Positions 1 to 64,000 of a DNA stretch of 64,000 bases are shown here, piece after piece. Below the pieces are notes generated by a model. It worked only from the letters and a program-made list of their open reading frames with translations. It was not told where the DNA came from and ran no database searches. This DNA is from a virus, in the IMG/VR virus record IMGVR_UViG_3300031999_000005, positions 39,757-103,756 of that record, one strand, 5' to 3'. Both the position numbers and the translations under genes were made by a program. Within the stretch, counting starts at the first letter, position 1; each line of letters begins with the position of its first letter.

Positions 1-1
1 T

Positions 2-499
2 CACTATTTCCCCCACGACCTGAGCAATGCGGCGAAGATGGCCGCATGGTGCAGCCCCTCAGTTGCGGACGGAACCGGAGGGCATTTGAGTCGCGGCGGG
101 AATCGGAGGAACGAACCGTTGCTTCCGGGACAGGCGAAACTGGCGAGTTGGGCCACGCCGCGAAGCACGGACGGCCAGAAGGGCGGGCCGAATCAGCACG
201 GCAGCAAGGGCGATCTGATGCTGCCGAGCCAGGCGGCGAGGGCTTCCTGGGCCACGCCAGCAGGGCGAGATTTTCGGGACGGGCGAGCCAGCCAGAAAAC
301 AATGGAGAAGAACGCACGGCCCCTGAACGAACAGGCGGTCCAACTAACGGCTTCTGGGCCAACGCCGAATGGCTCCACTGCCGAGACCAGAAATACCGGG
401 CAGTTGAACCCAAGTTTATCTCGCTATTTGCAGGGTCTTCCGGTAGAATGGGACTTGGCGGCTACAAGGGTAGAAAAGAAGCCGTCAAGGAGGAAGTGA
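2..499 (+). CDS. C5-cytosine DNA methyltransferase, C-terminal part (5' truncated by window edge)
   Basis: The frame is open from the window edge, so the catalytic domain lies upstream. What is visible resembles the tail of phage cytosine-DNA methyltransferases: repeated SWATP(R)-type blocks (LASWATPRSTDGQKGGPNQ, ASWATPAGRD), then LNPSLSRYLQGLPVEWD and a short basic end, which is where such proteins normally stop. The likely role is methylation of phage DNA against host restriction; no catalytic motif is visible here. The stop codon abuts the ATG of an HNH gene (TGA directly followed by ATG). Confidence 0.7.
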   Translation, partial: HYFPHDLSNAAKMAAWCSPSVADGTGGHLSRGGNRRNEPLLPGQAKLASWATPRSTDGQKGGPNQHGSKGDLMLPSQAARASWATPAGRDFRDGRASQKTMEKNARPLNEQAVQLTASGPTPNGSTAETRNTGQLNPSLSRYLQGLPVEWDLAATRVEKKPSRRK

Positions 500-1009
500 A
501 TGCCAATCCCAGCGAAGCCGGACCCTGTAAGATTCTGCGCACTGTGCGGAAAGCAAATGCAGCGCCAGCGATACAACGGAGTCTTGGAGTCAAACCTGAA
601 CTTCCGGCGGCGGAAATACTGCAATCGAAACTGTATGGCCGTGGGGCAAATCCGCGAAGTAGTAATGAGCGTGAGCCACAGTCGGATCAAATCGCACCGC
701 AAGGCCAAGGCGGAGTGCGAGATATGCCGGAAGTCCGACAAGATCCATGTTCACCATCGCGACGGAAACCCCCTGAACAACGCGACCGACAATTTGCAGA
801 CTTTGTGCGCCTCGTGCCATCGTCTTACGCACTCGCCCAACTACATGGGGACACCGTTACTGCCGAAGCCATGTTCACACTGCTCAAAGCCAGTGGCGCG
901 GAAAGGCTTGTGCAATACCCACCTTACCAGGTTGAAGCGGTATGGCGATCCCTTGGTCAAGAAGTTCAAGATCGGCTCCGAATGGGTTTTGATGCGGGTA
1001 ACTTCGTGA
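500..1009 (+). CDS. HNH endonuclease
   Basis: A 169-aa protein with an N-terminal zinc knuckle (CALCGK near residue 13, later YCNRNC). The central HNH core reads CEICRKSDKIHVHHRDGNP, then NNATDNLQTLCASCHRLTH, so the metal cysteines, HH pair and N are present. The C-terminal Cys/His motif (CSHCSKPVARKGLCNTH, then RYGDP) is common in phage HNH proteins. AAGGAGG lies 6 nt upstream of the ATG. It sits between the end of one methyltransferase and a displaced methyltransferase C-terminus, so it is probably a free-standing homing-type nuclease (inference). Confidence 0.85.
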   Translation: MPIPAKPDPVRFCALCGKQMQRQRYNGVLESNLNFRRRKYCNRNCMAVGQIREVVMSVSHSRIKSHRKAKAECEICRKSDKIHVHHRDGNPLNNATDNLQTLCASCHRLTHSPNYMGTPLLPKPCSHCSKPVARKGLCNTHLTRLKRYGDPLVKKFKIGSEWVLMRVTS

Positions 1010-1140
1010 GAATAACGGAACCGCCCCTCATCAAGGGAACCGTGAACAGAGTGGGACGCCTGCGCGGTTACGGCAACGCGCTCACGGCACCGGTTGCCGA
1101 GGCTTTCATCAGATGTTATCTTGAAATCCATGGGAGATAA
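1006..1140 (+). pseudogene. C5-methyltransferase C-terminal remnant 1
   Basis: In a frame different from the preceding HNH gene this stretch reads FVRITEPPLIKG and then RVGRLRGYGNALTAPVAEAF, ending IRCYLEIHGR-stop. That is the conserved C-terminus (target-domain/motif X region) of C5-cytosine methyltransferases. The rest of such a gene is absent in this frame, and it has no plausible start. It is interpreted as a 3' fragment separated from its gene by HNH insertion. It could be made only as a fusion or not at all. Confidence 0.6.
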
Positions 1141-1148
1141 ATAAATAG

Positions 1149-1607
1149 ATGAGAAGTCCATCAAGGCAGGCACTCTCAAATCAGCAGAAAAAAGCCGCAC
1201 TTGTGGCGTACAAGGGCGGCAGGTGTACAGATTGCGGAGGAACGTTTCCGCAGTGCTGTTATGACTTCGACCATAAGGACCGGACTCAAAAGCGATTCCA
1301 CGTTGGTAGTCATATAGGAGGGGCGCTTCCAGCACTGATGCTGGAAGCCGACAAGTGCGATCTCATCTGTGCAAACTGTCATCGCATCCGAACGGCTGCG
1401 GATGCTGGAATAGCAGAACATCTTTCTCGGATAAGGAAGGGCAAACCCGGCAGGCCGATGTCCGAAGAAAACAAGAAGCGGTTAAGCATCGCCACCAAGG
1501 GCAGGCGGCTGTCACAAGAACACAAGGAAAAACTCAGTGAGGCCAACAGGGGCAAGGTTCCCTGGAACAAGGGATTCTCTGCGCGCCGGTCGCGCAAGCC
1601 TTCATAG
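1149..1607 (+). CDS. HNH endonuclease with NUMOD3-like repeats
   Basis: A 152-aa protein. The N-terminal HNH core shows CTDCGG, then CCYDFDHKDRTQKR and later CDLICANCHRIRT. The C-terminal half carries repeated NUMOD3-type motifs (GRPMSEENKKRLSIATKG, SQEHKEKLSEANRGK), which are DNA-binding modules typical of homing endonucleases. The last residues (after VPWNKGF) are read from what appears to be methyltransferase 3' sequence in another frame. The gene lies between two methyltransferase C-terminal fragments, consistent with insertion into that gene. Confidence 0.8.
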   Translation: MRSPSRQALSNQQKKAALVAYKGGRCTDCGGTFPQCCYDFDHKDRTQKRFHVGSHIGGALPALMLEADKCDLICANCHRIRTAADAGIAEHLSRIRKGKPGRPMSEENKKRLSIATKGRRLSQEHKEKLSEANRGKVPWNKGFSARRSRKPS

Positions 1608-1630
1608 AGGCGTACATGGGGTGCAGATGA
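1577..1630 (+). pseudogene. C5-methyltransferase C-terminal remnant 2
   Basis: In a frame overlapping the end of the NUMOD3/HNH gene the DNA reads LCAPVAQAFIEAYMGCR-stop, a second copy of the methyltransferase C-terminal consensus (compare APVAEAFIRCYLE upstream). Its TGA overlaps the ATG of the next methyltransferase gene as ATGA, which is how intact neighbouring phage genes are usually coupled. This suggests it is the original 3' end of the host gene, cut off by the HNH insertion (inference). Confidence 0.55.
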
Positions 1631-2352
1631 ACGGATTGCCGAAGGCGTACTACGATGACGGGAGGGGGATCAGGATATACCTGGGAGACTGCCGTAAAAT
1701 TCTTTTCTTGCTTGAGCAGCATGATGCCTGCCTAACGAGCCCGCCGTACAATCTCAGGAAGGGATATCCATGCGATGATTGGCCGACATGGAATAATTAT
1801 TACGGGTTCCTGCGAGGTGTGTACGGAGCGGTTCCGGCGCCGATCCAGGCGTGGTTATTTCCATTTTCGCTGAATGACGAGGACTCAGGATTGATCCGCG
1901 CAACATGGAATGAATGTGCCCTCCCATGGAAGCGGCTAAGACTTGTCCTGCGGCATCCTTCCGTGGACGACAGCAAAAGCCTAATCGCAATGCCGCCACG
2001 AGCGGAAATCCTCTGCATCAATACTTGGGCTGAAGAGAACGGGCCGAAGATCTGGTGGGTGCCACACGCGAAGTTCGCGGCAAGTAGATTATCTATGCGG
2101 GTTGGTCATCCGGCCAGTTTCCATGAACGGTTGCCAGCAGAGTTCTTCGCAGCCTTCCCAACCGTTAAGTCGGTGATTGATCCATTCATGGGTACGGGGA
2201 CGACGCTTGTGGTCGCAAAGCAGCGTGGGATACAAGCGACCGGGATCGAGATTGTTGAGGAATTTGCCGAACTTGCAGTGAAGCGTTTGGCGCAGGAGAT
2301 GTTGCCGCTTCGAGCACCTGCTTTGGAGCCAGAGCAGGGGAGTCTGATCTGA
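1627..2352 (+). CDS. DNA N4/N6 methyltransferase (SPPY-type)
   Basis: A 241-aa protein. Motif IV is TSPPYNLRKGYP near residue 36 and motif I is DPFMGTGTTLVVAKQRGIQA followed by TGIEI near residue 185, so catalytic motif IV precedes the AdoMet-binding motif, as in beta-class methyltransferases. SPPY rather than DPPY is common in N4-cytosine and some N6-adenine enzymes; the base is not decidable here. The start at 1627 overlaps the stop of the C5 remnant (ATGA). An in-frame upstream start at 1537 would only add sequence that overlaps the HNH gene. Confidence 0.85.
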   Translation: MNGLPKAYYDDGRGIRIYLGDCRKILFLLEQHDACLTSPPYNLRKGYPCDDWPTWNNYYGFLRGVYGAVPAPIQAWLFPFSLNDEDSGLIRATWNECALPWKRLRLVLRHPSVDDSKSLIAMPPRAEILCINTWAEENGPKIWWVPHAKFAASRLSMRVGHPASFHERLPAEFFAAFPTVKSVIDPFMGTGTTLVVAKQRGIQATGIEIVEEFAELAVKRLAQEMLPLRAPALEPEQGSLI

Positions 2353-2367
2353 TTGCCAGGAGGGAAG

Positions 2368-2655
2368 ATGGTGCCATGGGGCGAATGCAGCCAGTGCGGG
2401 TTGTGCTGTTTGAGCAAGGGCGGACGGTATATCTGCGAACACCTGGAGGTGATTACCGCGGTGGGGGAGGCTGGGGGGACGCGGTGCAAGGTTTACGGGG
2501 AGCGGTGGCACTTAATGACGATTCGGATGCTAGACCGAGAGCGGGGGCGGGCGTCGTATGTGACAGAGTGCTTGATTTCCGAGCAGATGCCGTTTGAGGA
2601 GCGGAGGAGGAATTTGCCGGCGGGGTGTACGCTGGTGAATCCGGTGCTGGGGTGA
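2368..2655 (+). CDS. cysteine-cluster protein (CxxCGxCC type)
   Basis: A 95-aa protein starting MVPWGECSQCGLCCLSKGG. The CxxCxxCC cluster, followed by CEH, a later CKV and a terminal LPAGCTLVNP, resembles YkgJ-like metal-binding cysteine-cluster proteins. ATG 2368 is chosen over TTG 2353 because AGGAGGGA lies just upstream of it. It follows the methyltransferase gene closely. The function is unknown. Confidence 0.65.
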   Translation: MVPWGECSQCGLCCLSKGGRYICEHLEVITAVGEAGGTRCKVYGERWHLMTIRMLDRERGRASYVTECLISEQMPFEERRRNLPAGCTLVNPVLG

Positions 2656-2673
2656 ATGTCCAAATTTGGATGT
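2656..2673. repeat. dispersed palindrome, copy 1 (core TCCAAATTTGGA)
   Basis: The 12-bp perfect palindrome core spans 2659-2670, directly after the stop of the preceding gene and just upstream of the ribosome binding site of the zinc-ribbon/HTH gene. The same core recurs at 8901, 16171, 27492 and 57405. Confidence 0.85.
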
Positions 2674-2683
2674 TGGAGGGGGC

Positions 2684-3157
2684 ATGGAGGAAAGGATCAC
2701 GGTCAGGTGCCCACGGTGCAAGCTGGTGCAGTACGTGGCTGCGGCCAAGCGTTGTCGGCGGTGCTGGTTTGCCGGTGTGATTGTTCCGTTGGGTGCTGAT
2801 CCTCTGGCCGCAGTGAGTAAAGTGCAACCTGCAAGCCCCGACGAGGCAGTGGATTTTCTTGAAGCGTTGCGATACTGGCGAAATATCGCTGGAATGAACA
2901 GAGCACAATTGGGCACCCGCATGGGCAGATACCGCCGGACGTATATCTATAGATGGGGAAGAGCGCGCCGTTCTCCGAATGTTGAGAACATCATGTCTGT
3001 GGCAAAGGCGCTTGGCATCCCGGCGAGGTGGCTGCTGGTTCCCTGGCCCACCGACGGAACATCCCGGATGATCTTGTGGGAGGCGAGCAAGTTGCCAGCC
3101 AAGCGCCGCTGGGAGTTGATGGGGAAGGTGCGGGGCATGGCTGAGGGGCGGGCATAA
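2684..3157 (+). CDS. zinc-ribbon plus HTH (Cro/CI-like) regulator
   Basis: A 157-aa protein. The N-terminus carries RCPRCKLVQYV and later RCRRCW, a zinc-ribbon pattern. Residues about 60-125 look like a helix-turn-helix of the Cro/CI type: RNIAGMNRAQLGTRMGRYRR, then ENIMSVAKALGIPARWLL. The start at 2684 follows GGAGGGGG; a TTG at 2666 lies inside the palindrome and is less likely. It is a candidate to bind one of the recurrent sites in this genome (TGTAAAAC or the TCCAAATTTGGA palindrome), but nothing proves this. Confidence 0.65.
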   Translation: MEERITVRCPRCKLVQYVAAAKRCRRCWFAGVIVPLGADPLAAVSKVQPASPDEAVDFLEALRYWRNIAGMNRAQLGTRMGRYRRTYIYRWGRARRSPNVENIMSVAKALGIPARWLLVPWPTDGTSRMILWEASKLPAKRRWELMGKVRGMAEGRA

Positions 3158-3176
3158 AAAAATCCGCAGAATTTAC

Positions 3177-3205
3177 TTGTAAAACGTAAAACAGGCAGGT
3201 ACGAT
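3177..3205 (+). promoter_or_regulatory. putative sigma70-type promoter with TGTAAAACG motif
   Basis: TTGTAA (3177-3182), a 17-nt spacer and TACGAT (3200-3205) lie in the gap before the exported-protein gene. The -35/spacer contains CTTGTAAAACGTAAAAC, an element also seen at the promoters near 5181, 10182 (reverse orientation), 11711 and 58249. Confidence 0.5.
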
Positions 3206-3235
3206 AGGCAGCGGCTATAAAGGAGGCCGACAAGG

Positions 3236-3634
3236 ATGAAACTGAGATGGCGAGGAATTCTGGTTTTGGTGATGGCGTGCGCGGTGGGCTTGGCGGGGCA
3301 GGTGAAGCCGGGTGCTGAGAAAGCGAAGGCCAGCGCCGACTCGATGGTTCTGAGCGAGGTGGAGACCCTCAAAGGCAAAAACCTGGACTTGAAAATCCTC
3401 ACAGCGCGGCAGGAGCAGGAACTTCTTCAAGTGCGCTTCCAGCAGATGCAGCAACGCTTCCAGTTGCTTGAGAAAGAGATCGAACTGCTAGATGCCGATA
3501 TTAAGCAGCATGAAAAGGACGTGCTGGCCGCGCACAAGGCACCGAAAGGTAGCAGGGTGGACACAAGCACCGGTCGGATTGTGCCGCCGCCCCCGGAGGC
3601 CAAACCGACAGAGAAACCACCTGAGTCGAAGTAG
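3236..3634 (+). CDS. small exported coiled-coil protein
   Basis: A 132-aa protein. MKLRWRGILVLVMACAVGLAG is a Sec-type signal peptide (a cleavage site just after it is likely). Residues 40-100 are a long charged coiled coil (EVETLKGKNLDLKI, then EQELLQVRFQQMQQ) and the end is proline-rich. The C-terminal block (DTSTGRIVPPPPEAKPTEK) is shared with the small exported protein at 37888. AAAGGAGG precedes the start and a promoter lies just upstream. A spanin-like role is possible from the layout (leader, coiled coil, Pro-rich tail) but unproven. Confidence 0.65.
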   Translation: MKLRWRGILVLVMACAVGLAGQVKPGAEKAKASADSMVLSEVETLKGKNLDLKILTARQEQELLQVRFQQMQQRFQLLEKEIELLDADIKQHEKDVLAAHKAPKGSRVDTSTGRIVPPPPEAKPTEKPPESK

Positions 3635-3641
3635 AGAGATC

Positions 3642-3833
3642 ATGCCGGCAAGACGCAACGACAAACTGATGACCCCTGAGCGGCGTCGGGAACGCTGGAA
3701 GGAATGCGCGGAATATCTGCGCCGACATGGGAACCTGTCGGCTGCCAGGGCGGCAGCCAAGAAAGACGGGAAGAACCAGAACGTTAGCGTGTGGATCTCG
3801 GCCCTGGGGAAGATGCTGGAAGGGAAACTATGA
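3642..3833 (+). CDS. small helical, possibly DNA-binding protein
   Basis: A 63-aa basic protein (MPARRNDKLMTPERRRERWK, then NLSAARAAAKKDGK and ISALGKMLEGKL) whose spacing of helices is compatible with a helix-turn-helix. The start at 3642 avoids overlap with the previous gene. Its stop overlaps the next start (ATGA), so it belongs to the same operon. Confidence 0.5.
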   Translation: MPARRNDKLMTPERRRERWKECAEYLRRHGNLSAARAAAKKDGKNQNVSVWISALGKMLEGKL

Positions 3834-4321
3834 AACTTCAGGAATGGTGGACGAAGGCGACACCGGCAGAGCGGAATGCGCTGGTGGCCGAGAAGATCAT
3901 AGGCATCACCGATTTCCGTAAGGACTGGCCGTGCTACATCTCGCCGGAAGACGGAAAGTTGGTGCCTTGGCTTGAAGAATGGGGTGACTTCACGGAAGGA
4001 GAACGTGATCGTGACCTCTTTACAGAACGTGGCCTTTTCTTCCGCAATGAATACGGTATCCTTGAGGCTGTTCCTGATTATCAAGGGGACATCGCAGCCG
4101 TATGGCAGGTGGTGGAGAAATTGCGGGATATGTGGACCATTGCTACGGCTAAAAGCGATGGAATCCATGGCGACTTTGAACACCCCTTTGACGACCTTCG
4201 ATTCTTTGAGCATCTACACCGTGCGGCAGACCGACGTTGGCCCTGGGCATTTTTGTATGTAACGCCTGAAATAATCTGCCTTGCGGCGCTGGAAGCCCTC
4301 GGCGTCGAGGAAGTCGGATAA
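3830..4321 (+). CDS. phage ABA-sandwich domain protein
   Basis: A 163-aa protein. The pattern ALVAEKIIGI near the start, PDYQGDIAAVWQVVEKLRDM in the middle and TPEIICLAALEALGVEE at the end matches the small phage family with the so-called ABA-sandwich fold, whose function is unknown. A divergent paralogue is at 5222. The start is coupled to the previous gene by ATGA and its stop overlaps the next ATG (TAATG). Confidence 0.65.
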   Translation: MKLQEWWTKATPAERNALVAEKIIGITDFRKDWPCYISPEDGKLVPWLEEWGDFTEGERDRDLFTERGLFFRNEYGILEAVPDYQGDIAAVWQVVEKLRDMWTIATAKSDGIHGDFEHPFDDLRFFEHLHRAADRRWPWAFLYVTPEIICLAALEALGVEEVG

Positions 4322-4512
4322 TGGGCAAAGAGCCAACAGGGGCGGAATCCCGCTGGATTGAACTCAAGGAGCGGGATTTCATTTCAGAAGATCGGCAAGG
4401 GCGGATTGCGCGCTCCCTGGAAGCATTGTGCGGGGGAACGGGGATACGGTTATCGGCCGAGGAATGGAAGCGGGTTGCGGAAGATTCAGACCTGGAGGAT
4501 GAAGAAAGATGA
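4321..4512 (+). CDS. hypothetical protein
   Basis: A 63-aa, acidic, highly charged protein (ESRWIELKERDFISEDRQGR, then LSAEEWKRVAEDSDLEDEER). It overlaps both neighbours by 1-4 nt, which is the main support that it is translated. No domain is recognised. Confidence 0.55.
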   Translation: MGKEPTGAESRWIELKERDFISEDRQGRIARSLEALCGGTGIRLSAEEWKRVAEDSDLEDEER

Positions 4513-4895
4513 AACTTAAGATCATCGTTCCTGAAGGCACGGCGTTTTTAAAGTGGTACGGCATGGCGTGGTTATGCTGGGACAAAATGGCCTGGGTGGC
4601 CTATCCGATTCCGCTGAATCTGGTGATGCGGTTCCTGCACTGCGTTTGGATCATGTTGCGGAACGGCTTCCGCCCCAGTTGGCTTGACTACTTTATCCGT
4701 GAAGTGCGCAAGCGGGAATACGACCGTGGTTATGCGGCTGGCTGGGCAGATGCGGTCAAGGAGAACTACCAGAAAGGATTTCTCCGTTTGGGGAATCAGA
4801 TTGGTAACGAGTTTGAAACCCTGCGTCGTGCTCTGGTGGGGAAAACAGGAGCACGCGAAGCAGACGAGTCTCTGCCGCCGGAACATCCTGGTTGA
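4509..4895 (+). CDS. hypothetical membrane-associated protein
   Basis: A 128-aa protein. Residues 12-53 are rich in Trp, Leu, Val and Ile (WYGMAWLCWDKMAWVAYPIP, then LVMRFLHCVWIML), suggesting one or two membrane segments. The rest is a charged tail (REVRKREYDRGYAAGWADAV). The start is coupled by ATGA. No family is recognised. Confidence 0.55.
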   Translation: MKLKIIVPEGTAFLKWYGMAWLCWDKMAWVAYPIPLNLVMRFLHCVWIMLRNGFRPSWLDYFIREVRKREYDRGYAAGWADAVKENYQKGFLRLGNQIGNEFETLRRALVGKTGAREADESLPPEHPG

Positions 4896-4912
4896 AGTGG
4901 AAGGAGTTGGCC

Positions 4913-5152
4913 ATGAAAAATAATGTTGTCTCAATGCCGAAGGGATACCCTACGATGGCGGAGATTGATCTCCAGTATCGGAAGGCGGCAGTAGAATGGC
5001 GTTGCTCAGGATTGAATCCTGACCTTTTTGCGTGCAATCGCCCGTCGCGCAGTTGGCGGAGAACCGTGCTGTGGTTTATCACCGGCTGGCGATTTGTGGT
5101 GCTGCTGGGACTGCTGGCCTTTGGGATTACGTGGTTCCTGACGCGGCGATAA
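4913..5152 (+). CDS. small C-terminal membrane-anchored protein
   Basis: A 79-aa protein beginning MKNNVVSMPKGYPTMAEIDL. One hydrophobic segment near the C-terminus (FVVLLGLLAFGITWFL) is followed by TRR, giving a tail-anchor layout. ATG 4913 is preceded by AAGGAG; a TTG at 4892 overlapping the previous gene is less likely. The function is unknown. Confidence 0.55.
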   Translation: MKNNVVSMPKGYPTMAEIDLQYRKAAVEWRCSGLNPDLFACNRPSRSWRRTVLWFITGWRFVVLLGLLAFGITWFLTRR

Positions 5153-5168
5153 TGTTTTACTTTTTCCC

Positions 5169-5197
5169 TTGCATTTCACGTAAAACGCGGCTACGCT
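5169..5197 (+). promoter_or_regulatory. putative sigma70-type promoter with GTAAAACG motif
   Basis: TTGCAT (5169-5174), a 17-nt spacer holding CACGTAAAACG, and TACGCT (5192-5197) lie in a gap before the gene at 5222. The spacing and the shared GTAAAACG element match the promoters at 3177 and 58241. Confidence 0.5.
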
Positions 5198-5221
5198 TGT
5201 TTTCCTACGGAGGTGAACCCC

Positions 5222-5587
5222 ATGCCAACCGATGAAGTTCTCAACCGTCTAATAACCGAAAAAGTTATGGGGCGCGTTCTTCCACGCCTTTCCATTGATG
5301 TGTTCGATTTCCAGGGTTTTGTCGAAGGTGCTTGGCTGGTGATCGAGAAGATGCTGGAACGTGGATTCAGCCCCACGGTGAACCACAACGGCCCTCCAGG
5401 GCATTTCACCCACAGTCCCGATTGGGCTGGCCCTTGGCATTGCTGCTTCCATAACACCAAGGGATGCCTCCACTGTGGGGATGAATCATGCAAGTGCTAT
5501 TCCCATGCTGAGGCGGACACGCCAGCGCGGGCGATCTGTTTGGCTGCACTCAAAGCCCGTGGAGTGGAGGTTTCCGATGCTGACTGA
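5222..5587 (+). CDS. phage ABA-sandwich-like protein, second copy
   Basis: A 121-aa protein sharing the layout of the 3830 gene: LNRLITEKVMGRVL at the start, EGAWLVIEKMLERGF in the middle and PARAICLAALKARGVEV at the end. The centre contains CCFHNTKGCLHCGDESCKC, a Cys/His-rich stretch that could bind zinc. GGAGG lies 8 nt before ATG 5222. Its stop overlaps the phosphatase start. Confidence 0.6.
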   Translation: MPTDEVLNRLITEKVMGRVLPRLSIDVFDFQGFVEGAWLVIEKMLERGFSPTVNHNGPPGHFTHSPDWAGPWHCCFHNTKGCLHCGDESCKCYSHAEADTPARAICLAALKARGVEVSDAD

Positions 5588-6056
5588 GGTACATCCAAAT
5601 CTGTACGTTGCGGGCATTGAACATTGCCCCCTGACCTACCGGCGGAACGAAGATTGGGCCGGCATCGTTCACGCCTGCAAAGACCCCTGCCACGCCCGCG
5701 TCGTCGGGCACCGAGTCGCCAAAGACGATCCTCAATACCTGTGGGCAGAACGACCGGTTGATCTATGGCTCAACATGATTGACCCGCCGGTGCCGCTGTT
5801 CAAGGCGGAGTTGTTCAACAAGGCCCTGGACTTCATCTCGGAGCGCATCCAGAAGGGGCGTGTGCTGGTTCACTGCAACGAGGGGTTGTCGCGGGCGCCG
5901 ACAATCGCGCTGGTGTGGCTGGCGAAGCGGGCCAGGATGCTTCCGGTGGAGAATTACCAGGATGCGCGGGTAGCATTCGAATCAAAGATGCCGGACTATG
6001 CGCCGGGCCTTGGGATTCAGATTTTCCTGCGGGGGCATTGGGAGGAGGTCGGATGA
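5577..6056 (+). CDS. dual-specificity / tyrosine-type phosphatase
   Basis: A 159-aa protein with the signature loop VLVHCNEGLSRAPTIALVWL near residue 97, i.e. HC(X)5R with the catalytic Cys and Arg both present. The upstream aspartates in PVDLWLNMIDPP could supply the general acid. The overall length fits compact dual-specificity phosphatases. It would remove phosphate from Ser/Thr/Tyr of a host or phage protein; the substrate is unknown. It overlaps both neighbours and so is part of the early operon. GGAGTGGAGG precedes the chosen start. Confidence 0.8.
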   Translation: MLTEVHPNLYVAGIEHCPLTYRRNEDWAGIVHACKDPCHARVVGHRVAKDDPQYLWAERPVDLWLNMIDPPVPLFKAELFNKALDFISERIQKGRVLVHCNEGLSRAPTIALVWLAKRARMLPVENYQDARVAFESKMPDYAPGLGIQIFLRGHWEEVG

Positions 6057-6583
6057 TTGTCCTTATCGTTCTCCATGCAGTTATGTTTATGGTTCTCGGC
6101 TGGTTTACGGTGGGGTATCTGCGGAATCACCGGAAGTTGGCCGAAACCGCGCAGTTACTCCACCTACAGAAAGAGCACGAAAACTACCTGAAAGAGCAGA
6201 TACGTGTACTGACGGGTAGATTGTGCAAGATGGCACCTTTCGGGAAGCCGGTTCTTGAGCGCTTGCTGAAAGAGGAACCGAGACCCATTACCCTGCATCA
6301 CCTGAGCACTGGCCGATACGCACGCGGGGAGACATTAGAAATTGATCCAGCAGAGATTATTGCGGCTGGCTGGATAGTCCCCCCGCACGAATATGAAGCG
6401 CTACGCCAGCATCTGAAGTGTGGCCTCCGGCAGCAACAATCTTTAGAACCGCGGGCACTGGACATCGGCTATGACGAATTGATGTTGAACAGAAAAATCA
6501 CGGTGAACGGCCATCCGGTACTTGAAGGGTTGGAAGAACCAGCGAAGAAGGAGGAATATGACCAAAAAGGCGAAGAAGGATGA
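6053..6583 (+). CDS. hypothetical protein with N-terminal membrane segment
   Basis: A 176-aa protein. MIVLIVLHAVMFMVLGWFTV is one transmembrane helix or uncleaved signal anchor. It is followed by a charged helical part (HRKLAETAQLLHLQKEHENY) and a mixed C-terminal domain. The start is coupled to the phosphatase stop (ATGA). No family is recognised. Confidence 0.6.
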   Translation: MIVLIVLHAVMFMVLGWFTVGYLRNHRKLAETAQLLHLQKEHENYLKEQIRVLTGRLCKMAPFGKPVLERLLKEEPRPITLHHLSTGRYARGETLEIDPAEIIAAGWIVPPHEYEALRQHLKCGLRQQQSLEPRALDIGYDELMLNRKITVNGHPVLEGLEEPAKKEEYDQKGEEG

Positions 6584-6890
6584 CAGGCATCTGATCGGGC
6601 AGAAAACCCGAGAGGGGTACATCGTCAAAGACGGGAAGTTCTACATCTCCCTAAGCATGGCCTCCAGGATGAAGAACGTCATGGCGCAGGCGCTTGCACT
6701 TAAAAGATTGGCTAAGGAAACCAACACCTTTGTGGCGGCCCGCTACACTGAACTGGAAAAGGAAGGCCAGCGTTTTTGGACGGACATCTGCGATGACCTT
6801 GGGATTGAGATAGAAGGGCATCGCTGGATGTTTGATCCCTACAAGGATTGCGTTTTCGAGGCCCTGCCCCCAGAGAAGAAACAGGAATGA
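6558..6890 (+). CDS. hypothetical protein
   Basis: A 110-aa protein starting MTKKAKKDDRHLIGQK, with a helical centre (SRMKNVMAQALALKRLAKET) and an acidic end (FWTDICDDLGIEI). AAGGAGG lies just upstream of ATG 6558. It overlaps the previous gene by 26 nt and the ATPase start by 4 nt. The function is unknown. Confidence 0.6.
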   Translation: MTKKAKKDDRHLIGQKTREGYIVKDGKFYISLSMASRMKNVMAQALALKRLAKETNTFVAARYTELEKEGQRFWTDICDDLGIEIEGHRWMFDPYKDCVFEALPPEKKQE

Positions 6891-8650
6891 GTGTTGCTCT
6901 GCACATCGCGGAAGGACTGAACCTGCCGATTGATCTGGCAACGCAGACCATTCTCATTGTCGGCAAGCGCGGCAGTGGGAAGAGCACCACCTGCGTCCGT
7001 CTGGCCGAACAATTTTTCAAGGCGAAGATACCATTCGTCTCGATAGACCCGACCGATACATGGTACGGCCTGAAGGCTTCCAAGGATGGAAAGGGACCTG
7101 GACTGGGCGTCTACATCTTTGGTGGCCGGCACGCTGATCTCCCACTGGAGTCCACCGCAGGGGCGCTTGTAGCTGATGTGGTGGTGGATCATCGCATCTC
7201 CGCAGTTCTCTCCATTAAGCACTTCTCTGGCCGGGAGCGCGGTCGGTTTGTGTCGGACTTCGCTGACCGCCTCTACCACCGGAATACCGAACCTCTGCAC
7301 CTCTTCTTGGAGGAAGCCCATGAAGTGGCACCTCAGCAACCGTTCAAGGGCGAAGAAGAAATGCTTGGGCGAGTCACGCGGATCTGGAAACTCGGTCGAT
7401 CATCTGGCCTTGGTGGTTCAGCCATCACGCAGCGGCCAGCCTCGTTGTCGAAAAACATCACGACGCAGGCAGAGGTTCTAATAGTCCACCGGATTCTTGG
7501 GCCGCAGGATGTTGCGGCCATTCGGGAATGGATCAAATACCACGGGGAGAGCGACCAAGTTCTTTCACAACTGTCTGGATTGAAAACCGGTGAGGCATGG
7601 CTTTGGGCACCGGACTTCCCTGAAGGGTCTCCAATCGGACTTCGGCGGGTGAAAATCCTCGACCGCGAGACTTTCAATTCTTCGGCAACACCGAAGGCCG
7701 GGGAGCGCCAAACCGAACCGAAGGTGCTAGCCCCGGTTGATCTCGATGCCCTCCGTTCGAAGATGGCGGCTACCATTGAGCGTTCCAAGGCCGACGATCC
7801 GAAGGAACTGCGGAAGAAACTTGCGGCCAAGGATGCGGAGATTCGGAAGTTAACCGCTGGCATCAAGCCGGTCGATCCCGAAGCGCTGGAGCGTGCCCGC
7901 CAGGAAGGCGCGGACAATGCGGCCCGGCAGTTTCGCGGAGAGACCAAGAAACTCCAGGACAAGATAAAGGATACGGCGCAATTGCTGGCTGGCATCCGGG
8001 GGAGTTTCGATAAAGCCTGTGAGATTTTGAATGAGGCGTGCCTGGGAGAAATCAAGGCTGTGCCGTTCACTGAGGTAATGAGTCGGCCGAACCAGAGATT
8101 CAAGGCACCCGCTTTCAGACCCACGCCCCCCATCCTGCCGCGCAGGAACAAAGTGGTCGTTGAGGATGACGGGAATCTGACCGGCCCGGAGCAACGCATT
8201 CTGGACGCTATTGCTTGGATGGAAAGTATTGGAGTGAATCAGCCAGAGCAACCTGCCGTGGCATTCTTGGCGGGATACAGGATTGGCGGGGGTGCCTGGA
8301 ATAATCCTCGCGGTCGATTGCGAACCAGGGGACTGGTTGAATACGCCGGGAATTGCGTGCTACTGACTGAGGCTGGCCGTGCCCTTGCCAACAAGCCTGA
8401 TACACCGGCTACCACTGAGGGTCTGCACGCTGCCATCATGGCCCGGCTTCGCGGCCCTGAGCAGAAAATCCTGCGCGTGATCTTGGAGCGGTATCCTCAC
8501 AGTATCTCGAACGAGGAATGCGCGGCAGAGGCGGGGTACTCCCTGGGTGGTGCTTACAATAATCCCCGCGGTCGACTGCGGACACTGGGATTGATTGAAT
8601 ACCCTAGCGGCGGGATGCTGCGGGCGCGGGGCATCCTTTTCTTGGAGTGA
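6887..8650 (+). CDS. HerA/FtsK-like ATPase with tandem C-terminal modules
   Basis: A 587-aa protein. Walker A is IVGKRGSGKSTT near residue 25 and Walker B is LHLFLEEAHEVAP near residue 140, followed by RIWKLGRSSGLGGSAITQRP, a region typical of HerA/DUF87-type ring ATPases. A coiled coil spans about 285-370. The C-terminus holds two similar modules (GPEQRILDAI ... WNNPRGRLRTRGLVEY and GPEQKILRVI ... YNNPRGRLRTLGLIEY) that look like paired winged helices. It may translocate or clamp DNA. No NurA-like nuclease partner is visible next to it. Confidence 0.8.
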   Translation: MSVALHIAEGLNLPIDLATQTILIVGKRGSGKSTTCVRLAEQFFKAKIPFVSIDPTDTWYGLKASKDGKGPGLGVYIFGGRHADLPLESTAGALVADVVVDHRISAVLSIKHFSGRERGRFVSDFADRLYHRNTEPLHLFLEEAHEVAPQQPFKGEEEMLGRVTRIWKLGRSSGLGGSAITQRPASLSKNITTQAEVLIVHRILGPQDVAAIREWIKYHGESDQVLSQLSGLKTGEAWLWAPDFPEGSPIGLRRVKILDRETFNSSATPKAGERQTEPKVLAPVDLDALRSKMAATIERSKADDPKELRKKLAAKDAEIRKLTAGIKPVDPEALERARQEGADNAARQFRGETKKLQDKIKDTAQLLAGIRGSFDKACEILNEACLGEIKAVPFTEVMSRPNQRFKAPAFRPTPPILPRRNKVVVEDDGNLTGPEQRILDAIAWMESIGVNQPEQPAVAFLAGYRIGGGAWNNPRGRLRTRGLVEYAGNCVLLTEAGRALANKPDTPATTEGLHAAIMARLRGPEQKILRVILERYPHSISNEECAAEAGYSLGGAYNNPRGRLRTLGLIEYPSGGMLRARGILFLE

Positions 8651-8653
8651 ACC

Positions 8654-8890
8654 ATGATCGAATGCACCCTTCACGATTTTCACCAATGGCTGGATGAACA
8701 GGGTTGGCCGAGTGAAATCATTCTGCATCCAGACGACTTCACGCTGCTACAAGCCCGCTTTGGACCCGGAGACCGCAAACTGCTGTTCGATGACTGGAGA
8801 AACTATTTTATCTGTGGGCCTACGCGCATTCGACCGGGTGCCTCCAACAAGAAGTTTCTGGACGTGAGCAAGGAGAGACTGTTCAAGTGA
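8654..8890 (+). CDS. hypothetical small protein
   Basis: A 78-aa protein: MIECTLHDFHQWLDEQGWPS, then EIILHPDDFTLLQARFGPGD. The PSEIILHPDDF wording recalls capsid-fold or Gp5-like phage fragments, but it is too short to name. Its stop overlaps the GTG of the next gene. Confidence 0.55.
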   Translation: MIECTLHDFHQWLDEQGWPSEIILHPDDFTLLQARFGPGDRKLLFDDWRNYFICGPTRIRPGASNKKFLDVSKERLFK

Positions 8891-9741
8891 AGCGCCAACA
8901 TCCAAATTTGGACATGCCGAAGGGCAAGCGCAAGTTCCACTGGAAGAGAGTCAACTACGCCTTGTTCGTCACGATTCGCAAGACGCCGAAGTTGGAAGCC
9001 TCTGCCGTCTACGGTCGTGCCATCGGGTTGAGGAAGGACGGCCAGACGTTTTCTGCGCTGGCCGCGTTGCCCTGGATCATCCCAAGGAAATTCGACTGGC
9101 GCCCGATAGCCAAGGCCCGCCTGGATTCTTTTCTTCTCGCAGATTGCCGCTGCAAATCGGAGGGTTCCGAAGTCACCACCTGCAAGATGCACCACGGGAT
9201 ACGAGGAAAGTGGTTGGCCGAAGACGCCAAGAGAACCAAAGAACTGCCAGCACAGCCAAATCTCTCGCTTGATTCTGGGCCGGTGTCTGGCTTCAGGGTG
9301 ATGAACAGAAACTATCCCTGGTGCGTGATGATCCTGGAGAAGAACGAGTGGTTCTGCGACATCTGCAAGGCCGCACACCCAGCGCATGAGGACAACCCGA
9401 GCTACCGGAATCAATTCATCCTGAGACATTCCCATTGCGGATTTCCGGCGGCGGGATATGCAGAATCGCTGCGGAAGTGCAATCTCAGCACATGGGCAGA
9501 CGCAGCGGCTGAGGCCAGGAAGCGCATAGATGAAGCTAGAAGGCGGGCAGACAAGGTTGAGGGAGAAGTGCAAGGTTATCGTCTCTTGGAGGTAGCCTTC
9601 AAAGAAATCTCTGCCGGTCGGTGCAATCCATACCTTCCTGAGCGAATGTCCTTTGAGGAAGTGGTCCAGCATGCTGTAGGGGAAGGGGTGGCGATTCCCG
9701 AATCGCTACGCCCGCAACTGTTGGAGGGAAAGAGCCGATGA
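8887..9741 (+). CDS. hypothetical protein with Cys/His pairs
   Basis: A 284-aa basic protein. Cys-rich parts (DCRCKSEGSEVTTCKMHHG, then FCDICKAAHPAHEDN) suggest zinc binding, and a helical segment (AAAEARKRIDEARRRADKVE) lies near residue 215. GTG 8887 follows GGAGAG at good spacing and gives a GTGA overlap; ATG 8914 is the alternative. The palindrome TCCAAATTTGGA lies within the first codons, between the two possible starts. No family is recognised. Confidence 0.6.
   Translation: MKRQHPNLDMPKGKRKFHWKRVNYALFVTIRKTPKLEASAVYGRAIGLRKDGQTFSALAALPWIIPRKFDWRPIAKARLDSFLLADCRCKSEGSEVTTCKMHHGIRGKWLAEDAKRTKELPAQPNLSLDSGPVSGFRVMNRNYPWCVMILEKNEWFCDICKAAHPAHEDNPSYRNQFILRHSHCGFPAAGYAESLRKCNLSTWADAAAEARKRIDEARRRADKVEGEVQGYRLLEVAFKEISAGRCNPYLPERMSFEEVVQHAVGEGVAIPESLRPQLLEGKSR
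8898..8915. repeat. dispersed palindrome, copy 2 (core TCCAAATTTGGA)
   Basis: The core spans 8901-8912. It overlaps codons 5-9 of the gene starting at GTG 8887, and lies immediately before an in-frame ATG at 8914 that would be the start if the site is intergenic as in the other copies. Confidence 0.85.
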
Positions 9742-10163
9742 ACAGGCGCGAATTCTTCAAGAGCCTTGCCCTTGGTGCTGCGGTGATTGCCATTCCGGGC
9801 GCGGCACTGAAGGTGCTTGCTCAGAATCCAGGCAACCCGGCTGCTACCGCTGCCATCAAGACACAGGCGCCGCTTACGCTTCGTGCCCTCCAGAAAGCAT
9901 TCTTTGAGTGCTCGGTAGGCAAGGAATGCCCTTCGCAGATTTTTCTCAGTTCCTCTTGCTGGATCAAATTCGAGGAAATGATGCGCAACCACGATGAACG
10001 GCAATTATTCGTCAATCCTAAACGCCCGATCCAGAATCTCACTTTCCATGGTGCCGATGTCTGCCCCGATCCTGACACCCCGGACGACATGATGGTCTTC
10101 ATCAACGAAGAACATCCTGATAATCCCAGTCTGAACAAGCGTTTCCGTCTGGACGAAATCTGA
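9738..10163 (+). CDS. protein with twin-arginine (Tat) leader
   Basis: A 141-aa protein. MNRREFFKSLALGAAVIAIP begins a Tat-type leader: NRREFFK fits the twin-arginine motif and is followed by a hydrophobic stretch and ALKVLAQ. The mature part contains PSQIFLSSSCWIKFEEMM and later LTFHGADVCPDPDTPDDMMV, then FINEEH. This wording resembles the C-terminal domain of phage major capsid proteins (compare ADLLTTTQAVWDIWW and QVVVDQHCPAGKLWFLN in the capsid gene here). The start is coupled to the previous stop by ATGA. The function is unknown. Confidence 0.6.
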   Translation: MNRREFFKSLALGAAVIAIPGAALKVLAQNPGNPAATAAIKTQAPLTLRALQKAFFECSVGKECPSQIFLSSSCWIKFEEMMRNHDERQLFVNPKRPIQNLTFHGADVCPDPDTPDDMMVFINEEHPDNPSLNKRFRLDEI

Positions 10164-10165
10164 GA

Positions 10166-10195
10166 TTGACAGGTTCGATGTTTTACAAGTATGCT
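10166..10195 (+). promoter_or_regulatory. putative sigma70-type promoter
   Basis: TTGACA (10166-10171), an 18-nt spacer and TATGCT (10190-10195) lie directly after the Tat-leader gene. The spacer carries GTTTTACAAG, the reverse complement of CTTGTAAAAC found at the 3177 promoter. Confidence 0.6.
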
Positions 10196-10226
10196 GACAA
10201 TCGCCGCAGCAGAAAGGAACTGACAA

Positions 10227-10460
10227 ATGCCATACCCGAACGAAAGTCCATTGGTTCTTCTCGACTCCCTGGTTTGCAGCATGTGCTTGCATATCATGCG
10301 CCGCGTGTTGGAGATCGATGCGAATGGGAAGTTCAAGAAAGCCACCCACTACTGCGACACCTGCAAGTACGGATACGAAATAACCAGGGATAAGGCCCTG
10401 CATCCAGCCAATGGCCGTGATGTGCCGTGGGTTGCCGAAGTGAAGGATGGTGCCAAGTGA
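10227..10460 (+). CDS. small zinc-finger-like protein
   Basis: A 77-aa protein with CSMCLHIM near residue 19 and CDTCKYGYEI near residue 45, a two-knuckle zinc-binding pattern. AAAGGAA precedes ATG 10227 and the promoter at 10166 reads into it. Its stop overlaps the GTG of the next gene. The function is unknown. Confidence 0.6.
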   Translation: MPYPNESPLVLLDSLVCSMCLHIMRRVLEIDANGKFKKATHYCDTCKYGYEITRDKALHPANGRDVPWVAEVKDGAK

Positions 10461-10735
10461 TTCGTGACCCGCTCGGAAGAATTTTCAAGCCCGGCCAGAA
10501 GGTCATTCTCGCCAAGGGCATCCTGCCGGAGATGATCTTGGCGCAGGTGATGGAGGTCAACGACAACATCCTCACCACGGGGCCAAACCAGCAGCAGCCG
10601 CGGACGGTGGTGTTTGGTCTCGGCAGTTTCACTGTGGCCTTGGGTGGTCCCGGAGATGTAGTCAACGTTTCGATCATCGTCCAGGAAGCTGACGAGAAGA
10701 TCCCGCAGATCGAAGGGGAAAGCAAGGTGAACTGA
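10457..10735 (+). CDS. hypothetical protein
   Basis: A 92-aa protein from GTG 10457, the start that gives the 4-nt overlap with the preceding gene. It is predicted to be mainly beta (GQKVILAKGILPEM, then MEVNDNILTTGP and VVNVSIIVQEAD), perhaps a small barrel. No family is recognised. Confidence 0.55.
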   Translation: MIRDPLGRIFKPGQKVILAKGILPEMILAQVMEVNDNILTTGPNQQQPRTVVFGLGSFTVALGGPGDVVNVSIIVQEADEKIPQIEGESKVN

Positions 10736-11217
10736 TGAAGGACGCATTATACGCCCTTGTTTTGGTGTTGATTGGCCTGCTGGCTGGCGGCATGGTTCTG
10801 GCCCTGGCCTTTCTCTTCTACCTTGTCCGCCAAGCAGTGATGAACCTCACGGCGGCCTGCGCTGCGCTCCAGAAGGACATCAGCGACTTCCGTGGGGCGA
10901 TGGAGAGATTGGCGGTAAGCCCTGATTACCAAGGAGCGATTACGGCCGTCCGCACGATTGCGGTTCTTGGGCCGGCAGTGACGGCGCGGGTGGAGGCCCT
11001 TACTGTGGTGATTGGGAACTGGGTCAAGATCATGAACATCAGGGGAGAAGGGCCAGCGAAGGAAGTGGACTCAGCGGCCTACGGGTACAGCGAACAAATG
11101 GCGGCGCAGAACGAAGCAGCAAGGGAACTGGGGAAGCAAGGGATCGTTCTTGCGGAGGCGCCGGCGGAGATCCCGGTGGACAAGATGCGGACGCTTTCGC
11201 AGGAGCCGCCAGGGTAA
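10735..11217 (+). CDS. hypothetical membrane-anchored protein
   Basis: A 160-aa protein. An N-terminal membrane helix (ALVLVLIGLLAGGMVLALAF) precedes a helical soluble part (NLTAACAALQKDISDFRGAM) ending in a Pro/Ala-rich tail. The start overlaps the previous stop (TGATG). It is the last gene before the terminator at 11272. The function is unknown. Confidence 0.6.
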   Translation: MKDALYALVLVLIGLLAGGMVLALAFLFYLVRQAVMNLTAACAALQKDISDFRGAMERLAVSPDYQGAITAVRTIAVLGPAVTARVEALTVVIGNWVKIMNIRGEGPAKEVDSAAYGYSEQMAAQNEAARELGKQGIVLAEAPAEIPVDKMRTLSQEPPG

Positions 11218-11271
11218 AGAATCGGGGCCGGTTGTGGGGAGTTCGTCGAATAGGAGTAGAATAAGGCGGGC

Positions 11272-11329
11272 CGCAGCGGTGCATGGTATTCGAGGAAACC
11301 TCGAACCAGAAACACACCGCTGCGTTTTT
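11272..11329 (+). terminator. Rho-independent terminator with nested hairpin
   Basis: The 10-bp stem CGCAGCGGTG (11272-11281) / CACCGCTGCG (11315-11324) encloses a second hairpin TTCGAGG-AAA-CCTCGAA (11289-11305) and is followed by TTTTT. It ends the first operon, 55 nt after its last stop codon. Confidence 0.8.
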
Positions 11330-11349
11330 AAGGCTCCTCCGCTCAGAAA

Positions 11350-11595
11350 TGAACAGCCGGCCTCCGAACGGCCCTTGCGCTCCAGGCTAAGATTCGTGGC
11401 ACGCCGGTTGCAGCCCGGCGGGATTCTAGGTGACGTGACTCTTAGCTTGGAGCGGAGCGGCCCGATGCGGCGTGGAAGGACACGCGGGCGCAAGCCAGCA
11501 CGGGGATTCGGCGGACGGCCCCTGGTGAAACGGCCTAATAGCCAGGGGTGGCGATTACCGATGAAAGTGCAGCCGGGTTAGAACCGGCCATCGGG
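11350..11595 (+). ncRNA. strongly structured non-coding stretch (RNA candidate)
   Basis: No convincing gene lies between the terminator and the tRNA. Paired segments seen by eye are: 11378-11391 with 11441-11454 (14 bp, one G-U); an internal CGCCGG/CCGGCG hairpin 11402-11420; GCGTG/CACGC 11470-11485; CCCCTGG/CCAGGGG 11519-11548; and CCGATG/CATCGG 11558-11594 enclosing GCCGG/CCGGC. CATCGGG (11589-11595) can instead pair with CCCGATG at 11461-11467. It may be a structured RNA or leader; the class is unknown and the strand is assumed from its surroundings. Confidence 0.45.
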
Positions 11596-11609
11596 TCGCT
11601 CCACTACTT

Positions 11610-11686
11610 CGGGGCGTAGCGCAGCCTGGTAGCGCGCTTGCCTTGGGCGCCGGTAATCCCCGGTTCAAATCCGGGCGCCCCGACCA
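11610..11686 (+). tRNA. tRNA-Pro (anticodon UGG)
   Basis: The acceptor stem is CGGGGCG/CGCCCCG, the D arm GCGC-AGCCTGGTA-GCGC, the anticodon loop CTTGGGC with TGG, and the T arm CCCGG-TTCAAAT-CCGGG. It has an encoded discriminator A and CCA. One non-Watson-Crick pair is in the anticodon stem (CTTGC/GCCGG). It is the only tRNA seen in the window and lies between the structured stretch and the terminase genes. Confidence 0.9.
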
Positions 11687-11725
11687 ACCTAACGAACGTC
11701 CACATTCGGATGTAAAACCTACCTC

Positions 11726-11755
11726 TTGACTCCCTGCCGGTTCTCGAACCACAAT
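11726..11755 (+). promoter_or_regulatory. possible promoter for the late (terminase) operon
   Basis: TTGACT (11726-11731), an 18-nt spacer and CACAAT (11750-11755). TGTAAAACCT lies just upstream (11711-11720) and a degenerate palindrome, TCCACATTCGGA, at 11699-11710. If used, the RNA would start only a few bases before ATG 11766, which has no Shine-Dalgarno sequence, implying a near-leaderless message. Confidence 0.35.
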
Positions 11756-11765
11756 ATCAGCGAAT

Positions 11766-12326
11766 ATGCCGCCCAACGTCCTTGCCTCGCCTGTCCACCG
11801 ATTTCGCTATGCTCGGGCACGAAGCGGGATGACCATTGAGGACATCGCCGCACAGGATCATGTGTCCGTCGATACGGTCAGAACCTCCATCAAGGCGGTC
11901 GAAATTCGCAAGCAACTGTGCAGCATTCATGAGGTAGAGACGGCGGAGGCGCAATTGCTGCTCGACACGATTCCCTTGCAACAGAAGGCTCTTACAGAGG
12001 CCCTGGTTGCCACGCAGATCGTCATGGGAACGAAGGGAAGGGTCAAAGAGGTTCCTGACCACACCACCCGGATGCGCGCTGTTGACGTGCTGACACAGAA
12101 ATCCGCATCGCTCCGACCGCAGGTAAAGATCGCCCCGACCACTCAGGTGAACGTCAACACCGGGAACCAAACACTGGTAAACGGCATGACGTTTGAAGAC
12201 CGGGTGCGGCAGATCGTGGAAAAACGCCGAGAAGCTGAGACCGTGCCTGCGCTGGCCGCCCCAGTTGATTTGGGCGGCTACATCGAGGCTGAACCCGAAG
12301 GGGATGTCGATGGCGATAAGCCGTAA
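11766..12326 (+). CDS. terminase small subunit (putative)
   Basis: A 186-aa protein directly upstream of TerL and overlapping it. The N-terminus has a helix-turn-helix-like segment (MTIEDIAAQDHVSVDTVRTS), as expected for the DNA-recognising subunit. A helical middle (LLLDTIPLQQKALTEALVAT) and an acidic end follow. The identification rests on HTH plus position; sequence identity to known TerS cannot be judged here. No good ribosome binding site precedes the ATG. Confidence 0.65.
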   Translation: MPPNVLASPVHRFRYARARSGMTIEDIAAQDHVSVDTVRTSIKAVEIRKQLCSIHEVETAEAQLLLDTIPLQQKALTEALVATQIVMGTKGRVKEVPDHTTRMRAVDVLTQKSASLRPQVKIAPTTQVNVNTGNQTLVNGMTFEDRVRQIVEKRREAETVPALAAPVDLGGYIEAEPEGDVDGDKP

Positions 12327-15300
12327 AGACCCCTACCTGAACGAAATCCTCGAAATCCTGGACATGATCTACGATCAGGCAGGGAATGACATCGCTCGGG
12401 CCTATTCGAGCCTCGGCACGCACGAACTGAAATTCATCGAGGAAGAAACCACCCGTTGCGCTGACTGGCGGTACTACGTCGAAAATTATCACATCATCCG
12501 CACCGTGGACGGGAATCTTCAGACGCTCTATCCACTGTGGGACAGCCAGGAAATCTTTTATGAACCGGTGCTTCTAGCGCAGAGAGCACACCTGCCGGTT
12601 CGGATAATTACGCTCAAGGCAAGGCGACTCGGCCTCTCGACAGAATGTCAATCGCTGATCTTCCATAAAACCATCTTCACCCATAATTGGGATTCGCTGA
12701 TCGTTGCGCAGGACCCTGACCAGACAGCGTACCTTTTTGAGATGAGCCGGCTCGCCTACGAGAAATTGCCCTGGTGGATGCGGCCTGAATCGCGGTATGA
12801 CGTGAAGGGCACCCAATTGGTGTTTGACCGCAAGGACCCGAAGGAACGTTTGCTGCATCCGGGTTTGCGCTCACAGATCATGGTTGCCTCAGCTAATAAA
12901 ATGTCAGGAATTTCTGTGGGTAAGGCGCTCATGTCAACGCACCTGTGCCTGACTAAAGAAAACTATGTGTTGCGACAGGATGGGAAGATAACCCCGATCT
13001 CAGAAATAAAGGTTGGTGACAGGGTTGAATCCCGTTGCGGACCTGTCCCGGTGTCTTTCGTGTCTTTCAGGGAATCAGATGCTAATGTCAGTGTCACGCC
13101 TTGGTGCAATTCTGCATTTCCGATCATCGGCACACCGAACCACCGCATTCTCTGTGGGGAACTCGTCAAGAAGCAAATTGCCGGAAAGCGGGGACCTGCA
13201 ATAAGGAATATCCGGTGGGTAGAACTGGGCAAGGTGTCGCTGAAAGATTGTCTAGTGATTCCAGTAAAGAAAATTTCTGACACACGAGAGTTGCCTGTGG
13301 CACGTTTGCCCGAGTCATTCCGTCGAAAACATGGAGGAGGCTCGATCCCGCTCCCGATCAGTCCACAGAAAACCAGAGAATGGGGATTTGCCATTGGCCT
13401 TTATCTGGCCGAGGGAAGCATCGAAAAGGCAAAAGTCATAATCAGTCTCGACAAAAAAGAGAATGGGTTGGCTAGTCGCTTTTCAAGGGCAATCGGAGTC
13501 GCTGAAGGGAAAGTGGGAAAGTCCCGAAAAACAAGGACCAGGGTGCATCGTTTCTATAATGCTGCGTTGGCTACGTGGCTTGCTGACAATTTCGGGCATC
13601 ATGGAGAAAAGATCATCCCCGATTGGGCATGGGAGACGGGCCGCGACTTTTTGCTGGGGATTATCGAAGGTCTGATGCTCGGAGACGGCCACTTCCCGCT
13701 CAAAAATAGAGAGTGCATATTTTGCTCCATCTGTCCACAGTTGTCGATCCGCCTGCGAGACGCCGTAGCGTCATTGGGGATCGGTTACGGTTCGCTGTAT
13801 CTCAGGAAAGCTGGAATTCGATACGGGAGAAACTGCAAGAATGCTTGGTTGACCCATTTTGCGATGAAAACAAATGATTCGCTTCGCCTACTCTTTGGGA
13901 TCAAGCCATCTAGAAAGGTCCAGAGACATCATGGTAAGCACTGGTATTATTCCTTGAACAGATCAGAGATTTACGTGCGTCTGCGAAAAATAGAAGAGGT
14001 CCTCGGTGATACGGTCTATGACATTGAGGTCGATTCCCCAAACCACGAATTTTTGCTTCCTGGAGCCGTTACACACAATTCAGAATTGAGCCTCTGGCCT
14101 GATCCCAAGAAGCTGGCCGAGTATCTTTTCCCGACGATGGAGAGCAACCAGGGTTTGTACTTCATGGAATCCACGTCGCGTGGTCGGCATGGATTCTGGC
14201 CGCGATTCTGGAAAAAATCGGTGCGGCGGGAAACTAACTGGACCCCTGTTTTTATTGAGTCATTCCGGGTGAGGAAGTATTCGATCCCAATTGACGCAGG
14301 TGAGAATTTCGTGCTGACGGCTGAAGAAAAGGCCATCCGCGACAAGGTTTTGAGGCAGCGGAAAGTCGAAATCCCCCTGGAGCATTTCAAGTGGCGCCGG
14401 AAGACAATCCAGGACTTTGTTGCGGCAAATGGCGATGATTCGATGTACTACCAGGAATTCCCGGCCACGAGTCCTTCAGAATCATTCGTGGGCACTGGCT
14501 TGTGTGCGTTTGACAAGAAAAAACTTCAGCGGATCAGGGAAGAAACGTGTTGCGATCCAATCTGGTTTGGTGAGATTCGCCTGGAAAAGAAAAAGCCGCG
14601 AGCCATCCTGTACGAATCTGCCAAGGCTGCACATATTCCTCCGCAGACAGTGGAAGGTGGTCGGTTATACGTTTGGGAGATGCCCGAGCCGAAGGAAATC
14701 TACTATGTGTCAGGTGACGTGGCCGAAGGAATCATCGGAGGTAATTTCTCGGATGCGCAGGTGCTTCGCAAGGGGAAGGGACCGGCTCCAGATGTGCAGG
14801 TAGCCGAATGGCACGGGTGGATCAGCCCAGAGGAATTCGCTGAAGTTTTGGCCGCCCTGGGGATGCTCTACAACAATGCTGAAATAGCGCCGGAAACCAA
14901 CGCGAAGTGTGGTGGACTGATGATCGGGCACCTCTCGCGGGTGGTTGAATACGAGAACATTTTCCGGTGGAAGCATTACGACAAAGTGAAAAACCAGCGG
15001 ACGAACTACCTTGGTTGGGCCACGAACACCAAGAGCCGAGCGGACATCATTGCTAAGGGAACCCGTGCGGTCAGAGAGGGCCTAGTGATAATCCGCAGCG
15101 AGGAGTTGGTCGAGGAAATGTTCGATTTCGCCAGCACTGATGACTCGGTGAAGATCGAGGGCCAGGACAACTGGGATGATCGTGTGATGAGTTTCCTAAT
15201 TGGCTATTTCTGTGCGCACGATTCAGACGAATACACGGACTACGGAAAAAGCAGCGAACCAGAAAAGGACAGAGGGCGAGATTTCTACAACACCGAATCC

Positions 15301-15435
15301 TGTGCGCCTTGTACCAATCGACCACCGAGCCAGACGGTCTTCCACGATCAAAAAATGCCATCGGACATGAGCCTGTACTTGGCGAATGCACCGATGCCTG
15401 AAGGAGATGACAACGAACTGTGGAAGAGGTTATAA
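12310..15435 (+). CDS. terL: terminase large subunit, intein-containing precursor
   Basis: A 1041-aa precursor; removing the intein (residues 213-590) leaves about 663 aa, normal for TerL. The N-extein has the Walker A-like LKARRLGLST near residue 102 and the motif QDPDQTAYLFEMSR. After splicing the sequence reads KALMSTHL-SELSLWPDPKKL, placing the intein at the Walker B/catalytic Glu. The C-terminal nuclease part includes YYVSGDVAEGIIGGNFSDAQ near residue 800. The start at 12310 follows AAGGGG by 6 nt and overlaps TerS. It packages DNA at the portal. Confidence 0.9.
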   Translation: MAISRKDPYLNEILEILDMIYDQAGNDIARAYSSLGTHELKFIEEETTRCADWRYYVENYHIIRTVDGNLQTLYPLWDSQEIFYEPVLLAQRAHLPVRIITLKARRLGLSTECQSLIFHKTIFTHNWDSLIVAQDPDQTAYLFEMSRLAYEKLPWWMRPESRYDVKGTQLVFDRKDPKERLLHPGLRSQIMVASANKMSGISVGKALMSTHLCLTKENYVLRQDGKITPISEIKVGDRVESRCGPVPVSFVSFRESDANVSVTPWCNSAFPIIGTPNHRILCGELVKKQIAGKRGPAIRNIRWVELGKVSLKDCLVIPVKKISDTRELPVARLPESFRRKHGGGSIPLPISPQKTREWGFAIGLYLAEGSIEKAKVIISLDKKENGLASRFSRAIGVAEGKVGKSRKTRTRVHRFYNAALATWLADNFGHHGEKIIPDWAWETGRDFLLGIIEGLMLGDGHFPLKNRECIFCSICPQLSIRLRDAVASLGIGYGSLYLRKAGIRYGRNCKNAWLTHFAMKTNDSLRLLFGIKPSRKVQRHHGKHWYYSLNRSEIYVRLRKIEEVLGDTVYDIEVDSPNHEFLLPGAVTHNSELSLWPDPKKLAEYLFPTMESNQGLYFMESTSRGRHGFWPRFWKKSVRRETNWTPVFIESFRVRKYSIPIDAGENFVLTAEEKAIRDKVLRQRKVEIPLEHFKWRRKTIQDFVAANGDDSMYYQEFPATSPSESFVGTGLCAFDKKKLQRIREETCCDPIWFGEIRLEKKKPRAILYESAKAAHIPPQTVEGGRLYVWEMPEPKEIYYVSGDVAEGIIGGNFSDAQVLRKGKGPAPDVQVAEWHGWISPEEFAEVLAALGMLYNNAEIAPETNAKCGGLMIGHLSRVVEYENIFRWKHYDKVKNQRTNYLGWATNTKSRADIIAKGTRAVREGLVIIRSEELVEEMFDFASTDDSVKIEGQDNWDDRVMSFLIGYFCAHDSDEYTDYGKSSEPEKDRGRDFYNTESCAPCTNRPPSQTVFHDQKMPSDMSLYLANAPMPEGDDNELWKRL
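12946..14079 (+). mobile_element. LAGLIDADG intein inside TerL
   Basis: A 378-aa in-frame insertion. Block A is CLTKENYVLRQDGKI followed by VGDRV, with the first residue Cys. Block B is GTPNHRILCG. Two LAGLIDADG-type motifs (FAIGLYLAEGS and LGIIEGLMLGDGHF) form a homing nuclease core. The C-terminal blocks are DTVYDIEVDSPNHEFLLPG and VTHN, with Ser as the +1 extein residue. All residues needed for canonical splicing (C1, block B T..H, HN/S) appear to be present. Confidence 0.9.
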
Positions 15436-15436
15436 T
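15407..15436 (+). promoter_or_regulatory. putative promoter with consensus -10
   Basis: ATGACA (15407-15412), an 18-nt spacer and a perfect TATAAT (15431-15436) overlap the last codons of terL. This would give the gene at 15490 and the capsid operon their own late promoter. TATAAT could also be chance, since it contains the TAA stop. Confidence 0.45.
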
Positions 15437-15489
15437 CTAACCGCTGGCGCCCCGGCAGGCAGCGTCCAGCGAAGGAGGAAGTTTCAATA

Positions 15490-16131
15490 ATGCTAAAACA
15501 CAATATCGCCTGCCCTGATTGTTTGCTCACCGGCGTGGAAACCCCTCTTTGCTCAGACCCTGGGAGAGTCATTGGTTATTTCTGCGGTTCTGGGCACGAG
15601 TTTAAGGACACCGAAGCCCTGATGAGAAGGAACGCGCCGAAACTCTCTCGACCGCCCGTTCCGCTTGCCCCGATTCCTCAAGCTGGCTTGGTGGAGATCC
15701 GCATTGCGCTTCCTGGCGTTGTGGACAGCGCCCTGACCCAGCGGTTTGGCCCGAAGAAAAATCCGACCATCGTGGCTGTATTGCAGGCGCTCTGCGACCC
15801 GCAGACTCTACTGATCTCGGCTGAAGACCGGGCACAGATCGTGGAGAAACTGGGCGAGGAATTCAAGACGGCTGGCGAACTGGCGGGGATGATCTTCTCC
15901 TTCAGGGATACGGCCCGCAATCTTGAAAAAGACAAGGAGGACCTGGAAAAACAGGTGGAGAACCTGCGGCAAGGGAAAATGGCGGAGAGCGGCGGCGGTG
16001 GGGGTGTGTTCGTGGTGCTGGAAACCAGTGTCCTGGAACGGTTGCAGCAGATTGCTGAATTCCGCGAGATGGACCTGGGCAGGATGCTGGCTGAGACGGT
16101 TACTGGGGGTCTTGAATCGGGCTGGTTTTAG
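15490..16131 (+). CDS. hypothetical late protein with zinc motif and coiled coil
   Basis: A 213-aa protein between terL and portal. The N-terminus has CPDCLLTGVETPLC and CGSGHEF, a zinc-binding pattern. Residues about 130-170 form a coiled coil (RDTARNLEKDKEDLEKQVEN), then a Gly run (SGGGGGVF) and a helical end. AAGGAGG precedes ATG 15490. The function is unknown; an assembly or packaging accessory role is inferred only from position. Confidence 0.6.
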   Translation: MLKHNIACPDCLLTGVETPLCSDPGRVIGYFCGSGHEFKDTEALMRRNAPKLSRPPVPLAPIPQAGLVEIRIALPGVVDSALTQRFGPKKNPTIVAVLQALCDPQTLLISAEDRAQIVEKLGEEFKTAGELAGMIFSFRDTARNLEKDKEDLEKQVENLRQGKMAESGGGGGVFVVLETSVLERLQQIAEFREMDLGRMLAETVTGGLESGWF

Positions 16132-16149
16132 TCGCGGGGGCGAACACGC

Positions 16150-16185
16150 TTGACAAGCGCTGAGTTTACGTCCAAATTTGGACGT
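16150..16185. repeat. dispersed palindrome, copy 3, next to a TTGACA box
   Basis: ACGTCCAAATTTGGACGT (16168-16185) is a perfect 18-bp palindrome in the gap before the portal gene. TTGACA at 16150-16155 is placed so that a -10 hexamer would fall inside the palindrome (CAAATT at 17-nt spacing). This fits an operator over a promoter but is not proven. Confidence 0.75.
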
Positions 16186-16197
16186 GAGGTTTAGTCC

Positions 16198-18045
16198 ATG
16201 GCTGCTGCCGCTTCCGCTTATCCTGAACTGAAGCCGAAATACGAATTGCATCCGAGTACCGGCCAACCCTACTGGCCCTCTGGCGAAGAGGGAACCGAAT
16301 ACCTCCGCAGCATCCGCGCCTATACAGAAGCGGCTTTTGAGGAAGCCAGCTACGACAACCGGCAATCCGAGGAAGTCCGCGAGGTCCAGAAGTACATCAA
16401 CTACATCGTCGGGGACCAATGGCCGGTGGGCCGGCCAACGTACAAATCCAAGCCAGTGAACAACCGTATCTGGCCGATCTTTTGGGAACTGGTGTCGCTG
16501 CTGACGGACATCCGACCGATGTTCGAGGTGCTGACGTACAACAAGGAATTCCAGCGACATGCGGACATTCTGAACGCGGCCACAAAAAGCTGGTGGTTGG
16601 AGAACGACGCCGACCTGAAGTTGGCCTTCATCATTATCTATGCGTTACTGGGCACCGGCTACGGGAAGTTGACGTGGGACAGGTTTGCCAGGAATGGTCA
16701 GGGGGATTTCGATTTGATCCCCTGCGGCCCAAGCGACGTGTTGCCGCTCAAAGCCCGGTTTCACATTCAGGATGCGCAGGCGGTGATCTACCGGTCGGTG
16801 GTGGCGGTTAATTGGGTGAAGAACAAATTCCCGCTTACCAGCGCAGGGATTGAGGCGGATGCCAAATACTCACGATTCCAGGTCACGGGAGATAAGGGGA
16901 ACTTCCCTGGATCGAAGATGATGTTTGACATGCTGTCGCCGCAGATGCAGTACCGGTATACCGGTGGCACGGCCAACATGAAGCCATCCTCTTTCCCGAT
17001 GTGTCTGTACCGGGAGTATTGGCTCCGTGATTTTACAGAAAACGCCTCCAACGCTATCGTGAAAATGGGCCGCGGCGGGTGGTCATATTTTGTGAAACCT
17101 GGAGAACGGCTTTATCCGCGGGGCCGACTGATTATCATGGCTGGAGAGGGTGCGAAGGCAATGCCCATGGATGATTGCCCAAATCCCTACGCTCACGGGA
17201 TGTACCCATTCGGTTGCCTGCGGATGAACCCGGTGCCCTGGACGTTTTCGGGCTTGAGTGACCTTCGACCTTTGATGTCCCTGCAAGACATTGTGAACAA
17301 CATCTTGGCCGGCATTCTGGACATGGTAAAGAAGGCGCTGAATCCGGTTATGCTGGCGCCACGGAACGCAATCGCGGAAGGATTGTGGAATTCGCTGGAC
17401 AATTCAATGCCAGGGCTACGGATTGCCTACAATCCAAACGCAGCGGCTGCTCCGTTTTACCAGCCGACACCCAACATCCCCGGCTACGTGATGATGACCT
17501 ATGATCGTGCGGCGGCCGAGATGGACCGCACATCAAGCGGAGCAACGGCGGCTTCAGCGGCGCGAAAAAAACAGGTGCCCGGTGCTGAGACTCTTGCGGA
17601 ACTTCAGAACGCACAGCAGACCCCGGTGCGGCTCAAGGGCCGGTGGACAGAAGTTTTCCTGCGGGATCTTGGGAAAATGGACATCTACAACATTTTCCAG
17701 TTTTACGACAAAAAGCGCCGGTTCTTCATGCTGGGGGATAAGGGAATCACGGTGGAGGATTCAGACCAATCGCCGAACAGCATGGTACCGCACGGGTCAA
17801 CAGTTGAAGACCATGCCAAGAACTTCGCGTTCTTCATTCGGCCAGGCACGCTACTGAATCTGGACAAGGCGCAACGAGCAATGACGGTGCTTGCGCTGCG
17901 GCGCCAGGGCGACATCGACCGGAGCACGATGTACGACGAACTGGAAATGGGCGTGGACGTGGGGATGATCGAAAAGAATCTGGAAGCGGAAATGGCCAAG
18001 AAATTGGCGCTGGTCGCAAAAGCCCAGCGACCGGGGGGCGGATGA
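16198..18045 (+). CDS. portal protein
   Basis: A 615-aa protein in the expected position after TerL and before scaffold and capsid. It has the composition of P22-like portals: KYINYIVGDQWPVGRPTYKS, then NNRIWPIFWELVSLLTDIRP near the N-terminus. A central part reads NPVPWTFSGLSDLRPLMSLQ, then NNILAGILDMVKKALNP, and TDI/ELQNAQQTP-type helices lie in the stem region. It forms the dodecameric DNA entry ring. The C-terminal end is short and helical. Confidence 0.85.
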   Translation: MAAAASAYPELKPKYELHPSTGQPYWPSGEEGTEYLRSIRAYTEAAFEEASYDNRQSEEVREVQKYINYIVGDQWPVGRPTYKSKPVNNRIWPIFWELVSLLTDIRPMFEVLTYNKEFQRHADILNAATKSWWLENDADLKLAFIIIYALLGTGYGKLTWDRFARNGQGDFDLIPCGPSDVLPLKARFHIQDAQAVIYRSVVAVNWVKNKFPLTSAGIEADAKYSRFQVTGDKGNFPGSKMMFDMLSPQMQYRYTGGTANMKPSSFPMCLYREYWLRDFTENASNAIVKMGRGGWSYFVKPGERLYPRGRLIIMAGEGAKAMPMDDCPNPYAHGMYPFGCLRMNPVPWTFSGLSDLRPLMSLQDIVNNILAGILDMVKKALNPVMLAPRNAIAEGLWNSLDNSMPGLRIAYNPNAAAAPFYQPTPNIPGYVMMTYDRAAAEMDRTSSGATAASAARKKQVPGAETLAELQNAQQTPVRLKGRWTEVFLRDLGKMDIYNIFQFYDKKRRFFMLGDKGITVEDSDQSPNSMVPHGSTVEDHAKNFAFFIRPGTLLNLDKAQRAMTVLALRRQGDIDRSTMYDELEMGVDVGMIEKNLEAEMAKKLALVAKAQRPGGG

Positions 18046-18242
18046 GCGCAGCACAACCAATTTTTCAGTCCGCACCGTATAGAATCGTTAGCCCGGATGG
18101 CCGTTGGATTCCAGTAACGAAAGAAGTGTTCCATGCCTACGCCCGATTTATTGAGGGAAAGTCATGCGGGGTGGTTGAGGTTGCCTTCAAGGCAGGCGGA
18201 ATAGCGGGTGTGATCGCCACCGAGAAGACCACATACAAATGA
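18042..18242 (+). CDS. hypothetical small protein
   Basis: A 66-aa protein (SAPYRIVSPDGRWIPVTKEV, then GVVEVAFKAGGIAGVIATEK), mainly beta. It overlaps the portal stop (ATGA) and the next start. No family is recognised. Confidence 0.5.
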   Translation: MSAAQPIFQSAPYRIVSPDGRWIPVTKEVFHAYARFIEGKSCGVVEVAFKAGGIAGVIATEKTTYK

Positions 18243-18436
18243 TCCAGGCTGGCGACAGATGCGACCGGAACCGATGCCGGGGCAAGGTTTGTGCGGTGAA
18301 GGACCTGAACCGCAAGCAGATAATCCTCAGATGCAACCAGTGCGGCGCGGTGCATGGTGTGGAGAAATTGGAAGATCCCAAAGACCTGATCGTCCAGAGC
18401 CGACCCGCAATAACCCCTGAAGCGTGGGGGGAGTAA
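18239..18436 (+). CDS. small zinc-ribbon protein
   Basis: A 65-aa protein with CDRNRCRGKVCAV and CNQCGAVHGVEK, a zinc-ribbon pattern. The start is coupled to the previous gene. It is the last member of this short block before a hairpin-rich gap. Confidence 0.55.
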   Translation: MIQAGDRCDRNRCRGKVCAVKDLNRKQIILRCNQCGAVHGVEKLEDPKDLIVQSRPAITPEAWGE

Positions 18437-18535
18437 AAAGAATCGCTTGACAACGCATACCGCCCTGTTGTTTCCTTAGAGCGGATCAAAGGCCACGGGT
18501 TCCCATTCCAGGTGGGACGAACAAATGGGCAACTT

Positions 18536-18565
18536 GGCTCCGAGGGGGTAAAACCCTTCGGGGCC
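18536..18565 (+). other. intergenic hairpin
   Basis: GGCTCCGAGGG (18536-18546) pairs with CCCTTCGGGGCC (ending 18565) around a GGTAAAA-type loop. It lies in the 152-nt gap before the gene at 18589. No T-run follows, so it is not a classical terminator. Similar GC-rich hairpins occur before other capsid-region genes. Confidence 0.55.
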
Positions 18566-18588
18566 AATTTGCATTTTAGGGGCCGACA

Positions 18589-18774
18589 ATGCCGCTACTG
18601 AAGGGCAAGTCAGACGCGACGGTCAGCAAGAACATCAGGGAGATGATGCACGCTGGGCATCCGCAACCCCAAGCTATCGCTGCTTCGATGCGCATGGCTG
18701 GAAGACCGAAACCGAAGTGGGGAACCACTGGTCGCAGTTCGAAACGACAATCAAACCGGCCAAGCAGCCGGTAA
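18589..18774 (+). CDS. conserved-type small phage protein
   Basis: A 61-aa basic protein: MPLLKGKSDATVSKNIREMM, then HAGHPQPQAIAASM. This KGKS...VSxNIxxMxxxGxPxxQAxAxA pattern is a frequent small phage/proteobacterial protein of unknown function, often near portal and capsid genes. Confidence 0.6.
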   Translation: MPLLKGKSDATVSKNIREMMHAGHPQPQAIAASMRMAGRPKPKWGTTGRSSKRQSNRPSSR

Positions 18775-18787
18775 AGGAGATACGACG

Positions 18788-18934
18788 ATGGCAGGCTATG
18801 AGAATCACGAAACCCCAACGAACGCCCCGAAAGTAAGCAAGGGCGAATTCGTCGGCATCGGCACGTTTATTCCGCTGTCGGAGAAGCCGTTCAGCCCGAA
18901 CCAAAAGACCGGCGAACCGAAACCGCAGAAGTAG
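18788..18934 (+). CDS. hypothetical small protein
   Basis: A 48-aa protein (MAGYENHETPTNAPKVSKGE, then FVGIGTFIPLSEKPF). It is supported by AAGGAG 8 nt before ATG 18788 and tight fit between neighbours. The function is unknown. Confidence 0.45.
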   Translation: MAGYENHETPTNAPKVSKGEFVGIGTFIPLSEKPFSPNQKTGEPKPQK

Positions 18935-18946
18935 AGGAATCTGACC

Positions 18947-19330
18947 ATGCCGCCGCAACCACTTGATGCTCCTCCAATGCTCCCGTCCGAAGTCTCGTCA
19001 CAGTTGGGGGCCGCCCCTTTTGCCGGGGTGACCGCGAATCTTTCCGACAGGTTAGGTGCGCCCCCACCTGCCGGCGGGGTCAACCCCACGGGATCAATTG
19101 ACGCGATGGCGGATGCGGTCAAGACGATCGTGCAACGGATGGCGTCCATGGCCCCGGTATTTGCCCCGTTCGGGACCCGGATATCTACGGTTCTCGATTT
19201 GGGGATGTCTGAAGTCAAATCGCAAGGAGCGCCAGGAATGGGTCCTCAGCCTGCTGCTGGTCCACCGCCGGGAGTCGGTGGGGCAGCGATGCGGGAAGGA
19301 CCGCCCCCAGGGGCAAACGTTCCAGCGTAG
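18947..19330 (+). CDS. hypothetical Pro/Gly/Ala-rich protein
   Basis: A 127-aa protein. A helical middle (GSIDAMADAVKTIVQRMASM) lies between low-complexity Pro/Gly-rich ends (GPQPAAGPPPGVGG). It is placed between portal and scaffold. It may be an assembly accessory; no family is recognised. Confidence 0.5.
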   Translation: MPPQPLDAPPMLPSEVSSQLGAAPFAGVTANLSDRLGAPPPAGGVNPTGSIDAMADAVKTIVQRMASMAPVFAPFGTRISTVLDLGMSEVKSQGAPGMGPQPAAGPPPGVGGAAMREGPPPGANVPA

Positions 19331-19351
19331 CCGCAGGCGAAGGAGACTTGT

Positions 19352-20299
19352 GTGGCATTACCGGAAGCAATTGAAGAGATGCTGAAGACCCTTCCCGCAG
19401 AGGATCAGGAGGCTCTGCGCCCACGCTTCGAGAAGCACCAACCACTCCGCGATGGCTACCTGCGCCAGAACGAATTTGACCGCAAGTTCAACGAGTGGAA
19501 AGAGCAGAAGGAGAAAGAGCAGGCCGCGATTGAAGCCCGCAAGGCGGAGATCGAAAAGGCAATCGCAGAACCCAGGGATTGGCTGAAACGCAATAAGAGC
19601 AAACACGACCAACTCCTTACTGAACACAAGGCCCTGGAAACAGCGAACCAGGAACTGACGGCGCAACTCGAAGCGGCAGAAGCAGCACGAAATAACGGGA
19701 GGGAAACGGACATGGACGAAGCAGCAGTGAAAGCAGCGGCGCAAGCCGTAGTGGACGAGCGCGTGAAGGCGCTCAAGGCAGAGCAGGCTGGCTACATCAC
19801 GCAGAAGCAGATGGACGATATCGTGAAAAGCACCACGGACCAGTTCTTCGCGGTGACTCTTCCGAACTCAATGAATTTCGCCTCAGCCGTGTTGGATTGC
19901 CAGTTGGAGCATCGGCAGGAATTTGGTGAACGCTTGGACCGCAGCAAATTTGCGGAGTGGATGCAGAAAAAGTTGGAGGAGACGAAGAACCCCATGTATG
20001 GGGACCCCTACGTAGCCTACAACGAATACATGGCACCACGGCGCGCTGAAGCCACCGAGAAAAAGCGCCAGAAGGACCTGGACGACGCCCGCACTGAGGG
20101 TGCCGAAAAGGCCCGCAAAGAATTCGCCGCAACCGCAGGCGTACCGGGGAGTGGCGTTCCGCCAGCCCCATCAGAACTTGGTCCAATGCAGAGGCACGTT
20201 CTCGGCAAAGACGTACAATTGCCGGCGGGCGTGGAGATCGGCGATGGCCGCGCAGCGATGGCGGCTGCCGAATCGCTCCGTGCTGAGGGCAAGTTCTGA
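19352..20299 (+). CDS. scaffolding-like protein
   Basis: A 315-aa, highly charged helical protein immediately before the capsid gene. A long coiled coil covers about residues 35-115 (EWKEQKEKEQAAIEARKAEI, later NQELTAQLEAAEAARNNG). A C-terminal tail (VLGKDVQLPAGVEIGDGRAA) may bind capsid protein. Composition and position are those of a scaffold; there is no protease domain. The start is GTG 19352 with AAGGAG upstream. Confidence 0.65.
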   Translation: MALPEAIEEMLKTLPAEDQEALRPRFEKHQPLRDGYLRQNEFDRKFNEWKEQKEKEQAAIEARKAEIEKAIAEPRDWLKRNKSKHDQLLTEHKALETANQELTAQLEAAEAARNNGRETDMDEAAVKAAAQAVVDERVKALKAEQAGYITQKQMDDIVKSTTDQFFAVTLPNSMNFASAVLDCQLEHRQEFGERLDRSKFAEWMQKKLEETKNPMYGDPYVAYNEYMAPRRAEATEKKRQKDLDDARTEGAEKARKEFAATAGVPGSGVPPAPSELGPMQRHVLGKDVQLPAGVEIGDGRAAMAAAESLRAEGKF

Positions 20300-20304
20300 A
20301 GTCG

Positions 20305-20553
20305 TGCCCCGCATGGGGTGCGTGGAAGAAACCGGGTGGGGAACCCGCCTTCAGGAGTTAACGTAGAGGTTGTAAACTCATGCGTTTCCTGAGAAGCCCT
20401 TTTGGACAGTTCACCACTGCCCATCGGAAGGCCATTCAGCCCCAGCCGATTGGGGAGCAGCGATTAAGAGGCCCGCAGAGCCGGAAGTCGGAGTGAACGC
20501 AGCCGGCGGCGGATGATTCTAACCCTCAAAATCCCTGCCCCTTTGTCGGGGCA
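20305..20553 (+). promoter_or_regulatory. hairpin-rich leader of the capsid gene
   Basis: The 262-nt gap before the capsid gene contains no plausible gene. Hairpins seen are CGGGT/ACCCG at 20333-20347; TTCAGGA (20350-20356) with TCCTGAG (20387-20393), enclosing GAGTT/AACTC; CCCCA/TGGGG at 20440-20455; and TGCCCC-TTTGTC-GGGGCA at 20536-20553, immediately before AAAAGGAGG. The last one could expose or shield the ribosome binding site, or mark an RNA processing point. Confidence 0.45.
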
Positions 20554-20561
20554 AAAGGAGG

Positions 20562-21465
20562 ATGGCCTTCCCGGTGGGAGGGCCAACATACCAAATGGCA
20601 CTCACTTGGGGTGATTTAACTTCAAAAACCAATAGCCATATCGTGCCACGCTTGATTGACACGATCTACCGCACGTCCGCTCTGCTGACGCGCATCAGGA
20701 CGCGCAACACCGAGCGGTTCGAAGGCGGGGATTCTCTCAAGGTTCCCATCATGCACGCCGAACTGAAGGGCGGTCCCTTCACTCGCGGCGGCACCTTCGA
20801 TTGCTCGTATGTCGAGTCCGATACGGCCCTCAATTTCTTGATGAAGCCGTATTACGTCAACGTTTCCATCTACGGCCTGGACTGTGCGCTGAACCGCGGT
20901 CCCGAAGCCGCAATGACGATCATTGACTCGAAGATGGCGAACGCCGGCGGGAAGATGGCGAAGTTGCTGGCAACCGATATGTACCTGGACGGCCAGGGCA
21001 CCGCTTCTTCGGCCATCGCATTGGATGGATTTTCCGGAGCCCTAGACGATGGAAGTAATTTTCCAGTTTACGGCCAAATCACCCGGACGGATCTTTCCGC
21101 CACGGCGAACACCGGCATCAACGCCTACTACAAGGTGGTGGCCACGCTGTCCCTGAAGGAAGTGCAGACGGCCTTCGGAAGCACGTGGTTCGGCGGAGAA
21201 CACGCGGATCTGCTCACCACCACCCAGGCCGTGTGGGACATCTGGTGGAACAAACTGCAACCGCAACAGCGGTTCAACGAAGAGTCCAGCGATGTGGGCA
21301 AAATCGGCTTTCAATCGTTCAGGTACAATTCCGCTCAGGTAGTGGTTGACCAGCATTGCCCAGCGGGCAAACTCTGGTTCCTGAACATGAAGTACGTGAA
21401 CCTGTACCTGAGCACGATGCCGCAATTCCAGTTCGGGTTCACAGGATCAACTTTCGGTCCCCTTT
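20562..21465 (+). CDS. major capsid protein, 5' exon
   Basis: The first 301 codons of the major capsid protein, following the scaffold. Typical wording includes LTSKTNSHIVPRLIDTIYRT, IYGLDCALNRGPEA, ADLLTTTQAVWDIWW and VVDQHCPAGKLWFLNMKY, then QFQFGFTG. Unspliced, the frame runs only to a stop at 21498-21500 and lacks the usual C-terminus, which is found at 22617-22726. Spliced length would be 337 aa. AGGAGG touches the ATG at 20562, an unusually tight spacing; ATG 20595 is an alternative. Confidence 0.85.
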
Positions 21466-22616
21466 CAAGCACCGTCAGCGAAGGAATGACGGTAAACTAG
21501 GAAGGAAAATTCTGCTATATGCTGGGACAACAGGTCATGCCGAGCTACTTACAAGGTAAAAAGGCGACGGATAATCCTGTCAATCAGCAAGGAAGAATCG
21601 TTCAAATTGCTCGTCTCGCAGGAATCTTTGATTGCGAGGGATGCTTCTACCTGAACCGCTATGGTCGGTCTCATGATTGCTATTCCGTGGTTGCGAGAGT
21701 CAGCAACTCGAATATGCGGATCATCGAGGAAGTTTGCTCTACACTGTCGGTTCTGGGTTTCAAGTACAACAGAACTGATGGTCTGCCGACAGGAATGGGC
21801 GGTCGGGTGTCGGAAATTAGGCTGCATGGGACAAAGAGGGCGAAGCCGCTTATCGAACTCATCGCCCCGTATCTGTCAGCCAAATCCCGCGTTACTGACC
21901 TTCTGAAGATGTTTTGGGAACGCAGAGATTCAGTAGCGTATGGGGCATCCTACACAGAAGAAGATTTCAGAATTCACCGGGCTGTCCGGGCAGTCAATTC
22001 CAACGGCACAGCAAAGGACATACCCGTTGGAGATCATCTGGAATTGGTTGGACCGTCGAGAGTAGCACGGCTTGGAGAGGTGGAAGCGAAAGCCAAACTT
22101 GCAGCCATCGTGGAATGCGATGGTTCTCTCGGCCTGACTAATCTGAGGAATGGGGAGAACTACATGCCAGCGATTTACATGGTGAACACGAACGAATCTT
22201 TGCTTGCAGAGATTCGTCAATCACTGGCTATGCTTGGAATTCCCTACTACTTCCAGATGAGACCGCCACGAGGCATTTCGATCAAGGCCATCGGTGAATT
22301 CCACATTCAGGGAATGAAGCGTGCCAAGCGGTTCCTGGATGCCATAGGTGATTATTTCGTAGCCTACGCGGAACGGGCAAAATTGATTCGGCAATTCATC
22401 AATCGTCGGCTTTCTCTCCCGGCCAACTATCCGTATTCGGAAGTTGAGCGGGAGATCAAGAGGGCCTTGGACGAAGAGAAACCGAAGAGCGATTCCCTTC
22501 AACGACTGCACGCAGAACCGGGCAAGTCCCGGATGATACAGTCTGTTCTGCATGGAGACATGCAGACGGCGGCAGAAATGACCGCCGCGCTCGCGTAAGC
22601 GAGAGGTAACAGCAAG
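21466..22616 (+). mobile_element. group I intron in the major capsid gene
   Basis: The intron separates two capsid exons. P1: exon CCTTT(C) at 21461-21466 pairs with GGAAGG at 21500-21505, with the expected U-G at the splice site. R/S core: TTCAACGACTGCACG (22498-22512) and ATGATACAGTCTG, whose GACTG (22504-22508) and CAGTC (22539-22543) form P7. P8 is CCGGG/CCCGG (22518-22532). CTCGC-GTAA-GCGAG (22590-22603) is a GNRA-capped hairpin near the 3' end. Boundaries were placed to end in G and keep the reading frame and may shift by a few bases. Confidence 0.75.
21519..22598 (+). CDS. LAGLIDADG homing endonuclease (intron-encoded)
   Basis: A 359-aa protein with two LAGLIDADG motifs, IARLAGIFDCEGCFYLNR near residue 30 and KAKLAAIVECDGSLGLTN near residue 195, so it would act as a monomer. 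It fills nearly the whole intron, and its last ~35 codons also encode the P7/P8 core. AGGAAGG lies upstream of ATG 21519. It would cut an intron-less capsid gene to spread the intron; a maturase role is possible in this family. Confidence 0.85.
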   Translation: MLGQQVMPSYLQGKKATDNPVNQQGRIVQIARLAGIFDCEGCFYLNRYGRSHDCYSVVARVSNSNMRIIEEVCSTLSVLGFKYNRTDGLPTGMGGRVSEIRLHGTKRAKPLIELIAPYLSAKSRVTDLLKMFWERRDSVAYGASYTEEDFRIHRAVRAVNSNGTAKDIPVGDHLELVGPSRVARLGEVEAKAKLAAIVECDGSLGLTNLRNGENYMPAIYMVNTNESLLAEIRQSLAMLGIPYYFQMRPPRGISIKAIGEFHIQGMKRAKRFLDAIGDYFVAYAERAKLIRQFINRRLSLPANYPYSEVEREIKRALDEEKPKSDSLQRLHAEPGKSRMIQSVLHGDMQTAAEMTAALA

Positions 22617-22726
22617 GGAAGGAAAATCAATTCTCGATTGATGTGGCCGGGCAGTACCTGTTCCTTGGCAACATCGTCGTAACCGCGCCTCGGCTGATGG
22701 CGCAGATAAGTGGAATAACTGGTTGA
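22617..22726 (+). CDS. major capsid protein, 3' exon
   Basis: The frame reads KENQFSIDVAGQYLFLGN, then IVVTAPRLMAQISGITG-stop, the C-terminal consensus of this capsid family (DVAGQ..F.GNL.V.APRL). It has no start of its own. Joined to the 5' exon at 21465 it gives a continuous 338-codon frame. Confidence 0.75.
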
Positions 22727-22756
22727 CATGTATCTGATTCTAAGGGAGTTAGCCAA

Positions 22757-23437
22757 ATGGCAGCTTGCTTAACACTGGGTCAAGCCGGGGTATATAGAGT
22801 GATGGCGGAACTCTTGCTCCGCGGTCACAGGCCGTACATTCCGGCAGTGGACGATCATGGTGTTGATTTGGCTCTTTCCACTGGAGTCAGAATACAGGTC
22901 AAGACGGCTCGTCTCCACACCAGGAAGAATTGGCCGAGAAAGCCAATCTACCATCTGACATTTGGATGGGCACAGATAGGCCGGACGCACATTCCTATCC
23001 GCAGAAAGAAGAATTACAGTTCAGAATGCGATTTTCTCATCATCTACGGTGTTGATGAAAACCGCTTTTGGATTGTTCCTAGCTTCCTGTTGGACGGGAG
23101 AACATGCCTGATGCTTGGACCCCGATGCCGAGTTGTTCGTGGGCAGATAGAGGAACTTCTCGATGTCGGGGTGACGAGAATCGAGGCAGCGAGGAAACTC
23201 GGCGTTGATCGGCATACCATCACAAGGCGGTTGAAGGGCGAGGGAACGAAAAATGGCGGCTTTGTGAGATCAGTCAGAATGTGCGAAGACCAATGGGGAC
23301 TTTTGGGTTCTCCAGTTTTCGCTCCATTCGTGGGGAACCCGCCCAGTCTTCCAGGCGGTGAGACGGCCCAACAGAAAACAAGAGAGGAAACACAATGTCA
23401 GTCGCTGTCACTAACAACAATCTGCCATACCTCCTGA
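22757..23437 (+). CDS. PD-(D/E)XK homing-type endonuclease
   Basis: A 226-aa protein. GQAGVYRVMAELLLRGHRPY, then HGVDLALSTGVRIQVKTARL, shows the D...(Q)VK active-site pattern of group I-intron-type PD-(D/E)XK nucleases. Residues about 130-160 (GVTRIEAARKLGVDRHTITR) form an HTH. It stands between the capsid 3' exon and the next virion gene. Its last ~45 codons read into the leader and first codons of that gene (23395), suggesting insertion. GGGAG precedes ATG 22757. Confidence 0.7.
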   Translation: MAACLTLGQAGVYRVMAELLLRGHRPYIPAVDDHGVDLALSTGVRIQVKTARLHTRKNWPRKPIYHLTFGWAQIGRTHIPIRRKKNYSSECDFLIIYGVDENRFWIVPSFLLDGRTCLMLGPRCRVVRGQIEELLDVGVTRIEAARKLGVDRHTITRRLKGEGTKNGGFVRSVRMCEDQWGLLGSPVFAPFVGNPPSLPGGETAQQKTREETQCQSLSLTTICHTS

Positions 23438-23979
23438 TTCCCGAGATTTCAACCGGCAACGTTGCGACCGTCAACGATGCCTACAGCACCACAATCAGCG
23501 CCGCAAACCCCTACGGGAACGGCGCAAAGAATGCACCTGGCGCAGCGTTTTACGCAGCCGATTCGGCTGGCCGGGTTGCCAAGTACCGCTACGTGCGGCT
23601 TTACCCAGGCACGCCACCGGGGGCCTACATCGTGGGGCCGGTTTACTGGAAGGACAACACGTTCACCATCGTGACCACCACGCTGTCCAACGCTGTGACG
23701 GCCGAGGCAAGCGCCTTTGCCGGCATCCTGCTGCGGGCAGAGGCCACACCGGCACTGATGACCGGCAACTGGGTGGTGATCCTGGTTCGCGGGTTCCTTG
23801 CTGCTCTCGTTGTCGCGGCCAGCCCTACCGCAGGCGATGAAGTATACGGGACGGCTGGTGATCAGATACTTAACGGCAAGGTGACCAGCGGCACGGCGCC
23901 GAAATTCCCTGGTCATGACATCCGGGCGCTGACCACCAGTGCCACGCCCGATGTCTGGGTTGAAGCCGAGGGTGCGTAA
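23395..23979 (+). CDS. virion protein, tandem pair A copy 1 (possible head decoration)
   Basis: A 194-aa protein, MSVAVTNNNLPYLLIPEIST onward, very similar along its whole length to the next gene (shared GNGAKN.PGAAFYAADSAGR, TAPKFPGHD.RA and VWVEAEGA-type end). It follows the capsid gene, where decoration or head-completion proteins usually lie. The leader (GAGAGGAAACACAATG) is nearly the same as that of copy 2. Confidence 0.65.
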   Translation: MSVAVTNNNLPYLLIPEISTGNVATVNDAYSTTISAANPYGNGAKNAPGAAFYAADSAGRVAKYRYVRLYPGTPPGAYIVGPVYWKDNTFTIVTTTLSNAVTAEASAFAGILLRAEATPALMTGNWVVILVRGFLAALVVAASPTAGDEVYGTAGDQILNGKVTSGTAPKFPGHDIRALTTSATPDVWVEAEGA

Positions 23980-23995
23980 ACGGGGTGACCTGATT

Positions 23996-24029
23996 CCAAG
24001 GGGTGGGCCTAACTAGCCTTTCCCCTTGG
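23996..24029 (+). other. intergenic hairpin
   Basis: CCAAGGGG (23996-24003) and CCCCTTGG (24022-24029) form a perfect 8-bp stem in the gap before pair A copy 2. There is no T-run. Comparable hairpins lie near 24665 and 25183. Confidence 0.6.
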
Positions 24030-24062
24030 GGCCGGGACACAACCAAAAGAGAGGACAACACA

Positions 24063-24650
24063 ATGGCAGTAGCAGTGACGAACAACAACATCCCGTACCT
24101 CCTCGAACCCGAGATCAGCACCGGCAACATCGCCACCGTCAATGACGCTTACAGCACGACCAAGAGCGCGGCCAACCCTTACGGGAATGGCGCGAAGAAC
24201 CAGCCGGGAGCGGCATTCTACGCTGCTGACTCGGCTGGCCGAATTCTGAAATGCCGCTACGTGCGGCTCAATCCAGGCACCCCGCCGGCATCCTACAAGG
24301 TCGGCGTTGTCTACTGGCAGGATGCTGCCCGGACGATTGTAACCACCACACTCTCGAATTCACTCACAGCCGAGGCATCTTCCCTCGCTGGCGTTTTGCT
24401 ACGAGCTGATGCGACCCCCGCAAACATGACGGGGAATTGGGTGGTGATCGTAACGCATGGCTTTGTCGCGGGTGTTTTCGCCGTCGCTGCCACTGCGGCA
24501 GGCGATGAACTCTTCGGCGATACGGGCGATCAGGTCGTGGACCGGGTAGCCACTGGCACGGCACCGAAATTCCCAGGGCACGATCTCCGGGCCATCACCG
24601 CAGTTGCGGCTGGTGTGTCAGATGTTTGGGTGGACGCGGAGGGCGCGTAA
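24063..24650 (+). CDS. virion protein, tandem pair A copy 2
   Basis: A 195-aa paralogue of the preceding gene, starting MAVAVTNNNIPYLLEPEIST. Copies diverge mainly in the middle (VVYWQDAARTIVTTTLSNSL versus the VYWKDNTFTIV form), so both are probably maintained. The start at 24063 follows GAGAGGACAACACA. Function as in copy 1. Confidence 0.65.
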   Translation: MAVAVTNNNIPYLLEPEISTGNIATVNDAYSTTKSAANPYGNGAKNQPGAAFYAADSAGRILKCRYVRLNPGTPPASYKVGVVYWQDAARTIVTTTLSNSLTAEASSLAGVLLRADATPANMTGNWVVIVTHGFVAGVFAVAATAAGDELFGDTGDQVVDRVATGTAPKFPGHDLRAITAVAAGVSDVWVDAEGA

Positions 24651-24715
24651 AATCTTCTTTTTCGCCAGGGGCGGGGTGACTCGCCTTTGGCGGAGAAGAG
24701 AGGAGAAAAACGACA

Positions 24716-25177
24716 ATGGCTGTAACCATCAATAAAGTCGCGGATGGAGAGTGGTCGCTCGGCAACAAGATTGCCGTGATCGTGGATCTTTCATCAATCA
24801 CCTACGTTGCTGGCGGGGTGCCAATCGCCGCTGGAGACGTGGGTTTGGGCAAGATCCTCGGCGCTCAAATCCTTGGAGGCAGCGCTGAGTCCGCTGTCCT
24901 GAACTGGTTCTGGGACACCACCAACCTCAAACTGATGGCCACCTTCCCTACCGGGGGTGCAACAGTGCCAGTAACACTGATTCCCCCTGTTGCCACTGCA
25001 TCGGCGGTTTCGGGAGCTTGTACCGCTGGCATAGCAACGGCTTCAGCGGTCAATGCTGTCACACCGGCTATTACGGGTACCGCAGCGGCTCAAGTTCTGG
25101 TGGCCGGAGTGAGCAAAGAACCTGGAGCCATTGCCCTCAGCGCTTGCAGGCTGCGGGTAATGTTCATTGGCTACTAA
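24716..25177 (+). CDS. virion protein, tandem pair B copy 1
   Basis: A 153-aa protein (MAVTINKVADGEWSLGNKIA, then VGLGKILGAQILGGSAESAV and LNWFWDTTNLKLMATFP). It is mainly beta with an Ala/Thr/Val-rich middle. It is highly similar to the next gene. A capsid or neck surface role is inferred from position only. GAGAGGAG precedes the start. Confidence 0.6.
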   Translation: MAVTINKVADGEWSLGNKIAVIVDLSSITYVAGGVPIAAGDVGLGKILGAQILGGSAESAVLNWFWDTTNLKLMATFPTGGATVPVTLIPPVATASAVSGACTAGIATASAVNAVTPAITGTAAAQVLVAGVSKEPGAIALSACRLRVMFIGY

Positions 25178-25224
25178 TCCCTCCTGCTGCGGGCGCAGGA
25201 TCGAGATAGAGGAGGAAAACGGCA

Positions 25225-25686
25225 ATGGCAGTGACTATCACCAAAGTCGCAGATGGCGAGTGGTCTATCGGCAATAAAATCGGCGTGATCGTAGACCTTT
25301 CAGCGATCACCTACGTTTCTAGCGGGGTGCCAATTGCTGCCGGGGATGTGGGTCTGGGAAAGATTCTCGGGGCACAGATTCTCGGAGGCAGCGCTACTGC
25401 TGCGCTCTTAAATTGGTTTTGGGACTCCACCAATCTCAAGTTGATGGCGTTCTTCCCGACTGGAGGCGCGTCAACGCCGGGCACGTTGATTGCTCCTGTG
25501 CTTACTGCATCGTCAGTTACAGGAAATTGTACCGCTGGCGGGCAGACGGCCTCGTCAGTCGATGCTACGACGCCGACCATCGCCGGTACCGCAGTAGCTC
25601 AAGCGCTGGTGGCCGGTGTGGGCAAGGAATCTGGGGCCATCGCCCTCACCAACTGCACGGTGCGGGTGATGTTCATTGGTTACTAA
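25225..25686 (+). CDS. virion protein, tandem pair B copy 2
   Basis: A 153-aa paralogue of the same length as copy 1 (MAVTITKVADGEWSIGNKIG, ending TVRVMFIGY as RLRVMFIGY does in copy 1). GAGGAGG precedes the start. A short hairpin (CCTGC/GCAGG) lies in the gap before it. Confidence 0.6.
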   Translation: MAVTITKVADGEWSIGNKIGVIVDLSAITYVSSGVPIAAGDVGLGKILGAQILGGSATAALLNWFWDSTNLKLMAFFPTGGASTPGTLIAPVLTASSVTGNCTAGGQTASSVDATTPTIAGTAVAQALVAGVGKESGAIALTNCTVRVMFIGY

Positions 25687-25769
25687 ACCGCCGGGGAGAT
25701 GAAGGCAGGGAATTGAGGCAGGCGCAGGTCGATGGGCCTGTCCTGCCTCTCTGCTTGTTAGGGTGAAAA

Positions 25770-27011
25770 ATGGGCGGAATCCTAATCCAGCCGCGTGCTA
25801 CCAGCCCGACCACGGTGCTGACGGCCTACAACGGCACAGGGCCAGCACCGGTGTTGACCTTTACTGGAGCCTACGCCACCACAGTGCTCTTGCAGGTAAC
25901 CACGGGCGGGCTGGGGGACGGTACCGCCAAATTCAAGTGGAAGACGATCACCGGATCGGCCTGGACAACCGGCGTGTCAAGCGCGGTGGGAGTGCTGCTT
26001 GGGACCACCGGCCTGACACTTGATTGGGACCCCGGACAAACCTATATCGTAAATGATGCCTGGAGCATTGTCTGCACGCCGGGAGTGGCCGGGAACGTAG
26101 TCGCGCAATCGACCTTTGCTCAGATGGCTGGCGAGATTCAGCGGTGGAATCCAGAGGTGGACAACCTGCTGGCGAGACGTTGGTTGAACAACGTCTACCG
26201 AAGGATCGTTGACTCGCGGAACTGGTATGGGATGCTGCTCAGGGGGCAATTAACCGTTCCAGCGATCTACACCACGGGCACAGTTGCGGTGACGGTCGGC
26301 TACAACACGGTGACCGGGACAGGGACGGCATGGGATGCCAGTTTCATCGGACGGCAATTCCGCTCTGGCTACACGCAGAGTCCAATCGCAACCATTACTA
26401 ATGTAGCTGATGCAACGCACTTGACGCTGGAGGCGGTGTGGGGTGGGACCTCTTACACTTCGACGGGCTACCAGATTTTCCAGTCAATCGTGAATTTTGG
26501 AGCCAAGGTGAAGTTGCTGACGCAGATGATAAACCTGCGGCAGAACCGGCCCATGGAAGTGAATGTCCCACAGGCGTATCTGGATGCGCGAGATCCCTGG
26601 CGGTCGAGAATCGGTTGGGCAGAGGTGGCGGCCTGCTATCCAGCTTCTGTTGACGGTATCACTCAATGGGAGTTGTGGCCGATCCCGGTTTCGCAGCAGA
26701 CCTTCCCTTACCGGGCTTATGTGCAGCCGCCGGACCTGTCGGCCAATTCCGATGTTCCGTATCCATTCATCCGTTCCGACATCCTTGTCTACGGGGCCAT
26801 CCCGTTCGCATTGCTGCACGGCGGACTCAAGAGCAAGTATTACGACCCGGTGACAGCGAAGATGTTCATGGGGATGTTTGCCGCCGAGATGATGAAGCTG
26901 GAACTGAAGGACAACGACTACTTCCAGAAAGACGGGCAATGGGATTGGAACCGTGGTGCGACAGCGGGGGCGGGGATGTACGCGCAGATGACTGACGTGT
27001 CAGGAGGGTGA
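25770..27011 (+). CDS. virion protein, head-tail adaptor-like
   Basis: A 413-aa protein. The N-terminal ~110 residues are beta-rich. The remainder (QMAGEIQRWNPEVDNLLARR, then LNNVYRRIVDSRNWYGML) is of the type seen in phage connector/adaptor proteins with an inserted beta domain (VGYNTVTGTGTAWDASFIGR). C-terminal YPFIRSDILVYGAIPFALLH recalls the related proteins at 33288 and 33956. The function is inferred from order and style. Confidence 0.55.
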   Translation: MGGILIQPRATSPTTVLTAYNGTGPAPVLTFTGAYATTVLLQVTTGGLGDGTAKFKWKTITGSAWTTGVSSAVGVLLGTTGLTLDWDPGQTYIVNDAWSIVCTPGVAGNVVAQSTFAQMAGEIQRWNPEVDNLLARRWLNNVYRRIVDSRNWYGMLLRGQLTVPAIYTTGTVAVTVGYNTVTGTGTAWDASFIGRQFRSGYTQSPIATITNVADATHLTLEAVWGGTSYTSTGYQIFQSIVNFGAKVKLLTQMINLRQNRPMEVNVPQAYLDARDPWRSRIGWAEVAACYPASVDGITQWELWPIPVSQQTFPYRAYVQPPDLSANSDVPYPFIRSDILVYGAIPFALLHGGLKSKYYDPVTAKMFMGMFAAEMMKLELKDNDYFQKDGQWDWNRGATAGAGMYAQMTDVSGG

Positions 27012-27013
27012 CG

Positions 27014-27304
27014 ATGGAGTGCGCGAACGGGCACGAATTTGACGGGGTGGGGCGAGTCATCATGGAAGGTGAACACAAGGGGAAGGTCGTTTGCCGCCAG
27101 TGTGACCACGGCAGGGGGCCGGTACTTCACCGGAAGGCAGTGTTCCCCTTCACAACCACCAACGTCGCTGACCGTCCGGGTGTGCCGATAACGTTTGAGA
27201 ACATCTACCAACTCCGCAAGGCTGAGGCAAAATTCGGCATCCAGAGCCACTGTTTCAACGTCGATCAAGCTCATTGGGATGATCCAAAAAGCAAGAGAGT
27301 ATGA
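27014..27304 (+). CDS. small zinc-binding-type protein
   Basis: A 96-aa protein: MECANGHEFDGVGRVI, then KGKVVCRQCDHG gives Cys/His pairs. The C-terminal part is mixed. AGGAGGG lies upstream of ATG 27014; the in-frame GTG at 27008 overlaps the previous stop. The function is unknown. Confidence 0.55.
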   Translation: MECANGHEFDGVGRVIMEGEHKGKVVCRQCDHGRGPVLHRKAVFPFTTTNVADRPGVPITFENIYQLRKAEAKFGIQSHCFNVDQAHWDDPKSKRV

Positions 27305-27336
27305 CTTCGCCCGATAGGGCAGAAAGGAGACAGGCC

Positions 27337-27438
27337 GTGAAAAAGGAAAGCAAGGTAGAGGAACGGCAGGAAGTCCGCGAAGAAATCTTGAAGCGCAAGA
27401 AAGAGCGCAAGGGCGGCCAGCGTTGTAGCAGCAGGTAG
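27337..27438 (+). CDS. very small charged protein
   Basis: A 33-aa protein (KKESKVEERQEVREEILKRK core, ending QRCSSR) from GTG 27337. It is supported only by AAAGGAG at proper spacing and the snug fit between genes. It may not be real. Confidence 0.35.
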   Translation: MKKESKVEERQEVREEILKRKKERKGGQRCSSR

Positions 27439-27488
27439 AGGGAGGTGATCCCGAACATCTCGGGGGCGCTCGGGATGCTGGGCGCCTC

Positions 27489-27506
27489 ACGTCCAAATTT
27501 GGATGT
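27489..27506. repeat. dispersed palindrome, copy 4 (core TCCAAATTTGGA)
   Basis: ACGTCCAAATTTGGATGT, core 27492-27503, in the gap before ATG 27518. The following TTGGAGGA (also seen after copies 1 and 5) includes the ribosome binding site of the next small gene. Confidence 0.85.
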
Positions 27507-27517
27507 TGGAGGAGACT

Positions 27518-27679
27518 ATGAAAAAAGACCAAGAGTTCCCAAGGCAAGAGCGATTCACGCGACCGGGGGAAGACATGGCAACAAACACCAAGCCAACCGG
27601 CGTGCCTGTGCCCAATCCAGTGCAGACATGGGACGCGGACAAGGGCACATTTGTGAAGGAGTTCGGGAGGAAGAGGTAA
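27518..27679 (+). CDS. hypothetical small protein
   Basis: A 53-aa protein (MKKDQEFPRQERFTRPGEDM, then QTWDADKGTFVKEFGRKR). GGAGGAG lies at good spacing, directly downstream of palindrome copy 4. No family is recognised. Confidence 0.5.
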   Translation: MKKDQEFPRQERFTRPGEDMATNTKPTGVPVPNPVQTWDADKGTFVKEFGRKR

Positions 27680-27682
27680 ACC

Positions 27683-28054
27683 ATGCCATCAGCCCAACTT
27701 GTACTCACGTCGAAATACACAAACTACTGCCTCTGGACGCTCATCAAGGCGTATAACCCCTTGGCACCGGCTGCGCAGCCGGTTGAGTATTCCGGAGCCG
27801 GGCCATGCGTGCGGTCGCTTGTGATAACGAACGATCCCGGCATGGGGGCAGGGAAACTGTTTGTCGGGGATGTAAACATGGGCACCGGGGTCGCCCACGC
27901 TGGCCGAGCAACCGGTTACGCTCAAGAACTTTCCTTCGGAGGCAAGCAGGAATGGTTTTCAGGCAACGACCTGAACAACATTCCCTTGCAAGACAAATGG
28001 GTCCAGACGGACACGGATGGCCTGGTGATTGATGTCGGGTGGGACTACAACTAG
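27683..28054 (+). CDS. hypothetical late protein
   Basis: A 123-aa protein, beta-rich (SAQLVLTSKYTNYCLWTLIK, then CVRSLVITNDPGMGAGKLFV and DTDGLVIDVGWDYN). It lies at the head of the block of exported and fibre genes. No family is recognised; probably a virion component. Confidence 0.5.
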   Translation: MPSAQLVLTSKYTNYCLWTLIKAYNPLAPAAQPVEYSGAGPCVRSLVITNDPGMGAGKLFVGDVNMGTGVAHAGRATGYAQELSFGGKQEWFSGNDLNNIPLQDKWVQTDTDGLVIDVGWDYN

Positions 28055-28062
28055 GGGGTACC

Positions 28063-29376
28063 ATGAAGAAACTGCTGATTCTCTTTGTTCTGCTGTTTGC
28101 CCTGCATGGGCAGGCGCAGAACGTCATTAACGCCGACTGCTCGATCACCCTGACTGTCACGGCGGCAGGGAGTTCCGTTGCTTTCGATAACCGGAGGATC
28201 GCCTGCACGACCTGGCACATGGCCTACATGAGCACCGGGTTTACAGCAGTGTCGATGCAACTGGACTATTCAGCCGATAACGCCGGGGTACCGGCCGCAT
28301 GGACGGTCTGGCCAGCGGCTGATATTGCGGTGGGTGCGCTGCCTCTGACGGTTACGACCGAAACTCAGATCACGGGGTACAAGTACCATCCATGGGTGAG
28401 GATCACGCTCAATTCCAAAACTGGAACAGGCACAGTGCGGGCGCTGGCCTATGGCTACAAGCCGTGGTCAGGTTTTGATTCCAGTTTTGGTGGGGCGGTG
28501 CTGGTTGACTTGGCGAAAATCGGCGGAACAGCAGTCCCGTCCACCACCATCGGGACCGTCGCCGCAGCCGGAGAAAATACCGCGCAGTGGATCAAGACAT
28601 ACTCTGCGGTTGGGGCTATCGACAGTGCCGCCGGGGCAGGATCAAAGTTGGTTCCACTTACCGTGGTTTCTACAGCGAAGCCCAATCTAAAGGCGGATGT
28701 ATCCAGCATGGGCGGGACTGATGTGCCCTCTACCGCAGTGAGCACGGCAACGGGTGCGAAGGCTGAAAACGTGGCGAACTGGATTCATGCCTTGGCTGCG
28801 ATTTCTGGGCAAGATCTAGCTGCTGCTGCGGGTTCGCAGCAGGCCCCGGTTGGGGTTGTGGCACCGAATGCTACCCATGATGAGAGGCTGGTCAACCGTT
28901 TGAAGACGCACGCAATTGTGGCTGCATTGGACACGACGCTGGGAGTGGGTTCGCAAGAAGTCCCGATTAACGCAGTGTCAACCCTGCCCGCTGGGACGGA
29001 AACCGGATTGATTACTCGCAACATTCCCGCTGTTGTTGCCAATTCCTTCGTGGCACAAAACGGTTTAGGCAGCACAGCGGTCTTGAATGCTGCTTGGCTG
29101 GCACCACTGAATCATTCCTTCCAGATCAACGTAACTATCACGGCGAAGACTCTGACGGCTTGCACCTATTCCATTTACGGTTCCCTGGACGGAACAACCT
29201 TCGACACCGCACCATTGGCCGACGCCCAGGACTGTTCAGCGGCGGCGACTAAGGCTGTTCTATTCTCGGTCGTCGGCAAGAGGGTCAAATATGTGAAGGG
29301 GACGATTTCGGCCTGGACGGAGGGTGGCGCGGGTGCGGCTCCGGCAGTCCAACTACTGTACTCGGGGGGGAACTGA
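28063..29376 (+). CDS. virion-type protein with Sec signal peptide
   Basis: A 437-aa protein. MKKLLILFVLLFALHGQAQ is a clear signal peptide. The body is beta-rich and contains repeated (V/I)GG(T/S)(A/D)VP(S)T units, as in DLAKIGGTAVPSTTIGTVAA and DVSSMGGTDVPSTAVSTATG, a style common in phage fibre-like proteins. The C-terminal domain carries two Cys (TACTYSIYGSL, later QDCSA) that could form a disulfide outside the cytoplasm. It overlaps the next start by one base. Confidence 0.6.
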   Translation: MKKLLILFVLLFALHGQAQNVINADCSITLTVTAAGSSVAFDNRRIACTTWHMAYMSTGFTAVSMQLDYSADNAGVPAAWTVWPAADIAVGALPLTVTTETQITGYKYHPWVRITLNSKTGTGTVRALAYGYKPWSGFDSSFGGAVLVDLAKIGGTAVPSTTIGTVAAAGENTAQWIKTYSAVGAIDSAAGAGSKLVPLTVVSTAKPNLKADVSSMGGTDVPSTAVSTATGAKAENVANWIHALAAISGQDLAAAAGSQQAPVGVVAPNATHDERLVNRLKTHAIVAALDTTLGVGSQEVPINAVSTLPAGTETGLITRNIPAVVANSFVAQNGLGSTAVLNAAWLAPLNHSFQINVTITAKTLTACTYSIYGSLDGTTFDTAPLADAQDCSAAATKAVLFSVVGKRVKYVKGTISAWTEGGAGAAPAVQLLYSGGN

Positions 29377-32171
29377 TGAAACGGTTACTGATTCTCGCAC
29401 TTCTTGTTGGCATGGGGGCGCTGGCCCAAGAACCTACGCCGGTCTATAACGGCCCGATAGTGATTCGTGGCGGGACGACCCCCCTGACTGTCATCAAGAA
29501 CTCGGATTTCCGTGGGACGCATACCCAGACCGGGAACGTTGTGATTACCCCATTGGCGGCCCCAGGAGCGCCTACAGTGACCCCGACGCCGGGTGGTGGG
29601 GCTACGACCTGGGGTTATAAGGTGGTGGCCTGCCTGGACGCGCTTTGTACGGCGCACACCACGGCGAGCGTTGAAACTGACGATGTAACTGGTGGTGCGG
29701 ACTTGCTTGCGGACGGCAGCGTGAAGGAAACAGTTTCCTGGGCAGCCGTTACTGGGGCGCTGTTCTACAATCTGCGCCGGATTGCTTGGGGCGGGACATG
29801 TCGCGGAATCGCCTGCGTTGGTGGGTCAATCGGAATTACCACGCTTACCAACTTTGAAGACACCGGCCAAGTCGGAGATGCGACAACCACACCGCTCACG
29901 AACACGACTGGGACGTTGACGCTTCCCGCCATGACTGCGGGGTCTGTTCCGTTCTTCGGTGCGGGTGGCTTACTTTCGGAAGCTAATAGCAACTTTTACT
30001 GGGACAGCACGAATAAGCAACTGCAAATCACCGCGAATCCTTCCAGTACAAACACCATCCTTGACGTTCTGAAATTGACGCGGAGTACCACCGGCACCGC
30101 CGGCAACGGCATCGGTACCGGCCTTGTCCTGTACGCCGAAGACGCCAGCGGGAATATCGAGGAGGCGGGGAGGTTTCAGGCCAGCTTCCCGAATGCTACG
30201 CACGCTACGCAAACCGGTCGCGTGGATATTACCGCAATGGGTGCGGCGGCGGGCGTTAGCGTGCAGTCGGATGGCCAGGTGGCGGTTCGACCATCAGGGG
30301 CGGCTTTAGCTCGTCTGCACGTCGAGCCTGCGGCGGGGTTGCAAGGGGCGATTATCAACGAGAATGGCGCGGCGTTAGCGACAGGGGGACTCATTGGCGG
30401 TTCTCCAGCCCTGCTTACTCTGGAAGCGGGGTCCGCAAGTCCGTACTACCAACTTGGATATATCATTGATGGAGTTGGAAGCATCGCTAACTATCAAGTC
30501 CTCGACGGGAACTATCTTCAGTTCGACCACTCTAACTCCGCCGGATCGCCAACAGGAAGCAATTGGCTCGACAGCTATGGGGGTCATGGATACCAAAGTT
30601 ATACCAGTGATTCCTGGACCTTATACCGGCGCACGGATACCTACAGCGGCCTCGGCAAGTGGACGGACGGTACGGTCTCGACGAACAACCCGTTACCGCT
30701 TATCAACGTCTTCGACGCCGGTACGGTTCGCATCTCCTCGCCGTCCACGCTTGGCGGCGAATCGCTGAACGAGACGGCGTTCACCACCCACGCCAAGTGG
30801 GATACCACCGGAGACTTCAACGATACCGCAGGCAATGCCAAGTATACCCACAATACCGGCGTGGGGACGTTGACTCAGACCGCAGTAAATATGCTTGCAG
30901 CCGGGGCCGCTAATCGCTTCTATCGCTTCCCCTACCTAATATCCGGCTTGTCCGGCGACGTGGCCTGCTCAATTACTACGACGTTCGCAGCGGAAGCAAC
31001 GCCATTGAACCTGACCGCAGGCGCACAGACCACTGACTTCTTGTCTGCCGCTGCGCCAGGGAGCTTCGTCATTTCTTGTACCTCAACCGTTGCCGGCGGC
31101 GTGACGCTGGACGATGTGAGCTTGAAGCCGGTCGCTGGCGGTGACTTGATCGTTGATGGCAAGGTCGGCATCGGGACGGCGGCGCCAGCCGAGAAACATC
31201 ATGTCTACAACGGCAATTCTCGTATCGACTACGGGCACTTGAGGTTCATCTCCGAGGCCACGCCGGGAGCGCCAACCTCGAATGCTCCTACCGCTGGCGG
31301 TTCATGTACGGCAGGTACGCACGTCTTCGTAACGACCTTCGTGACTGCGAATGGCGAGACGCAATACGGAGCAGCCAGCGCCGCACAGACTTGCGGAGCG
31401 AATGCTACTGTGCCGTTGAGTGCCATTCCTACTGGCACTTCTGGCGTGACCACGGGCCGGAACATCTGCGCGTCGAAAGCCGGAACCACCACGCCGTTAT
31501 ACCAAGTCGGTGCATCGCCCACGATTGCGGATAACAGCACCACCACTTACAATTTTGTCACCGCAGACGGTTCGCTGACCGTGGCGTGCAATGCGACGGA
31601 CACCACTACCGGCGGGATTTGGGTGGATGGGACGCAGAAGGTATGGATTGATTCGGCAACGGGTTTTCTCGGCATTGGCGGCGCTCCGTATGCGGGATAT
31701 ACTACTGTACTTACCCCGTTGTACGTGAGTTCAATTTCCTATTTAGGGGGTGCCGTCTCGCTGGGAGGGGGCATCGGAACCTATAAGGCCATCGCCACCG
31801 TCTCCAACGGCATCCCCGCAATCTACGGCACGGTGGACCTGACCGCGCAGACCTCTGCAATCGGCGCAACCACGATTTACGCGAACCCTGCAACCACGGG
31901 CCAGTACCGCGTCTGTTACCTTGCGCTCACCAAGAAGGCCGGGGATGCGGTGAACCTGGCTGTGCAACTCTCGTTCACCACTCCTGACGACAGCAGCACA
32001 GCGCAGAGTATCGCCAGCGCGAACGTAGCGATCAACACGGTTGGCGCGTACACGCAGGGGTGCCCTACTATCGTTGCCAAAGCATCCACCAATATCCAAT
32101 ATGCAACGACGTTAAGCGGAGGCATCGGCGCTGGCGAGTACAGTTTGTGGATCAAGGTGGAGAAATTGTAA
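29376..32171 (+). CDS. large exported fibre-like protein
   Basis: A 931-aa protein beginning MKRLLILALLVGMGALAQEP, a signal peptide. The body is Gly/Thr/Ala-rich beta sequence with fibre traits (LSEANSNFYWDSTNKQLQIT, KVGIGTAAPAEKHHVYNG). It has domains of the PGAPT...TTGRNI...YNF type that resemble fibronectin-like repeats with paired Cys (GGSCTAGTHVF, AQTCGANATV). It is probably a receptor-binding or host-surface protein. Why a phage fibre should carry a leader is unexplained. Confidence 0.6.
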   Translation: MKRLLILALLVGMGALAQEPTPVYNGPIVIRGGTTPLTVIKNSDFRGTHTQTGNVVITPLAAPGAPTVTPTPGGGATTWGYKVVACLDALCTAHTTASVETDDVTGGADLLADGSVKETVSWAAVTGALFYNLRRIAWGGTCRGIACVGGSIGITTLTNFEDTGQVGDATTTPLTNTTGTLTLPAMTAGSVPFFGAGGLLSEANSNFYWDSTNKQLQITANPSSTNTILDVLKLTRSTTGTAGNGIGTGLVLYAEDASGNIEEAGRFQASFPNATHATQTGRVDITAMGAAAGVSVQSDGQVAVRPSGAALARLHVEPAAGLQGAIINENGAALATGGLIGGSPALLTLEAGSASPYYQLGYIIDGVGSIANYQVLDGNYLQFDHSNSAGSPTGSNWLDSYGGHGYQSYTSDSWTLYRRTDTYSGLGKWTDGTVSTNNPLPLINVFDAGTVRISSPSTLGGESLNETAFTTHAKWDTTGDFNDTAGNAKYTHNTGVGTLTQTAVNMLAAGAANRFYRFPYLISGLSGDVACSITTTFAAEATPLNLTAGAQTTDFLSAAAPGSFVISCTSTVAGGVTLDDVSLKPVAGGDLIVDGKVGIGTAAPAEKHHVYNGNSRIDYGHLRFISEATPGAPTSNAPTAGGSCTAGTHVFVTTFVTANGETQYGAASAAQTCGANATVPLSAIPTGTSGVTTGRNICASKAGTTTPLYQVGASPTIADNSTTTYNFVTADGSLTVACNATDTTTGGIWVDGTQKVWIDSATGFLGIGGAPYAGYTTVLTPLYVSSISYLGGAVSLGGGIGTYKAIATVSNGIPAIYGTVDLTAQTSAIGATTIYANPATTGQYRVCYLALTKKAGDAVNLAVQLSFTTPDDSSTAQSIASANVAINTVGAYTQGCPTIVAKASTNIQYATTLSGGIGAGEYSLWIKVEKL

Positions 32172-32184
32172 CAAGGAGGACGGC

Positions 32185-32565
32185 ATGAATAGGCTCTTGA
32201 AAGTTCTTATCGTCAGTGCCTTGGCGGTAGGCATTGCGGTCGCGCAGGATGCACCGCCGGTCTACACGTCTTTCCTGACAGGCGTGACGCTGACCAGCGT
32301 GCAGGCACAGTCAGTGGCGACGTTGGCCCAAACCCGTGACTCCGCCATTGCTTCGGCACAAACGCAGTCGGACGGAGCACTGGCTGAACTCAACATTCTG
32401 CTGGATGCCGCCGATCCTGACCTTGCCCGTATCGGGACGTTATCCCGACGGGTGCGGACGCTGGCTGCGCAGCAGAAACAGGCGTACACGCAGTTCCGGC
32501 GCGACGTGTGGCAACTGCTAACTCCAGCGCAGCGGGACGTACTACTGGCGCGATTGGGGTTTTAG
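32185..32565 (+). CDS. small exported Spy/CpxP-like protein
   Basis: A 126-aa protein. The leader is MNRLLKVLIVSALAVGIAVA, then QDAPP. The mature part is helical with LTSVQAQSVATLAQTRDSAI and QLLTPAQRDVLLARLGF, giving two LTxxQ-like motifs as in periplasmic Spy/CpxP chaperone-like proteins. AAGGAGG precedes the start. It is likely periplasmic; a role in protecting exported phage proteins is speculation. Confidence 0.6.
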   Translation: MNRLLKVLIVSALAVGIAVAQDAPPVYTSFLTGVTLTSVQAQSVATLAQTRDSAIASAQTQSDGALAELNILLDAADPDLARIGTLSRRVRTLAAQQKQAYTQFRRDVWQLLTPAQRDVLLARLGF

Positions 32566-32613
32566 ACCAGACCACGGCGCAGGTCGCCGTGATTGAGAAC
32601 ATATAAGGGTTTC

Positions 32614-33291
32614 ATGCTTCGCGTATTGACAATCTTCGTGCTTTTGTTCCTTGCAGGATGCGGCGGCAATCCACCAGTGGTCGTGATACCGCCAGTACCA
32701 CCGCCAGTGGTCGTGCCGGAGCCACCGCCGATTGTCGTTCCTGAGCCGCTGCCGATTGTCGCCCCACAACCCCCTCCGATGCCGGAGATACCCGATTGGA
32801 TTCTGGCGGACTATCCCGATGCTCGGCAGGTCTGGTTCGGAACGACTGCGGTGATGTACGTGAGCGGCGGATTCGCCCTGGACGACGTGCGGAAATACGT
32901 CAACACAGCATTGGCCGACACGCAGAAACTTCGGCCAGCGGCGAAATTGGAGGGCATGTTCGTCGTCAAGGAAATGCCGAACGATTGCCCGCGCAGTTCC
33001 GGGCCGGCCTTCTTCGCGGATGGCGTGATGGATTCTCGCGAAGTAGTTGGAATGCGCCAGTGGTATCCTCAGTCGTTTGTGAACAATCGGCCATGTGTCC
33101 ACGGCTATTTCGGGAGTCGCACGATTCCTCCGGTCATTTACGTGCCGACTGGTTTGCCCGAAGTCATCGAGCATGAGGTACTGCACGGTATCTGGTGGAG
33201 CAACTGGGTAGGCGAGAAGTGTGGAGGGGATTTCGTATGGGCTGTGGTTGAACATGGCGGGGCATGTGACCCGTTTTCGGGAGAGAAATGA
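32614..33291 (+). CDS. lipoprotein with HEXXH metallopeptidase motif
   Basis: A 225-aa protein. MLRVLTIFVLLFLAGCGG is a lipoprotein signal with lipobox LAGC. Residues 24-60 are a Pro/Val repeat (PPVVVPEPPPIVVPEPLPIV). The globular part ends with EVIEHEVLHGIWWSNWVGE, i.e. HEXXH, a zinc-protease signature, and has several Cys. Anchored in the envelope it could act on cell wall or surface proteins, or exclude other phages. The ribosome binding site before ATG 32614 is weak. Confidence 0.65.
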   Translation: MLRVLTIFVLLFLAGCGGNPPVVVIPPVPPPVVVPEPPPIVVPEPLPIVAPQPPPMPEIPDWILADYPDARQVWFGTTAVMYVSGGFALDDVRKYVNTALADTQKLRPAAKLEGMFVVKEMPNDCPRSSGPAFFADGVMDSREVVGMRQWYPQSFVNNRPCVHGYFGSRTIPPVIYVPTGLPEVIEHEVLHGIWWSNWVGEKCGGDFVWAVVEHGGACDPFSGEK

Positions 33292-33956
33292 CCGTTTCAG
33301 ACCTAACCGATGAAGTTCTTCAAGCCCTTGAGGAAGACCCCGCCGCCCCTATTTTCTGGAATCTAGTGGATGAGGTACGTCCAGCGGTGGTAGAGGCTGC
33401 ACGGTGGGCCACGATTATCACTGGTGAACCGGAGTTGCGGGTTGCGCCAGCCTTCCCTCTGGCTGCCGACACCATGTTGTTCACCGTTCCCTCTTCTCTG
33501 ATTGCTCTGATTCGCGTGGAAAGCACCTCCGTAGTGCCCAAAAGCAGCCCATGGAAACTGGACCGGATGATCCCCGGCTGGCAGAACGAAATAGGGGATG
33601 ACCTGAAGGCTTGGTTCCCAGTGGGTCTAACGAAGTTCGGGATTTATCCGCGGCTGAATAACGCGATTGATGTGGCTCTCACGGGAATCGCTCTGCCGGT
33701 CACGACAGGGCGCCCGTACACAGGTTTTGAACCGTTGCCTTTCCAGGTGGAATACAGTCATGCCTTGCAACGCATGGGGGTTCACCTACTGCGGGTCAAG
33801 GAGAGTGGCCTGGAGTTTTACCAGAGCCTTGACGACCTGGATTCATTCCTGGATGCGATGGTAGACTTGGGCCGGTTCTCGTACCGGAAAGACAAGTTGC
33901 GATTCACGTCCGCATTTGGACCCAAGGCGGAAGTAAAACCGGTGGAGGCTCGCTAA
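33288..33956 (+). CDS. virion protein, adaptor/neck-like
   Basis: A 222-aa protein (LTDEVLQALEEDPAAPIFWN, then VEYSHALQRMGVHLLRVKES). The helical ends plus VTTGRPYTGFEPLPFQVEY resemble phage neck/adaptor proteins. The start overlaps the lipoprotein stop (ATGA) and its stop overlaps the next start (TAATG). Confidence 0.5.
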   Translation: MTVSDLTDEVLQALEEDPAAPIFWNLVDEVRPAVVEAARWATIITGEPELRVAPAFPLAADTMLFTVPSSLIALIRVESTSVVPKSSPWKLDRMIPGWQNEIGDDLKAWFPVGLTKFGIYPRLNNAIDVALTGIALPVTTGRPYTGFEPLPFQVEYSHALQRMGVHLLRVKESGLEFYQSLDDLDSFLDAMVDLGRFSYRKDKLRFTSAFGPKAEVKPVEAR

Positions 33957-34846
33957 TGAATGCCCGAGAGGTCCTTGAAGATTGCTCCTACATTCTGTTG
34001 CAGCCAATCGTGTCCACCATGCTGGTTGGGGCAGTGGCTGGAGCCGGCGTAGTTTCAGTGGCATTGGATTCGGCTGATTCTATCTACATTGGAGCGCAGT
34101 TGGTGGTGGATGTCGATGGGGCTAATGAAGAGGTGGTCACAGTGACGAATCTGTCGGGAACCACGATCACGGCGACCTTCCTTTATGCCCATGCCGCTGG
34201 GGTAACTGTGCGGGCGCCGACATTCCCCAAGGGGCAGATCACCCACCCTCTGTTTACCCAAGATGAGTTGCTCGGATATCTTCAGGATTCACAGAATGAA
34301 TTTCTGGCCGCAGTTGAGCCGGTGGTCTACATCCTTCCGTTGACTATCGGGCCGGCGGCATTTATCTACGATCAACCAGCCAACGTGATTGACGTGAAGC
34401 GGATTGAAGCGCGGGGTCAGGGGGTTGATGAAGAGAGCCAATCGCTACTGGACATGGACAACCCGCAGTGGATGTATGATACGCCCAGCGACCCGCCGGA
34501 CCATTGGTTCCGTGACCGGATGGATGTGAAGAAGATTGGGTTCCATCCGCTTCCAGCAAACACCGTGTCGGCCGGCATATGGGCTTCGTTATCCTATCCG
34601 ACCGCGCTGGCGCTGAACACCGTCCTGCTGGTCCCCGAACCCTTCTGCCATATCCTGAAATACGAGGTTCTGTCACACGTGTTCAAAAAGGACGGGGAAC
34701 AGAAAGACCCGATGCGAGCGAAGTATTGTAGCCGGATGTTCCGGGTGGGGATCATCGCTTCGCTGAAATTCATCATCGGGACGGGCCTACGGCAATTGGG
34801 CGAGTCTACGGAACTGCATCAGGGTATAGGGAGGTTCACATCATGA
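33956..34846 (+). CDS. virion protein, adaptor/neck-like with inserted beta domain
   Basis: A 296-aa protein. Residues ~20-85 form a beta insertion (ADSIYIGAQLVVDVDGANEE). The rest (LFTQDELLGYLQDSQNEFLA, later FCHILKYEVLSHVFKKDGEQ) is helical, as in connector proteins. It is translationally coupled on both sides. The function is inferred from style and order. Confidence 0.5.
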   Translation: MNAREVLEDCSYILLQPIVSTMLVGAVAGAGVVSVALDSADSIYIGAQLVVDVDGANEEVVTVTNLSGTTITATFLYAHAAGVTVRAPTFPKGQITHPLFTQDELLGYLQDSQNEFLAAVEPVVYILPLTIGPAAFIYDQPANVIDVKRIEARGQGVDEESQSLLDMDNPQWMYDTPSDPPDHWFRDRMDVKKIGFHPLPANTVSAGIWASLSYPTALALNTVLLVPEPFCHILKYEVLSHVFKKDGEQKDPMRAKYCSRMFRVGIIASLKFIIGTGLRQLGESTELHQGIGRFTS

Positions 34847-37800
34847 GGCGATTGTTCTGGATGTTTGCGTTGCTGCTTCTGCTTCCTCAACTCATTGAGG
34901 CGCGGAGCAGATTCCAAAGTTTCTGCGAAACTGGCGGAGTTTCTGTCACTGTTCCAGGGACCCTTGGCAGTGGCACACAAAAATTCCAACGTTCGTATCC
35001 CTCCTGCACCGTGGCTGTCTATTTAGCCAGTTCTCATACACTCGCGGCGATTTACTCCGATGATGTCGGCACCAGCAAGGCGAACCCTTTCACCGCTGCC
35101 TCTAATGGTCAGTGGTTCTTCTACGCCAATGATGGGCGATACACGGTGGAACTCACTGGTGGAGGCATCAGTGGCACCGTTACATTGGCGGACATCCCGC
35201 TGTTTGATCTCATGGGTGGTGTAAGTAGCACCGTTTTCCTCAACGGGGGGAATGCCTTCGGTTCAACTTTCGCTACCCTGGGGACCACAAACAACAAGGA
35301 CTTGGCAATCATTACCAATGGTGTAGAGCGTGCCAGGGTGCTTGGAAGCGGGACCTATAAAGTTGAGACCGACCTGATGGTTTCCGGTTATTCCGCTTTT
35401 TGCGGAAGCGCTTTATACGATACCGTTGCTACCGGGTACGTTGGAATTATCTGTGACAAAACGTGGATAAATACCGATAACGAGGTACGAGGCATCCATG
35501 CCACTGTTCGCAATAAGCGGACTATTGCCGATGCCGCATGGGACTTCTTTGCTATCGGCGGGGCTGCTGAGGTTGCTACGGGGAATACTCAGCACATTAC
35601 TGGGCAAATGAAAGGAGTAGTAGCAGAGCTTTATTTTCAGCCAGGGGTTTACACTGTAGACAAGGCTGTCGGGCTTCAGTCGAACATCCCTACGCTGGGC
35701 GCGGGAGTCACGGTAACTGATTGGTACGGCTTGGCAGTCAATGCTCCGCCTGCCGGGGGGACAATTACGAATGGTCGAGGAATATGGATTGAGAACTTGA
35801 ACGCCAACGGGAACCCCCCCACGAATTCATACGCCATTCAAATCGACGGGATAGGCAACTACGGCAGGATTAAGTGGCAACATGCGACTATCCAGGAATC
35901 TCCCACCAACTACCTGGAATTGAACGCTACCACTGCTATTGTAACCGTCCCAGGACTGATTGTCGGTGCTGGAGGAAGCCAAGGAGTAAATGCCGGTAGT
36001 TATGCGATTGGCGGGACCACGATTATTGACGGGAGCGGAAACGTTTCAACCACCGGCTATGGGAACTTCTCATATCTCCAAGTGGCGAACGTAGGTGCCC
36101 CTGGAACCCCTGCCGGAGGATACATCAGACTGTATGCCAAGTCCGATGCAACCGACCCCGTAGGCTCCAAACTGCTTTACTACAAGGACTCAGGCAGCAA
36201 CGAATACGTGATCTGCAATACGGGGACCTGTGCTGGGGGAGGCGGGGGCACGATTAGCGGTACTGGAACTGCCACATATATCCCCAAGTTCACCGCAGCC
36301 ACAGTCATTGCAAACTCTATTCTTACGGACAACGGCGCAGGGGCGATGGTCCTTACCGGCACCAATCACTTTGACAGCGCAGGCGGGTATTACGTGGCGG
36401 GGGTGCAAGTCATAGACAGTTCCAAGAGTATTGGGAATGTGGTCAACATGAGCGCTTCGGGGTATATGGTGGCAACGGGGCGCACTGCCGGCTCATATCT
36501 TACGCTGACCAACGCAACAGCCCCCGGTGCGCCCGGAACTGGATACACCCACGTCTACATTAAGGCAGATGGCACTGACCCGTTAGGATCGAAGAAACTC
36601 TATTACAAGGACTCGGCAGCTAATGAATATGCACTGTACCCTGCCGTAATTGGAGGGATCACCGGCAGCGGTACTACGGGAACGGTTCCCAAGTTTACCG
36701 GAGCTTCGGCAATCGGCGATTCCATTCTGACTGATAACGGCGCAGGGGCGATGGTCCTTACCGGCACCAATCACTTTGACAGCGCAGGCGGCTACTATGT
36801 GGCGACAACCCAAGTTATAGACGGTTCCAGAAGCATTGGGAACGTAGTCAACGTGATTGCAAGCGGGTATATGACCGCCGTGGGGCGTGTTGCTGGTGCC
36901 TACCTAACTTTGGCTGACGGGGCGGCTCCCGGTTCCCCTGGCGCGGGTTACGTTCACCTCTACCCCAAAGTGGGTGAGGTGGGAGTGAAGAATTTATACT
37001 ATAAGGACTCAGGGGGGACCGAGTATACAGTCTGCAACACGGTTACTTGCCCCGGAGGAGGCGGAGGGATTAGCGGTAGTGGCACCACGAACACGATTAC
37101 CAAGTTTACGGGCGCTACCGCTGTCGGCAATTCCATTATGACGGAGGCAGGCGGGAGTGCGATAGTCCTGACAGGAGCTAATCACTTCGATTCCGCCGGA
37201 GGGTATTACGTTGCGGGAACCCAAGTCATTGACGGTAGCAGGAATATCGGCAATGTGGTGAACATCTCCAATTCCGGCAGTGTCAGCGCCACAGGAAACA
37301 TCAACACCTCTACGGGATTTCGCATCAACGCTGCCGCACCTGTTCGTCACTACTTGGTAGGAAATGGCAGTTACTATGTGGACGGAACCATACAGGTTGG
37401 TGACATTCCTAGCCATGCCCATGCCGGCACGGACATCACCAGTGGTACAGTTGGTACAGCATATCTCCCGGTAGCAGGAACGGGGGTAGCTGGCATCGTC
37501 TCTGCCGCTGGCTCACAGTATTTTAGTGGCACTAAGTATTTCAACGCTGTGCTTACGGCTCTTGGTGGAATCAGCGCACCAAGCCAAGGCGTCTCGGCTG
37601 GCAGTTTTGCCATCGGTGCCACCACAATTATAGACGCTGCAACAAACGTTAGTACGACCGGCATCGGGAACTTCGGGTCAATCCAAGTGTTGTCCGGAAC
37701 TGTTGTGACGGCAAATCGTGGAATTATCCATCGTTACTTTGCGTCTGCGGGGTTCCCAACTCTTGATACAAATGAGGTTGCTATCTGGTACAAGACCAGT

Positions 37801-37878
37801 GGTGGAGGGGGTATTTGGCTGGTTAGCAACGTGGCTGGTGCTGCTAACTACGGTGTCCTGATGACGCTGAATCCGTAA
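34843..37878 (+). CDS. tail fibre-like protein with Sec signal peptide and internal repeats
   Basis: A 1011-aa protein. MRRLFWMFALLLLLPQLIEA is a signal peptide. The N-terminal ~130 residues (IYSDDVGTSKANPFTAASNG, then QWFFYANDGRYTVELTGGG) form a domain seen in many tail fibres. Residues ~465-830 hold three ~115-aa repeats, each with a (P/T)KFTGA-type start, HFDSAGGYYVA and IGNVVN. The C-terminus is Gly-rich. The likely role is receptor binding. It overlaps the preceding gene by ATGA. Confidence 0.65.
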   Translation: MRRLFWMFALLLLLPQLIEARSRFQSFCETGGVSVTVPGTLGSGTQKFQRSYPSCTVAVYLASSHTLAAIYSDDVGTSKANPFTAASNGQWFFYANDGRYTVELTGGGISGTVTLADIPLFDLMGGVSSTVFLNGGNAFGSTFATLGTTNNKDLAIITNGVERARVLGSGTYKVETDLMVSGYSAFCGSALYDTVATGYVGIICDKTWINTDNEVRGIHATVRNKRTIADAAWDFFAIGGAAEVATGNTQHITGQMKGVVAELYFQPGVYTVDKAVGLQSNIPTLGAGVTVTDWYGLAVNAPPAGGTITNGRGIWIENLNANGNPPTNSYAIQIDGIGNYGRIKWQHATIQESPTNYLELNATTAIVTVPGLIVGAGGSQGVNAGSYAIGGTTIIDGSGNVSTTGYGNFSYLQVANVGAPGTPAGGYIRLYAKSDATDPVGSKLLYYKDSGSNEYVICNTGTCAGGGGGTISGTGTATYIPKFTAATVIANSILTDNGAGAMVLTGTNHFDSAGGYYVAGVQVIDSSKSIGNVVNMSASGYMVATGRTAGSYLTLTNATAPGAPGTGYTHVYIKADGTDPLGSKKLYYKDSAANEYALYPAVIGGITGSGTTGTVPKFTGASAIGDSILTDNGAGAMVLTGTNHFDSAGGYYVATTQVIDGSRSIGNVVNVIASGYMTAVGRVAGAYLTLADGAAPGSPGAGYVHLYPKVGEVGVKNLYYKDSGGTEYTVCNTVTCPGGGGGISGSGTTNTITKFTGATAVGNSIMTEAGGSAIVLTGANHFDSAGGYYVAGTQVIDGSRNIGNVVNISNSGSVSATGNINTSTGFRINAAAPVRHYLVGNGSYYVDGTIQVGDIPSHAHAGTDITSGTVGTAYLPVAGTGVAGIVSAAGSQYFSGTKYFNAVLTALGGISAPSQGVSAGSFAIGATTIIDAATNVSTTGIGNFGSIQVLSGTVVTANRGIIHRYFASAGFPTLDTNEVAIWYKTSGGGGIWLVSNVAGAANYGVLMTLNP
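36331..36790 (+). repeat. 55-bp exact repeat within the fibre gene
   Basis: Positions 36331-36385 and 36736-36790 read the same over 55 bp and encode NGAGAMVLTGTNHFDSAGG; a diverged third copy lies near 37147-37202. The identity is far above the flanking repeat sequence, suggesting recent duplication or gene conversion. Confidence 0.8.
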
Positions 37879-37887
37879 GGAGGTTTG

Positions 37888-38109
37888 ATGAAGCTCACGC
37901 TCGTATTGATGCTTGCTATGGTTCTCGGTCCCTTGGCACCCTGCGCGGATAAACCAGACCCATTGGTCTTGGCTAAGATTGAACTGCTGCGCCAAGAGCA
38001 GGGGGAGATAGAGAACAGGATTCTCAAAGCGCATGGAGCAGAAGGCGGTTGGATTGATGTGCAGACAAAGCGGGTCATCCCCCCGCTCCCGAAACCCAAG
38101 GAGAAGTGA
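37888..38109 (+). CDS. small exported protein, paralogue of the 3236 gene product
   Basis: A 73-aa protein. MKLTLVLMLAMVLGPLAPCA is a signal peptide. The short helical middle (KIELLRQEQGEIENRILKAH) and end (WIDVQTKRVIPPLPKPKEK) match the tail of the 132-aa exported protein at 3236. AAGGAGG precedes ATG 37888. The function is unknown; it sits between the fibre and the large tail protein. Confidence 0.6.
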   Translation: MKLTLVLMLAMVLGPLAPCADKPDPLVLAKIELLRQEQGEIENRILKAHGAEGGWIDVQTKRVIPPLPKPKEK

Positions 38110-41100
38110 TTGGCCGAATTCAAGACACAACCGATACTGTTCCACAACAAGGGCCTGCTGGCCCGTGTAGCTGTAGACCAAGCTCCGCCCGATACTTACC
38201 TGAATCTGCTGAACATCGAATCACGAGAAGAGAACGCCCTAGCATCCAGATTTGGACGTTCGGTCATCACCAAGAACACCACAAGCCATCAGAATCTTCC
38301 ACTCTATTCAGCCGGCCTAGCGCCGCTTCCTGTGTTGTCCATGCACCGGATGGTTTACCAGACCAGCAAATACCGGTATGCTGCAACGAGCCGTCGCCTT
38401 TACAGGAGTACAAAGATTGATGACACGTCGGGAGCCTATACCCCGATCAACGGGCACAAATCCGGTGTGGTTAATGTTGATGCTACTGGAAAGATTGTGA
38501 CTTGGGTATCGGGGGACACATTCAGCACCGCATGGGTCGGGATGCTGATATGGATTACGGGGGGCTATTATCAGGTAGCGCACGTTGTCAGCGCGACCAC
38601 ATTGTACTTGGCCGGTGGCCCCGCAGGTCCCCTAACCGGAGCAACCTACGATTTGGACGAAATGGGGATCTACGGGAACCCGACATTTTCCGCGAATTTC
38701 AGACCGGATATGTCGTCGGCACCGTACATCTTCTTTGCTGATTGGTACCAGATGCTGAAGGACACCGGTGCCCTGGCATCGACGCAGCGATGGGGCATCT
38801 TTGCGCCAACGCGCCCAGTAACCACGCAGTTAACTTCTCCTGCGGCCACGATCATTGAGGACTTTGACTTTCTTGGGGACTTGGCGATTACCGGAGTCAT
38901 CACTCCAGCGATCGTAGCGAAAATACCGGCAGCGGCGCAACTCAATCCCGCAGGAGCGGCGATATCGGCTGGACAAATATCCACGGTGACACCCACGGCT
39001 GGTGCGATGGTGGCAATTCAACCGGGAGCACTAATTAGGGTCGATGCGACCCTTGGAACCCAAGAGGATATTCTCGTTATTTCCACCACATCCTCGACCT
39101 TCACGGCCTACTTCTACTATACGCATGTGGCGACATCGACAATCGACGAAACAGAAGTCATGGGAGGTATCCCGGCTGGCACCACCGGGACGATTACCAG
39201 GGCAGTGATTACTCCAGTGATTGATCTCGGCCAGATGCGTTACCCGCCATTTCCATCTGGAACGATTGCTTCTGCCGGGGGGGATGATCGGCTTCACTTC
39301 CACTTGCAGGGCATTGTCTCATCGGGGATAGTGATTACCGCAGAGGCTGCTGCTGATCCCGCTGGGTTCACTTCGGTTGCACACGGCTTGGTGGACGGGA
39401 ACACCATCGAAATCAGCAACTATACAGGTTTGTGGTTGCCAGCCAATGGAGTCTGGACGGTCACGGTGACTGGTCCAGATACGTTCACGGTGCCGTTGGA
39501 TGCTTCTGGTTTTGGAGCGTCAGCGGACACTCCAACATGGGCCATTGTCTCTGCCAGTGCGGCAGGAGCCATTTCAAAGATCGAGATTTCCATGGATGTG
39601 GGCGACGGTTCTTTCACCGAGGACTTCTACATCAAGACCATCGACAATCCTGAATCAACGATGGTCGAAATTCAATTCAAGGACTTTGTGGCCCACGGTC
39701 TAGCAGGGGAAGTTGGGCATACATTTTGGAATGTACTCTGCTGGCGAATTGCCATTACGGCGGCGGTGCCCTGCACGATTTACCTGAGCGAATTCTATGA
39801 ACACGGTGGGACCGGCCTAGATACGACCGGCGGCGTGAAGTACGACTACCGGGTCACGTACTACGACAACAACACCGGAGCGGAATCTTCACCTTCGGTG
39901 GTGATGGCCACAGATAGTTGGCTTGATCCTCGGCGCCAGCCGGTGTTGCTCAGTTGGGTGCCCAGCCCTGATTCGCAGGTAACTCATGCACGTCCATACC
40001 GCCGTGGCGGAGTGCTCTCATCCGACTGGTACAAACTCGCGGATGTGCCGATTGGCACGAACGTGTATGAAGACAGACTTTCGGATGCCTCGATTGCGCT
40101 GAATAAACTCCTGGAAATCGACAACGATCCGCCAATCAGTTCGCTGATACCGGTTCCTGTCAACCGAGTATTGGGCGGAGCAGTGGTGGCCGGCGCGATG
40201 GCTTCGGTGGTGCCTGGTGCGGACCCAGGTGTTATGACCGGTATCTATCCGAACCAGTACCTGGACGTGGACACAGGAGATTCTTACGAATCGGTGATTG
40301 TGGAATCGACCCGGCTAACCGGCGTGGTAAACACTGTGGCTCCCGCAACCGTCGATTGGGTGAGCGGGCAAACATTCAGCACCACCTGGATCGGGAAAAC
40401 CATCAAGATCAACAACGTGAACTACGAGGTGCTCGGCGTTGCTTCCTCCATACAGTTGACCCTGACCTCCAATCCGGGAAACCAATCAGCAGTGTGGTAC
40501 GGGGTCGACTGCATCTATGCCTATTTCCAGAAGGCACACGCAGCCACGGCTATGATCTTTGCTTCGGTACGAACCGGAAAGCCGGCGGCGCTGTGTGCAT
40601 CGGCCTACGGTCGGATGTGGGTGGCCGGAGACCTGGACAATCCGCACATCCTTTATTACTCGAAACGCAATCGGCCAGAATCATTCCCTCCGCAGAACAC
40701 GCTGGAGATCGGGAACCCCTCAGATCCGATTATGGCAGTGATCGAACATCGAGGGGTTCTGCTGGTGGCCACCAAGAGCACTTGGTACTATGTCTCCTCG
40801 CCAGCCAATGCCGTTCCTTACTACACCTCAACCGGATGCCGGCATGGGTTGCTGACGTACTATGGATGGACAAAAACTGAGGCGGACATCTGGTACAAGT
40901 CCCATGGGGGAATCTACGTATTCCGCGGGATGGATGCGACCTACGTGAGCGAACCGGTGGAATGGGTGTTTCGCGGGAAGGCTCTTGGGCCAGTCGTCCC
41001 AATGGATCAAACGCAAGAACAGTCCGTTCGGATGGCGTACCACAACAACGAGGTTTACTGCTCTTATGTTGGGACGGATGGTTACGTCTACCGATTGATT

Positions 41101-42165
41101 TCCCACCTCATCTACCAGCGCGGTAGAAACGACCAGAACTCCGACACACCCAATTGCGTAACCTCGATGTTCCTGGAGGAAGACACAAACACTCTGCTGC
41201 TGGGAATGTCGAACGGGATGATTGTCGCAGATCGGCAAGCGATGGACTACGACGACGGAGGCTATGCGGTCGGTGGGGCCGCAGTGCAACTTCCGATTGG
41301 CCTGAATTTGCAAACGCCATACCGGGATCAGGGTGAGCCGGAAAAGGAGAAACTTTACGAGCAAGTGACGCTCGATCTAAACACCCGTGGGCAAGACGTG
41401 ACTGTGGTTGCCCTGTTCAACAACGGAGAAGTGGGTGCCATCACGGCCGCTACGAATGCCACGGCCGCCCAGATGACAAGAGCTAATCACGGCCTGTCAA
41501 CCGGGGCTATAGTGGTAATTTCTGGTTTTGCTGGAGGCTGGACGACGGCCAATACATCATGGCCCGTTACCGTGGATGGGCCGGATACCTTCACGATCCC
41601 ATTGGACAGCACAGCATTTGGAGCATTGGCTGGAACCCCGGTTTACACCTTGACTATAACCCTGGGGATCGTGAGCACGCTCACGCGGCAGCAGGTGAAG
41701 CTCGACATCAATTCGGGCCTGGGCCAGCTTGCCAGAAACATATCAGTGCGACTGACGGCATCGGTGACGCAGGTGGTGGACTTCTACGGCTTTTACGTGA
41801 AGGCTTCCCTGGACACTGAATGGCGCCTGTCCTTTGACACCTATTGGACCGACTTTGGGATGCCGGGCTGGAAATTCGCAAAGCAGGGGTGGTTTGAATA
41901 CGTCTCGAATGCCACAATCACTTTCTATGTCTACCTGGAGGGAAGCGGCACGCCGACGTACACATTCGACCTGCCATCTAGCGGTGGCCTTCGAGCGGCA
42001 TTCCGAAAGCGGCTTCCGCCGGTCGAAGGCAAACTGTGGCGGTTCTTGGCCCTTTCGAGCGCCAATTTCAAGTTGTATCCAGGCAGCTTTATCGAAATGA
42101 AGCCAGTCTGTGCGGCAGATCAAAAAGGATACACACAATTTCCGTTGGAGGCGTTGTCGCAATAG
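38110..42165 (+). CDS. large tail/hub-type virion protein
   Basis: A 1351-aa protein from TTG 38110 with AAGGAG 6 nt upstream. It is beta-rich. Two related insertion domains occur (IEISNYTGLWLPANGVWTVT and VVISGFAGGWTTANTSWPVT, each followed by a GPDTFT(V/I)PLD motif), similar to small beta repeats found in other phage tail proteins. A middle part reads SAYGRMWVAGDLDNPHILYY, typical of large tail proteins of podovirus-like phages. No enzymatic motif is seen. Confidence 0.6.
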   Translation: MAEFKTQPILFHNKGLLARVAVDQAPPDTYLNLLNIESREENALASRFGRSVITKNTTSHQNLPLYSAGLAPLPVLSMHRMVYQTSKYRYAATSRRLYRSTKIDDTSGAYTPINGHKSGVVNVDATGKIVTWVSGDTFSTAWVGMLIWITGGYYQVAHVVSATTLYLAGGPAGPLTGATYDLDEMGIYGNPTFSANFRPDMSSAPYIFFADWYQMLKDTGALASTQRWGIFAPTRPVTTQLTSPAATIIEDFDFLGDLAITGVITPAIVAKIPAAAQLNPAGAAISAGQISTVTPTAGAMVAIQPGALIRVDATLGTQEDILVISTTSSTFTAYFYYTHVATSTIDETEVMGGIPAGTTGTITRAVITPVIDLGQMRYPPFPSGTIASAGGDDRLHFHLQGIVSSGIVITAEAAADPAGFTSVAHGLVDGNTIEISNYTGLWLPANGVWTVTVTGPDTFTVPLDASGFGASADTPTWAIVSASAAGAISKIEISMDVGDGSFTEDFYIKTIDNPESTMVEIQFKDFVAHGLAGEVGHTFWNVLCWRIAITAAVPCTIYLSEFYEHGGTGLDTTGGVKYDYRVTYYDNNTGAESSPSVVMATDSWLDPRRQPVLLSWVPSPDSQVTHARPYRRGGVLSSDWYKLADVPIGTNVYEDRLSDASIALNKLLEIDNDPPISSLIPVPVNRVLGGAVVAGAMASVVPGADPGVMTGIYPNQYLDVDTGDSYESVIVESTRLTGVVNTVAPATVDWVSGQTFSTTWIGKTIKINNVNYEVLGVASSIQLTLTSNPGNQSAVWYGVDCIYAYFQKAHAATAMIFASVRTGKPAALCASAYGRMWVAGDLDNPHILYYSKRNRPESFPPQNTLEIGNPSDPIMAVIEHRGVLLVATKSTWYYVSSPANAVPYYTSTGCRHGLLTYYGWTKTEADIWYKSHGGIYVFRGMDATYVSEPVEWVFRGKALGPVVPMDQTQEQSVRMAYHNNEVYCSYVGTDGYVYRLISHLIYQRGRNDQNSDTPNCVTSMFLEEDTNTLLLGMSNGMIVADRQAMDYDDGGYAVGGAAVQLPIGLNLQTPYRDQGEPEKEKLYEQVTLDLNTRGQDVTVVALFNNGEVGAITAATNATAAQMTRANHGLSTGAIVVISGFAGGWTTANTSWPVTVDGPDTFTIPLDSTAFGALAGTPVYTLTITLGIVSTLTRQQVKLDINSGLGQLARNISVRLTASVTQVVDFYGFYVKASLDTEWRLSFDTYWTDFGMPGWKFAKQGWFEYVSNATITFYVYLEGSGTPTYTFDLPSSGGLRAAFRKRLPPVEGKLWRFLALSSANFKLYPGSFIEMKPVCAADQKGYTQFPLEALSQ

Positions 42166-43517
42166 TGCCCGGCATCATCTTTAACCCGTTTCGGCAGAAA
42201 GACCTGCAAGAACCTAGCCTTTCCATGCTCAATGAGTTCTGGCGGAAACTGGCGGAGCAGATCAATGAACTTTGGGGATTGGCCGGCCCGGTTCTTCTTA
42301 ACGATGATCTTGACCTCCAGGGGCACAGTATTCTGAACGCAAGTCTGGCTGGCGCTGCGGCTTCGTCTTCTTCGGCTGCACCGTCCCTTTACGGTCCGCA
42401 TTCCAATCGCCCTGATGCCTCCGGCGTAGCAGAAGGCACCCTGTACCTGGAGACTGACCGCACTGTCCTTTATCAGTTGCAGTTGGTCAGTTCGGTTAAG
42501 CGGTGGGTCTACATTGCCGGGATCATGCAGGGCTTGTTCTCTGGGCGGCCGCTGGCCTCTTCTTTGGGGCCGGGGGACAGCGGGTTGCTTTACCATGCCA
42601 GCGATAATGGCCAGGTCTACAGGTTCAGTTATCCGGCGTGGTCAATCATTAATCTCCGCGGGCCGATGATTGAAGGCACAAATGCCGAACGGCTGGCTGG
42701 CGGAAGATACGATGCGAAGAATTTGGCTGTGGGGGCGGAGTTTTTTGAGACCGATACTCTGGCGAGATACATGGTGCAGGTGGTTGCCGGGGTGAACACA
42801 TGGGTGGTGGAACCCGCAGCGGACATTGACGTGCAGAAGGCTGGAGTATTGGTTGGGACGCGCTCGAAGGTTAATTTCACCGAAGACGGCAACATTGTGT
42901 TGACAATGGCCGATAATCCGGGACAGACACGTGTGGACATTGGAATAAAAGCAACTGGTGCGGGCGACGTGATTGGTCCTGGCTCGGCTACTGATTCCGA
43001 TTTTGCGGGATTTGACGGAACTACCGGCAAGCTCATTAAAGATAGTAGCTCAAAGGCAGCGGACTTCGCCCCAGCGGGATATATCCCTCAAGCTCAGGTT
43101 GCCCGTGCGCATCACTCTGCAAACCAGTCCATTCCCAATGTCACGTATACGACACTTAATTTTGACACAAACACCTTTACGCCTGTACCGCCTACAATGC
43201 ACGATCCTGCTACAAGCAACTCCAAGTTCGTAGCACCAGTCGCAGGGAAATATCTTGTCAAGGCAAGTATATCGTTTGAAACCAATCCAACCGGGGATAG
43301 AAGGGTAATACTCCGTCTAAACGGGGCCTCCGGGACTACAGCAGTATTCCAGTCCAGTCCGGCGGCTGAACCTACTATACAAATCTCGGACATTTTAAGT
43401 CTTGCGGCAAACGACTACATAGAAGCAAGAGTTTTTCAGTCGTCCGGCGGGACGTTATTGGTAGTATGGGGAGCAACCGATACTTCGATGGCCATGTACT
43501 TCTTAGGGGGTAATTAA
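42165..43517 (+). CDS. tail/appendage protein with C1q/TNF-like end
   Basis: A 450-aa protein from GTG 42165, overlapping the previous stop (TAGTG). The N-terminal helix (LSMLNEFWRKLAEQINELWG) is followed by two beta units with GPHSNRPDASGVAEGTLYLE, then DRTVLYQ. The last ~140 residues (FVAPVAGKYLVKASISFE, later IQISDILSLAANDYIEARVF) have the pattern of a C1q/TNF-like jelly roll, often receptor-binding. It is probably a fibre or appendage. Confidence 0.6.
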   Translation: MPGIIFNPFRQKDLQEPSLSMLNEFWRKLAEQINELWGLAGPVLLNDDLDLQGHSILNASLAGAAASSSSAAPSLYGPHSNRPDASGVAEGTLYLETDRTVLYQLQLVSSVKRWVYIAGIMQGLFSGRPLASSLGPGDSGLLYHASDNGQVYRFSYPAWSIINLRGPMIEGTNAERLAGGRYDAKNLAVGAEFFETDTLARYMVQVVAGVNTWVVEPAADIDVQKAGVLVGTRSKVNFTEDGNIVLTMADNPGQTRVDIGIKATGAGDVIGPGSATDSDFAGFDGTTGKLIKDSSSKAADFAPAGYIPQAQVARAHHSANQSIPNVTYTTLNFDTNTFTPVPPTMHDPATSNSKFVAPVAGKYLVKASISFETNPTGDRRVILRLNGASGTTAVFQSSPAAEPTIQISDILSLAANDYIEARVFQSSGGTLLVVWGATDTSMAMYFLGGN

Positions 43518-43521
43518 CTCT

Positions 43522-44094
43522 ATGGCAACAGCAGTAATTGAACCGGAGACGAAGACAGACTGGCCATACCAGTCGGAGACCACTGCTCTGATTCCAAGAA
43601 TCGAGGGGCAGCACGATGACCTCTTGATTCAGGCATACCTCCAGGCGAAGGCAGAGGGTCTCTTGCCCTGGGTATTCCCAGAGGGCGGAGGAGCGATAAC
43701 CGCCGGCGGATTCATGACCGAGATGCACGGGAAACCCATGGTCTTGGCCTTCAGCAAGGCCACAGGCGAACTGATGGGCATTGGGTGGCTATGGGATGTC
43801 AGATGGACGGCGGAAACGAACAAGAAGGCATCCTGCGCGTACTTCTATTTCCGAAAGTGGTGGGGGAAGCCGGAGATCAGGGAAGCCAGCCGGTTTGCCA
43901 TCCGCTGGTGGTTCTACGGACTCGGGGTGACCGTTCTATTCGGGCCGTTGCTGGCAGCAAACCATCGGGCGGTGAAGTTTGCGGAATCTCTGGGGGCCAA
44001 GAAAGTGGCTGATATTCCGCAGTTCTTCTGTAACAATAAGGGCGGGCTGGACGATGCAGTCGTGACAATGTTGGTGCGGGGCGGAGAGAGGTGA
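43522..44094 (+). CDS. GNAT-like acetyltransferase fold protein
   Basis: A 190-aa protein. GFMTEMHGKPMVLAFSKATG, then ELMGIGWLWDVRW, and near the end FGPLLAANHRAVKFAESLGA followed by KKVADIP, match the GNAT pattern (acetyl-CoA loop region and NxxAxxFxxxLG end). GNAT-like proteins occur in P22-type head/tail clusters, some with an assembly rather than an enzymatic role. Neighbours are the ejection proteins. Confidence 0.6.
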   Translation: MATAVIEPETKTDWPYQSETTALIPRIEGQHDDLLIQAYLQAKAEGLLPWVFPEGGGAITAGGFMTEMHGKPMVLAFSKATGELMGIGWLWDVRWTAETNKKASCAYFYFRKWWGKPEIREASRFAIRWWFYGLGVTVLFGPLLAANHRAVKFAESLGAKKVADIPQFFCNNKGGLDDAVVTMLVRGGER

Positions 44095-44097
44095 ACA

Positions 44098-44967
44098 ATG
44101 GGCGATCACGGGGAAAAGGAAACGCAGCGGCAAACGCTGGCGCTGGCGCAACAGCAAGCGGCTCAGGGGCAGAAATTTGATGAACTCGCGGGGATGTACC
44201 TGCCGATTGCCAAGGGCCAAGAAGCGCGCTCCACCGAACTTTACAACCTCACTTTGCCGGGCCTACAAACCGCCGTTAAGCACTATACAGGTCTGGCCAG
44301 CGGTGACACGAACGCCATTTTCAAAGAGATCGCACCAGCCGCTGAGATGCGTCGGCAAGTGGAAAGAGGGGCCGGGGCGCAGATCGAGGAAATGTCACGG
44401 GGCGGAGAACAACGTTTAGCGAAGGCGATGAACGTAAGCGCCTCAGCAGGGGACATCGGAAGGCTGGCAACGCAGTCCTATACATCTGCTTTTCCAGCAC
44501 TGGCACAATTAGCCCAGGGAGGCATCGGTCTGTCGATGGGTGAATTGAGTCAGACACTGGCCGCCATGTCAGGCGCGGGGGGTGCTTACGGTGGGGCCGC
44601 GGGTGCCTACGGGGGCGCCGCCAAGATCACGGGGGACGTTGCGCAGCAACAAGCACAGGCGACAGCGGCCCAAAAGGCCATGTTCTCATCGCTGGCGGGC
44701 ACGGGTGCCGCCTTCATTCCCAAACCGTGCTGGATTGCCGAACTGCTCTATGGTGTGAGCGATATGCGCACCTTCATCATTCGGACGTGGGTATCGCACA
44801 TCCAAATTCGGACATGGCCAGACCGAATCGGGACGGCACTTTATCGGCGGTTTGGGCGGCAGACCGCGGCGGTCCTGCGGCGGGTTCCGGTGTTGCAGGT
44901 TTTCTTCCGGCCGATTTTCAACCACTGGCTTGGTGAAGCATCACGGGCACTGGAAGTGAGGGTTTGA
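44098..44967 (+). CDS. internal virion / ejection protein
   Basis: A 289-aa protein, Gln/Ala-rich and helical (QRQTLALAQQQAAQGQKFDE, then GGAYGGAAGAYGGAAKITGD). The end reads PCWIAELLYGVSDMRTFIIR, then a helical tail, a pattern found in podovirus-type internal proteins. It corresponds in position to P22-like ejection proteins. A near-palindrome (TCCAAATTCGGA) lies at 44801 inside the gene. Confidence 0.6.
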   Translation: MGDHGEKETQRQTLALAQQQAAQGQKFDELAGMYLPIAKGQEARSTELYNLTLPGLQTAVKHYTGLASGDTNAIFKEIAPAAEMRRQVERGAGAQIEEMSRGGEQRLAKAMNVSASAGDIGRLATQSYTSAFPALAQLAQGGIGLSMGELSQTLAAMSGAGGAYGGAAGAYGGAAKITGDVAQQQAQATAAQKAMFSSLAGTGAAFIPKPCWIAELLYGVSDMRTFIIRTWVSHIQIRTWPDRIGTALYRRFGRQTAAVLRRVPVLQVFFRPIFNHWLGEASRALEVRV

Positions 44968-44969
44968 CC

Positions 44970-46886
44970 ATGGCGGACAATTTCCAACTCGATGAGATAC
45001 CGATTCCCAGGGCCGCACCGGTAGAGGCTCAACTTGCACCTATCGTTCAGAACACGGAATGGCAGGCACGGCAGGCACAAGCGCGAGTCGAAGAACCACC
45101 GAAGGCATGGGGAATGCCTGGAGCGGGCTTCGCAGGGAAAGGTGCGGGCGCCGCGAACATCGCAGACAGCATTCTGAGGGGCTTGATCGCCGGGAAGACA
45201 GCGGCTGCATTAACCATGGCAAAGCAGACCATGGCTGAAGTCGGCACGGCTACCCAGCGGCACAGGGTCAATGAGGAAAGCTACCGGAATGCGAAACTGG
45301 CAACCATGGACCCGACCACCATGGAAAATCCAGAGGCGCGGGACAAGGCCGCTGCGGCCCTGGCGACTGCCGAGCAGAATCTCCGGGACAGCCAAAACAT
45401 GATGCTGCAAGTTTATGGGAAGCACGCTGGCCTCACGGAGCGCAAACCAGGGCAGAAAGAAGGAGGGATTGGCTCAAAGATCGTGCGCGGGATGGCGGGC
45501 GCGTTCAAGGCAAAGGACCCCACCTCTGCGGCAATTCAGATAGCGTACTCGATGATGCCAGCAGGGGAAGATATGCCGATGCCAGCCATTGATCCGCTGG
45601 CGGCCACGAAGGCACGCATCCTCGGGACTGCGGCCAAGGGTGGTGAACAGCAACTTGAGGTCGGCAAGCAGCAACTCGCGTTAGGCGCGCAGAAACTCGA
45701 AGCAGGGAAATTCGAGAACGAGATGCTTGCCATGAATGCCGAGCAAATCCGGGAGGCGCGAAGTTATCTGCGACAGTTTGACGCCGTGGGCGCCATGCGG
45801 AGGCAGGCTATCGCATCAGGGAGACCCGCAACCGACCCACAGGTGAGGATATTGGATGCCGAAAGAGGATCACTGGCATCTGGATACGCAGCGCGCACTG
45901 GCAGGACTATTCCTTCCCCCAGCGCTTTCGATGCAGAAGAAGAGAAGAACGCTCTAACGATTGCGACCTCTCAGGAAGGCCGTAAATACCTGCAACAGCG
46001 TGGAGTGGCCATGGAGAAGGCGGCTCGCGGGGAGAAATTGGCTGCTTTCGACCAGATGCTCGTCGGGATGAGACCAGAGAACGTCTTCCAAGCGTACTGG
46101 CAGAGTTTCGGCGGCGATGCTGGCAAAGCGGCGGAACGGATGCACGCTGATGCCTTGCAGATAGCGAATGTCGGTCATCAGGCGAACGGATACGCCTACC
46201 TCTATAAAGCCGCCAGAATAATCGAAGATGACAACTGGAAAAAGGCCGGGAACACGGGGCCGGCCCCGGAAGCAAACGTTGCCCGTCACTTTGAACAGAT
46301 TGACAGGCCGCAAGCCTTCAAGGTACCGACTCGCACCTTCACTGAGGGTGACAAGCAGAGAACTCTCTCCAGTTACCTTGCCCAGGTGTTCAGAGTACAA
46401 CCAGAATGGGGGAAGTATGGGTTCGCCTCTGGAACAATGGGGAAGGGAACCTACGACACCGTTTTGAGGCGACCTACTCCAGATATCGGTACGATGCCCT
46501 GGAATGAGGGCGAGGTGAAAAACGCGAAGGAACTGGCCGATTACGATGAATTTTACGGCACGCTACTCAGTTTGGCTAGGTCTCAGTACGACCAAGCGCG
46601 GGCGCGAGGTGCCGAGGCGCAACAGAGGGGACAGGATGTAGACATCAAGCAAATACCTCCAAGCCCAAGCGAACTTGGGTTGGTTCCAGACTTGAGCCAG
46701 ACACCTCCAGGTGGCACCGCGTCCCAGCAAAGGGAAGGATGGACCCCTCCGGCGGGATCAACCGCACCAGGAGCGCGATTGTATCGGATTACCCTTGAGG
46801 GGAAGACGAGGGAAGTAATGCTGCAACCGGAAAGGGCGCAAGAATATCAGGCCCGCGGTGCGAAAGTGGAACCCATAAGCAGGTGA
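44970..46886 (+). CDS. internal virion / ejection protein
   Basis: A 638-aa, largely helical, Ala/Gln/Glu-rich protein (QLEVGKQQLALGAQKLEAGK, AERMHADALQIANVGHQANG). Its size and place between the 289-aa ejection-type protein and the 3502-aa protein fit an injected core protein. ATG 44970 is preferred over TTG 44964 because GTGAGGG is 7 nt upstream. No enzymatic motif is recognised. Confidence 0.55.
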   Translation: MADNFQLDEIPIPRAAPVEAQLAPIVQNTEWQARQAQARVEEPPKAWGMPGAGFAGKGAGAANIADSILRGLIAGKTAAALTMAKQTMAEVGTATQRHRVNEESYRNAKLATMDPTTMENPEARDKAAAALATAEQNLRDSQNMMLQVYGKHAGLTERKPGQKEGGIGSKIVRGMAGAFKAKDPTSAAIQIAYSMMPAGEDMPMPAIDPLAATKARILGTAAKGGEQQLEVGKQQLALGAQKLEAGKFENEMLAMNAEQIREARSYLRQFDAVGAMRRQAIASGRPATDPQVRILDAERGSLASGYAARTGRTIPSPSAFDAEEEKNALTIATSQEGRKYLQQRGVAMEKAARGEKLAAFDQMLVGMRPENVFQAYWQSFGGDAGKAAERMHADALQIANVGHQANGYAYLYKAARIIEDDNWKKAGNTGPAPEANVARHFEQIDRPQAFKVPTRTFTEGDKQRTLSSYLAQVFRVQPEWGKYGFASGTMGKGTYDTVLRRPTPDIGTMPWNEGEVKNAKELADYDEFYGTLLSLARSQYDQARARGAEAQQRGQDVDIKQIPPSPSELGLVPDLSQTPPGGTASQQREGWTPPAGSTAPGARLYRITLEGKTREVMLQPERAQEYQARGAKVEPISR

Positions 46887-46892
46887 GGCAAC

Positions 46893-49800
46893 ATGGCTCT
46901 TGGCGATTTCTATTTGGACCCCTTGCCTGAACCTGAAGGATCACAAGCTAAACCTCTCACTTGGGATGAGATCAACCAGAGTGCAATCCGACCAAGTAGG
47001 TTAACTCAACCACGCAGGACAACCGCTAAACCTCTCACTTGGGATGAGATCAACCAGAATCAGCGTGCCAGTGCCCAATACCCTGTCACCCAATTGAGTC
47101 TTGAACCGCTGCCTTCATTCCAGGAAGACTACGGCCCAGTTCCCAGATCCACAATTGAACCCGCAGTTAAAGAACTGACCCGTCAGTGGCAGACGCCTGC
47201 GGGTATGGAGCAGCGCCGGGAGGAACCGCCAGCGGTTCTTGAACCCTTCCGCAAGAAGTTCGGACTCACTGCGCTGGCGCCTGTGGAGCAGAAACCGTCC
47301 ATTGGCAAGCGATTGGCCCTGGAAGTTTTACCCTCTGTTGCCGCAGGTTTGGTGGCGCCGTTTATCCCGCCCACGACTGCATCGGTGCTGGCAAGGGTGC
47401 TGCCGGAACCCTTGGCATCTCTGGCGCAGCACGCAAGCGTCGAGAGCATGTTCCGTGCCTCCGGCGCCATCACGGATATCGCACAGCAGGAAATCATTCA
47501 TCGGTTGGTTCCCACGCCGGCGGAACAGCGCGAGATCAACCTGAACTACTACCAGGCGCGGTCTCTCAGCCCTCAACTCTCGTCGCAGGAAAGGCAGGAA
47601 TACCAGCAGAAATACCGCGACCTGAAGGCAAAACCTGAATTGACTGGGGATATCTTCGACGTACTGCGTACTGAAGTGGGGATTCTTGACCCATTGGTGC
47701 TAACCCGCGCAGCGGCGGACACCATGATTGAATGGGAAGGCCCATTCATGCAGGGTTTGCGGGCCTTCCATGCTCTCGGTGCGGTGTTAGGCAAGGGGTC
47801 GAAGGCAGGGTACCGAGCCGTCCAGGCAGCGAACGCGGCGGTGGCTGGGTACTTCACCGTCGATCAGGCCAAGGCTGGCGGGCAATTGTGGCAGGAAGGT
47901 CGATATGTCGAAGCGGTTTCCCAATTCGGTGGCGCCACTGCAATGGCCGTCATGGGATTCATGGGTGCCCTGAGCATCGCCGCTGCTAATCCGAATCTCT
48001 CCAAGGTGCAGATCAAGAACGAATGGTGGAAGCGGTTCAGCGGATCAATCGGGAAATACGACGATGCTGCCAAACGGCTTTTTCGGGTTGCAAAGTTCAG
48101 CGACGGTCGACAACTGCCGCTATACGGTGAACAGATCACACCAAAAACCCTAAAGGAAGTGAATGCCGCTGTAGCAAAGGGAGACGCGAAAGTTTCCGGC
48201 CTGTCGTATGACCAAGTGCCCGACGCGCAGAAACTGGAGGTCATCAACTACGTTGAAGCCAAGCAACGTGCAGCGGTAGCGCCGGAGACGATGAAAAAGG
48301 GCTTGGCGCTTGAAGCCCTTCCTGAAGAAGAACGTGCCGCTTGGCTGGGGGTCACGCTCGAATCAGAAGCCCAAAGAACGGTGCGAGAGCAAACCATTGC
48401 CAGGATGGCGCAGCGCAACCAGGAAATCCGAGACGAACAAGGGAATCTGAAACCTGGAGTTGTTGTTCGCACGGTTCCCGCAGATGAACGCGCTCGGCTT
48501 GCAGGCATTGCTGGCAAAACTTACCGCGACATTGGGAATCTTGATCCAGCAGACCAGACGATGGTAGCGCAGATTGAAGCTGAGGACGGATTCCTTCGCT
48601 CACTGAGACCACCCGAAGCCGCGAAGTTGAATGACGCTGAATTCGATGTGTGGCGGGCAGACCGCCGCACCAAGGAAGGAAAGTGGCAACCGACTGCTGA
48701 CGCAGGGGTAACAAGAGCACATGCGGAAAAGTTGCGGGAGACAGTTGAGGCTCTGATTGCGCGGGGTGATCTGGACGGTGCTGACCGCATTCTGACTGAC
48801 AACATTGGAACCCGACCGGAGAAGATTCCGGCTGATGCAAAGAAGCAAGCTGATGCGTTTGATGTCCTGGTTAAGGATCTGAAGAAGCAGGTGCAGGATG
48901 CCCGCGGGAAACCGGCAGAGGCCGTGGTGGAACCGGCACCTGCGATGCCTCCGGAACTTGCGATGCCGGGGGTTCCGAAGCCAGCGGAACAACCATTGGA
49001 AGGCGCGTCAGAAGCATACATTGCCCGTGAACGTGCCCGCATTGAACGTGCTCTTGCCGGCAATCGAGCACGGTTGCAGGACAAGAATCTACGACCGGAA
49101 GCACGCAAGGCTGCGGAGGCGGCTGTTGCTCAGTTGGAAGTGACCCTTGAACAGATGGATGCTGCCATTGAGGACATGAAGAACTACCAACTTGGCGGCC
49201 CAGACTGGATGGCTGGCAATGAGCAGGTAGAAGAGATCATCGAGCGTCACAGAAAGGAGATTGAGGACTACGAACGCGGCGGGGGGATCACCAGGGAGGG
49301 TGCGCTCCCGGTGGATGTCCAAGAGGAAATCAGAAGGCTTGCTCTGGAGGGGCTACCGCCGACTGCCGAACCGGAAGCCTACCAACTGGTTCTTGACTCC
49401 CTGGACCGGGCTGAAGCTACGCAACCGGCAGCGACTGTGCCCGCTGGACCGAGACTGTCTTCGGAAGAGAGAAAGCGGATCGCAGACAACGTGATGAATT
49501 GGTTCTGGCGTCCGGCGCAAGAATCGGGAAGGCCGCTGACTCCAGATGAGGTCAATGGGATAGCCGATGACGTGCGCAACTACTACCTTGGTGGGCCGCC
49601 GTGGAGAGCACCGGAGGAATTGCCCGAAGAGAGGCGCCGGCACACGCCAGATGAACTGGAGCGGATTGCAAAGGACGTAGGCGACTATTGGCGCGGTGGA
49701 CCAGGATGGAGAGAACCGGGTCCGCCGCGCCGGATGAACGCAGAGGAGCGGCAAGCGGTTGCTGATCGAGCGCGTGAGCGCGCTGAACAGGCTCGCGGTC

Positions 49801-64000: not shown

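Follow-up and report, generated by a model that had tools for sequence, protein, structure and literature searches.

Major capsid gene of a tailed phage very probably interrupted by a mobile group I intron with a LAGLIDADG gene

The major capsid gene of a tailed phage is very probably interrupted near its 3′ end by a mobile group I intron carrying a LAGLIDADG gene, in a window of 64,000 nt (positions 39,757 to 103,756 of IMG/VR record IMGVR_UViG_3300031999_000005). This assignment draws on directly observed features of the sequence, the RNA architecture, homology, and restoration of the reading frame, and splicing, cleavage, and homing would be expected from it. The features are as follows.

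20562–21465, plus strand: exon 1 of the major capsid protein gene (NF033394 capsid_maj_Podo, 1.5e-36; PHROG 9953, 3e-33)
21461–21466, plus strand: P1 5′ strand, CCUUU/C; splice-site U21465 pairs with G21501
21466–22616, plus strand: predicted group I intron, 1,151 nt
21471–21493 (21471–77/21487–93), plus strand: 7-bp hairpin inside the P1 loop
21500–21505, plus strand: internal guide sequence GGAAGG, the P1 3′ strand; the capsid stop TAG (21498–21500) touches it
21510–21515, plus strand: P3 5′ strand, pairing with 22512–22517; pseudoknot with P7
21519–22598, plus strand: LAGLIDADG homing endonuclease ORF, 359 aa (Pfam LAGLIDADG_3, 5.3e-9 in two stretches; PHROG 5046, 4e-13)
21520–24/21585–89, plus strand: P4
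21530–34/21576–80, plus strand: P5
21589–92/22496–99, plus strand: P6
21595–603/22487–95, plus strand: P6a; the loop closed by P6/P6a contains the conserved endonuclease domains
22493–22611, plus strand: 3′ half of the core (P7, P3′, P8, P9, P9.1, P9.2), covariance model R1
22504–08/22539–43, plus strand: P7
22518–22/22528–32, plus strand: P8
22548–54/22559–65, plus strand: P9
22567–72/22582–87, plus strand: P9.1
22590–94/22599–603, plus strand: P9.2 with GUAA loop
22616, plus strand: predicted terminal G (omega-G), from the frame and P1 scan
22617–22726, plus strand: exon 2, capsid C-terminus (WKENQFSIDVAGQYLFLGN...GITG; stop 22724–22726)

The whole split capsid gene occupies 20562–22726. Read without splicing, the frame runs from 20562 (with an alternative in-frame start codon at 20595) to a TAG at 21498–21500 and encodes 312 aa. 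This frame matched NCBIfam NF033394 at 126 bits (E 1.5e-36) and PHROG 9953 (major head protein) at 3e-33, reaching only profile positions 268/311 and 283/329, respectively, which bears out the claim of an earlier, sequence-only reading that the frame stops at 21500 without its C-terminus. The same reading had located the C-terminus after 22617, with a stop at 22724–22726, and joining 21465 to 22617 indeed gives a 337-aa protein that reaches both profile ends (2–309/311 in NF033394 and 5–322/329 in PHROG 9953). Exon 2 raised the two profile scores only slightly (+1.4 bits and +1.2 bits). Against an HMM of 42 Mx8-type capsids, the spliced form did no better than the unspliced one (115.6 vs. 116.0 bits); at that distance, the capsid C-terminus is poorly conserved. 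The C-terminus was therefore compared separately with 28 homolog C-termini, scoring 22.5 when joined and 1.4 when unspliced; the joined score was reached by five shuffles and four random peptides out of 500 each (about p = 0.01). These values suggest a weak homology of exon 2 to capsid homologs, and the comparison leaves the exact junction unfixed. No capsid relatives were found among the genomes and plasmids searched. Alignment to intron-less relatives had also been proposed, and no intron-less allele of the capsid gene was present among the relatives searched.

The frame holds open for 24 U...G junctions, and only 21465/22616 combines this with a full P1 and guide sequence, comprising five exon pairs that include the U·G. 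As in group I introns generally, a U·G pair (U21465·G21501) lies at the 5′ splice site, and the predicted last intron base before the 3′ splice site is a G (G22616), which the frame demands. The junction 21465/22617 and the 337-aa frame proposed in the sequence-only reading remain the preferred prediction, having the best P1 with U·G, the terminal G, and the full capsid profile span. The same intron could use different splice points, e.g., 21463/22617 or 21454/22617, given that several U...G combinations leave the frame open and the comparison with homologs favours none of them, but the restriction of a full P1 with guide sequence to 21465/22616 renders this unlikely. No P10 pairing was recognised. 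The guide-sequence stretch GGAAGGAAAAT (21500–21510) recurs as an exact repeat at the start of exon 2 (22617–22627), a possible trace of insertion or of alternative pairing. Excision via these direct repeats was rejected: the TAG stop would stay, so the capsid frame would not be restored.

A search with the Rfam model RF00028, suggested earlier as a check, gave no group I match in the window at the gathering score. A permissive scan returned a fragment at 22532–22563, the P7–P9 part, with 17.6 bits against a 50-bit cut-off (E 0.002 over the 104-kb record); the other entries from the permissive Rfam scan were set aside as chance matches to vertebrate RNAs. The score lies below the cut-off because an endonuclease insertion of ~880 nt in the P6 loop splits the catalytic core, and the gathering score is a database criterion rather than a defining property of group I introns. 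Since the model fails on a split core, IMG/VR was searched with a P7 motif (TTCAACGACTR...GATAYAGTCYG), which returned 30 loci. RF00028 matches over the cut-off were obtained in 16 of the 25 loci scanned, and relatives lacking the P6 insertion exceeded it; ten relatives also share P9, the P9.1 element GGCAGAAAUGACC, and the tail GUAACA with the window. A covariance model of the 3′ half (P7–P9.1), R1, was built from 10 IMG/VR relatives with the window excluded and matched 22493–22611 at 79.8 bits (E 2e-19), its sole match within the window. For the 5′ half (J3/4-P4-P5-P4′), a second model, likewise built without the window, matched 21505–21594 at 20.5 bits (E 8.6e-5), with a runner-up at 4.0 bits. 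The window itself supplied the motif used to retrieve the relatives, so R1 is not independent at about 20 core positions (the R and S bases); P9, P9.1, and the 5′ half do not depend on that motif. The lack of any hit to group I models, which the sequence-only reading had named as evidence against an intron, therefore holds literally at the Rfam cut-off but not for custom models.

The conserved core P3–P8 that characterises group I introns is present, with its P3/P7 pseudoknot and the R/S (P7) elements. P1, P7, P8, and the GNRA-capped (GUAA) hairpin all pair where they had been placed before; the earlier list of elements had missed P3, P4, P5, P6/P6a, P9, P9.1, and the hairpin in the P1 loop. 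P3, which played no part in any search, covaries: UUCUGC/GCAGAA in the window is matched by UCCCG/CGGGA, CCACG/CGUGG, and CGCAG/CUGCG in relatives, compensatory differences that retain five pairs with bases changed on both sides in seven relatives (L013 was unclear; L009, L014, and L030 were left out). Many compensatory changes were also seen in P9 and P9.1. After removal of the ORF, with the loop cut picked by hand, the intron folded at −105.9 kcal/mol (z = −6.03), and 0 of 200 shuffles folded as well. The R1 match and the fold z of −6 are not chance, and the independently built model upholds the original group I assignment.

The ORF within the intron agrees with the LAGLIDADG gene reported before. 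Its product carries two motifs, LAGIFDCEG at aa 33 and LAAIVECDG at aa 194, with the acidic catalytic residues present. The frame starts just past P3 and spans P4 to P9.1, ending with a TAA in the GUAA loop of P9.2; its 3′ end reads through P6′, P7, P3′, P8, P9, and P9.1, and this 3′ overlap still holds with a later translation start. As had been noted, the gene thus encodes part of the ribozyme core, which in turn specifies the last ~35 endonuclease residues. An alignment of residues 323–355 with locus L027 was rejected as protein homology, since the aligned residues are simply the ribozyme core translated in one frame at both loci. Endonuclease frames overlapping a group I core have already been described, in the Figure 2b legend of PMC3984707 and in PMC11878797. 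No PDB relative was found by sequence, tblastn in phages found none, and a search of IMG/VR matched only a near-identical virus; a single-sequence AlphaFold model, made without an alignment, had a pLDDT of 37, too low to be of use. With nearly all of the core (P4 to P9.1) lying inside the endonuclease frame, it is conceivable, though doubtful, that ribosomes translating the unspliced transcript would unfold it and so set translation against splicing; the intron might then work as a switch that holds back full-length capsid protein, or the core-encoded C-terminal tail of the endonuclease might serve as a maturase by binding the core.

The intron recurs in a second virus contig (IMGVR_UViG_3300032046_001906), which shows 95.4% identity over 14.2 kb, and is therefore not an assembly chimera. 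The 20.5–23.5 kb block differs from the second contig at one (synonymous) position, and some flanking blocks differ by 5–20%. A recent transfer by homing with co-conversion would fit this conserved island, a reading that is only suggestive because other blocks are equally conserved. The conservation also bears on whether the element is a decayed group I intron that has lost splicing, in which case the virus would rely on a 312-aa capsid protein that stops at 21500, exon 2 being a relic. The truncated frame is open and has a normal stop, and the missing C-terminus is weakly conserved among homologs, as such decay would allow. Decay is nonetheless very unlikely: the core helices are all intact, as are the P1 U·G pair and the terminal G; the R1 score on the window resembles scores of introns at other loci; exon 2 is open in the one joining frame; the endonuclease frame is unbroken and keeps its two motifs; and the block holds that single difference. 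Phages commonly carry free-standing homing endonucleases, and although this fact, the direct repeat GGAAGGAAAAT at 21500 and 22617, and the endonuclease-like gene following at 22757 would suit such a gene at the end of the capsid gene, with RNA helices that are relics or chance and no functional intron, the retention of the TAG after deletion between the repeats, the 79.8-bit covariance match, and the fold z of −6 make this exceedingly improbable.

Several neighbouring features were recorded. The ORF directly after the capsid gene (22757–23437) gave sub-threshold matches to PD-(D/E)XK endonuclease and HTH/NUMOD-like domains and is perhaps a second, free-standing homing endonuclease. It is followed at 23380–25686 by paralogous segments, 75–80% identical mutually and without PHROG matches. 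The terminase large subunit gene (12193–15435) contains an in-frame, 378-aa intein-like insertion at 12946–14079 (CLTKENYVL...GAVTHN/S) with LAGLIDADG-like motifs; no relation was detectable between its endonuclease and that of the intron.

How such elements work is well established for other group I introns. The guide GGAAGG would pair, in the pre-mRNA, with the exon 1 end CCUUU to form P1, and a guanosine bound in P7 would direct cutting after U21465. The freed exon 1 would then attack after G22616, joining the exons into a message for the 337-aa capsid protein; by established group I biology, these two transesterifications would excise 21466–22616. Unspliced RNA would yield the 312-aa truncated capsid protein and serve as the sense-direction template for the endonuclease in the P6 loop. 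The endonuclease would be expected to cleave the capsid gene of co-infecting relatives that lack the intron, and repair of the break from the intron-bearing copy would copy the intron in (homing).

Introns in phage capsid genes are already known, and the present case differs in its capsid type, its near-C-terminal site, and its full double-motif ORF. Mycobacteriophage LittleE has a probable group I intron in its major capsid gene, with splicing shown by RT-PCR and N-terminal sequencing (PMC3706429). Both cases involve a phage major capsid gene, an exon 1 ending in U, an intron ending in G, and a LAGLIDADG-type endonuclease frame. The LittleE intron is 819 bp, with the endonuclease on the opposite strand, and lies near the mature N-terminus of an HK97-type capsid, whereas that of the window is 1,151 nt, with a sense-strand ORF in P6, and lies near the C-terminus of a podovirus-type (NF033394) capsid. 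Lactococcal phage Tuc2009, likened here by description, also has an intron in a capsid subunit gene, as mentioned in PMC3706429. Within IMG/VR, locus L010 (IMGVR_UViG_3300033407_000202) likewise has a capsid gene with a PHROG 5046 LAGLIDADG ORF in the P6 loop, flanked by group I halves (R2, 30.6 bits; R1, 36.5 bits), but the gene is of the Mu gpT type, the ORF is a single-motif one of 159 aa, and the insertion site is different. Loci L014, L018, L029, and L030 belong to the same intron lineage as the window, sharing P, Q, R, S, and P9.1 "GGCAGAAAUGACC"-type elements, but have no core ORF, have a P2-like hairpin, and are inserted at one conserved GGxxVP motif of HK97-type capsid genes (by inspection in L018, L029, and L030); exon 2 of L014 matches the HK97 capsid family PF05065 (2e-34). 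The N-terminal sequence TGGYAVP reported for LittleE (PMC3706429) spans its splice site at this same GGxxVP motif, which suggests a shared homing hotspot.

Other loci are more heavily populated. In L033 (2293–9999 of IMGVR_UViG_3300032053_000045), at least 13 RF00028 group I introns (39–83 bits) and three endonuclease-like ORFs occur within 8 kb. The introns appear to break one major capsid gene, located between a prohead protease (205–1977) and head genes after 10230, into exons apparently as short as 20–90 nt (e.g., TVAGTGGDTLIPRLADF and NVYYVGEAIAAPESAMSTGTVELTAKKL); one exon piece matches the PHROG 267 major head protein (E 0.002). Two to three introns per gene are reported for Bastillevirinae in PMC11878797, and the number in L033 is far above that figure. 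Loci L016, L027, L031, and L034 each have several group I introns close together, in tandem or nested.

The window contributes a further LAGLIDADG intron, one that lies in a podovirus-type capsid gene and has its endonuclease frame on the sense strand, over almost the entire ribozyme core. Introns of this kind are missed at the standard Rfam cut-off when an insertion splits the core, and automatic annotation would give a truncated, 312-aa capsid protein with its C-terminus lost. Together with the intein-like insertion in the terminase gene of the same genome, two head and packaging genes would appear to be parasitised by different self-splicing elements.
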